From Spirulina subsalsa FACHB-351 (GTDB lineage: Bacteria; Cyanobacteriota; Cyanobacteriia; Cyanobacteriales; Spirulinaceae), in NCBI RefSeq assembly GCF_026130165.1, contig NZ_JAIHOM010000039.1, forward strand, positions 1-41,576: 41,576 nucleotides of DNA, given 5' to 3'. The notes beneath the pieces are model-generated. The model did not search any database. It was not told the origin of the DNA and saw only the letters and a program-made list of their open reading frames with translations. Positions 1-41,576 of this stretch are shown piece after piece (position 1 is the stretch's first letter; every line of letters starts with the position of its first letter). The position numbers and the translations under genes were made by a program.

Positions 1-59
1 TCCTCCCCTTCTCCCCCACTCCCCCACTCCCCTGCTCCCGGAGTTATTCAGCAAGCCCT
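1..59. repeat. Right part of MITE-like repeat (copy 1)
   Basis: The segment ends in AGTTATTCAGCAAGCCCT, the right terminal inverted repeat of a family seen five more times in this window. The interior is C-rich short repeats of the CCCCTGCTC kind. The left end lies outside the window. No coding capacity is visible. The following stretch to base 217 shows nothing recognisable. Confidence 0.7.
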
Positions 60-217
60 ACCTCTTTTTTCAGGGTCTTAGACTTCTCTGTGCCTTGTCT
101 AGTCAGCTTTCTGGCTCTTCTCAGCCAGTCTTAATGAGTCGGGCCATCCTGATGAATCCCGCAGTTTGCTAAACTGTGTAATGGTCTAATTACACAACAA
201 TTGGAATTGGAGTAGGA

Positions 218-415
218 ATGGAAATCGGAACAAAGGTACAAGTTTGCCGACTCAGAGATCGGGTTGCTAAAGACATTGCCGATAAATTGGGAAAAACTGG
301 GGTGGTCGAAGGCTATAAAATGACCGATGGGAATGGGGTCGGGGCTGTAGTGAAATTTGACGATCAAAGTTCAAGCTGGTTTTTTGAAGACGAACTGCGA
401 GCAATTGAAAACTAA
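218..415 (+). CDS. DUF2862 small protein
   Basis: This 65-residue protein matches my memory of the cyanobacterial DUF2862 family: a compact basic and beta-rich domain with conserved MEIG start, a GKTGVVEGYKM segment and a C-terminal SSWFFEDEL motif. Its biochemical function is not known. The ATG follows a GGAGTAGGA ribosome-binding site. It sits 3 bases before the ArsA-like ATPase, so the two are probably co-transcribed and translationally coupled, at the head of a run that continues into chlG and thrB. The match is by recognition of the family, not by search. Confidence 0.8.
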   Translation: MEIGTKVQVCRLRDRVAKDIADKLGKTGVVEGYKMTDGNGVGAVVKFDDQSSSWFFEDELRAIEN

Positions 416-418
416 GGC

Positions 419-1516
419 ATGGCTCAAGTTTTAACATTTTTAGGCAAAGGGGGCAGTGGTCGCAGTACAGTGGCGATCGCCGCCGCCAAAAAACTCTCCG
501 GCGAAGGGGTGCGGGTGCTATTGGTATCCAGCGATCCTAGCCCCGCCTTTGGTTTGATATTAGGGGTCAACCTAGAAGGGGATCCCCTGAACATTGGCGC
601 GAACCTTTGGGCCGTTCAATTACAAGCCACCCACCTAATCGAGAAGGCCTGGGAAGAGGTGAAGCAACTAGAAGCCAAATATTTGCGATCGCCCACCTTA
701 AAAAACGTCTACGGTCAAGAATTAAGCATATTCCCCGGCATGGATACCGCCCTGTATCTCAACGCCATCCGGGAATATAACACCAGTGGTCAATATGATG
801 TCATTATTTATGATGGCTCCGGCGACTTAACCACCCTGCGGATGTTGGGCATCCCCGAAAACGCCAGTTGGTATTTTCGCCGCTTCCGCCAAGTCTTCCG
901 CGAGTCCGACTTTGGCAAAGCCCTGTCCCCCTTCGTCCAGCCCGTCAGCGCGGCATTATTTAACGTCAGTTGGTCCTTTGATGACTTTGCCGAACAACCC
1001 ACCCAAGAAGTGACCTCCTTATTGGACCAGGGGAAAGCCGCTCTGACCGACCCTAAACAGGTTTTAGCCTATTTAGTCACAACGGAACAAGCCAGTGCGA
1101 TCGCCCAAGCCCAATACCTTTGGGGAAGCGCCCAACAGGTCGGACTCTCCGTCGGCGGCGTGATTGCCAACACAGGCGGTAATAGCGGAGACTTAGCCTC
1201 CCAATTTGCCCCTTTAACCGTCACCCCCCTGCCCCGAACCACCGGGGATGATTGGCAAACCCTCATGGAGGCCTTGCCCTCCCTACAAAATCCCGCCAAC
1301 ATCCCCCAACCCATCACCATTGACGTATCAGCCCGTCAAGTGCGGGTTTTTCTCCCCGGATTTGACAAAAAACAAGTCAAACTGACCCAATACGGGCCAG
1401 AAATTACCATTGAAGCCGGGGATCAACGGCGAAATATCACCCTTCCCCATCCCCTAACCGGATGTCCCGTCAAAGGGGCTAAATTTCAAGATTCTTATCT
1501 CGTGATTTCGGTGTAA
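419..1516 (+). CDS. Get3/ArsA-family ATPase with HSP20-like C-terminal domain
   Basis: This is a 365-residue deviant-Walker-A ATPase of the ArsA/Get3 (SIMIBI) class. The P-loop GKGGSGRST is at residues 9-17; the signature lysine K10 is kept, but the second lysine of the usual GGxGKT is Arg15. A switch-like segment with YDGSGD is near residue 122. The last ~65 residues (VRVFLPGF... to the end) look like the ArsA HSP20-like domain, an all-beta module. Eukaryotic Get3 inserts tail-anchored membrane proteins and bacterial ArsA drives arsenite export; no arsenic genes are nearby. The adjacency to chlG suggests a role in handling thylakoid membrane proteins, which is inference. Confidence 0.82.
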   Translation: MAQVLTFLGKGGSGRSTVAIAAAKKLSGEGVRVLLVSSDPSPAFGLILGVNLEGDPLNIGANLWAVQLQATHLIEKAWEEVKQLEAKYLRSPTLKNVYGQELSIFPGMDTALYLNAIREYNTSGQYDVIIYDGSGDLTTLRMLGIPENASWYFRRFRQVFRESDFGKALSPFVQPVSAALFNVSWSFDDFAEQPTQEVTSLLDQGKAALTDPKQVLAYLVTTEQASAIAQAQYLWGSAQQVGLSVGGVIANTGGNSGDLASQFAPLTVTPLPRTTGDDWQTLMEALPSLQNPANIPQPITIDVSARQVRVFLPGFDKKQVKLTQYGPEITIEAGDQRRNITLPHPLTGCPVKGAKFQDSYLVISV

Positions 1517-1539
1517 AACCTTTATCTACTGCTCCTGTC

Positions 1540-2514
1540 ATGACGAACAACGAAGTCCAAACCGACACAGGTTCTAAAACCCGGCAACTCCTCGGCATGA
1601 AAGGGGCTGCATCCGGAGAAACCAACATCTGGAAAATCCGCTTGCAGTTAATGAAACCCATCACTTGGATTCCCCTCATTTGGGGAGTCGTTTGTGGTGC
1701 AGCCTCCTCTGGGGGGTATGTTTGGGGACTAGAAGACCTGTTAAAAGCCTTTACCTGTATGTTACTCTCAGGCCCGTTAATGGCAGGTTATACCCAAACC
1801 CTCAATGATTTCTATGACCGGGAAATCGATGCCATTAATGAACCCTATCGTCCCATTCCATCAGGGGCAATTTCTGTCCCCCAAGTGGTGACACAGATTT
1901 TAGTCCTACTCTTGAGTGGATTAGGGATTAGCTATCTGTTGGATCTCTGGGCGGGTCATGAATTCCCCTCCATGCTTTGTTTAACCCTATTGGGGGCATT
2001 TTTAGCTTATATTTACTCCGCCCCGCCCTTGAAGTTAAAACAAAATGGCTGGCTGGGGAACTACGCCCTCGGGTCGAGTTATATCGCCCTGCCTTGGTGT
2101 GCAGGTCATGCCCTCTTCGGCCAACTGAACTGGACCATCGTCTGGTTAACCTTGTTTTATAGTTTGGCCGGCCTAGGGATTGCCGTAGTAAACGACTTCA
2201 AAAGCGTAGAAGGCGATCGCCAACTGGGGTTAAAATCCCTCCCCGTCATGTTTGGCGTAGGAACAGCCGCTTGGATTTGTGTCCTAATGATCGACCTCTT
2301 TCAAGGAGGCGTAGCCCTGTATTTGATCACCATTGGTCAAAACCTTTACGCCACCATTCTCCTCCTGTTGGTCATTCCCCAAATCACCTTCCAAGATATG
2401 TACTTTTTGCGTGACCCCCTAAAAAATGACGTGAAATATCAGGCCAGCGCTCAACCCTTCCTCGTTTTAGGAATGTTGGTCGTAGGACTGGCATTAGGTC
2501 ACTCCACGCTTTAA
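1540..2514 (+). CDS. chlG: Chlorophyll synthase ChlG
   Basis: This 324-residue UbiA-superfamily prenyltransferase esterifies chlorophyllide a with phytyl or geranylgeranyl diphosphate, the last step of chlorophyll a synthesis, in the thylakoid membrane. The first Asp-rich motif NDFYDREIDAINEPYRPIPS (near residue 90) and the second, NDFKSVEGDRQLGLKSLPVM (near residue 218), are both intact. About eight hydrophobic segments are visible. The length is normal for ChlG and the N-terminal soluble stretch with RQLLGMKGA is typical. It lies 23 bases after the ArsA-like gene and 22 bases before thrB, so the run is probably one operon. Possession of this gene places the organism among oxygenic phototrophs. 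Confidence 0.97.
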   Translation: MTNNEVQTDTGSKTRQLLGMKGAASGETNIWKIRLQLMKPITWIPLIWGVVCGAASSGGYVWGLEDLLKAFTCMLLSGPLMAGYTQTLNDFYDREIDAINEPYRPIPSGAISVPQVVTQILVLLLSGLGISYLLDLWAGHEFPSMLCLTLLGAFLAYIYSAPPLKLKQNGWLGNYALGSSYIALPWCAGHALFGQLNWTIVWLTLFYSLAGLGIAVVNDFKSVEGDRQLGLKSLPVMFGVGTAAWICVLMIDLFQGGVALYLITIGQNLYATILLLLVIPQITFQDMYFLRDPLKNDVKYQASAQPFLVLGMLVVGLALGHSTL

Positions 2515-2536
2515 CGATTCACCCCCCCTATCCTCT

Positions 2537-3472
2537 ATGCCACTCATTGCTTTTGCAACGGTTCCTGCAACAACGGCCAACTTGGGACCCGGTTTCGACT
2601 GTATTGGCGCTGCTTTAACTTTGTACAATCAATTTGATTTTGTCCTGGGCAGTGAATTTTCCTCAGACCCTTTGAAAATTAAGGTCGTGGGTTCTCAGTC
2701 CAGTCAAGTCAGCACCGATAGCAGCAATTTGGTCTATCAAGCCTTTGCCAAATTTTACGAACAGTTGAAACAAAGCCCGCCCCCGGTGGAAATTACCGTC
2801 AAATTAGGCGTTCCCTTGGCGCGGGGCTTAGGCAGTTCTGCCACCGCAATTGTGGCTGGATTATTGGGGGCGAATCAACTCGCCGGGACTCCCCTGAGTA
2901 CCCGAGACATTATTGAATTAGCGATCGCCATGGAAGGCCATCCCGATAACGTCGTCCCCGCCATCCAAGGAGGCTGTCGTCTCTCCGCCCGCCAAGAAGA
3001 TGGACAATGGCAAATCTGTGAAATTGCTTGGCACAACACCATCCTCCCCGTAGTCGCCGTCCCCAACTTCACCCTCTCCACCGAAGAGGCCCGTTCCGTC
3101 TTACCCCTAGAAGTGAGTCGCCGCGATGCCATTTTTAACGTCTCCCATTTTGGGCTATTAATTAAAGGCCTCGAACGGGGCCGGGGGGATTGGCTCAAAA
3201 CCGCCCTGAAAGACCGCATCCATCAACCCTACCGCCAGTTTCTCATCCCCGGCTATCAAGTGGTTGAAGAAGCTGCCCTAGCCGCCGGAGCCTACGGCCT
3301 GGTAATTAGTGGAGCCGGCCCCACCCTCCTCGCCCTCGCCGACGCACAACAAGCCAAAGCCGTCGCTACAGCCATGACTGAGGCTTGGAATTCCCAAGGC
3401 ATCCCCGCTCAATCTCGGGTCTTAGCTTTAGATGCCCAAGGCGCTAGAAGTAGCCGAGAAATGCGCCGTTGA
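2537..3472 (+). CDS. thrB: Homoserine kinase
   Basis: This 311-residue GHMP kinase phosphorylates L-homoserine to O-phosphohomoserine in threonine synthesis. The N-terminal PATTANLGPGFDCIGAAL motif and the ATP-binding glycine-rich loop PLARGLGSSATAIVAG (around residues 94-109) are present, followed by GHPDNVVPA and, near the C-terminus, VISGAGPTLLAL. Length is typical. There is no strong Shine-Dalgarno before the ATG, consistent with coupling to chlG 22 bases upstream. No other threonine gene is nearby. A MITE-like repeat begins 75 bases after the stop. Confidence 0.96.
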   Translation: MPLIAFATVPATTANLGPGFDCIGAALTLYNQFDFVLGSEFSSDPLKIKVVGSQSSQVSTDSSNLVYQAFAKFYEQLKQSPPPVEITVKLGVPLARGLGSSATAIVAGLLGANQLAGTPLSTRDIIELAIAMEGHPDNVVPAIQGGCRLSARQEDGQWQICEIAWHNTILPVVAVPNFTLSTEEARSVLPLEVSRRDAIFNVSHFGLLIKGLERGRGDWLKTALKDRIHQPYRQFLIPGYQVVEEAALAAGAYGLVISGAGPTLLALADAQQAKAVATAMTEAWNSQGIPAQSRVLALDAQGARSSREMRR

Positions 3473-3547
3473 ACAGGATTGACATGGCCTGTGAACTGGG
3501 CAATAGGGGGTTTAGGGGATTTGAGCATTAAGAATTAATTGTTAATT

Positions 3548-3685
3548 AGGGTCTGCTGAATAAGCCCAACGCTAGACTCAACAAGGGAATAGGTAATAGG
3601 TAATAGATAATTGTTCCCCCGCTCCCCTGCCCCCCTGCTCCCCCGCTCCCCTGCTCCCAACTCCCCGAGTTATTCAGCAAGCCCT
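3548..3685. repeat. MITE-like repeat (copy 2), both ends present
   Basis: The left end AGGGTCTGCTGAATAA and right end TTATTCAGCAAGCCCT are inverted repeats with one mismatch. The inside shares the segment CCCAACGCTAGACTCAACAA with copies at 12295 and 32950, followed by GGAATAGGTAATAG-type repeats and C-rich heptamer-like repeats (about 3613-3660). AATT flanks both ends and may be a 4-bp target duplication. No reading frame of note is inside, so it looks like a non-autonomous element. Confidence 0.75.
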
Positions 3686-3704
3686 AATTATTCCCCATCA
3701 AAAA

Positions 3705-3777
<73 letters not shown>

Positions 3778-4177
3778 TCAGTGAAGCTTAACCATGATAG
3801 CACACATTGACTAGGACGGCCGCCCCCCGCTTGGTTCGCCGAGACAACCGGAGGAAGCACCAGGAAAAAGCTTAGGATGCTTCAATGCGTAGATGTTTTT
3901 GTTCTTACTGACGGTCTGATTGTAGCATAAAGACACGGGGACTGAAGTCCCCCGAGTCGCTTTCCTCTCAGGGCTAAAGCCTCTGAGTTTCCCGCTCACC
4001 GCTATATTTGTTATGAAGACTCAGGATAAACTAAGATAGCGGTTAGGGTTGGGGAAATGAGAAATCAGCAAAGGGACTAGAAGGCGGTTAGTTGTCTGTC
4101 TAGTCCAAGCTAAATCTCTCGTTGATCCCCCCCTAGGAACGCCCATTCCGGCCTGTCAGGAGTCACTTACTCATACT
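3778..4177. other. Gene-free interval before the Npun_F0813-like gene
   Basis: Apart from the IS relic, this interval has no gene I can support. The last ~160 bases presumably carry the leader and promoter of the gene at 4178; an AGGAG lies about 15 bases before its ATG. The short minus-strand open frame across 3811-3999 is explained by the relic. Confidence 0.5.
3815..3999. mobile_element. Probable IS200/IS605-type end relic with two hairpins
   Basis: Two hairpins stand out: GGGGAC-TGAA-GTCCCC (about 3938-3953), and 3967-3987, where CTCAGGGCT pairs with AGCCTCTGAG around a short loop. The second hairpin has a near-copy at 18634-18654, beside an obvious TnpB tail, with paired changes in the stem. 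On the minus strand the hairpin region can be read as a short TnpB-like tail ending in a TAG within the hairpin. I see no intact transposase. Assignment to IS200/IS605 rests on the shared hairpin and is moderately sure. Confidence 0.45.
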
Positions 4178-4840
4178 ATGTTTATTCTCAAACGGCAGGA
4201 TGTTGAACTCTCTAGCATTCAGCACCCCAAGCGAGATCAAAAAATCCCCATTTTAAAATATCAAGATCAGACCTTTCGCTTGATCAGGGTTTTTTCTGCG
4301 GAACAGGCCGATGAAGCGATTAGTTTTTGGAAGGATCTGACCGACAATCAGGGGAAATTTTGCGTCTTACTGCAAGAAAGCGATCGCCATAGTGTTTGGG
4401 GACGAGTTCAACTCGATCAGCTACTGGCAGAAGGAGCCACCTTAGAGGTGGTACCCGATAGTTACACTCAAGCTTGTTTATTAATTTTGCAGGCGGTTTA
4501 TTTTGATATTGAGGAACTCCTCGGGACGAGACAAGCGAAATTATTCCAAAAAGATTTAGCCGGAGCCTTAGATGGTCGGCAATTACCCCAAGCCAATTCA
4601 GAAAAGGCGATCGCCGCACTCCTCGAATGTGACCCCCTCAACACCAATCAACTCCCCCACTGGGAGTCCCAGCATTTGATTTTTATCCTGCAAGCCGTTC
4701 ATGGACTGGGCAAAGCCTACTTCGGGAACACCAACTTTGCCCAGGAAGTAGAAGATATCCTACAAGACCTCCCCGAGGGAGAATGTCAACAGTTCGTCAC
4801 CTGGTTAAAACAATCTCCCATTGGCAAAGATTGGGGCTAA
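4178..4840 (+). CDS. Npun_F0813-like conserved cyanobacterial protein
   Basis: This is a soluble 220-residue protein with no signal peptide or membrane segment. The opening MFILKRQDVELSSIQHPKRD and the FRLIRVFS segment match my memory of a conserved cyanobacterial family (Npun_F0813 type) of unknown role. The N-terminal half is mixed alpha/beta and the C-terminal half is helical. HIP1 sites occur within it. It stands alone between an IS relic and the membrane-protein gene at 5120. I cannot assign an activity. Confidence 0.7.
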   Translation: MFILKRQDVELSSIQHPKRDQKIPILKYQDQTFRLIRVFSAEQADEAISFWKDLTDNQGKFCVLLQESDRHSVWGRVQLDQLLAEGATLEVVPDSYTQACLLILQAVYFDIEELLGTRQAKLFQKDLAGALDGRQLPQANSEKAIAALLECDPLNTNQLPHWESQHLIFILQAVHGLGKAYFGNTNFAQEVEDILQDLPEGECQQFVTWLKQSPIGKDWG

Positions 4841-5119
4841 AGATACAGCACCCCCCCAAAAAAACCAAAACCAAGCTCCGTTAGAATCGAGGTCGCTTGT
4901 GTCCAGAAAACCTCTAGAATAGAAAGATGAAAATAGGCATAATTTAGTCTAAACCCAGTTGAGTGGGCTAAATTCCCCACCCGTTTGTTACGTCTGGGCG
5001 AGTTAACCAGACCTGCACCCCAAACACTGGGGAAGAGCAAGAGGGAGCAATCCCGAGGTCACAGGTTGACTCTTGTGCGAACAAGAGTTAAGAGGAATAA
5101 AGTGCTAAGAGGAAGAGCT
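4841..5119. other. Leader region of the membrane-protein gene
   Basis: An open frame runs upstream of the ATG at 5120 from a TTG at 4985, giving an Arg-rich, low-hydrophobicity stretch unlike the membrane protein that follows. I read this as untranslated leader or as an insertion-derived sequence, not as part of the protein. No promoter is clear. Confidence 0.35.
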
Positions 5120-6076
5120 ATGAGTAGCCCTGTAGAAAATACAGCAGAGTCAGAATCTTGGGTTAAAGGGCAAACCGTTATTTATGGGGGCATTACTTGG
5201 GGCGTTTTATCACTCGCCCTGTTTCTCAGTGGGATATTCCTACCAGACCTTGAAGATTCTATGGTTTACCTAGTAGGAACTTATATCGCCGAATATGTCC
5301 CCTTTATTGCGGGTGTAGCCTTGTGTTATCGAAACTGGCGCAGCCCAAAAATTGCCAGTGGTCGCAATGTTTGGCTAGGCATTGGACTCGGAATTTTATC
5401 TTATTTTATTGCCGACTTAATCTTTGGCATTTGGGAAATTTACTGGGGTTTAGATCCAGAAATTTCCCCAGCCGATTTATTTTATATTGCGTTCTACCTC
5501 TGTGTGGGGGGGGGAATGGTGCTGGCTGTATTTTCGAGACGCTTAAACTTGGAAGTGTGGCAATGGGTGACCTTATCGATCATTGCGATCGCCGGAAGCG
5601 CCCTAGCCATCTGGATTGCCCTAGCCGAACCCGTAGCCTCCGCCGAGATTCTTTCCTCCCCTGTCACCTCCGATCTGGCCACCGAAGAAGGTTTAACCCG
5701 CATTCCCCCCGAATGGTTAATGTCCTTGCAAGACTTCCTCTTGCAATTTTCTAAACCCGTAAACTTCTTCTATATCATTTGTGACGTAGCCCTGCTGATT
5801 GTTGCCGCCATGCTCCTGTTAGCCTTTTGGGGCGGGACTTTTTCTCAATCATGGCGCATGATTGCCGCCGCCGCCTTCGCCAAGTATTTGGCCGATATGT
5901 GGTTTAAGTATGCAGCTACTTTACCCACAGAATACGCCAGTGGTGGTTTTCTTGAAGTATTCTTTGTTTTTAGTGGCATCTTATTTGCCATTGGTGCTGC
6001 TCTAGAATATGACATTTCCAGTCGCCCTCGGAAAAGTCGGCGCAGACGGGCTAACAGTAGCGGTGAAGTAGCATGA
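5120..6076 (+). CDS. Conserved multi-pass membrane protein, unknown function
   Basis: This 318-residue protein has about eight hydrophobic segments (roughly residues 20-40, 47-70, 84-108, 118-138, 148-168, 214-236, 245-262 and 275-295) and a strongly basic C-terminal tail (RKSRRRR at 304-310). The ATG at 5120 is preceded by AAGAGGAAGAG, a good ribosome-binding site, so I prefer it to the TTG 135 bases upstream. Its last codons overlap the start of the next gene in an ATGA arrangement, so the two proteins are translationally coupled. I recognise no enzymatic motif. A thylakoid or plasma-membrane location is inferred from the hydrophobic pattern only. Confidence 0.75.
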   Translation: MSSPVENTAESESWVKGQTVIYGGITWGVLSLALFLSGIFLPDLEDSMVYLVGTYIAEYVPFIAGVALCYRNWRSPKIASGRNVWLGIGLGILSYFIADLIFGIWEIYWGLDPEISPADLFYIAFYLCVGGGMVLAVFSRRLNLEVWQWVTLSIIAIAGSALAIWIALAEPVASAEILSSPVTSDLATEEGLTRIPPEWLMSLQDFLLQFSKPVNFFYIICDVALLIVAAMLLLAFWGGTFSQSWRMIAAAAFAKYLADMWFKYAATLPTEYASGGFLEVFFVFSGILFAIGAALEYDISSRPRKSRRRRANSSGEVA

Positions 6077-7128
6077 GTCCTAGAAAATTAACTGAATCCG
6101 ATAAACAAGAAATCCTGACCCTGTACCGAATGCCCCAAGAAACAACCTCGACCTTGGCGGATCGGTTTCAGGTCAGTAGTTCCACCATTAGCCGCTTTCT
6201 CAAGAGCAACCTAGCAGAAGACGAGTATGAAGACTTGATTCAACAGAAGCGTTTGAGTCGAACGCCAACGGGAGCCGCCCAAGTCATGAGTTTATATGAA
6301 CAACAACAAGATCCCGAGGAGTCGGAAAACGAAGATCACCCGGAAACGGAGGCCATCCCAACCCCTTCCGGCAATCTGACCTTGAGACTCAAAGAGGAAC
6401 TAGACTCCAACCTGACAGAGGAAACGGACAAACCCTTGCGATCGCGCCCAATCCTCACCAGAAGCAAAACCGAGAGTCCATCAGATCGTCCATCCGAGTC
6501 CCAACCTCATCAGTTAGAGTTACTCTCAGAGCGTCCCTTAGAAAGTGACTTTGAGCTAATCCCCTCGGAATCCGCCGACCAACGGAAACCTAAACCCATC
6601 CCCAAAAAGAAAATAACTGTCGGTTCCCTCGTCTCAGGAGAAGACTACTTTGAACTCGACGACGACGAAAACGACGTTCACACCCTAGAAGAAATGCTCG
6701 GGGAAGATATCGGCGATCTCGATGATGAGGATGAGGATCTCGACGACTATGACGAGGATGACTGGGACGAAGACGACGACGAACCCACGATTCCCCATAC
6801 TCACGGCGATAAGGTTAACGTCCTTCCCCTATCCGAGGCCGCTTTCCCCAGAACTTGTTACCTCGTCATTGACCGCTCCGGGGAATTAATCACCCGTCCT
6901 TTAGAAGAATTTCGGGACTTGGGAAATATTCCTCTTGATGAAGTGCAACAGGAAACCCTGCCTGTCTTTGATAATCACCGGGTCGCGAGACGATTTTCTA
7001 AGCGTTCTCAACGGGTGATTAAAGTCCCCGATGGCAGTTTATTCCAAAAAACCCAACCCCATTTACAGGCTAAGGGGATCACACGCTTGTTACTGGATGG
7101 TCAAGTCTATTCTTTGGGCTTAAATTGA
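6073..7128 (+). CDS. Helix-turn-helix protein with long acidic linker
   Basis: This 351-residue protein has three parts. Residues 1-45 form a transposase/Homeodomain-like helix-turn-helix (KQEILTLYRM, TTSTLADRFQVSSSTISRFL). Residues 70-240 are a disordered, proline and acid-rich linker, with almost unbroken Asp/Glu at about 195-237. Residues 245-351 form a compact C-terminal domain (TCYLVIDRSGELITRPL... ending LLLDGQVYSLGL). It overlaps the membrane protein gene by 4 bases. The HTH suggests DNA binding, possibly as a regulator, but the family is uncharacterised to my knowledge. It is not a transposase, because no catalytic domain follows the HTH. Confidence 0.75.
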   Translation: MSPRKLTESDKQEILTLYRMPQETTSTLADRFQVSSSTISRFLKSNLAEDEYEDLIQQKRLSRTPTGAAQVMSLYEQQQDPEESENEDHPETEAIPTPSGNLTLRLKEELDSNLTEETDKPLRSRPILTRSKTESPSDRPSESQPHQLELLSERPLESDFELIPSESADQRKPKPIPKKKITVGSLVSGEDYFELDDDENDVHTLEEMLGEDIGDLDDEDEDLDDYDEDDWDEDDDEPTIPHTHGDKVNVLPLSEAAFPRTCYLVIDRSGELITRPLEEFRDLGNIPLDEVQQETLPVFDNHRVARRFSKRSQRVIKVPDGSLFQKTQPHLQAKGITRLLLDGQVYSLGLN

Positions 7129-7479
7129 CCATCGCTAGACTGCAAGGGGACTGGGACTCTACTCAGTTAAGCATGAAAGTCCTCTGGTCAAAGTCAGGGA
7201 ATCGGCAATCGGGAACAATTATCAATTATCAATACTCAATATCGGGGTCAATCTCTGATTGGCTAGACCAGAGTCTCTGAGGAAATAATCCACTCGCCTT
7301 TAGGCAGTGAAGTGTCAATCTAAGGGGGATTAGATTTCCCCCTCAAACAAACCCCACGCACCCTCGACAATTCCGAATGGGATGGGTAAGATGCTTGGAA
7401 AGCAAGAATCAAGGTGGAAGGATTGCGCTACAACTAGAGATAAACAAAAAAGCTCCTGAGAAACCCGAAAACAAGGAAG
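7129..7479. other. 351-bp gene-free interval with a G-rich hairpin
   Basis: No convincing gene is seen. AGGGGGA (7323-7329) pairs with TCCCCCT (7337-7343) over a 7-base loop; there is no T-run, so it is at best a weak terminator. Short AATTATCAATTATCAAT repeats occur near 7219-7235. The start of the next gene is GTG with GGAAG just upstream. Confidence 0.45.
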
Positions 7480-7911
7480 GTGAAAGTGAACGCATCTGAA
7501 CAAGCGACTAGCTTAACCGTGGCCAGTAAAATTGCTGCCATTGTCAACCTGTTTAAAAGTCAATTTCCCGATGCTAAAGCCGATCTCAAACCTTGGCACA
7601 GTGACCCAGACACCCAAGAATGGGTAGACCCGGACTCCATTGATATTGGATTCCATCTTCCCGGATGGAGTCCCCGCTTTCAGGGTCGCAGTATTTTAGT
7701 CCAAATTCGGTTTCATCAAGACCCCATTGAACACTCTTACCGTTTGATTGGAGTTGAAACGGCAGCCTTTAATCATCAAGGGCAAGCTTGGCGCTTATCA
7801 ACGGTGGACAATTGGCAATTTGTCGGTCAGGCACTGCCTTCTCCGGATGTGGCAGATAAGCTGAAACAGTTTTGTCGTCAGGTGTTGGAGCTATGGAATA
7901 ATGTCACTTGA
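7480..7911 (+). CDS. Conserved hypothetical protein, 143 residues
   Basis: The protein starts at GTG after AAGGAAG. It is soluble and rich in aromatic residues, with DPDTQEWVDPDSIDIGFHLPGW and SILVQIRF segments suggesting a beta-rich fold, then a C-terminal helix (DVADKLKQFCRQVLELW). I have seen similar cyanobacterial proteins of unknown role but recognise no named domain. It is followed 79 bases later by the oxidoreductase gene on the same strand. Coding is supported by length, codon use like its neighbours and the ribosome-binding site. Confidence 0.65.
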   Translation: MKVNASEQATSLTVASKIAAIVNLFKSQFPDAKADLKPWHSDPDTQEWVDPDSIDIGFHLPGWSPRFQGRSILVQIRFHQDPIEHSYRLIGVETAAFNHQGQAWRLSTVDNWQFVGQALPSPDVADKLKQFCRQVLELWNNVT

Positions 7912-7990
7912 GGGGAGATATTTATTTTAAGGTTAAGACGTGACCCGGAAAAGCAGATAATAGAAATCTGTTCAGATGGAGAAAGTCAGC

Positions 7991-8986
7991 ATGAACCCAG
8001 TGCAAGGGAAAATCCGAGTCGGCGTTTTAGGATTTGGAGGATTAGGGCAAGCAGCCGCTACAATCTTAGCCCAGAAACAAGAAATGGAATGGGTGGCGGT
8101 TGCCGACCACAAAGGCTATGCTTACAATCCGGCAGGTTTAGACCCCCAAGCCTGTCGTGCCGTCTATCAAAGCCAAGGCACTGTAGGCTATTTAGAACCT
8201 TATGGCACTCTCAGCCACCAGAGTATTCAAGATTTACTGGAAAAGGCCGAAGTGGATGGTTATTTCTTAGCGTTACCCAATTTACCCAACACATTTATGG
8301 CTTCAGTCGCCCAGCAGTTTATTCAATCGGGGTGGCGAGGGGTGTTAGTCGATGCGCTCAAACGCACCAGCGCGGTGGAACAACTCCTCACGCTACGGGA
8401 AGATTTAAAAGGGGCAGGAATCACCTATTTAACGGGCTGTGGCGCTACTCCGGGTTTATTAACGGCAGCCGCGACCTTAGCCGCCCAAAGTTATAGCGAA
8501 ATCCACAGCGTTAAAATTACCTTTGGGGTAGGGATTGCCAACTGGGAGGCTTACCGGGCCACGATTCGGGAAGATATTGCCCATTTACCGGGGTATAGTG
8601 TGGAGAAAGCCCAGGCTATGAGTGATCAAGAGGTGGCGGAGTTGTTGGACCAAACCAATGGCATTCTCGCCTTAGAGAATATGGAACACGCCGATGATAT
8701 TATGTTGGAGTTGGCGGGAATTTGCGATCGCCATCAAGTCACTGTGGGCGGTGTAGTCGATACCCGCAACCCCAAAAAACCCCTAAGTACCAATGTTCAG
8801 GTAACAGGGCGCACCTTTGAGGGCAAAATCTCCACCCATACCTTTACACTGGGAGATGAAACTAGCATGGCAGCCAATGTCTGCGGCCCCGCCTTTGGTT
8901 ATCTCAAGGCAGGGATTAAGTTCCATCGTCAGGGTTTCTATGGTTTACTCACAGCAGCTGATCTCATGCCTCAGTTTGTGCGTTAA
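7991..8986 (+). CDS. Saccharopine dehydrogenase-like oxidoreductase
   Basis: This NAD(P)-binding Rossmann protein is 331 residues from the chosen start. The dinucleotide loop [13 protein letters not shown] is near the N-terminus and [19 protein letters not shown] mid-protein is typical of saccharopine dehydrogenase-like proteins annotated in cyanobacteria. The substrate is unknown; it is shorter than lysine-pathway saccharopine dehydrogenases. An ATG at 7976 is in frame, but GGAG at 7978-7981 lies 9 bases before the ATG at 7991, which favours the shorter protein. No pathway genes adjoin it. Confidence 0.8.
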
Positions 8987-9004
8987 TCAGTCACAGATAT
9001 AACC

Positions 9005-9095
9005 GTAGGGTGCGTCAGGCATAAAGTCACTTCTCCTAAACCAAAGTCATGGGGTCTGACCCGCCCTACAAACTGATTACTGATTACTGATTACT
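9005..9095. repeat. Imperfect inverted repeat followed by (CTGATTA)3
   Basis: GTAGGGTGCGTCAGG (9005-9019) and TCTGACCCGCCCTAC (9055-9069) are inverted repeats matching at 12 of 15 positions. Straight after, CTGATTA is repeated three times (9073-9093), a short tandem heptamer of the STRR kind known from cyanobacteria. Together these fill most of the gap between two plus-strand genes. Confidence 0.6.
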
Positions 9096-9141
9096 AATTT
9101 CACGCTATACCTTTAGCTGCATTTGAGGGGCAACAATTTAC

Positions 9142-9795
9142 ATGGAAAACACCGGGGTTTGTCTTAATATTGGTTGTGGTTTAGTCGTAGCTGAAGGTTG
9201 GCAAAATCTCGACGCTTCCCCCAGTCTGAGAATTAAAAAAATCCCCCTCATTGGTCAACCTTTAACCAAATTGCTTAAATCTCCCGATTGGCCCGATGAA
9301 GTGATTTATGGCAATATTATCCAAGGTCTAAATATCCCTAAAAACAGTTGTGATTTGATCTATGCTTCCCATGTCTTAGAACACCTCACCTTATTAGATT
9401 TTGCCCTAGCAATGGATCATATTCATTCTTATCTTAAACCCGGTGGGATTTTTCGGGCAATTGTACCAAATATAGAGCAACTTGTCAATATTTATATTAA
9501 ACAGAAAAAAGACCCAAACCTAGCACCCCAAGCAGCATTTAACCTAATGCAGGATTCATTAATGGGGCATACAGGCACCCGGAAAAATATGCTAGTTCGC
9601 TGCCGAGAAATATTTTCTAACTATCGCCATCAATGGATGTGGGATTCCGATTCTTTAAGTGCTGCTTTCGTCAAACATGGCTTTAAAAACGTGCAGGTTC
9701 GCCAGTATGGCGAATGGTCAGATTCCCGTTTTGCGCAAGTAGAACATCCCGAAAGTTTTCTAGATGGGATTTGTGTGGAAGGGACAAAACAGTAA
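9142..9795 (+). CDS. Class I SAM-dependent methyltransferase
   Basis: This 217-residue protein has the S-adenosylmethionine-binding motif I as LNIGCG (residues 8-13), the acidic post-I NLDAS, a motif II/III region with DLIYASHVLEHL and the LKPGGIFR loop after strand 4. This is the Methyltransf_11/predicted SAM-dependent type. The acceptor is unknown; such proteins often lie in glycan or natural-product loci, but none is here. Base composition is more AT-rich than the neighbours, with many ATT/AAA codons, which could point to transfer. Confidence 0.8.
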   Translation: MENTGVCLNIGCGLVVAEGWQNLDASPSLRIKKIPLIGQPLTKLLKSPDWPDEVIYGNIIQGLNIPKNSCDLIYASHVLEHLTLLDFALAMDHIHSYLKPGGIFRAIVPNIEQLVNIYIKQKKDPNLAPQAAFNLMQDSLMGHTGTRKNMLVRCREIFSNYRHQWMWDSDSLSAAFVKHGFKNVQVRQYGEWSDSRFAQVEHPESFLDGICVEGTKQ

Positions 9796-9823
9796 TCAGT
9801 AAGCCCCGGCTATTTTATTCAAA

Positions 9824-9881
9824 AACCCGGTTTCTCGTGTAATCGGACAGTTTTTCGCCCATCCTCACCAGAAACCGGGTT
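9824..9881. repeat. AGAAACCGGGTT inverted repeat (copy A)
   Basis: AACCCGGTTTCT (9824-9835) and AGAAACCGGGTT (9870-9881) form a perfect 12-bp inverted repeat around 34 bases. A second such pair is at 35127-35188 with a different interior. It lies between the convergent methyltransferase and subtilase genes, where a transcript from either side could fold into a long hairpin. Confidence 0.7.
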
Positions 9882-9898
9882 GCTAGAATCCTTATACT

Positions 9899-11668
9899 TC
9901 AAACTTCTAAGGGGTGTTTCTGACTAGCTAACTTCGCCAAGGCAAAACACAACAAGGCATTAAGGCCTAAAAAGCCTTGAGCCAACAAACCGGCCCCCAA
10001 TCCCCACACTTGAGGATTGACAAACATACTCACCGCTAAACAGGAGGCCACCCCTAACGCACTGCCAATGGCGAACCATTTCCATTGAGGATGACCGAGG
10101 AATAAGGTAATTAAAATCCCCGGAATCAAGACACTAGCAAACAAGGGATTGAGCATGGTTCCCCCTTGAATCGCTGTTCCTAACTCAGGAATCGAACTCC
10201 CTAACACCCGGAAGGGGGCTTGAGGTAGGTCAAAGACGTAGAAACCGCGCAGGAAGAATAACCCTGAACTCCCAGCAATCAGTCCTCCGGTTAAGGACCA
10301 ACTCCAAGCAAAGGGGAAATAGTTGCGTAACAGGAAGGCCAAGAGATAAGACCCAATGACCATGGCAATTTTTGGCAGCAGGGCAACGGCACCGCCATCA
10401 ATCCAGAAGCGGGGGTTTAAGTAGCCGTTTTCTCGCAACCATCGGAAGAAGTCTTTAAAGGTAATTTGTCCTTTCGCCGCTAGTTGGACGGCTTTTCCGG
10501 CGTTGAGTTGTCCGGCTCCATAGTGATTAAAGGGGTCTTCTTCAACTTTTTGGGCGGACTCTTGCAGGATGCTGAATACTTCGGCTGGGTCACTGACTCC
10601 GGTGGCTTTGATTAAGGCCGCTACTCCAGCAACGTGGGGAGCGGCCATACTGGTGCCTTGATATTCAGCAAAGATGGCCTGATTGGTGCGAGGGTCGATG
10701 GTGTTTTGTAGAATTTTGCCGTTTTCACTGCCTCCGGGGGCGGCAATGTCTACTCCTGCACCAAAGTTAGAGTAAGGGGCTTTCAGACCCGCAGAATCAA
10801 GGGCAGAGACGCTAATCACATGGGGATAGCGGGCGGGATAGGAGGCGGAATTGCGACTTTCGTTTCCGGCGGCGGCGATGATGACTACACCTTTGTTATA
10901 GGCGTAGTTGACGGCATCTTGCATGAGTTTACTTTCTCCGGGACCGCCTAAACTCATGTTAATCACATCTGCCCCGTGGTCGGCGGCGAAGCGGATGCCT
11001 TCGGCGATGTCGGCGACGGTGCCACCCCCTTGGGCGCTGAGGACTTTAATGGGCATGATTTTGGCTTCGTAGGCGATGCCTGCTACGCCGTAGTTATTGT
11101 TGGTGGATTGGGCAATGGTTCCAGCAACGTGGGTGCCGTGTCCTACGTCGTCGGTGGCTTCAACGCGCTTGTTTACGAAGTCGTAGCCTTGGACGAATTT
11201 GGTGTCTTTTAGGTCGGGAACTTGGGTGACTCCGGTATCAATGACGGCGACGGTGACTCCTTTGCCTTTAGTTTCGGCCCAGGCTGTTTCTAGGTTGATG
11301 GCGCGGAAGTTCCACTGTTTGGCATAGTCGGGGTCGTTGGGAGTGAAAAAGCTGTGATAAATGTAGTTGGGTTCGATATATTCGGTGCTTTCTTGAATCC
11401 CTGCTTCTTTGAGGGTGGCGACGGTTTCTTTGTCGCCTTTGAGGATGTAAATGCGATCGCCCTTGGAAAACTCGCTGTTGAATTCTGGGGTTAGGTTATA
11501 TTGTTTTGCGATCGCCTTGACCTGTTGTTCAACTTGTTCTTGGGGAATATCATTCCGGAAGTTTAAGATCAGGGAATCATATTCCCCCTGATTAGCTAAA
11601 CCTTTAAACTGGGAGAGGGCAAACCCTAACCCAAGAATAAATAAGCAACATAGTAGAAAGTTTTTCAT
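9899..11668 (-). CDS. S8 subtilisin-like protease with membrane C-terminus
   Basis: This 589-residue serine peptidase has the full catalytic triad: D144 in AVIDTGV, H177 in GHGTHVAG and S340 in GTSMAAPHVAG, plus the oxyanion Asn region AAAGNES near 267-272. An N-terminal signal/anchor (residues 1-20) and a propeptide-like domain (about 30-100) precede the catalytic domain (about 115-395). Unusually, about 190 residues follow with four or five hydrophobic segments (about 428-448, 458-475, 508-526, 530-550, 557-580), so the protease is probably tethered with its catalytic part outside the cytoplasm. Substrate unknown. It is convergent with the methyltransferase gene. Confidence 0.92.
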   Translation of the reverse strand: MKNFLLCCLFILGLGFALSQFKGLANQGEYDSLILNFRNDIPQEQVEQQVKAIAKQYNLTPEFNSEFSKGDRIYILKGDKETVATLKEAGIQESTEYIEPNYIYHSFFTPNDPDYAKQWNFRAINLETAWAETKGKGVTVAVIDTGVTQVPDLKDTKFVQGYDFVNKRVEATDDVGHGTHVAGTIAQSTNNNYGVAGIAYEAKIMPIKVLSAQGGGTVADIAEGIRFAADHGADVINMSLGGPGESKLMQDAVNYAYNKGVVIIAAAGNESRNSASYPARYPHVISVSALDSAGLKAPYSNFGAGVDIAAPGGSENGKILQNTIDPRTNQAIFAEYQGTSMAAPHVAGVAALIKATGVSDPAEVFSILQESAQKVEEDPFNHYGAGQLNAGKAVQLAAKGQITFKDFFRWLRENGYLNPRFWIDGGAVALLPKIAMVIGSYLLAFLLRNYFPFAWSWSLTGGLIAGSSGLFFLRGFYVFDLPQAPFRVLGSSIPELGTAIQGGTMLNPLFASVLIPGILITLFLGHPQWKWFAIGSALGVASCLAVSMFVNPQVWGLGAGLLAQGFLGLNALLCFALAKLASQKHPLEV

Positions 11669-11795
11669 AAGCTCAATAGGAGAAGGAAAGACAACAGAAT
11701 GGAAACAGCAAAAAGGAACAGATACTGTCTCGCTCTGTTCCTTCCACCATAACCCAAGTTTATGGGGTTCTGTTGAAATCGGCTTTTAACGCCAT

Positions 11796-12038
11796 CTAAC
11801 AGGTTTTCGCCACAGCACTCCCCGGACTCCGCACAATACGATAGTCGGGGTCAATCCAGCAAAGGGGCAGGGGTTCACCGGACGGAAAACGCAGATCCAC
11901 TTTCGGATAAATTAAAGGATCTTGCATTTCTTCCCCGGCATGAGAACGTCCCATAATTTCGGGTAAGCAAGGATCAAAGAGGTCTTCAATCCGCATGACT
12001 TCGATTAGTTCGCGAGTGGGCTGATATTCTAAAAACAT
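11796..12038 (-). CDS. Small conserved cyanobacterial protein, 80 residues
   Basis: A small acidic protein starting MFLEYQPTRELIEVMRIEDL, with FDPCLPEIMGRSHAGEEMQD and a C-terminal LPLCWIDPDYRIV segment. I chose the ATG at 12038 because GGAGGGAGG lies just before it on the minus strand, a near-ideal ribosome-binding site; an upstream in-frame start would add 11 residues across that site. I have no named family or function for it. It stands alone, 127 bases upstream of the protease gene on the same strand. Confidence 0.7.
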   Translation of the reverse strand: MFLEYQPTRELIEVMRIEDLFDPCLPEIMGRSHAGEEMQDPLIYPKVDLRFPSGEPLPLCWIDPDYRIVRSPGSAVAKTC

Positions 12039-12294
12039 AATCCTCCCTCCCAATTCATTAGAACTGGGCAATTCTCAGAAATAGACGCTGCGCGATCTCT
12101 TGATCAACAACTCTTGATCAGAAATACTTTTTCAAAGTGACAATAGAAAAACAGTGGAGAGGGAATAGAAACGTGGTGTACTTGCTATTTGACCAACTTA
12201 GACCCCTTAAGCACTAACCCCCCATGTTATAGACGCTCAACAGACCAATCTCAGGGGTCTTCCATCCCCTCTGGCTCTCCACCTAGGGCTTGCT

Positions 12295-12397
12295 GAAAAA
12301 GCCCAACGCTAGACTCAACAAGGGAATAGGTAATAGGGAATAATTCTTAATTCCCCGATTCCCGATTCCCGACTCCCCGAGTTATTCAGCAAGCCCC
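12295..12397. repeat. MITE-like repeat (copy 3), both ends present
   Basis: Left end AGGGCTTGCTGAAAAA and right end GAGTTATTCAGCAAGCCCC are inverted repeats. The inside has CCCAACGCTAGACTCAACAA, as in copies at 3548 and 32950, then GGAATAGGTAATAGGG and CCCGATTCCCGA-type repeats. ACCT occurs on both sides (12291-12294 and 12398-12401), a candidate 4-bp target duplication. Confidence 0.75.
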
Positions 12398-12571
12398 ACC
12401 TATAGATCGGTTTTTATGCTATTGGTTTTTTGGCTTTCCGATTGCAGTCGTTCCAGTTCAAGCCAAAGAAATCTCTTATCCCTACGCCGAGCCATGCCTC
12501 TAGCAGACTCCACAGCGCGGGGTTACAGCGCAGGGCAGTCGAAAGTCTCGCCCAGCAAAAGCCGAACCGAC

Positions 12572-12619
12572 CTCTCCGGGTTTTCAATCTCTCCAGCTTT
12601 CTAATCTCTCCGAGTTTCC
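12572..12619. repeat. 17-nt tandem repeat, about 2.8 copies
   Basis: Units start CTCTCC and end CAAT or TAAT: 12572-12588, 12589-12605 and the partial 12606-12619. They differ at a few central bases. No surrounding gene is recognised. Confidence 0.55.
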
Positions 12620-12890
12620 AACGATGAACTCCGTACAGATATGTTGAGACATTCCGTATATTTACTCTATCACAAGTACAAGGATTGAAGCACAAATATT
12701 AAGAAAATTGAACAATTGATGAGTAGACATCTCGTTTCCAAGCAACGTCCATGAAACCCACCCCACCTCGCCCAAGGCAGGTGGGGTTCGGGTGTCGCTA
12801 TTTGGTTTAATGCCTCTAGAAAATCACCAAACCCAGCGTCTAGAGTGTGCTTACTTGACATTCCTCTAGACACGGCATTAATTGTTACTC

Positions 12891-14222
12891 TTAAGGGGAA
12901 ACCCGTTGTACCTTCGCTCCTAACCCCTTCAACTTCGTCTCTAAATCATCATAGCCTCGGTCTAAGTGGTGTAGCCCTTGCACCAGCGTCTCCCCTTCTG
13001 CGGCCAAACCCGCCAACACTAGGGCCGCCGATGCGCGTAAATCCGTGGCCAACACAGGCGCACCGGAAAGGTGGGACACCCCGCGAATAATCGCGTTTTG
13101 CCCTTTGATGCGAATATCAGCCCCCATGCGGACTAATTCCGCCACATGACGCATCCGGTTCTCAAACACCGTTTCTGTCACTACACTATTCCCCTCCGCC
13201 AAGGTCAACAGGGCCATTAACTGGGCTTGCATATCTGTCGGGAAACCGGGATAGGGTAAGGTTTCAATATCTGTAGCGCGCAATTCTCCGGGAATAATCC
13301 GCAGACGATTGGGACCGTCGAGGACGATTTCTGAGCCAATATCTTTTAACTTGGCAATGACAGGGGTGAGGTGTTCGGGAATCACGGGAGAAATACTGAT
13401 TTCTGAGTGGGTGATAGCCCCGGCCACCAAAAACGTTCCCGCTTCAATGCGGTCAGGGATAATGCCATAGTCTACGCTGTGTAAATTCGGCACCCCAACA
13501 ATGGTGATGGTATTCGTGCCTGCGCCGCGAATTTTTGCCCCCATTGCCCGGCAGAAGTTGGCTAAATCTTCGACTTCCGGTTCTTGGGCGGCGTTTTCAA
13601 TAATCGTCTCCCCATCTGCCAAGGTGGCGGCCATCAGGAGGGTTTCGGTTGCCCCGACACTAGGATAGTCGAGATAAATTTTCGCCCCCTTTAAACGCCC
13701 GCCACTGCCCCGGATATCAGCGTGAACGATGCCGTGTTCAATGTGAACTTCTGCGCCCATCGCTTGCAAACCCCGAACGTGGAGATCTACGGGTCTAGCG
13801 CCAATGGCACAGCCGCCGGGTAAGGGAACCCGGGCGGTACCTAAACGAGTTAGGAGGGGCCCAGTGACAAAAAAACTCGCTCTGAGTTGAGAAACGAGAT
13901 CGTAGGGAGCTTTGGAGGTGGAGAGATGACTGGTATCAAGTTCTAGGGTGTCGTTATGCCTCTCTATTTTTACGCCCAAGGCCTCTAACACTTGTCGCAT
14001 TTTGGCAATGTCGGCTAGGCTGGGAACATTGCGTAGGCGACAATGTTGGGGACAAAGCAACGCGCCGGCCATGATGGCGAGGACGGAGTTTTTCGCCCCG
14101 CTAATGTGAACATGACCGGACAAGGGATGTTTGCCCCAAATTCTGAGGGACTCTAACTCAGTGTCAGGTTTGGCTTCACTGGGTTTTGGGCTGATTAAAG
14201 GGTTAATGGCTTTATTCTCCAC
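12891..14222 (-). CDS. murA: UDP-N-acetylglucosamine 1-carboxyvinyltransferase
   Basis: MurA transfers enolpyruvate from PEP to UDP-GlcNAc, the first committed step of peptidoglycan synthesis, in the cytosol. Residues typical of the family are seen: the [13 protein letters not shown] loop (35-46), the catalytic-loop cysteine C138 in [13 protein letters not shown], and [11 protein letters not shown] and [10 protein letters not shown] further on. The open frame continues upstream across the tRNA-Leu gene on the other strand, which cannot all be coding. No ATG lies in the right place, so I take the GTG at 14222, giving 443 residues, normal for cyanobacterial MurA. A TTG 9 or 12 bases upstream is an alternative. 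Confidence 0.93.
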
Positions 14223-14358
14223 GATCAACAAAGGGTTTGTGACGATTTTTGAATTTTTGGTTCTGATTGTACCTGAAAGATGGAAAATGTCTAGTCTTTT
14301 GTAATTTTCCGGTTCTCTGTCAGATGCTGCATTATACTGGAAACCTTTAGTCAAAACG

Positions 14359-14384
14359 GAATATTTTTCTGAAAAAAAATATTC
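14359..14384. other. AT-rich perfect hairpin in the murA/tRNA-Leu divergent region
   Basis: GAATATTTTT (14359-14368) and AAAAATATTC (14375-14384) make a perfect 10-bp stem with a six-base loop. It ends five bases before the -35 of the tRNA-Leu promoter and lies upstream of murA, so it could separate or modulate the divergent transcription. Function is inference. Confidence 0.45.
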
Positions 14385-14388
14385 CCCC

Positions 14389-14417
14389 TTGACAAAAAAG
14401 GGGAGGAGTGCAATAAT
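14389..14417 (+). promoter_or_regulatory. Sigma-70 promoter of tRNA-Leu
   Basis: TTGACA (14389-14394) and AATAAT (14412-14417) are spaced by 17 bases, 19 bases before the mature 5' end of tRNA-Leu. This is a near-consensus vegetative promoter. It may also serve the downstream TrmH-type gene. Confidence 0.7.
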
Positions 14418-14436
14418 ACAAAATTGCGTGATTAAT

Positions 14437-14521
14437 GCGGAACTGGCGGAATTGGTAGACGCGCTAGATTCAGGTTCTAGTGGGAGTTTATCCTGTGCGA
14501 GTTCAAGTCTCGCGTTCCGCA
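14437..14521 (+). tRNA. tRNA-Leu (anticodon CAG)
   Basis: An 85-nt class II tRNA. The acceptor stem is GCGGAAC/GTTCCGC with discriminator A, the D arm has the GGCGGAATTGGTAGACGC run, the anticodon stem-loop CTAGA-TTCAGGT-TCTAG carries CAG, a long variable arm follows, and the T arm is GAGTTCAAGTCTC. CCA is not encoded. The next gene starts 52 bases downstream on the same strand. Confidence 0.96.
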
Positions 14522-14573
14522 TGATGGAATTGAGTTCTGTAATTTGGCCTTGGGGTAGGGCAAAGGGGGAGCG

Positions 14574-15383
14574 TTGATTACCAGTTTGCAAAACCCTTTG
14601 ATTAAACAGTTGCGGAAGTTACAGCAGAGTAAGTATCGTCGGCAAGAGAATTTGTGCCTGTTGGAGGGGACGAATTTGGTGGCGATGGCGAGTCAGGGGG
14701 GTTTACCCTTGGAGACGATCTGTTGTACGCCAATTTGGCAAGAACGCCATCCCCAATTGTGGTCAGTGTTGGAGCAAGGGACGGCGAGGCTGGAGGTGGT
14801 GAGTGATGAGGTATTGCGATCGCTCACGACAACTGTTAATCCTGATGGGGTGATTGCCACCTTACCCCGAGATCAGATCAGTCCCCCTCCCGTGGCCTTT
14901 CCCCGTTTAGGGGTAGTTTTAGAAACCTTGCAAGATCCCGGCAATTTAGGCACGATTATCCGCACAGCGGCCGCCATTCCCAGTGATGGTCTGTGGCTCA
15001 GTGGAGATAGTGTAGATTTCGATAATCCGAAAGTGTTGCGCGCTTCAGCCGGCTTTATTTTTCAAGTACCAATGGCCCGTTATGGAGATTTACCCCAACG
15101 GGTGAAAGCTTACCGACAACAAGGGGGACAGGTCATTGCCACTGTCCCCCAAGGGGATTTGTCCTACTGGGAAATCGATTTTCAAAAACACACCCTGTTA
15201 TTATTTGGCAATGAAGCGGCCGGACTATCTCAGGACTTACTCGCACAAAGTGATTTACAAGTCACTATTCCCTTAGCGGTGGGGGTAGAATCGTTGAATG
15301 TTGCGATCGCCGCCGCTTTACTCCTCTACGAAGGGAAACGGCAAACCTGGCGCTCGTCTCAATCGTCCTCTTCCTTGAAATAG
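14574..15383 (+). CDS. TrmH-family (SPOUT) RNA 2'-O-methyltransferase
   Basis: This 269-residue protein has an N-terminal substrate-binding domain ([21 protein letters not shown]..., about 1-95) and a C-terminal SpoU knot. Motif 1 is [19 protein letters not shown], motif 2 [11 protein letters not shown] and motif 3 [22 protein letters not shown]. Such enzymes methylate ribose in rRNA or tRNA; the N-terminal domain resembles the 23S rRNA RlmB-like group, but the exact target is not clear. The start is TTG with AAGGGGGAG before it. The 3' end overlaps the convergent small gene by 25 bases. Confidence 0.9.
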
Positions 15384-15556
15384 ACCTCTAAATCTTCCCC
15401 AGCTTCCTCCCATAAGGCCTCATCAGCCAGAGAAAGGGACTCTTTAGGAGTAGGGGGGGGTTTAACCGATTTTTTAGGCTCCAGAATCTCTTTTAACTCT
15501 TCTAGGGATTGCTTAAAAGCCTGATCGGCATCATGACGAGGGTGATATTCATTCAT
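15359..15556 (-). CDS. Small acidic hypothetical protein
   Basis: From the ATG at 15556 the protein is 65 residues, starting MNEYHPRHDADQAFKQSLEEL, with a proline-rich middle (KPPPTPKES) and an acidic end ([12 protein letters not shown]). The open frame extends further upstream, but that part has no family-like features. Small acidic proteins of this kind are found in cyanobacteria; I know no function. It is convergent with and overlaps the TrmH-type gene. Confidence 0.55.
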   Translation of the reverse strand: MNEYHPRHDADQAFKQSLEELKEILEPKKSVKPPPTPKESLSLADEALWEEAGEDLEVYFKEEDD

Positions 15557-15733
15557 TTTGCAACTTGGGGTTTGATCAACTACGGGCGTTCTTTGCTCTT
15601 CTTTAACTCTAGATCCTCTTCTCTTAACATTCCCAGTTTTAAACCTATTTTCCCGGATCTTTTGGCTGAAGACATGACAAAACCCAAAAGTGCAGGGTTT
15701 TATCTGCAATGTCGGGTGAAGACCCTCGGCTTG

Positions 15734-15739
15734 TATAAT
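15734..15739 (+). promoter_or_regulatory. Candidate -10 box upstream of lpdA
   Basis: A perfect TATAAT lies 96 bases before the lpdA ATG; no convincing -35 is seen at the usual distance. A promoter here would give a ~90-base leader. Confidence 0.4.
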
Positions 15740-15834
15740 GGGAGGGTTAACAAAGTGTCATAAAAAGTCCCCAAATCACCAAGGGGGGAGACATAGATCC
15801 AAACCAACTCGCAAACAACACGGACAACGAGAAG

Positions 15835-17262
15835 ATGAGTTTTGATTATGATTTGGTCATTATTGGGGCAGGTGTCGGAGGACATGGTGCAGCCTTACAC
15901 GCGGTGCAGTGTGGCTTGAAGACGGCGATTATTGAAGCGGCCGAGATGGGTGGGACTTGTGTGAATCGGGGCTGTATTCCGTCGAAGGCCTTGTTAGCGG
16001 CATCAGGACGGGTGCGAGAGTTATCGGATCAGCAACATCTGGCGGCACTAGGTCTAACGGTGGGTGGTGTCGCTTTTGAACGAGGTGCGATCGCCGATCA
16101 TGCCAATAATCTCGTCAGCAAAATTCGCGGCGACCTAACTAACAGCTTAAAGCGCCTCGGAGTCGATACCATTCAAGGTTGGGGGAAAGTGGCCGCCCCC
16201 CAAAAAGTCTCCGTTAAAACCGAAACGGGGGAAAAATTCATCACCGCCCGGGATATTCTACTGTCTACGGGATCGATTCCCTTTGTGCCGCCGGGCATTG
16301 AAATAGACGGCAAAACCGTATTCACCAGTGATCAGGCCGTGAAACTGGAAACCTTGCCCGATTGGATTGCTATTATCGGCAGTGGCTACATTGGTTTGGA
16401 ATTCTCCGATATTTACTCGGCGCTAGGCTGTGAAATCACCATGATTGAAGCCTTAGATACCCTCATGCCCGGTTTTGACCCGGAAATTGCCAAGTTAGCG
16501 GAACGGATTTTAATTACCCCGCGAGATATTGAAACCTATAGTGGAACCTTGGCGAAAAAAGTCACCCCCGGCAGTCCAGTTGTGATTGAATTAGCCGACG
16601 CGAAGACCAAAGAACCTCTAGAAGTGTTAGAAGTGGATGCTTGTTTAGTGGCCACAGGACGCATTCCGGCGACCAAGAATCTAGGCTTAGAAAATGTGGG
16701 AGTCCAGCCCAATCGTCGGGGCTTTATTGAGGTGAATGATCAGATGGCTGTGGTGTTGGATGGTCAAGTCGTGCCGAATCTCTGGGCGATTGGGGACGCA
16801 ACCGGAAAAATGATGCTCGCCCATGCGGCCTCAGCCCAAGGGGTGGTTTGTGTGGAAAATATCTGCGGCCGGGAAAAAACGGTGGATTATCGCAGTATTC
16901 CGGCGGCCGCCTTTACCCATCCTGAGATTAGCTATGTGGGCTTAACAGAGCCTCAAGCGCGGGAGTTAGGGGAAGCGGAAGGGTTTACTGTGGCGACGGC
17001 AAAAACCTATTTTAAGGGCAATTCCAAGGCCTTAGCGGAAGGGGAAACCGATGGGATCGCCAAGGTGGTCTATCGTCAGGATACGGGGGAACTGTTGGGG
17101 GTGCATATTCTTGGCCTCCACGCTTCGGATTTGATTCAAGAAGCCGCCAATGCGATCGCCCAACGCCAAGGGGTGCAAAATCTGGCGTTTAATGTCCATA
17201 CTCACCCCACCCTCTCAGAAGTGCTGGATGAAGCCTTTAAGCGTGCTAAAGTAACAGCTTAA
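15835..17262 (+). CDS. lpdA: Dihydrolipoyl dehydrogenase (E3)
   Basis: This 475-residue flavoprotein reoxidises dihydrolipoamide with NAD+ in pyruvate dehydrogenase and the glycine cleavage system. FAD loop [13 protein letters not shown] (11-23), redox-active disulfide C42/C47 in [16 protein letters not shown] loop [17 protein letters not shown] mid-protein, the second FAD segment [21 protein letters not shown] and the C-terminal [14 protein letters not shown] (His-Glu acid-base pair) are all present. Length is normal. trpC follows after 188 bases holding a strong hairpin. Confidence 0.96.
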
Positions 17263-17450
17263 AGGGGACATGGGGGGGTCAAACCACCGGCCTATTCTCG
17301 GTCTGCTGATTCAGTATAAAACGCCAATCCGGGAAATCTCGGAGGAGAAGCCTACACTTCCCCGACAGGGAAGTGTAGGAGTGCGTCACAAAAGCAGGGA
17401 TTCTCTATCCTTGCTCTGGCTTTGAATGTTGTACTTTATGCTCATCTCCT
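17263..17450 (+). mobile_element. Possible TnpB-type element tail with strong hairpin
   Basis: A 12-bp perfect stem, CCTACACTTCCC (17351-17362) and GGGAAGTGTAGG (17368-17379), encloses a CGACA loop. A plus-strand frame through it has no stop from about 17316 until just past the trpC ATG and reads like the basic tail that follows TnpB in some cyanobacterial elements (GGEAYTSPTGKC). No transposase body is left. As a hairpin between lpdA and trpC it could also act as an attenuator or RNA processing site. Confidence 0.35.
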
Positions 17451-18332
17451 ATGAAAATTCGTAGAAAACACCCTAGTCCTCCGGTTAATGTGGACATTTT
17501 GCGCTATCAAGTTAAAGTCCCGGATGCAGAACCTCGGCATATTTTAGAAAAGATTGTCTGGCATAAAGAGACGGAAGTTGAACGGATGCGCGATCGCCTT
17601 TCTCTGTTAGAACTGCGCAAACGAGTGAGAGATGTCCCGCCCCCCTTGGACTTTTTAGCCGCCCTGCGCCAAGGCAAAACCACCCCCGCCTTAATTGCCG
17701 AAGTCAAAAAAGCCTCCCCCAGTAAAGGCGTGATTCGGGCTGATTTTGACCCCGTGGCCATTGCTCAAAGCTATGAGCAAGCCGGAGCGAGTTGTATTTC
17801 TGTACTAACGGATCGGGAATTCTTTCAAGGGAGCTTTGAAAATTTGGCCTTAGTGCGCTCAACTGTCCAGATTCCAGTATTGTGTAAGGAATTTATTATT
17901 TACCCTTATCAAATCTATCTCGCTCGCAGTCACGGGGCCGATGCGGTTCTTTTGATTGCCGCTATTCTCAGCGATCAGGATTTACGGTACTTCGTGAAAA
18001 TTGTCCAAAGTTTGGGCATGACTCCTTTAGTCGAAGTTCACACTCTCGCCGAATTAGATCGCGTTTTAGCTGTAGAAGACGTTACCCTAGTAGGCATTAA
18101 CAATCGGAATTTAGAAAACTTCTCGGTTGATTTACAAACCACCAGCCAGTTAATTGCAGCACGGAGGGAGCAATTAGAAGCACGAAACATCCTCGTCGTT
18201 AGTGAGTCCGGGATTCACACTCCCGAAGATCGGCAGGTTGTCCATGAGGCTGGCGCTCAAGCGCTGCTAGTTGGGGAGTCTTTGCTCAAACAAGGAGATC
18301 CTCAAGAAGCGATCGCCTACCTGTTCTCTTAG
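17451..18332 (+). CDS. trpC: Indole-3-glycerol phosphate synthase
   Basis: TrpC closes the indole ring in tryptophan synthesis on a (beta/alpha)8 barrel. Conserved pieces are [17 protein letters not shown] (catalytic Lys and phosphate region), [29 protein letters not shown] (catalytic Lys), [14 protein letters not shown] and [12 protein letters not shown] with GESLL at the end. The 293-residue length includes a ~40-residue N-terminal extension ([20 protein letters not shown]) typical of cyanobacteria. No other trp gene is adjacent, as usual for scattered cyanobacterial trp genes. Confidence 0.96.
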
Positions 18333-18360
18333 ATTATTCGTCCCATTCTTTTTCTATTTT

Positions 18361-18672
18361 ATGACCTACCCTATGCCCCACTCTGAGGATTTAGCTTCTA
18401 TGGCTCAAATCCCCCTCCCGTCCCATATTCATTATGAATTGCTCTTACAACTCCTAGAACGCCAGACCTCGCCTTCTGTCGATCATTCTCCAGTCATGCG
18501 GGAACAGGTACAACAGTTAATTATTACTCTGCGCAAGGCGCTCGCCCAACAGCGCCAACTCGAAACCATTTTTGAGCAGGCGAAAATCCCCTATGAGCAT
18601 CGCTGGTCTTTAAATAGTTGTGGTATTGACACTCTCAGGTCTAAAGACACTGAGATTCTGCGGACAGAGTAG
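18361..18672 (+). CDS. DUF5340-like small protein with altered C-terminus
   Basis: The core PLPSHIHYELLLQLLERQT and LRKALAQQRQLE...YEHRWSLN matches my memory of the cyanobacterial DUF5340 family, of unknown function, normally around 80 residues. From the ATG at 18361 this protein is 103 residues; ATGs at 18373 and 18400 are alternatives, the last giving MAQIPLPSHIH. The final ~18 residues (SCGIDTLRSKDTEILRTE) are encoded across the antisense end of a TnpB relic, so I infer the native C-terminus was replaced on insertion. It lies 28 bases after trpC. Confidence 0.65.
   Translation: MTYPMPHSEDLASMAQIPLPSHIHYELLLQLLERQTSPSVDHSPVMREQVQQLIITLRKALAQQRQLETIFEQAKIPYEHRWSLNSCGIDTLRSKDTEILRTE
18634..18654. 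repeat. IS end hairpin matching the one at 3967
   Basis: CTCAGGTCT pairs with AGACACTGAG. The hairpin at 3967-3987 has the same architecture with GGCT/AGCC in place of GTCT/AGAC, a paired change that keeps the stem. Confidence 0.6.
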
Positions 18673-18834
18673 ATTTTGGTATTGTCCAAAGTCTGACTCT
18701 CGCTACGGTCGTCAAACACCGTCTACCCAGTTGGCTAAGGTCTAAGCCTAGCTTGCTGGCTACTTTTCTGAGGATATTTGCAGCCTTGTTTGTGCCATCA
18801 CGTATTTGATGGTTACGCTTGGGGGTTACAGGGT
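18641..18834 (-). pseudogene. TnpB (IS200/IS605) C-terminal remnant
   Basis: On the minus strand this frame reads LDPVTPKRNHQIRDGTNKAANILRKV... ending SAESQCL at a TAG (18641-18643). The RDGTNKAANILRKV segment matches the RuvC-III end of TnpB (usually RDxNAAxNIL). Everything upstream, including the zinc ribbon, is gone: bases past 18834 belong to the EAL gene. The hairpin at 18634-18654 overlaps the stop, as right-end hairpins often do in these elements. Confidence 0.65.
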
Positions 18835-20379
18835 CTAAAGGGAAATCTCTGAAGCCGGGAGAGGTTGACAGAATAGGTAGCCCTGCCCAAATTCACAGCC
18901 TAGTTCTTGCAAATATTGTAATTGTTCTCGCGTTTCAATGCCCTCAGCGACCACAGCTAAACCCAGTTGATGACTCAACGCAATAATAGTTTGCACCATC
19001 TGATAATTGCGGTTGCCGGGTTGCATTTGGTTGACAAAAGAACGATCGATTTTCAGGGTGTCAATGGGGAAACGGTGCAAGTAGCCTAAAGAAGAGTACC
19101 CAGTCCCGAAATCATCTAAGCTGATCTGGATTTGTCGCGATCGCAATTCCTCAGTCAGCGCGATCGCCATTGTTGTATTCTCCATCAAAGCACTTTCGGT
19201 AATTTCCAACTTCAGATCCCAAGGATTCACCCCAGTTTTCGCCAGAACATTCTCCACATCCGCCAACAACGTAGCACTCCCAAACTGACGCACCGAAAGA
19301 TTCACACTCATTATCAAATCTGAATGCCCCTGTTGATGCCACTCCTGGAGTTGTTGACAAGCTTGTTCTAACACCACTAAACCCACCTGCACCACCAAAC
19401 CCGTTTCCTCCAGACAAGGGATAAACTCCCCCGGTGACACCAATCCTCGTTCAGGGTGTCGCCAACGCACCAAAGCTTCAAACCCCACAATCTCCTGAGT
19501 GGTGAGCCGAATAATGGGTTGATAATAAGTGATAAACTCCTGCCCTTCTAAAGCGCGTTGTAAGTCCGTTTCTAGTGTTAACCGTTTTAGCGTCGCTGCC
19601 TTCATTTCACGGTTAAAGATTTGAGAACACCCCTTACCCCGGAGTTTCGCCTTATACATTGCCATATCCGCCGCTTGTAAGAGGGCTTCTCCACTCGTGC
19701 CGACTTCCTCTTCTAGAGCAAGTCCCAGACAAACCGACATGAAAATATCACAGTTGGCCACCTGAAAAGGACTCAGAAACCCCGCCATCACCTGATCAAT
19801 CCAAGGGATTAACCCATCAGCATTGGGAACATGATGGAGCAAAAAGCAAAACTCATCCTCCCCCACCCGGCACAGCAAATCCCCCGGGCGTAGATACTGT
19901 TTGAGGCGTTGGGCGATGGACTGAAGCAATTCATTTCCTACCCCATAGCCAAAAGCACCATTGACTAACTTGAATTGATCACAGTCTAAATAGGCGATCG
20001 CACGATTCCCCCCAGAATCGAAAGTCTTTGCCAATCTATCCAGTAAGTAGACCCGACTCCCTAACTGGGTCAAACTATCTACATTGAGCAAATTTTCTAA
20101 CTGGGCTGTGCGTTCTACAACCATTGCCTCCAGTTGAGTATTAAACACCGCTAACTGTTGATATTGTTGGTGAATTCTCAACATCGAACGAACCCGCGCC
20201 ATTAGTTCCAACCGACTTAGAGGTTTGGCAATAAAATCATCCGCCCCCGCCGCTAAACATTCAGCGAGAGTGTCTTTGGAGGACAAAGCCGTGACCATAA
20301 TAATCGGAGTTCTTGCCCATTCTGGCATCTCTTTAATGCGTTTACAAACCTCGATCCCATCTAGAACAGGCATCATCAC
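18835..20379 (-). CDS. GGDEF-EAL protein with truncated receiver domain (3' part of a broken gene)
   Basis: From a GTG at 20379 this 514-residue frame has the second half of a receiver domain (1-66, with AKP at 51-53), a short coiled coil (68-96), a GGDEF domain (about 98-255) whose signature is GEDEF (173-177) rather than GG(D/E)EF, and an EAL domain (about 262-510). The EAL domain keeps E301 in GFEAL, NLSVRQF, EITES, DDFGTGYSSLGYL, KIDRSF and EGIET, so it should hydrolyse c-di-GMP; the cyclase half is likely inactive. The receiver Asp lies just before the start, in a frame that continues upstream into the next fragment. Confidence 0.85.
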   Translation of the reverse strand: MMMPVLDGIEVCKRIKEMPEWARTPIIMVTALSSKDTLAECLAAGADDFIAKPLSRLELMARVRSMLRIHQQYQQLAVFNTQLEAMVVERTAQLENLLNVDSLTQLGSRVYLLDRLAKTFDSGGNRAIAYLDCDQFKLVNGAFGYGVGNELLQSIAQRLKQYLRPGDLLCRVGEDEFCFLLHHVPNADGLIPWIDQVMAGFLSPFQVANCDIFMSVCLGLALEEEVGTSGEALLQAADMAMYKAKLRGKGCSQIFNREMKAATLKRLTLETDLQRALEGQEFITYYQPIIRLTTQEIVGFEALVRWRHPERGLVSPGEFIPCLEETGLVVQVGLVVLEQACQQLQEWHQQGHSDLIMSVNLSVRQFGSATLLADVENVLAKTGVNPWDLKLEITESALMENTTMAIALTEELRSRQIQISLDDFGTGYSSLGYLHRFPIDTLKIDRSFVNQMQPGNRNYQMVQTIIALSHQLGLAVVAEGIETREQLQYLQELGCEFGQGYLFCQPLPASEISL

Positions 20380-20390
20380 ATCCAGTAAAA

Positions 20391-20819
20391 TTAAATCCGG
20401 TTGGATGATGGGCAGAATGGCAATGGCCTCTGTGCCATTGGCGGCATAGTGTAAGTCATAGAATGAACACGAGCGCGTAATTCTAACGCATTAATCGGTT
20501 TACCCATAAAGTCATCTGCACCCGCGGCCAAGCATTCGGCGAGACTTTCCTTAGAAGATAAAGCTGTAACCATAATGATGGGTGTTGTTGCCCATTCTGG
20601 CATCGCTTTGATACGACGACAGACTTCAAGTCCATTCATAACAGGCATCATCACATCCAGTAAAATTAAATCGGGCTGCATGATTGGAAGAACTGAAATC
20701 GCATCTTCTCCACTCGCCGAATAGTATAACTCATAGTCTTGATTACTTAATAGAGTCTCAATGACATCAAAGTTGTCCGGTTCATCATCAACAACTAATA
20801 ATTTTGAGAAATTAATCAT
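20391..20819 (-). pseudogene. Receiver domain fragment (5' part of REC-REC-GGDEF-EAL gene)
   Basis: Residues 1-120 form a complete CheY-like receiver: D11/D12, phospho-acceptor D55 and K107. After S120 the frame leaves the family and ends 22 residues later. Reading the same DNA in the next frame gives YDLHYAANGTEAIAIL...LILLDVMMPV, which is the missing first half of the receiver carried by the downstream GGDEF-EAL frame. So an out-of-frame loss has removed the linker and the beginning of a second receiver and split one gene into two. The first receiver could still be made as a stand-alone protein. Confidence 0.8.
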
Positions 20820-20990
20820 GATTTTTACGGTTGGAATAACTTAAATATTCAGGCTATTGAATTAAGATCAATACTTAACTTAACAATCCATTAGCACCCA
20901 TGATTAAAGAGAAAATTATTTCAGGATCTATTCTACAACGAATTTTAAGGCTATTACAAGAATATTGTTTAAGAATATTTGTTTGCCCCC

Positions 20991-23900
20991 CTATTCCCCT
21001 TGGGTAAGCGGGGGAGTTAATAACTGCTGAATGGTCATGGTTAACTGTTTTAATTTCACGGGCTTACTCAAGTATTCATTCGCCCCTGCTTGTAAACAGC
21101 GATCGCGATCAATGTCCATCGCCAACGCCGTTAAAGCAATGATAGGAGTTCTAGCCAACTCAGGAATCTCCCGAATCCGTTTCATGGCCTCTAGTCCATC
21201 CATGCCTGGCATTTGAATATCCATTAAGATCAAATCAGGAGATAGAGCCACAGCCTGACTAATTGCCTCCTGACCATTTTTCGCCACTTCAATTCGATAA
21301 TCTTTCGCCATTAAATAGTTAGAAATTGTGCTGATATTGGCTTCATTATCTTCAGCTAACAACAGCAGAGGAGAAGATTCGCCCGGTGATTTGATTGGCA
21401 GATCATTGGTTTGTACCCCCAGATTAGCAGGGTGTTGTTCGGGAATCCTCTGGGCCGCTTCATAGGGCAGATCAATCATAAAACAACTCCCTACACCCTC
21501 TTCACTGGTTAACCCCACCTGTCCGCCATGAAGTTCAACAATCCGTTTAGTGAGAGCTAAACCTAAACCTGTGCCTTGATATTGGCGATTGAGGGCGCTA
21601 TCAATTTGCATAAAGGGTTGAAACAACTTTTTGATATTTTTGGGGCTAATCCCAATGCCCGTGTCAATGACTGCAAATCGGAGGGAGTGGGTTCTTCTCC
21701 CGGACTCAGAAGGGGGGATTGTGGTAACTTTCAACACGATGCGCCCCCACTCAGGGGTAAACTTCACCGCATTATTCAACAGATTAATTAAGACTTGACG
21801 GATGCGCCGTTCATCTAGAACAATATCGGGCAAATTTAAGGGCAGATCAACCGAGAGTTGAATTCGTTTTTTCAGGGCTTGCTGTTTGATGAAGGAGAGA
21901 CTCGATTGACACAGAGGGGCGATCGCCGTCGAGGAACAATCTAACTCCACCTGACCCGATTCTATCTTAGCTACATCCAAAATATCATTAATCAACTCTA
22001 GTAGGTGAGAGGCGCTCCGTTCCACCGTTTGCAGGGCTTTCAGTTGTCCGTCATTGAGGGGGCCGAAAATTTCCTCTTGTAGCCCTTCCGTCATGCCCAA
22101 GATCGCATTGAGGGGGGTGCGGAGTTCATGACTCATATTAGCCAGAAACTCATCCTTGAGACGGGTAGCGCGGATCAGTTCTTCGTTAGTTGCTTGCAGT
22201 TGGGCTTGGGCTATTTTGCGATCGGTGATATCTTCAGCAATGCCAGCCACCCGATAGATCTGACCTTGGGCATTAGGGATGGGGAAAGCGCGATCGCGAA
22301 TCCAGCGAATTTCCCCATCGGGGCGCACAATCCGATATTCCTCATCATATTCCCCTTTGATTTGTTTAGGAATCGCTGCCATAATACCAGCACGATCCTC
22401 CGGGTGAATCGCCTCCACCCAAGCATGAGGCGAAATATAAAGTTCATCTGACGTGCGGCCCCAGATGCGACTATAAGCTGGGCTGACATAGACTCTCTCC
22501 GTGCGTTCGAGTTCAATAATCCAAAAAACCGCATCAATCCCCTGTACCAATTGTCGGAATTTTTCCTCACTTTCCTGGAGAGCATTTTCTGCTCGTTTGC
22601 GATCGGTAATATCCTGAAAAGTTCCCACCACCCCAATAATATGCCCCCTCCAATCCCGCAGAGGCAGCTTATTGATATCCAGCCAATGCAAGTCCCCATC
22701 GGGAAAAATCGCCTGTTGCACAATACCGATCAGGGGAGATCCCGATTCAATCACCTGCTGATCAAGGCGGCGATATCTCAACGCTTCTGCCTCAGTGTAG
22801 AGATCAAAATCGGTTTTCCCCACCACCTGCTCGGGAGAATCAGCCCCCAAAGTTCTGGCGAATTGACCATTACAGCCTTGATAATGGAGTGCGCAATCTT
22901 TCCAGAATACAGCTAGGGGAACCGTATCTAAAACAGTTTGTAAAAACTGTTGAGATGCCCGCAGGTCTTGTTCAGCTCGTTCCCGTTGAACCAGTGCGGC
23001 GTGCTGTTCGCTAATATCCACATTGACCCCCGTCATGGTCAGAGGATGCCCCGCCTCATCCCGCACCACCACCCCATAGATTTTAAGGTGGCGAATCTTG
23101 CCATCAGGTAGGAAAATGCGAAATTCAGTATTGTATTCCCTCCCGGTTTTGAGAACCTTAGCCATATCTTCAGTCAAGCGCCGCAGATCCTCCGGGTGGA
23201 CATATTCCTGCCACTGTTCATAGGTGATCTGGGCATCTAGGGGGAAATGGTAAATTTCTCGCATCTGTTCATCCCAGATCAGCGTGTTGTCCTGCAATTG
23301 CCACGTCCAACACCCCATTGATGCCGATTTTAAAGCTAGGGAGAGACGTTCCGAGAGTTTTTGTAATTGGGCTTCCCGTTTTTGAAGTTCAGCCGTGCGT
23401 TGGGCGACCTTGGTTTCTAGCTCTTGGTTGAGGCGATGGAGTTGCTCCTCTGCCTGCTGGCGTTGACGCAGTGCAGCTTGCTTCTGGGTAATATCCCGCA
23501 CCATGAATAACACCTCATCCTCCCCACTTTTCACCACCCGCACCTCTTCATCCTGACGGCGGTTATTCACCCAGAGGGTTTGCTCATAAACTTGCAATTC
23601 CCCCGTTTCTAGGGCTTGGCGAATGTAGTGAAGCTGGCGTTCTGCCAACTCTGGGGGCAACATGGCCGTTATTGATTTTCCCGTGGGGTCAATCTGGGCG
23701 GGAATTACATCTCCACAACGAGAGGAGGTGACAAAACCTCGATAAACCCCATCAGCCCCCACCCGAAACATTAAATCAGGAATCGCCATCAATACGGCAT
23801 GGTTGCGACGCTCACTCTCCCGCAAGGCTTGCTCGGCTTGGCGACGTTCACGGCGAGTTTGAGCTTCTCGCATTTCCCGGCGCACTGTCTCCGGCAACCG

Positions 23901-24233
23901 GGCTAAATTCCCCTTCATAATGTAGTCGCTGGCTCCGGTTTTCATCATCTCCACGGCCAATTTTTCCCCAATGGTTCCCGACACCACCAAAAAGGGAATA
24001 TCCTGTTGGCTTTCCTTGAGGATTTCTAGGGCGGTGGGAGCATCAAAACCGGGGAGGTTATAATCGGAGACAATCACATCCCAAGGCTGGTGGGGTAGGG
24101 CTTCCCGCAGTGCCTGGGCTGTTTGCACCCGTTCCCAAATCAGATCAAATCCATCCCGTCGCAATACCCGCAGTAATAACTCGGCATCATCATCCGAGTC
24201 TTCAATTAATAAAAGATGCAGTGCTTCCGGCAT
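20991..24233 (-). CDS. Hybrid sensor histidine kinase REC-PAS4-HK-REC
   Basis: This 1080-residue cytosolic protein (no membrane segments) has: receiver 5-120 (D57); PAS 145-250; coiled coil 252-295; PAS 297-412; PAS 425-547; PAS 556-675; HisKA with H702 in FLANMSHELRTPLNAI; HATPase (NLLNNAVKFTPE, DTGIGIS, GTGLGLAL, about 800-925); and a C-terminal receiver 955-1070 (D1005). It starts 2 bases after the stop of the Rcp1-like regulator, so the two are coupled. Its HK-REC end is almost a copy of that in the giant kinase at 26660. Ligands of the PAS domains are unknown. Confidence 0.92.
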   Translation of the reverse strand: MPEALHLLLIEDSDDDAELLLRVLRRDGFDLIWERVQTAQALREALPHQPWDVIVSDYNLPGFDAPTALEILKESQQDIPFLVVSGTIGEKLAVEMMKTGASDYIMKGNLARLPETVRREMREAQTRRERRQAEQALRESERRNHAVLMAIPDLMFRVGADGVYRGFVTSSRCGDVIPAQIDPTGKSITAMLPPELAERQLHYIRQALETGELQVYEQTLWVNNRRQDEEVRVVKSGEDEVLFMVRDITQKQAALRQRQQAEEQLHRLNQELETKVAQRTAELQKREAQLQKLSERLSLALKSASMGCWTWQLQDNTLIWDEQMREIYHFPLDAQITYEQWQEYVHPEDLRRLTEDMAKVLKTGREYNTEFRIFLPDGKIRHLKIYGVVVRDEAGHPLTMTGVNVDISEQHAALVQRERAEQDLRASQQFLQTVLDTVPLAVFWKDCALHYQGCNGQFARTLGADSPEQVVGKTDFDLYTEAEALRYRRLDQQVIESGSPLIGIVQQAIFPDGDLHWLDINKLPLRDWRGHIIGVVGTFQDITDRKRAENALQESEEKFRQLVQGIDAVFWIIELERTERVYVSPAYSRIWGRTSDELYISPHAWVEAIHPEDRAGIMAAIPKQIKGEYDEEYRIVRPDGEIRWIRDRAFPIPNAQGQIYRVAGIAEDITDRKIAQAQLQATNEELIRATRLKDEFLANMSHELRTPLNAILGMTEGLQEEIFGPLNDGQLKALQTVERSASHLLELINDILDVAKIESGQVELDCSSTAIAPLCQSSLSFIKQQALKKRIQLSVDLPLNLPDIVLDERRIRQVLINLLNNAVKFTPEWGRIVLKVTTIPPSESGRRTHSLRFAVIDTGIGISPKNIKKLFQPFMQIDSALNRQYQGTGLGLALTKRIVELHGGQVGLTSEEGVGSCFMIDLPYEAAQRIPEQHPANLGVQTNDLPIKSPGESSPLLLLAEDNEANISTISNYLMAKDYRIEVAKNGQEAISQAVALSPDLILMDIQMPGMDGLEAMKRIREIPELARTPIIALTALAMDIDRDRCLQAGANEYLSKPVKLKQLTMTIQQLLTPPLTQGE

Positions 24234-24235
24234 AA

Positions 24236-24667
24236 TTACTCCCTCGGTTCCTCTGTGGGGATTGGCTCATTGATTAAGGCCCAATACAAACCTAATTGCG
24301 AAACAGCTTGGGCAAATTGCTCAAAATCGACGGGCTTTCGGACGTAACTATTGGCTCCTAAGTTGTAGCTTTCGAGAATATCGGGTTCTTCGCTGGAGGA
24401 CGTTAAAACCACGACGGGTAAGGTTTTAAACCTTGGCTCGCTTCGTAGTCTACGCAAAACATCTAAGCCGCTTATCTTCGGTAGTTTTAGGTCTAATAAC
24501 ACCACCGTTGGCAAGGGATAGGTGCTAAAAATCAAATTTAACGCTTCTTCGCCGTTGCGCGCAATTAAAATCGGGTTGGTGATTTTACTCCGACGGAGCG
24601 ATCGCAAGGTTAAGCGTTCATCATCGGGATTATCTTCAACTAAAATAATGGGACGGGGGGAAACCAT
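24236..24667 (-). CDS. Rcp1-type single-domain response regulator
   Basis: This 143-residue receiver has E11/D12 acid pocket, phospho-acceptor D59 in VVLLDLKLPKISGLDVL, the T/S switch VVVLTSSSEE and lysine in YVRKPVD. The DLKLPKxxGL pattern and extended C-terminus are typical of Rcp1, the partner of cyanobacterial phytochrome Cph1. It lies 50 bases after the PAS kinase gene on the same strand, which is almost certainly its phosphate donor, and 2 bases before the next hybrid kinase. It has no output domain. Confidence 0.93.
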   Translation of the reverse strand: MVSPRPIILVEDNPDDERLTLRSLRRSKITNPILIARNGEEALNLIFSTYPLPTVVLLDLKLPKISGLDVLRRLRSEPRFKTLPVVVLTSSSEEPDILESYNLGANSYVRKPVDFEQFAQAVSQLGLYWALINEPIPTEEPRE

Positions 24668-24717
24668 GGGCAGGATAACAGAAGGGTTGGCAGGAAAGGT
24701 GGGGTTCCCTTGGGCGA

Positions 24718-26553
24718 TTAGGGAATCGTAAAATAAAAGGTAGCCCCTTGTTCGATCGCTCCCTCAGCCCAAATTTTTCCCCCATGGCGACGGATGATCC
24801 GTTGTACTGTGGCTAAACCGATGCCTGTACCGGGAAATTCTGCGGTATTGTGGAGCCGTTGGAACACTCCAAAAAGCATTTTGGCGTATTGCATATCAAA
24901 CCCCGCGCCATCATCGCGCACAAAATAAACGGGGGTGGTTTTGCCGGGCATAACCCCCAATTCAATGCGGGCGCTGGGGTGATGGCTGGTGAATTTCCAG
25001 GCATTTTCCAGTAAATTGGTTAAGACGATCGCCATCAAGGTAGGATCGGCGGTTACTTTCAGATCCGGCGCAATGATAAATTCTACGGGTCTTTGGGGAT
25101 CTTGAATTTGCAAATCTTGGCTCAGGGCGCTTGCTAGGGCGCTGAGGTTCACCTGTTGCGGTTTGAGTTCAGAACGCGATACCCGCGACAGAGACAGTAG
25201 ATCATCGATCAGGTGACTCATCCGACTAATGTTATAGCGGATGCGATCGAAATAGTCTTGGGCGATGTCGTCAAATAGCTCCCCATAGTCCTCTAGGAGG
25301 GCTTGACTAAAGCCGTCAATGGCTCGCAGGGGAGCGCGCAGATCATGGGAGACAGAATAGGCAAAGGCTTCCAGTTCTTCGTTGGAGGCGGCTAGTTGCT
25401 GGCTGATTCTCAGCAGGTCAGTTTCGTGGGTTTTGCGCTCGGTAATATCTAAGACAGTACCGACTAAAGCCGTGACCTGGCCTTGGGCATCCATAATGGG
25501 TTCCCCTCGCGCTTGGATGTAGGTATAGGGGCCGTCTTCATGGCAGACGCGACATTCCAAATCGTAGGGTTTTCCGGTGGCGATCGCCTCGGCCACCACC
25601 CGATCATGATAAATCTGATCTTCTGGATGATAGATTTGCAAGAGTTCCTCATAACTCGGCATCCCTAGGGCGATATCGCGCCCCAACAGCCGAAAAACCT
25701 GCTCAGACCAAGTGATTTTACCCGTGGCGACTTCAAACTCCCAACTGCCGAGATGGGCAATCCGTTGGGCGGCATTCAGGTGGGCTTCCCGTTTTTTTAA
25801 GGTCTCTTCCATCTCTTGTTGCTGGGTAAGGTTCCGGGCGACAGCATAGAGGAAAGAGCCGTAGGGTTGGGTGTACCACTCTAGCTGAACATAACGACCA
25901 TCGGCACGGCGATAACGATTCACGAAACCTTCCACCTTTTCTTGTCCCTTCAATTGCTCAATGGCGGCTAGGGTGGCGGCGCGGTCTTCGGGATGGATGA
26001 AATCTAAGAGGATTTGCCCTTCCAGGTCTTTGACCTGATAACCCAAGGTGGTTTCCCAGGCGGGATTGAGGCGGATAAATCGCCCTTGGACATCGGCAAT
26101 GCAAAGCAGATTCAGGGTTAAGGTAAAGAAAGGTTCGAGATTCTTTTTAATATCCCGGTGGGGGGTGAGGAGTGAAAGCCATTTGTCCTGACTGATGACC
26201 CCTTCTAGGTTTCCTTGGTCATCCACAATCAAGACATGGCGCACCCCCTCAGTCAGAAAACATTGACCAATCTGGTCAATATCTTGCCAGTCCGACAGGT
26301 TCAGGGTTGGGGCGGGGCTAATGTCCAAAGTGGCGAGGGGCTGGCGGGTGTCCTGTCCTTGGGCGAATAGTCTCACCAGATCCTCGGCATTCAACAGCCC
26401 AAAGCCCTCCGGTTGGGAGATCACCACACAGCAGGAATCTGCCCCACTGATAGCGGCGATCGCCTCTTGGAGGCTATCCTCTAAGGTAAGTTGGGGGGGA
26501 GACGGGATAATGATAGTTTCCAGGTCTGCTAGGGTGGGTACACCAAATGGCAT
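24718..26553 (-). CDS. CBS/PAS sensor histidine kinase, Cph1-like kinase module
   Basis: This 611-residue protein has a degenerate CBS-pair-like region (about 12-130, with RHVLIVDDQGNLEGVIS), PAS 138-245, PAS 258-373, a HisKA with H403 in AFAYSVSHDLRAPLRAIDGF, and a HATPase (NLLENAWKFT, RDDGAGFDM, GTGIGLATV). The kinase module is of the phytochrome-like type that signals to Rcp1-like receivers, and such a receiver is the next gene. No transmembrane segment is seen. CBS pairs in other proteins bind adenosyl nucleotides, so an energy-sensing role is possible but unproven. Confidence 0.9.
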   Translation of the reverse strand: MPFGVPTLADLETIIIPSPPQLTLEDSLQEAIAAISGADSCCVVISQPEGFGLLNAEDLVRLFAQGQDTRQPLATLDISPAPTLNLSDWQDIDQIGQCFLTEGVRHVLIVDDQGNLEGVISQDKWLSLLTPHRDIKKNLEPFFTLTLNLLCIADVQGRFIRLNPAWETTLGYQVKDLEGQILLDFIHPEDRAATLAAIEQLKGQEKVEGFVNRYRRADGRYVQLEWYTQPYGSFLYAVARNLTQQQEMEETLKKREAHLNAAQRIAHLGSWEFEVATGKITWSEQVFRLLGRDIALGMPSYEELLQIYHPEDQIYHDRVVAEAIATGKPYDLECRVCHEDGPYTYIQARGEPIMDAQGQVTALVGTVLDITERKTHETDLLRISQQLAASNEELEAFAYSVSHDLRAPLRAIDGFSQALLEDYGELFDDIAQDYFDRIRYNISRMSHLIDDLLSLSRVSRSELKPQQVNLSALASALSQDLQIQDPQRPVEFIIAPDLKVTADPTLMAIVLTNLLENAWKFTSHHPSARIELGVMPGKTTPVYFVRDDGAGFDMQYAKMLFGVFQRLHNTAEFPGTGIGLATVQRIIRRHGGKIWAEGAIEQGATFYFTIP

Positions 26554-26595
26554 AACTTATTCCTGATTATTTGATTTCGAGTCATTAGATTAATT

Positions 26596-26661
26596 AGGGC
26601 TTGCTGAATAACTCTACCTATTCCCTATTCCCTATTCTTAGAGACATATTCAGCAAGCCCT
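26596..26661. repeat. MITE-like repeat (copy 4), both ends present
   Basis: Left end AGGGCTTGCTGAATAACT and right end ATATTCAGCAAGCCCT enclose only about 30 bases of CTATTCC-type repeats. It fills the gap between two kinase genes. The right end overlaps the stop codon (TAG, 26660-26662) of the giant kinase: on that strand the A and G of the stop are the first two bases of the repeat. No matching target duplication is evident. Confidence 0.75.
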
Positions 26662-29600
26662 AGATATTTTCACCCCGCGTAAAATTTAGGATGCCTTGAA
26701 TGGTCATCGTTAATTGTTTTAATTTCACGGGCTTACTCAAGTATTCATTCGCTCCCGCTTGTAAACAGCGATCGCGATCACTGTCCATCGCCAACGCCGT
26801 TAAGACAATGATAGGCGTTGTAGCCAACTTAGGAATCTCCCGAATCCGTTTCATGGCCTCTAGTCCATCCATGCCTGGCATTTGAATATCCATTAAGATC
26901 AAATCAGGAGATAAAGCCACAGCCTGACTAATGGCCTCCTGACCATTTTTCGCCACTTCAATCCGATAACCTTTCGCCATTAAATAACTGGAAATGGTGC
27001 TGATATTCGCTTCATTGTCTTCAGCTAAAAGCAGCAGGGGAGAAGACTGACCCGGTGATTGGATTGCCAGATTATGGGGGGCAAAATTAGACTCGGAGTC
27101 GGTCTGTGGGGAAAAAACCACCGAGGCCTGATAGGGTAAATCAATCATAAAACAACTACCCTTTCCCTCTTCACTCCTGACCCCAACCTGTCCGCTATGA
27201 AGTTCAACAATCCGTTTCGTGAGGGCTAAACCTAAACCTGTGCCTTGATATTGGCGATTGAGGGCGCTGTCAATTTGCACAAAGGGTTGAAACAGTTTGG
27301 TTAGATTTTCCGGGGTGATACCAATACCCGTATCAATGACGGAAAATCGGAGATAGGGGGGGTTGTTCTTTTCTGTAGGTAACGTAACCTCTAAGGTCAC
27401 GCACCCCCCTTCGGGAGTAAATTTAACAGCATTGTTGAGCAGATTAATTAACACCTGACGGATGCGCCGCTCATCCAGCACAATATCGGGCAGGTTTACG
27501 GGCAAATTAACCGAGAGTTGCAGCTGCTTTTTGAGTGCTTGTTGTTTGACAAAGGTGATACTGGATTGACACAAGGGGGCGATGGCTGTTGGCGCACATT
27601 CTAACTCCACCTGCCCGGATTCAATCTTGGCCACATCTAAAATGTCGTTAATCAAGGCCAGTAAATGGGAGCCACTGCGTTCGATGGTGCTTAAGGCTTT
27701 CTGCTGGCCATCGTTGACTGGGCCAAATACACCTTCCTGTAGGCCTTCGGTCATTCCTAATATGGCATTAAGGGGGGTGCGGAGTTCGTGGCTCATATTG
27801 GCCAGAAATTCATCTTTGAGTCGGGTAGCGCGGATCAGTTCTTCATTGCGTTGGGTGAGTTGGGTTTGGGTTTGTTGACGTTCGGTGAGTTCCTCTTGTA
27901 ACTTTTCGAAGAGGTGGGATTGTTGAATGGCGATCGCCAGTTGGTTGGCAATTTGCTGTAAAAGTTCAGCGTCGGACTTTTGCCAAATCCGTTGTTCATG
28001 GCAGGCGTGAATCACTAAGAGACCCCATAGTTTATTCCCTGACTGCGGATCTGTCCAAGAATCTATTTCCCCATTCCCCATTTCTCCATTCCCCATTTCC
28101 CCATTATGGATTTCCTGCAAAATGGGGGCAACAATCTTGGATTGAATCTGTCCCTGGTGAGAATAGTCGAGGAGACAAGGGGTCCAAGGATCATTCATTA
28201 CATCTGGAACAATCCGGGGCTGGCCTTGCCAATAGAACTGGAGGACTTCTGACGACCATTCTTCATCTTCGCAGTTCATTGGCTTGAGACTCGGCAAATC
28301 CTCAGAAACCGCTTCCGCCAGAATGGATGTCCTGCTACGGTCAAAGAGGCGGAAGACAATGACCCGATCCCCTTGCAAAATTTCCCGCACTCGTTGGGTG
28401 GTAATGGCTAAAATTTCTTGTAGGTTTAGGGATTCACGAATCTGTTGCACAATCTGGCCCAGGACTGTGCGCTGTCGAAGTTGCTGGGCAATCATGGCTT
28501 CGGCCTTTTGCCGATGGCGATCCATGCGATAACCTTCAATCAAATTACTACAGGTGGTTAAGAATGGTCCGAGTGTTTCAATGATGCTCTCGTTATAACC
28601 TCCCGGACGATTGGCAATTCCGACCATGCCGATCAGTTCAGGGCCTTTGAAAAAGGGAATCCCTAAAAATGCCTCCAGTGGGGGATGACCTGTGGGGATA
28701 CCCCCTCGACGGGGATCGGTGATGGCATGATTGGCAATGACGGGTTTTCCGGTCAAAATGACCGCACCAAAAAGGGTTTGGAGGTTGCTAAACTCCATCC
28801 CTTTTTCATAATTGTCTTGATAGAATTGCTCTGTGGCGGTATCCCAAGCAATATTGGTAATGCTATGGGTTTGTAAATAGGGAACTCCACGGATTTTGAG
28901 AAAATTTTCCTCCATGTGGGCGATTCCGTCTCCTCGGAAGAGGATCTCGCCAATAAATCCATATTCACTATTGGTCAACTCTAAGAGACCATCTAACAAG
29001 CCTTCAAAAATCCTCAGACGATTGGCGGCAGTGATGAATTGCGCTTGAGCATGGGTAATGGTAGAGAGGAGAGAATTGCTACTAGCTAGGTCGAGTTCTA
29101 CCTGTTTACGGGGGGTAATATCAAATTGAATGGATAAAAATTGAGTGGGTTGACCTTGGGGGTTGAGAAAGGGGATGATGGTTGCATCAACCCAGTAAAT
29201 TTGGCCGTTCTTGGCGCGGTTACAAATTTCGTTGCGCCAGACTTGGCCGTTTAAAATGGTTGTCCAGAGATGGGCAAAAAATTCCGGGGGATGGTGCTGA
29301 GAATTGAGAATCCGAGGAGTTTTGCCTAGGATTTCTGCTTGGCTATAGCCGGAAATGGACTCGAAGCGGTCATTGACGTAGAGAATTTTACCTTTGAGGT
29401 TGGTGGTGACAACAATGGCTGATTGATCAAGGGCAAATTTAAAGGAACTCAGTTCTTGGAGCAGTTTTTGGCGTTCAAGTTCGTTGTTTTTGCGATCGCT
29501 AATATCCGTATGGGTGCCAATAAACCGTAGGGGGTTGCCCGCTCCATCCCATTCTATAATGCGTCCTTGGGCTAAAATCCAGCGATAGGAGCCGTCTTTA

Positions 29601-32600
29601 CCACGTAGACGATGTTCATTGCGATAAACGTCGGTTTGCCCTTGTCTATGCTGTTCCACCTCTTGGTAGGTATGGGCTAAATCGTCGGGATGAACGCGAC
29701 TTTCCCACTCGCTCAATTGGTTTTCCAGCTCATCTTCCCCGTAGCCTAACATGGCTTTCCACTGTTTATTGAACCAAACCGTTCCGGTTGGCATATTCCA
29801 GTCCCACAGCCCAGTATTGGAGGATTCGAGAGCGAGTTCTAAGCGCAGTTGGCTTTCTTGTAGGGCAATTTCGGCTTGTTTGCGATCGCTAATATCCACC
29901 ACCACACAGACACAAGTTCCCTCAGCCGGGCAAACCATCGCCACCCCCAGCAACACGGCCACGGGATGCCCGTCTTGGTGGAGATAGACCTTTTCAAAGG
30001 GGTCAATGAAATTATAGGTCAGCAGATGATAGATCGCTTCTACATCCTGCTGTTGATATTCTGGGGGGGTCAGGTCTGCCCAGTTCAGTCGTCCGGCGTT
30101 GAGGTCATCCCGGTTATAGCCCAGCATGGCTAAAAAGCGATCATTGGCCTCGGTGATGTCTCCAGTAAAGTTGGTGAACATCATGCCCACCACATTGGAA
30201 TCAAACACTTGCCGAAAACGGGTTTCACTGGCCTGCAACTCCCGTTGAGCTTGATGGGTGTCGGTGACATCTAAGTTGACCCCAATCATACTTTGGGGAT
30301 GGCCGGCCCCATCCCGCAGGACTACCCCATAGGCCCGAATATAGTGCAGGCTGCCATCGGGATGGACTACCCGAAATTCGGTATTGTATTCGGCTGCTCC
30401 TAATAGTGCTTGTTGGAGCAGGGTTTCCGTCCGTTGACGATCTTCAGGGTGGACTCCCTTAGACCAGACTTCATAGGGCATCGTGACTCCGGATGGGTCA
30501 TCCGTTGGACTAGGCTCAATCCCATAGAGGGCATACATCCGCTTATCCCAAGTCAGACAATTTTGGGCAATATCCCACTCCCAACAGCCCAGAGCGGCGG
30601 AGGAGAGGGCAATGCTTAAGCGTTGAGAGAGTTGGGCTAAGGTGGCTTCGGCTTGTTGACGAGCGCTAATATCCCGCAAGATGCCTTGAAAAATGATACT
30701 ATCCCCCACTTGAATCATGGTTCCCGAAAGGGCTACGGGAATTGAATGGCCGTCAGCATGGAGGATGAGTCCGTCCCAGAGAATTCGCTGTTGGGGATTC
30801 ACAAGGGATTCCCAGACCTGAGTCATGGGGTGTAACTCTTCGGGGGGACAGAGTTGGGAGTAGTGCATTTGGGTCAATTCTGAGCGGGAGTAGCCAAATA
30901 ATTCCTCGGCGGCGGCGTTCGCCTCAATAATGTAGCCTTGGGGGGTGGTGAGGAGAATAGCATCGCTGGCCCCTTCCATGAGGGCGTGATAGCGGGCTTC
31001 CCGGCTTTCCAGTTCGGCAGTGCGTTGGGCGACCCGGGCTTCTAGTTGGGCATTCAGGGCGGCTAGGTCTTGTTGGGCTTGCTGCCGTTCCCGGATTTCG
31101 TTCTGGAGTTGTTGGTGTTGGCTGGCTTGTTGCAGTGCGATCGCCAATTGTAAAGACAGGGCTTGTAACAGTTCAATTTCCCAAGTTTGCCAGTCTCGCG
31201 GCTGGTCGCGGCAACTGGCAATCATTAACCCCCAGAGATGATCCTCCAACACAATCGGCACCATCAACTTGGCTCGGATCTCAAAGCTTAACAACATCTC
31301 CTGATGGCACAGACTTATGGACTCATCATAAATATCCCGCACCACCCGCACCCGACCTTGACGATAGGATTCTAGCCACTCTGAAGTCACACAGGGATCA
31401 TTCGCTTCCCGATGCAGCACAGAACGCCCACCGGAAATCATCGATTCCGCGATAATCTCTCCCCTCAAGCCCTCCTCCAGTTGGTAGATCATCACACGGT
31501 CGCACTGCAAGACCTGCCGCACTTCATCCACGGCAGTCTGGAGAATGGTCGGTAAATCGAGGGAATTCCGCAGGCTAGTGGCAATCTCCAACAAGAGACG
31601 GACACGCTCTGCCTGGGCTTCAATGATCTGGGTGCGTTCTTCCACTTGTTGTTCAAGTTCCCGAGTCCGACGTTCGAGCAGAGTCACTCGTTCGACCTCT
31701 AAGCGAGCGACTTTTTGTTCTAAGACTTCGGCGAGACGATACAGTTCAAGGGGGTTAAATGCTTGGAGCAAGCTAGTTTGTGTGATAATTCCCAACAGTT
31801 CTCCGCCTTCTCCTGTCACAACCACTCGCCGAATCCGGCGTTTTTCCATCTCTTGTTGTGCTGCCCAGAGGTCGGCCTCGGGGCGCATCGTAAACAGGGG
31901 GGAACTCATCACCTCCTCAGCCCGAGTTTCCCCCAAGTTTCCCCCCAGCACTTGGAATTTCACCACATCGCGCTCGGTCACAATTCCCAACGGATACTCC
32001 CTTAAGTCCCCTCTTTCTGGAGGGCGGGTGAGAATGACAGAAGAGAGCCGATTTTCGGCTAATAACTGAGCAATCTCCAACATGGAAGTATCCGGATGAG
32101 CCGTCAAAACCTTCTGAGTCATTACTTCTTGCACAGACCGCAAGCGCAACAAATCCGCCGGACGGGCTAGGTTTCGTAAGGATTCATGGCTGATTAGCCC
32201 CATCAGCCGCTCTTGTTCATCGACGATGGGGACATGACGCAGGCAATGCTGTTCGAGAAAATGTAAAAGACTGAAAATATCCGTGAGTTCTGAGGGGCGG
32301 AGTGTAAGAACCGGTTGAGTCATCACCTCCCCCACAGACAGTTCTCTAATGTCCCTCTGTTGGGCGCTCAGACGGACAATATCCCGTTCCGTCAAAATTC
32401 CCACAAGCTGTCTGCCCTGGTCTTGGTCGGAATCCGTCTCGACTACGACCAAAACACAACTAGAGACTCCCCCCCCATATTCCCCGGGGGCTTGGGGGGC
32501 AGGGGAGGCAGATTCTGGAGTACATAAGCCACTCATCAGAGCAATGGCCTCAACGAGGGTGGCCGTGGGGGAAATGACGTGAGGATGGGGAAAAATCGCC

Positions 32601-32674
32601 TCGGTTACGTCAATAGAAGAGAAGGAATCGCTCTGCATAGTCAAGTAACATAATCCAAAGGAATGGCTCTGCAT
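26660..32674 (-). CDS. Giant hybrid kinase: CBS4-GAF(CBCR-like)-PAS5-GAF2-HK-REC
   Basis: About 2000 residues; numbering here is from the TTG at 32680. Order: four CBS repeats (about 25-310, with EVMTQPVL, EVMTQKVL, EVMSSPLF); coiled coil 315-365; GAF1 365-520; PAS domains at about 565-675, 685-805, 815-935, 940-1065 and 1075-1190; GAF2 1205-1385; GAF3 1400-1590; HisKA with H1631; HATPase 1735-1850; receiver 1880-1998 (D1931). GAF1 carries DRVMIYQ, DPC, YRQGRVRVVRDIY, C458-H459 and LWGLMIA, the layout of cyanobacteriochromes, so a bilin chromophore is plausible. GAF3 has C1502 and a low-complexity insert at 1526-1538. ATGs at 32674 and 32638 lie in a 36-bp duplication, so the start is uncertain. 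Cytosolic. Confidence 0.9.
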   Translation of the reverse strand: MQSHSFGLCYLTMQSDSFSSIDVTEAIFPHPHVISPTATLVEAIALMSGLCTPESASPAPQAPGEYGGGVSSCVLVVVETDSDQDQGRQLVGILTERDIVRLSAQQRDIRELSVGEVMTQPVLTLRPSELTDIFSLLHFLEQHCLRHVPIVDEQERLMGLISHESLRNLARPADLLRLRSVQEVMTQKVLTAHPDTSMLEIAQLLAENRLSSVILTRPPERGDLREYPLGIVTERDVVKFQVLGGNLGETRAEEVMSSPLFTMRPEADLWAAQQEMEKRRIRRVVVTGEGGELLGIITQTSLLQAFNPLELYRLAEVLEQKVARLEVERVTLLERRTRELEQQVEERTQIIEAQAERVRLLLEIATSLRNSLDLPTILQTAVDEVRQVLQCDRVMIYQLEEGLRGEIIAESMISGGRSVLHREANDPCVTSEWLESYRQGRVRVVRDIYDESISLCHQEMLLSFEIRAKLMVPIVLEDHLWGLMIASCRDQPRDWQTWEIELLQALSLQLAIALQQASQHQQLQNEIRERQQAQQDLAALNAQLEARVAQRTAELESREARYHALMEGASDAILLTTPQGYIIEANAAAEELFGYSRSELTQMHYSQLCPPEELHPMTQVWESLVNPQQRILWDGLILHADGHSIPVALSGTMIQVGDSIIFQGILRDISARQQAEATLAQLSQRLSIALSSAALGCWEWDIAQNCLTWDKRMYALYGIEPSPTDDPSGVTMPYEVWSKGVHPEDRQRTETLLQQALLGAAEYNTEFRVVHPDGSLHYIRAYGVVLRDGAGHPQSMIGVNLDVTDTHQAQRELQASETRFRQVFDSNVVGMMFTNFTGDITEANDRFLAMLGYNRDDLNAGRLNWADLTPPEYQQQDVEAIYHLLTYNFIDPFEKVYLHQDGHPVAVLLGVAMVCPAEGTCVCVVVDISDRKQAEIALQESQLRLELALESSNTGLWDWNMPTGTVWFNKQWKAMLGYGEDELENQLSEWESRVHPDDLAHTYQEVEQHRQGQTDVYRNEHRLRGKDGSYRWILAQGRIIEWDGAGNPLRFIGTHTDISDRKNNELERQKLLQELSSFKFALDQSAIVVTTNLKGKILYVNDRFESISGYSQAEILGKTPRILNSQHHPPEFFAHLWTTILNGQVWRNEICNRAKNGQIYWVDATIIPFLNPQGQPTQFLSIQFDITPRKQVELDLASSNSLLSTITHAQAQFITAANRLRIFEGLLDGLLELTNSEYGFIGEILFRGDGIAHMEENFLKIRGVPYLQTHSITNIAWDTATEQFYQDNYEKGMEFSNLQTLFGAVILTGKPVIANHAITDPRRGGIPTGHPPLEAFLGIPFFKGPELIGMVGIANRPGGYNESIIETLGPFLTTCSNLIEGYRMDRHRQKAEAMIAQQLRQRTVLGQIVQQIRESLNLQEILAITTQRVREILQGDRVIVFRLFDRSRTSILAEAVSEDLPSLKPMNCEDEEWSSEVLQFYWQGQPRIVPDVMNDPWTPCLLDYSHQGQIQSKIVAPILQEIHNGEMGNGEMGNGEIDSWTDPQSGNKLWGLLVIHACHEQRIWQKSDAELLQQIANQLAIAIQQSHLFEKLQEELTERQQTQTQLTQRNEELIRATRLKDEFLANMSHELRTPLNAILGMTEGLQEGVFGPVNDGQQKALSTIERSGSHLLALINDILDVAKIESGQVELECAPTAIAPLCQSSITFVKQQALKKQLQLSVNLPVNLPDIVLDERRIRQVLINLLNNAVKFTPEGGCVTLEVTLPTEKNNPPYLRFSVIDTGIGITPENLTKLFQPFVQIDSALNRQYQGTGLGLALTKRIVELHSGQVGVRSEEGKGSCFMIDLPYQASVVFSPQTDSESNFAPHNLAIQSPGQSSPLLLLAEDNEANISTISSYLMAKGYRIEVAKNGQEAISQAVALSPDLILMDIQMPGMDGLEAMKRIREIPKLATTPIIVLTALAMDSDRDRCLQAGANEYLSKPVKLKQLTMTIQGILNFTRGENI
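28067..28105. repeat. In-frame short tandem repeat inside GAF3 of the giant kinase
   Basis: CCCCATT-type repeats encode NGEMGNGEMGNGE on the minus strand. They sit between the APIL and LWGLL strands of the GAF domain, a loop that is short in ordinary GAFs. Similar repeats occur in intergenic regions of this window. Confidence 0.75.
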
Positions 32675-32694
32675 AGTCAAGTAACATAATCCAA
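32622..32694. repeat. 36-bp tandem duplication spanning the giant kinase start
   Basis: The unit AAGGAATCGCTCTGCATAGT followed by CAAGTAACATAATCCA occurs twice with one mismatch. Being 12 codons long it stays in frame, producing MQSHSF and MQSDSF twelve residues apart, each with its own ATG (32674 and 32638). Confidence 0.85.
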
Positions 32695-33058
32695 CCGTGA
32701 CTTGCTCCTGATGCTGACTGCAAAGGCTAGAGCGCAGACCTCCCCGTATCGCCCCAGGGCTTTCCTGCTTCCACGGAAGGCGCTAGATGTCTGATTAGAG
32801 GCATTCCCGATCACCTTATCCTCTCTAAGCAGCTTGACCCCCAGTGCGATGACTGTAAGTCCGGGTTGCTCCATCATCATTGTAGCTTTCTTGCCTAGTT
32901 AGTCCAAACTCTAGCTGCCAAAACCTCCCTGTCAGGCTAAAAAATACTTAGGGCTTGCTGAAAAAAACCAACGCTAGACTCAACAAGGGAATGGGCAATC
33001 TTGACTAGTTAAGACCCAAAGTTATAGGCCAAGAGCATCGGGAGTCTTTCGCTCAGAT
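32681..33058. other. Gene-free interval upstream of the giant kinase
   Basis: It contains repeat copy 5 and, at 32690-32880, an open minus-strand stretch (LREDKVIGNASNQTSSAFRG...) with no recognised family; it may be a decayed insertion-sequence tail. The giant kinase promoter should lie here, but I see no clear boxes. Confidence 0.45.
32950..32999. repeat. MITE-like repeat (copy 5), left end only
   Basis: AGGGCTTGCTGAA is followed by CCAACGCTAGACTCAACAAG, as in copies 2 and 3, then GGGAATGGG. No right terminal repeat follows before hisH ends at 33059, so it is truncated. Confidence 0.7.
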
Positions 33059-33679
33059 TCAAGATAATTGATTGACAAAATTGGAGAGAATCTGTAACCC
33101 ACTCGTAGAGGACTTTTCTGGGTGGAATTGAACGGCGGCGACGTTATCCTGTGCGATCGCCGCCGTAACCGTTTGCGAACCATGAACCACCGTAGCCGCA
33201 CGCACAGCCGGGTCTACGGGGTCTACATAGTAGGAGTGGACAAAATACACATAGGGAGACGGGGGTAATTTATCCCAGAGGAAATGATGACTTTGGGTGA
33301 GGGTGAGTTGATTCCAACCCATGTGAGGGATGACCAGATTAGGTTCAGATTTAAACCGTCGCACCTTACCTGGAATAATGCCTAATCCCAGTTCTTTGCC
33401 TTCTTCTGACCCCTCAAAGAGAATCTGTAGCCCTAGACAAATCCCGAGGAAGGGTTTCCCTTGCCGAATCACTTGTTTGAGGGGTTCTTCGAGATGGCGC
33501 GATCGCAAATGTTGCACAGCCGGATCAAAAGAGCCTACCCCCGGCAAAACCACCGCGTCCGCAGCCTCAATCACCTCCGGAGAGTCCGTAATAATCGGTG
33601 TTGCACCCGCATTTTCCAACCCCTTACAAGCGGAGTGCAAATTTCCCATATCATAATCAACGACGGCAATCTTTACCAT
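33059..33679 (-). CDS. hisH: Imidazole glycerol phosphate synthase, glutamine amidotransferase subunit
   Basis: This 206-residue class I glutaminase makes ammonia for HisF, which produces IGP and AICAR in histidine synthesis. The nucleophile C81 is in GKPFLGICLGLQ, and the His and Glu of the triad are in AVQFHPEKSS. The VVDYDMGNLHSACKGLE opening is typical. It is divergent from the dehydrogenase gene at 33813; the 133 bases between must hold both promoters. hisF is not in view. Confidence 0.96.
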   Translation of the reverse strand: MVKIAVVDYDMGNLHSACKGLENAGATPIITDSPEVIEAADAVVLPGVGSFDPAVQHLRSRHLEEPLKQVIRQGKPFLGICLGLQILFEGSEEGKELGLGIIPGKVRRFKSEPNLVIPHMGWNQLTLTQSHHFLWDKLPPSPYVYFVHSYYVDPVDPAVRAATVVHGSQTVTAAIAQDNVAAVQFHPEKSSTSGLQILSNFVNQLS

Positions 33680-33812
33680 TCTGGCTTGTAGCTATCCTCT
33701 ATCTAAAGTTGGCATAGGTTTATTTTATCTTTAATGTGAGCAAGGGCAATTCCCGGTAATCTTGTTAAAGAAATCAGACTCCTTCCTAAGAATTCCCTAA
33801 ACTTTTGTTAGG

Positions 33813-35039
33813 ATGGCTGAATCCACTGCCCATGAACCCAAAATATATCCATTGACTATGCCTGAATTAGCATCTCCCCAGCCCGTGATTCATGCCCTAC
33901 AAGTCGCTCCCCGGCAAGTGTTGCGGGGTCATGAGATATTACAATCCTCTGGAGAGGCAATGGCCCAACTGGGAAAACGCCCTCTAGTGGTGGGAGGCGA
34001 TCGCACCTTACAACAACTCACCCCTCTCCTCCGTCAACTGGGACAAACTCATCCCCTCAACTTAGACTTTGCCAGTTATAGCCCCGATTGTTCGGAAAAT
34101 TCCCTCGCCCAACTGCACCAAAGCGTAAAGCAACATCAGGCCGATGTCATCCTTGGGGTAGGGGGCGGGAAAGCCATGGACACCGCCAAACTCCTCGCCC
34201 ATCAATGTCAATTACCTGTTGTCACCCTGCCCACCTCTGGGGCGACTTGTGCCGCTTGGACGGCTTTATCTAATATTTACTCCGATGAGGGAGCCTTTCA
34301 ATACGATGTTCCCCTCTCCCACTGTCCCGAATTACTGATTTTAGACTACAGCTTGATTCAAACGGCCCCCCAACGGACTCTAGTGGCAGGGATTGGGGAT
34401 GCGATCGCCAAATGGTATGAAGCCTCCGTCAGTAGTGGCAACTCCGCCGAAACCCTGATCATCGCCGCCGTCCAACAAGCCCGCGTCCTCCGTGATATTC
34501 TCTTCCAAAAATCCCCCCTCGCCCTTCAAAATCCCGGCGGTGAGGATTGGTGTGCCGTAGTAGATGCCACCGTCTTGTTGGCGGGTGTCATCGGTGGCCT
34601 CGGTGGGGCAAATTGTCGCACTGTAGCCGCCCACGCCGTTCATAATGGCTTAACTCACATTCGGGCCGCCCACCACGCCTTACACGGCGAAAAAGTGGCC
34701 TATGGCATCTTGGTTCAATTGCGCCTAGAGGAGATGGTACAAGAAAATCAACTGGCTCTCACCGCCCGTCAACAGTTGCTGAAATTTTATCAAGCCATTG
34801 GTTTACCCCAAACCTTAGAAGATTTGGGCTTAGGGGAGGTGACATTAGCCCAACTCCGTCACAGCGCCGAAATGGCCTGTCATCCCCAATCGGACATTCA
34901 CCGTTTACCCTTCCCCGTCACCCCAGAACAACTCATGGCGGCAATGGTTTCCACAACTCTCCTCCCCGATTTGTCCCGAGAAACGGCGGAAACTGCTGTA
35001 AAGGTTGTTTCGGGAAAGGGCGGGAGTCGGGAGAATTGA
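33813..35039 (+). CDS. Iron-containing alcohol dehydrogenase/glycerol dehydrogenase family protein
   Basis: This 408-residue protein has the group III dehydrogenase layout: nucleotide-binding GVGGGKAMDTAKLLA, then VVTLPTSGATCAAWTALSNIYSDEG, GIGDAIAKWYEA with the first metal Asp, and the metal His in AAHAVHNGL and ALHGEKVAYG. This looks most like the glycerol dehydrogenase (GldA) branch, which uses Zn, but the cyanobacterial clade has no settled substrate. An in-frame ATG at 33861 (MPELASPQ) is an alternative start. The C-terminus is followed within 12 bases by repeat copy 6. Confidence 0.85.
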   Translation: MAESTAHEPKIYPLTMPELASPQPVIHALQVAPRQVLRGHEILQSSGEAMAQLGKRPLVVGGDRTLQQLTPLLRQLGQTHPLNLDFASYSPDCSENSLAQLHQSVKQHQADVILGVGGGKAMDTAKLLAHQCQLPVVTLPTSGATCAAWTALSNIYSDEGAFQYDVPLSHCPELLILDYSLIQTAPQRTLVAGIGDAIAKWYEASVSSGNSAETLIIAAVQQARVLRDILFQKSPLALQNPGGEDWCAVVDATVLLAGVIGGLGGANCRTVAAHAVHNGLTHIRAAHHALHGEKVAYGILVQLRLEEMVQENQLALTARQQLLKFYQAIGLPQTLEDLGLGEVTLAQLRHSAEMACHPQSDIHRLPFPVTPEQLMAAMVSTTLLPDLSRETAETAVKVVSGKGGSREN

Positions 35040-35051
35040 GAATTGATAATT

Positions 35052-35113
35052 AGGGCTTGCTGAATAACTTGGGGAATAGGGAACAGGGAATAGGTAATAG
35101 GGAATAGGGAATT
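35052..35113. repeat. MITE-like repeat (copy 6), left end with tandem repeats
   Basis: AGGGCTTGCTGAATAACT is followed by GGGAATAGGGAACAGGGAAT-type repeats; the right terminal repeat is missing. GAATTGATAATT occurs immediately on both sides (about 35040-35051 and 35109-35120), which could be a duplication or part of this low-complexity family. Confidence 0.65.
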
Positions 35114-35126
35114 GATAATTGACATG

Positions 35127-35188
35127 AGAAACCGGGTTTTTGCTAGGGTGTATCGAGAAAACTAGACAATGAATGCAACCCGGTTTCT
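35127..35188. repeat. AGAAACCGGGTT inverted repeat (copy B)
   Basis: AGAAACCGGGTT (35127-35138) and AACCCGGTTTCT (35177-35188) are a perfect 12-bp inverted repeat with 38 bases between. The ends match copy A at 9824-9881, but in opposite relative order and with a different interior. Confidence 0.7.
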
Positions 35189-35428
35189 GGCTAAAGTTAG
35201 TCAAAGTTGGTCAATGACATTACACCCGACTCCCCCGCTCCCCTGCTCCCCCGCTCCCCTGCTCCCCCTGAACCTTCTCTGATTGTCCAAAAATCTTAGG
35301 AATTGTGCCTAGAGAAAAAATCGAAAATGTGCCATCATGCAAGGACTCAGTGGGGGATGGTGATTGTTTGATGGTTCCATGTCTTAACTGTACGGTTGTT
35401 TATTTTTCTTTTTCCCAGTTGTGTTGCA

Positions 35429-36643
35429 ATGAGTTTAAACTGGCTTACTCCGGCTAAACGCCTTAGCGCGCTTCCTACCTACGTCTTTGCTCGTTTGGAT
35501 GAACTGAAAGCCCATGCGAGAGAACAAGGGCTGGATTTGATTGATTTGGGCATGGGCAATCCCGACGGATCTCCACCCAAACCCGTGATTGAGGCGGCGA
35601 TCGCGGCAATGGATAATCCGAAAAATCATGGATATCCCCCCTTTGAAGGCACAGCCAGTTTTCGTAAAGCCATTACCGCCTGGTATTACCGCCAATACCA
35701 AGTAGAATTAGACCCAGATAGTGAAGCCCTACCCCTCCTAGGCTCCAAGGAAGGCCTCACCCATCTCGCCCTAGCTTATGTAGATCCCGGCGACGTGGTG
35801 ATTGTCCCCAGCCCGGCCTATCCCGCCCATTTCCGCGGCCCCCTGATTGCCCAAGGGGACGTTTATCAAGTGGACCTGAAAGCGGAACAAAACTGGGTGA
35901 TGGATCTAAGCACCATCCCGGAAGACATTGCCCGACGGGCGAAACTGCTCTATTTTAACTATCCCAACAACCCCACCACCGCCACCGCCCCCCGGCACTT
36001 TTTTGAGGAAATTGTGGAGTTTGCCCGGCACTATCAAATTGTGCTGGTTCACGATTTGTGTTATGCCGAGTTAGCCTTTGATGGCTATGTTCCCACCAGT
36101 TTGTTACAAATCCCCGGCGGCAAAGACCTCGGGATTGAATTCCATACTCTCTCCAAAACCTACACTATGGCTGGGTGGCGGGTGGGCTTTGTGGTGGGGA
36201 ATTCCCAAGTGATTCAAGGACTACGCACGCTCAAAACCAACTTAGACTACGGGATTTTCTCCGTGGTGCAAACAGCAGCCGAAACGGCGTTACAGTTGCC
36301 CGATGAGTATGTCCACCAAGCCCAAGATCGGTATCGCACCCGCCGGGATTTTATGATTAAAGGTCTGGCGGAGTTAGGCTGGGAGGTTCCCCCCTCTCAA
36401 GCGACGATGTATTTATGGGTGCCTTGTCCTATTGGCACCAACTCCACGGATTTTGCGTTAGATGTGCTGCAAAAAACCGGGGTGGTGTTGACTCCGGGGA
36501 GTGCCTTTGGGGAAGCTGGAGAGGGCTATGTGCGGCTGAGTTTGATTGCCGATTGCGATCGCCTCGGAGAAGCCCTCAGACGACTCAAACAAGCGGGAAT
36601 CCGTTATCGTCCCGAGGAAGCTGTTGTGTCCTCCAACTCCTAG
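35429..36643 (+). CDS. Class I/II pyridoxal-phosphate aminotransferase
   Basis: This 404-residue aminotransferase has the PLP lysine K243 in FHTLSKTYTMAGWRVGF, the NYPNNPTT cofactor loop (177-184), D209/Y212 in VHDLCYAELAFDGY and the GMGNPDGSPP N-terminal substrate loop. Cyanobacterial proteins with this MSLNWLTPAKRLSALPTYVFARLDELK opening are usually called aspartate or LL-diaminopimelate aminotransferase; the true substrate cannot be decided here. I choose the ATG at 35429 over a TTG 33 bases upstream because the extra residues are unlike the family. Confidence 0.9.
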   Translation: MSLNWLTPAKRLSALPTYVFARLDELKAHAREQGLDLIDLGMGNPDGSPPKPVIEAAIAAMDNPKNHGYPPFEGTASFRKAITAWYYRQYQVELDPDSEALPLLGSKEGLTHLALAYVDPGDVVIVPSPAYPAHFRGPLIAQGDVYQVDLKAEQNWVMDLSTIPEDIARRAKLLYFNYPNNPTTATAPRHFFEEIVEFARHYQIVLVHDLCYAELAFDGYVPTSLLQIPGGKDLGIEFHTLSKTYTMAGWRVGFVVGNSQVIQGLRTLKTNLDYGIFSVVQTAAETALQLPDEYVHQAQDRYRTRRDFMIKGLAELGWEVPPSQATMYLWVPCPIGTNSTDFALDVLQKTGVVLTPGSAFGEAGEGYVRLSLIADCDRLGEALRRLKQAGIRYRPEEAVVSSNS

Positions 36644-36788
36644 GCAAGGGGAAATTTTCAGGAAAATTGCGACCAAAGCCCCCAACAAAGCCTAAAATCA
36701 CAACAGGGCGGATGGAATGGGAGTAATCCCCCATTACTGCACCTCCGCCCTCAACCTTTCCCCATTTTGGCTATTAGAGAGGGATTCC

Positions 36789-37172
36789 ATGTCTCTAGAG
36801 AACTTAAAACCCGCCAGCAAAGCCGACGCGATGGTTTATGTCCCCTATTTCCAAGGGCAAAAGCGCCAACTTCTCCCCCTGGCCATTGGTTTATATCAAC
36901 AGGGTTCCCTCGAAGGGGAACGGCAAATTGAGGGCAGCGACAATATCCCCTTTGTGGCAACCTGGTTTGTGTCTAAATTACCCTCAGAATTAACCCGTTG
37001 TCGTCTTCAGTTTGATGGCAACGCAGAATTAAGTTATGAGGTGGATTTACAAAATTCTGAGTTTGTAGATCACCTGATGGATGTGATTATGTCCTACAAA
37101 CGCACTAATCACACGGATTTTTCTCGGCAATTTTATCGAAAACTTCTACAAAAGGATGATTCTTCCTCTTGA
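36789..37172 (+). CDS. EbsA-like type IV pilus biogenesis protein
   Basis: This 127-residue protein has the pattern I remember for cyanobacterial EbsA: MVYVPYFQGQKRQLLPLAI, then GSLEGERQIEGSDNIPFVATWFVS, TRCRLQFDGNAELSYEV and EFVDHLMDVI...FYRKLL. In Synechococcus elongatus EbsA is needed for pilus assembly and takes part in biofilm self-suppression. The ATG at 36789 follows GAGAGGGATTCC, a good ribosome-binding site; the frame upstream adds a hydrophobic but atypical leader. It is followed 116 bases later by the BioD/DRTGG gene on the same strand. Confidence 0.75.
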   Translation: MSLENLKPASKADAMVYVPYFQGQKRQLLPLAIGLYQQGSLEGERQIEGSDNIPFVATWFVSKLPSELTRCRLQFDGNAELSYEVDLQNSEFVDHLMDVIMSYKRTNHTDFSRQFYRKLLQKDDSSS

Positions 37173-37288
37173 ACTGGTAGATTCTAGTTCAACTAGAGGG
37201 CAAAGGGCTGATTCTCGCCCCTAATCCATCCATTCACGATCCAATAGGAATATTCATTAACTGCTAACACATTTATAGGAGTGAGGGT

Positions 37289-38359
37289 GTGCCAAAATCT
37301 AGATATCTCTTGGTTGGTTCTACAGAACCTTTTAGTGGGAAGTCTGCCACAATTTTAGGACTGGCTCATCAACTTCGCGCCCAAGGCGTCTCTATCGGCT
37401 ACGGAAAGCCCTTGAGTCACGGAGGGGAGGACAGGAATGAGGCCGGGGAAGATGCGGATGTGAAGTTTATTCGCCAAGTCCTCGGTCTCACTGAACAACA
37501 AACCCAAGTCCCTCTATTATTTTTAGACGAACCGACGGTAGAAAAAGGACTGCACCACGAACCGGGGAGTTATTATGTCGAACAACTCCAACAGTCTTTA
37601 GCTCAAGTGGAGGGGGATTTAGTCCTCCTAGAGGGGTTAGGCACGCTGTCTGAGGGGCGTTTATTTAACCTCTCACTCAAGGAGATTGCCGCCCACAGTC
37701 AAGCGATGGTTATGATTGTGGCACGCTATCATTCTCTGTTGTTAGTGGATCAATTGCTAGATGCTCAAGATCAACTGGGCGATCGCCTATTTGGGGTTTT
37801 GATTAATGATATCGGACCCCAAGACCAGGAAACGGTAAGGCAACACTTACAGCCTTTTCTCGAAAGTCGGGGGATTCCTGTCCTAGGTATGATGCCGCGC
37901 AGCAGTTTGTTACGCAGTGTCAGTGTGCGGGAGTTAACGAAACAGTTGGGAGCTAAAGTCCTCTGTCGGCCCGATCGGTTAGATTTAATGGTGGAACACC
38001 TCACGATTGGGGCGATGAATGTTAACTCGGCGCTGGAGTATTTCCGCAAGGGCGAGAATATGGCGGTGGTGACGGGAGGCGATCGCAGTGAACTCCAAAT
38101 GGCCGCCCTGGAAACTTCGACCAACTGCCTCATTTTAACCGGACATACACCCCCGCCGGATTTTATTATCAATCGGGCGGAGGATTTGGAAATCCCCATT
38201 TTATCGGTGGATCTCGATACCCTAACCACGGTGGAAATTGTCGATCGCACCTTTGGCCAAGTCCGTCTACAAGAGTCAATCAAAGTCCATTGCATTCGTG
38301 AACTCATGGCGGAATATTTTGACATTCAGCGTTTAATGCAAATGCTTGAACAATCTTAG
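37289..38359 (+). CDS. BioD-like/DRTGG domain protein (phosphotransacetylase family)
   Basis: This 356-residue protein starts at GTG after AGGAGTGAGG. The N-terminal ~215 residues are a dethiobiotin synthetase-like P-loop domain: GSTEPFSGKSA (10-20), LLFLDEP and VLLEGLG. The C-terminal half contains a DRTGG domain (about 220-335, LTIGAMNVNSALEYF, VVTGGDRSELQMAAL). The combination resembles the N-terminal region of long phosphate acetyltransferases, but the acetyltransferase domain is absent, so a regulatory role is more likely than catalysis. Convergent with the M15-like gene. Confidence 0.85.
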   Translation: MPKSRYLLVGSTEPFSGKSATILGLAHQLRAQGVSIGYGKPLSHGGEDRNEAGEDADVKFIRQVLGLTEQQTQVPLLFLDEPTVEKGLHHEPGSYYVEQLQQSLAQVEGDLVLLEGLGTLSEGRLFNLSLKEIAAHSQAMVMIVARYHSLLLVDQLLDAQDQLGDRLFGVLINDIGPQDQETVRQHLQPFLESRGIPVLGMMPRSSLLRSVSVRELTKQLGAKVLCRPDRLDLMVEHLTIGAMNVNSALEYFRKGENMAVVTGGDRSELQMAALETSTNCLILTGHTPPPDFIINRAEDLEIPILSVDLDTLTTVEIVDRTFGQVRLQESIKVHCIRELMAEYFDIQRLMQMLEQS

Positions 38360-38360
38360 T

Positions 38361-38403
38361 AGAACCGTTGGACTGAATTGGAAGGGGGGAAAGGGGCGGT
38401 TCT
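38361..38403. terminator. Possible bidirectional terminator between convergent genes
   Basis: AGAACCG (38361-38367) and CGGTTCT (38397-38403) form an inverted repeat exactly between the two convergent stop codons. The loop is 29 bases and T-runs are short, so support is weak. Confidence 0.3.
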
Positions 38404-38972
38404 TAGGGGACAATGAGAGGGAGTCGTCGAGGTTGTCCCGTGGGAGTAAACCCCCAAATAGCTCGCTTCTGTTGGGGACCATAGCTCAGATGGAGGGGAC
38501 GAGTTATCCCGTAAAAATACAAGGAATCAAAGGGGAGTTGACTGTCTAAAATCCACTGCATCACCTGATCACTTCCCACCCCTGCCACCAGAAAATCACA
38601 AGCGGCTCCGAGGCGATCGCAAAAATAATTCCCTTTGCGGTTGCGCTCATGGGCCATATGTTGATCCCGACTGGGATCAATGCGACCGTTTTTGAGGCCA
38701 GTGTGAGGATCTTTTTGGTTGAGATAACGCTTTAAATCCGGTGAACAGAAGCCATAGGTGAGTTGTAGGCGATCGCGTCCAAAATGCCGGGTAATCGGAT
38801 CCAGTAAATAGTAATTTAACTCCTTTAAGGCTTGCACAGACTCCTCAGTTTGGGGAAAAGGATTAATGTGAGCCGCGTATTTTTGATAAGTTTGGCTACA
38901 AGTGCAGAAATCTCCCAAGGTGAAAAACTCCCCCAACGGAGTAGAAGCATCAAAAGAACCTGATTGCACCAT
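38403..38972 (-). CDS. Peptidase M15-like protein, possibly non-canonical zinc site
   Basis: From the ATG at 38972, preceded by GGAGGGAG, this is a 189-residue protein. The layout FTLGDFCTC..., LNYYLLDPITRHFGRDRLQLTYGF, then LGAACDFLVA and RPLHLSYG recalls the M15A zinc D,D-carboxypeptidase/Hedgehog fold: D126 and H161 fit two ligands. The first ligand, His in HxxGxAxD, is D119 here, though H105 or H108 could take its place with an insertion. Activity is thus uncertain. The open frame upstream to 39218 lacks family features. No signal peptide is seen. Confidence 0.6.
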   Translation of the reverse strand: MVQSGSFDASTPLGEFFTLGDFCTCSQTYQKYAAHINPFPQTEESVQALKELNYYLLDPITRHFGRDRLQLTYGFCSPDLKRYLNQKDPHTGLKNGRIDPSRDQHMAHERNRKGNYFCDRLGAACDFLVAGVGSDQVMQWILDSQLPFDSLYFYGITRPLHLSYGPQQKRAIWGFTPTGQPRRLPLIVP

Positions 38973-39260
38973 GATTAATGTTCTCCCTCCGCTTCCGTAT
39001 TTTTGCGTAGTGTTCTCCGTATTATGGCGGATATTAGCCTCTGCTCCCAAAGGGACAAACCCATTCAAACCAAAATCTTGAAATGAGAAAAAAAGATGGA
39101 TTTGAGCCGTGAGAGGAAAAGCCAGAACCCTTAGATCAGAAAGAGAACCGACGACTTGCCGTGTTTCGTCTCGGTTCTCTTTACTGGTTCGCTCCTCACA
39201 CTTATACAAGATAACCAATCCTCTCCCAGTTTGTCAAGATTTGCGTGATATTCCCAGTAG

Positions 39261-40076
39261 TCACAACACCAAGGGAGCAATCCAGAAACTACAGGCGATA
39301 ACCAGAGTCAGCACCAACCCCCACCAACTATAAGCATGAATCCCTTGCCATGTTTGATCCTGTTCCGTTGTGGGTTGGCCATATCCGCGTAAAATCATGG
39401 CTTGATAGACCCGTTGGGACTGTTCATAACTGCGCACCAATAAAGTCCCCACCAAATCCGCCAACCGTTCTAAATTGCGTTTTGTGAGGCGATCGCCCCT
39501 AAACCCCCGTAAGGTCATGGCTCGTTGCATCCGTAACCGCATCTCGGCCAACTCTTCCAAATAACGATAGGTTAACAGGGCCATATCGACCAATAATTTG
39601 GGCAATCCGAGGGAGCGCATGGCCTTTAAACTACTAACAAAAGGAGCTGTCCCAAACAGGACTAAACTCACCGTAACGATACAGACAAAGCGCGTCACAA
39701 TCAACACCACCGTTAAACAGCCTTCCCAACGCACAGCCACCGCTCCCCATTGGACAATCACCGTTTCTCCCTGCACCAAGGGCAAAAACACCACCACCCC
39801 CGCGATAAATAACCCCGGATAGCGTAAATGACCCCACAGGAAGGAGAAGGGCAGGCGAGACAGGGCATATAAGCCCGCCGTTACCCCCACCATCAAGGGT
39901 AAAAGTTGTAACCGTTCCACCCCCGCAAAGGTGAAAATTAAACTTAACAAACCTAACAACTTGGGGGGATGTTGCCAACGGTGAACCGGGGATTTGAGAT
40001 GAGCATAACGGTCGATGCCTAGAATGGCGACCCCCTCTCGCCCCCGTGGGGTAACAGTTCTGGTTTCACGCGCCAC
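39261..40076 (-). CDS. cbiQ: ECF transporter T component CbiQ (cobalt/nickel)
   Basis: This 271-residue integral membrane protein has five or six hydrophobic segments and the two Arg-Gly coupling motifs of EcfT proteins, AMTLRGFRG and AMILRGYGQ, which dock onto the ATPases. The start GTG at 40076 lies inside the end of cbiM, overlapping by 58 bases; no later in-frame start precedes the conserved GIDRYAHLKSPVHRW. With CbiM and the NikL-like protein it forms the membrane part of a nickel or cobalt importer. The ATPase gene (cbiO) does not follow. Confidence 0.88.
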   Translation of the reverse strand: MARETRTVTPRGREGVAILGIDRYAHLKSPVHRWQHPPKLLGLLSLIFTFAGVERLQLLPLMVGVTAGLYALSRLPFSFLWGHLRYPGLFIAGVVVFLPLVQGETVIVQWGAVAVRWEGCLTVVLIVTRFVCIVTVSLVLFGTAPFVSSLKAMRSLGLPKLLVDMALLTYRYLEELAEMRLRMQRAMTLRGFRGDRLTKRNLERLADLVGTLLVRSYEQSQRVYQAMILRGYGQPTTEQDQTWQGIHAYSWWGLVLTLVIACSFWIAPLVL

Positions 40077-40681
40077 AGGAAGGACACCACCATCACCCCA
40101 ATGGTTCCCTCAATCAAGGATTGAATGCCATAGCCAATCATGGAGATTAAGATGGCCTGACGTTCTAAATCTGTGTCTAAATCGGCCGGAATATTGGCAA
40201 TCACCACACTCACAAACAGAAATGCGGAGAGCAATAAGGCACTGGCTGAGGTGAAAAATGTCCAAATGGTGGAGCCGAGGGGATATTTTTTGACCCATCC
40301 CTGGCCCCATTGATAGCAATGATGAGCATAGAGTGCGGGAATTCCCATTAATAAGGCATTCACTCCCAATGTTGAGATTCCCCCATGACCAAATAAAACC
40401 GCCTGAAAAAATAGACCAATCAAAATGGCGGGAAAGGCGTAATAGCCCAAAATAATCCCCATTAAACCATTGAGAATCAAGTGGATACTACTGGGGGGAA
40501 CGGGAAAATGAATCAAAGATGCCACAAAAAAGGCCGCCGTTAATAAAGAGGCCTTGGGAATATTCTGGGTGGGATCATGGTCTTTATTGATTTGCCGTAG
40601 CGCGTACCAGGTTGTCCCTCCGGTGATGGCGTACCCCCCAATGGCGATCGCCGGAGGTAACAAACTATCGGGAATGTGCAT
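40019..40681 (-). CDS. cbiM: Cobalt/nickel ECF substrate-specific component CbiM
   Basis: This 220-residue membrane protein has the hallmark N-terminus MHIPDSLLPP; in CbiM/NikM the free amino group and His2 bind the metal, which makes the ATG at 40681 (after AAGGAG, 11 bases upstream) the only sensible start. About six hydrophobic segments follow, with FPVPPSSIHLILNGLMGIILG and LLFGHGG-like LFGHGGISTLGVNAL in family positions. It overlaps the NikL-like gene by 17 bases. Whether Ni or Co is carried cannot be told from CbiM alone. Confidence 0.92.
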   Translation of the reverse strand: MHIPDSLLPPAIAIGGYAITGGTTWYALRQINKDHDPTQNIPKASLLTAAFFVASLIHFPVPPSSIHLILNGLMGIILGYYAFPAILIGLFFQAVLFGHGGISTLGVNALLMGIPALYAHHCYQWGQGWVKKYPLGSTIWTFFTSASALLLSAFLFVSVVIANIPADLDTDLERQAILISMIGYGIQSLIEGTIGVMVVSFLWRVKPELLPHGGERGSPF

Positions 40682-41177
40682 GATCCGCGTTTCTCCTTGT
40701 AAAGAATAGGGCTGTTCCCACAAACCCCCAAATTCCTAAACCTGCCATAACGGCTTTCTGCATAGGAGTATATCCTCCACTGCTCCCTGTGGCCTGACGA
40801 ACTGGTGGAGTTTCTCCCTCTGGAGTTTCTCCTGCTTCTGTGGTGCTGTCTCCCACTGGAATGCTCACAATATTACCATGTCCGGCTTGACGAACCGTAA
40901 CCTCCCAGTTCCCCGGAATGCTGGGATCTGGGGTAAAAACAAATTCTCCTTTTTCATCGGTTGTTGCTTGTAGCCAAGGCGTTTGGGGGTCATTGGGAGC
41001 ATATATGGTCACTTGAGCATTTTTCATCATCTCTCCGTTGTCATAGGAGGCTTTGAGAGTGATCGCTTCTGTGGTGCGATATTCTACACGACTCCCATGA
41101 GCGAGGACTGGGGAAATTATACTTCCACTGGTTAAAAATAATAGGGGAATCAGATACTTGAGTGTGGGATGTTTCAT
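40665..41177 (-). CDS. NikL-like periplasmic component of nickel/cobalt ECF transporter
   Basis: This 170-residue protein has a signal peptide (1-26, cleavage after SPVLA), a mature start HGSRVEY, a carboxypeptidase-regulatory/Ig-like domain (YDNGEMMKNAQVTIYAP, TDEKGEFVFTPD, NWEVTVRQAGHGN) and a C-terminal membrane helix (145-163). This is the layout of NikL/CbiL-type accessory proteins of NikMLQO transporters; the histidines HG and GHG may bind metal. It heads the operon nikL-like, cbiM, cbiQ. The NikL type slightly favours nickel, which urease and hydrogenase need. Confidence 0.8.
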   Translation of the reverse strand: MKHPTLKYLIPLLFLTSGSIISPVLAHGSRVEYRTTEAITLKASYDNGEMMKNAQVTIYAPNDPQTPWLQATTDEKGEFVFTPDPSIPGNWEVTVRQAGHGNIVSIPVGDSTTEAGETPEGETPPVRQATGSSGGYTPMQKAVMAGLGIWGFVGTALFFTRRNADHAHSR

Positions 41178-41272
41178 AATTTTCTCCGAGAAACCCCATC
41201 CTCTTGTGGGTGGGGAGGAACAGGAGCGGCTATTAATTGGGGTATCTCCTTTGGGGAGGCTTCGCGAACAAT

Positions 41273-41320
41273 ACTCCTGAATCTAGGAGTTTTCCAGAAG
41301 TCGTTACCACGCTACCACGC
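41273..41320 (-). promoter_or_regulatory. Inverted and direct repeats upstream of the nickel/cobalt operon
   Basis: ACTCCT (41273-41278)/AGGAGT (41285-41290) is a 6-bp inverted repeat with a 6-base spacer, and TACCACGC is repeated directly at 41305-41312 and 41313-41320. Both lie about 100-140 bases before the NikL-like start. They could be operators for a metal-responsive repressor. No cobalamin-riboswitch core is visible. Confidence 0.35.
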
Positions 41321-41332
41321 TTTTCCTGTTGA

Positions 41333-41362
41333 CAAAAACCCCCGGGGAGGGATAATCCGGGG
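41333..41362 (-). terminator. Rho-independent terminator of dprA
   Basis: On the minus strand CCCCGG, an 11-base loop and CCGGGG are followed by GTTTTTG. It starts 37 bases after the dprA stop and separates dprA from the metal-uptake operon. Confidence 0.65.
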
Positions 41363-41398
41363 ATTATGGTGCGCCTAGAACCGTTTTGGCTAGTCAAA

Positions 41399-41576
41399 TC
41401 AACACCGTTGATACAACATCCCCGGTAAGGCGGTAGCTAAACCCATTAATTCTAAGTCGAATAAGGCGACGGATACGGTTGATATATCTAGGTTAACCTT
41501 TTGGGCAATCACATCTACGGGTAAGGGTTCCCCAGAAAGGACGGCGAAAATGGGGGCGAGATGGGGGGGTAAATCG
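41399..41576 (-). CDS. dprA: DNA-processing protein DprA, C-terminal end (partial)
   Basis: The last 58 codons of a minus-strand gene running off the window. The sequence LPPHLAPIFAVLSGEPLPVD...ALFDLELMGLATALPGMLYQR is the winged-helix domain at the C-terminus of DprA, which loads RecA on incoming single-stranded DNA during natural transformation. The Rossmann-fold DNA-binding part lies outside. The stop is TGA at 41399-41401. Confidence 0.8.
   Translation of the reverse strand, partial: DLPPHLAPIFAVLSGEPLPVDVIAQKVNLDISTVSVALFDLELMGLATALPGMLYQRC

Follow-up and report, generated by a model that had tools for sequence, protein, structure and literature searches.

What event left a complete receiver (REC) standing in front of a GGDEF-EAL frame that begins within a second receiver is the question raised by a locus of Spirulina subsalsa FACHB-351. 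The window, by which we mean the whole stretch of 41,576 nucleotides that was analysed, is the entire contig C50 of this genome (G000), a 279-contig draft of 5.26 Mb that is 99.99% complete. The preliminary description of this DNA had taken the arrangement for a single REC-REC-GGDEF-EAL gene, split by an out-of-frame deletion that probably arose by slippage between its two receivers. The relatives retrieved for the window were cyanobacteria; the genus was represented by two genomes, G000 and its sister G001, and 41 other loci were compared, made up of 13 stretches chosen by place and 28 of the at least 79 loci from a genome scan. The explanation that best fits the comparison, to which we give a probability of roughly 0.93, is an illegitimate deletion of 1053 bp in this cyanobacterial lineage, which stripped a receiver-kinase gene of its kinase part and beheaded the neighbouring REC-GGDEF-EAL gene, leaving an out-of-frame joint.

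The receiver junction in the window

The upstream open-reading frame (20819-20391, minus strand, 142 aa) encodes a receiver that is complete up to ...ELRARVHSM and is followed by about 20 out-of-frame residues to the stop. The Pfam Response_reg profile covers it from position 2 to 110 of 111 with no output domain, the layout of a single-domain response regulator. The GGDEF-EAL frame, offset by 440 nt (2 mod 3) from the receiver frame, is open on the minus strand from about 20487 to 18835, a run of 551 codons free of internal stops, and reads ...YDLHYAANGTEAIAIL...LLDVMMPV before continuing into GGDEF and EAL; its receiver part starts at YDLHYAANG. Pfam finds the GGDEF (2-159 of 161) and EAL (2-236 of 236) domains in 18838-20487, with Response_reg matched only from profile position 24 of 111. 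The two receivers in the window are identical at 205 of 280 nt, in register. Open-reading frames and Pfam agree that the receiver junction is broken out of frame within 20379-20480, as had been described, with the joint at 20457-20461. The features of the region are the following.

18835-20456, minus strand: remnant of the REC-GGDEF-EAL gene, with REC2 lacking its first part, GGDEF (motif GEDEF) and EAL
18835-20379, minus strand: translatable part of the remnant, 514 aa, from the frame's first ATG, GTG or TTG, a GTG directly after the Asp codon
20391-20819, minus strand: orphan receiver frame, 142 aa, formed by REC1 from what was the REC-HisKA-HATPase gene and a brief out-of-frame tail from REC2 DNA
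20457-20461, minus strand: deletion junction, CTATG (common to both arms or the right arm's own), at which 1053 bp of G001 are absent
20991-24233, minus strand: upstream hybrid histidine kinase REC-PAS-HK-REC, 1080 aa, syntenic in G001
24236-24667, minus strand: single-domain receiver, 143 aa, syntenic in G001
24718-26553, minus strand: PAS histidine kinase, 611 aa, syntenic in G001

The two-gene state in the sister genome and other relatives

At the counterpart locus of G001, Pfam domains identify two separate, complete genes, a REC-HisKA-HATPase kinase gene of 392 aa (L048:8654-9832) and, after a spacer of 92 bp, a REC-GGDEF-EAL gene of 596 aa counted from the first ATG (L048:9925-11715). 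The window aligns with this locus in two collinear arms, 26606-20457 with a 92.4% match and 20461-18839 with a 93.2% match; inside the arms there are small gaps only, and they are separated by a single stretch of 1053 bp that is present in G001 and absent from the window. With the missing DNA, HisKA and HATPase have gone entirely, along with the stop codon, the spacer, and the second gene's start and its first ~47 codons; the window's GGDEF-EAL protein matches the G001 protein from residue 48 on. Amino acid identity is 97% between the orphan receiver and REC1 of the G001 kinase gene over the receiver, and 94% between the GGDEF-EAL remnant and G001. The joint is out of frame because the two G001 genes occupy different frames. 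The comparison with a sister genome, proposed in the preliminary description as a check, therefore recovers the intact state, though as two genes: an out-of-frame deletion did join two receiver-encoding frames, and the reported loss of the first ~30 residues of REC2 is right as far as it goes, the true loss being 1053 bp and including the entire histidine kinase part. Judged from the alignment, this is a fusion of two genes out of frame, not the splitting of one. The single-gene ancestor is contradicted both by G001 and by other relatives with adjacent REC-HisKA-HATPase and REC-GGDEF-EAL genes, and no open-reading frame combining two receivers with GGDEF and EAL was present in the 41 loci.

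An open-reading frame with both GGDEF and EAL was found in 36 of the 41 loci (in L152 the sole such frame is less similar and is truncated where the stretch ends). A gene was counted as REC-HK when its kinase part aligned with that of G001 at 37% identity or above across more than 200 positions. By this measure, a same-strand REC-HK lay within 400 bp upstream in seven of the 36 (L048, L049, L050, L051, L053, L075 and L076), in genomes spanning at least three families, and 2.5-4.9 kb upstream in three more (L072, L074 and L093). It was absent at this threshold from the remaining 26, so it is the sister and a minority of the other relatives that support the two-gene layout as ancestral. Since more distant relatives also have this layout, the window state is the loss, and on these comparisons the deletion is derived in the window lineage. 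A full receiver match was wanting in four of the 36 loci: L077 and L082 start near the edge of a contig, in L098 the frame changes on a MAG contig covered 2.4x, and in L094 the receiver was not matched. A complete lone receiver directly before a headless GGDEF-EAL frame was seen in the window genome only and in none of the 41 other loci.

Within the family, a match to the G001 REC-GGDEF-EAL protein at E <= 1e-150 was obtained in 5 of 13 genomes, including G000 and G001, indicating that the module comes and goes. At another locus of the same family (L054, G005:C7, 5749-8468), which is one of the 26 without a REC-HK at the threshold, the same gene pair has been damaged independently by a different lesion: a frame change breaks up the REC-HK, a large share of the ATPase part is gone, and the EAL is cut after ~108 residues.

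Whether the two receivers are old paralogues was put to a tree of 50 receivers, and the answer was mixed. The G001 pair (L048, ~8666-9019 and ~9994-10347; window 20462-20819) groups together (100/97) instead of joining the corresponding receivers from other families, and the pair of L053 does likewise (96/90); this pairing within a locus hints at gene conversion, or at repeated swapping, between adjacent receivers. Arguing against this, the grouping follows the gene in G005, G011 and G012 (100/99 and 100/97); for all of these groupings, the bootstrap had not settled. Elsewhere in the window, the HK-REC ends of two hybrid kinases (21028-22228 and 26696-27888) appear to be ~80% alike in DNA, as seen via cross-matches to G001 only, which suggests a fairly recent duplication or conversion.

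Breakpoints and the cause of the loss

The joint is simple, with collinear flanks, 1053 bp absent and no extra bases. At CTATG (20457-20461), the right arm equals G001 at all bases and the left arm at 4 of 5, the odd base being a silent difference in REC1, so that the breakpoints had 5 bp in common if the ancestor carried the window's base and 1 bp if it carried that of G001. Among 200,000 random pairs of breakpoints in the G001 genes, 1.9% share at least 4 bp and 0.6% at least 5 bp, and microhomology at the joint is plausible on this count. For E. coli, the part of the literature considered here gives ~9 nt for the illegitimate recombination pathway and ~4 nt for MMEJ (PMC3375238), compared with 1 to 5 bp at the window joint; like the E. 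coli illegitimate recombination deletions described there, the window appears to have been joined at little or no homology (PMC3375238).

One breakpoint falls at residue 120 of REC1 and the other at the equivalent of residue 28 in REC2, which places them 275 nt out of register. This bears on two other accounts of the loss, both of which depend on the likeness of the receivers. Slippage or recombination between the receiver repeats, the cause suggested earlier, draws on the similarity of the G001 receivers (90 of 118 residues and 272 of 354 nt identical), but a deletion mediated by repeats in register would have its breakpoints at equivalent positions, and the longest exact in-register repeats, 33 bp in the window and 25 bp in G001, were not used; we consider this origin extremely improbable. 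An assembly or sequencing artefact, in which the genome is intact and the contig has dropped 1053 bp, is very unlikely. Such an error could be invited by a draft in 279 contigs and by two similar receivers sharing the 33-bp exact repeat, but collapse of a repeat would join the copies in register, not 275 nt off with at most 5 bp shared. Both sides of the junction are syntenic with G001, and the missing kinase was found on no other contig. Relocation of the kinase elsewhere in the genome was likewise rejected, as a search of G000 with the missing 1053-bp stretch at E <= 0.001 returned no match beyond 46 bp of receiver. The full-length REC-HK protein matches in G000 are, among those listed, only 27-39% identical.

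The illegitimate deletion that we prefer would thus have been a non-homologous event, with microhomology of at most 5 bp, that took out 1053 bp: the kinase part of the REC-HisKA-HATPase gene together with the spacer and the beginning of the adjoining REC-GGDEF-EAL gene. The leftovers, a lone receiver and a headless GGDEF-EAL frame, would have been joined out of frame in the same step. In kind, this is an ordinary lineage-specific loss, a case of gene decay.

The remnants and the c-di-GMP input

The translation of the orphan REC1 keeps the DD pair, the Asp in LLDVMMP, and the T and K in VTAL...GKP, which we take to be the residues expected of a working receiver; with these in place, the lone receiver may still be produced. 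The GGDEF-EAL remnant is in a different condition. Its frame offers no ATG, GTG or TTG before the GTG at 20379, which comes right after the Asp codon and 11 nt past the end of the upstream frame, and a product from this start would be without the phosphorylation site and about half of the receiver. A complete in-frame receiver with its phospho-acceptor Asp is therefore absent, as the Response_reg match starts at position 24 of 111 in the open frame and at position 50 from the first start. The remnant retains GEDEF, EALVRW, ITESA, DDFGTGYSS, LKIDRSF and AEGIET, presumably the signature motifs of GGDEF and EAL domains. A programmed -1 frameshift joining the two frames was tried as a candidate and rejected, since no slippery heptamer for a -1 shift occurs in frame within the overlap.

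Substitutions gave no signal of pseudogene decay in either direction. Relative to G001, dN/dS was 0.068 over 120 codons of REC1 and 0.132 over 541 codons of the remnant, with values of 0.179, 0.065 and 0.307 for three neighbours. When the 34 amino acid differences from G001 were polarised with nine relatives, 11 were derived in the window, 13 in G001 and 10 were undecided, and otherwise invariant sites had changed once in the window and not at all in G001. With no extra decay in the substitutions, the deletion probably took place recently, or else the remnants remain in use and constrained. Synonymous divergence differs between the two parts, dS in REC1 (0.477) being about twice that in the remnant (0.238). 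The spacer upstream of the orphan receiver, together with the receiver's 5′ end (window 20750-21000), is 20% different from G001 in one 250-bp bin, the bins around it differing by 3-12%. At its C-terminus (window 18835-18870), the EAL remnant is 8 residues short of that in G001 (ASEISL as against ASEIPLDSGFMILP), and EAL C-terminal tails are variable among the relatives compared.

These properties also speak to the possibility that the rearrangement was adaptive, the remnant frames forming a working, translationally coupled pair under selection that consists of a single-domain receiver and an Asp-less GGDEF-EAL protein. The long frame without an internal stop, the close spacing of its GTG to the upstream frame, the kept motifs (GEDEF, EALVRW, DDFGTGYSS and AEGIET) and a window branch without excess amino acid change are what such a pair might show, but a recent deletion explains the same substitution pattern, and the arrangement is confined to one genome, with 0 of 41 other loci sharing it. 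The overlap also has no slippery -1 site, and a start inside the receiver would leave half a domain that is unlikely to fold. We therefore regard selection on a coupled pair as unlikely. That the deletion went as far as making a lone receiver that accepts phosphate and a coupled Asp-less GGDEF-EAL enzyme freed from kinase control is, in our estimate, distinctly unlikely; if true, a regulated c-di-GMP enzyme would have been made constitutive by one chance event.

Under the deletion followed by ordinary decay, the orphan receiver may persist and accept phosphate from neighbouring kinases, and the GGDEF-EAL part would be silent or only weakly made via re-initiation, without the receiver's phosphorylation site. 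Overall, the genome, which has other GGDEF/EAL proteins, would have lost one c-di-GMP input under the control of a kinase. GGDEF-EAL protein matches number at least 27 in G000 and at least 27 in G001 (25 of 163 candidates scored), so losing one of these proteins may be easily tolerated.

Our search of the literature on cyanobacterial c-di-GMP, kinases and recombination listed nothing specific to this locus, and related systems are described in Anabaena sp. PCC 7120. Alr2306, a REC-GGDEF-EAL protein, is reported to be the major c-di-GMP phosphodiesterase, and functional redundancy is suggested among the eight hydrolases of Anabaena (PMC13075795). It shares its domain order with the G001 gene to which the window remnant corresponds (PMC13075795); unlike Alr2306, the window copy has lost its first ~47 codons and, with them, part of the receiver. 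The hybrid histidine kinase CdgK is proposed to act via the receiver of the diguanylate cyclase CdgS, the phosphorylation of which is proposed to raise its activity, and an Asp mutant of CdgS reportedly shows knock-out-like cell-size defects with a modestly lower turnover in vitro (PMC9927289). The CdgK-CdgS pair resembles the ancestral pair in that a histidine kinase controls a c-di-GMP enzyme through a receiver, with CdgS described as having GGDEF and EAL unmentioned in the portion of that report drawn on here (PMC9927289). Set against it, the window is without both the adjacent kinase and the enzyme's Asp.

For annotation, each of the two open-reading frames is best labelled as what remains of a separate gene, rather than both together as a single frameshifted gene. 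For the organism, G000 appears to be without a kinase that is present in its sister G001, and for the family, in which this gene pair has suffered a different lesion in G005, kinase-to-c-di-GMP modules turn over.
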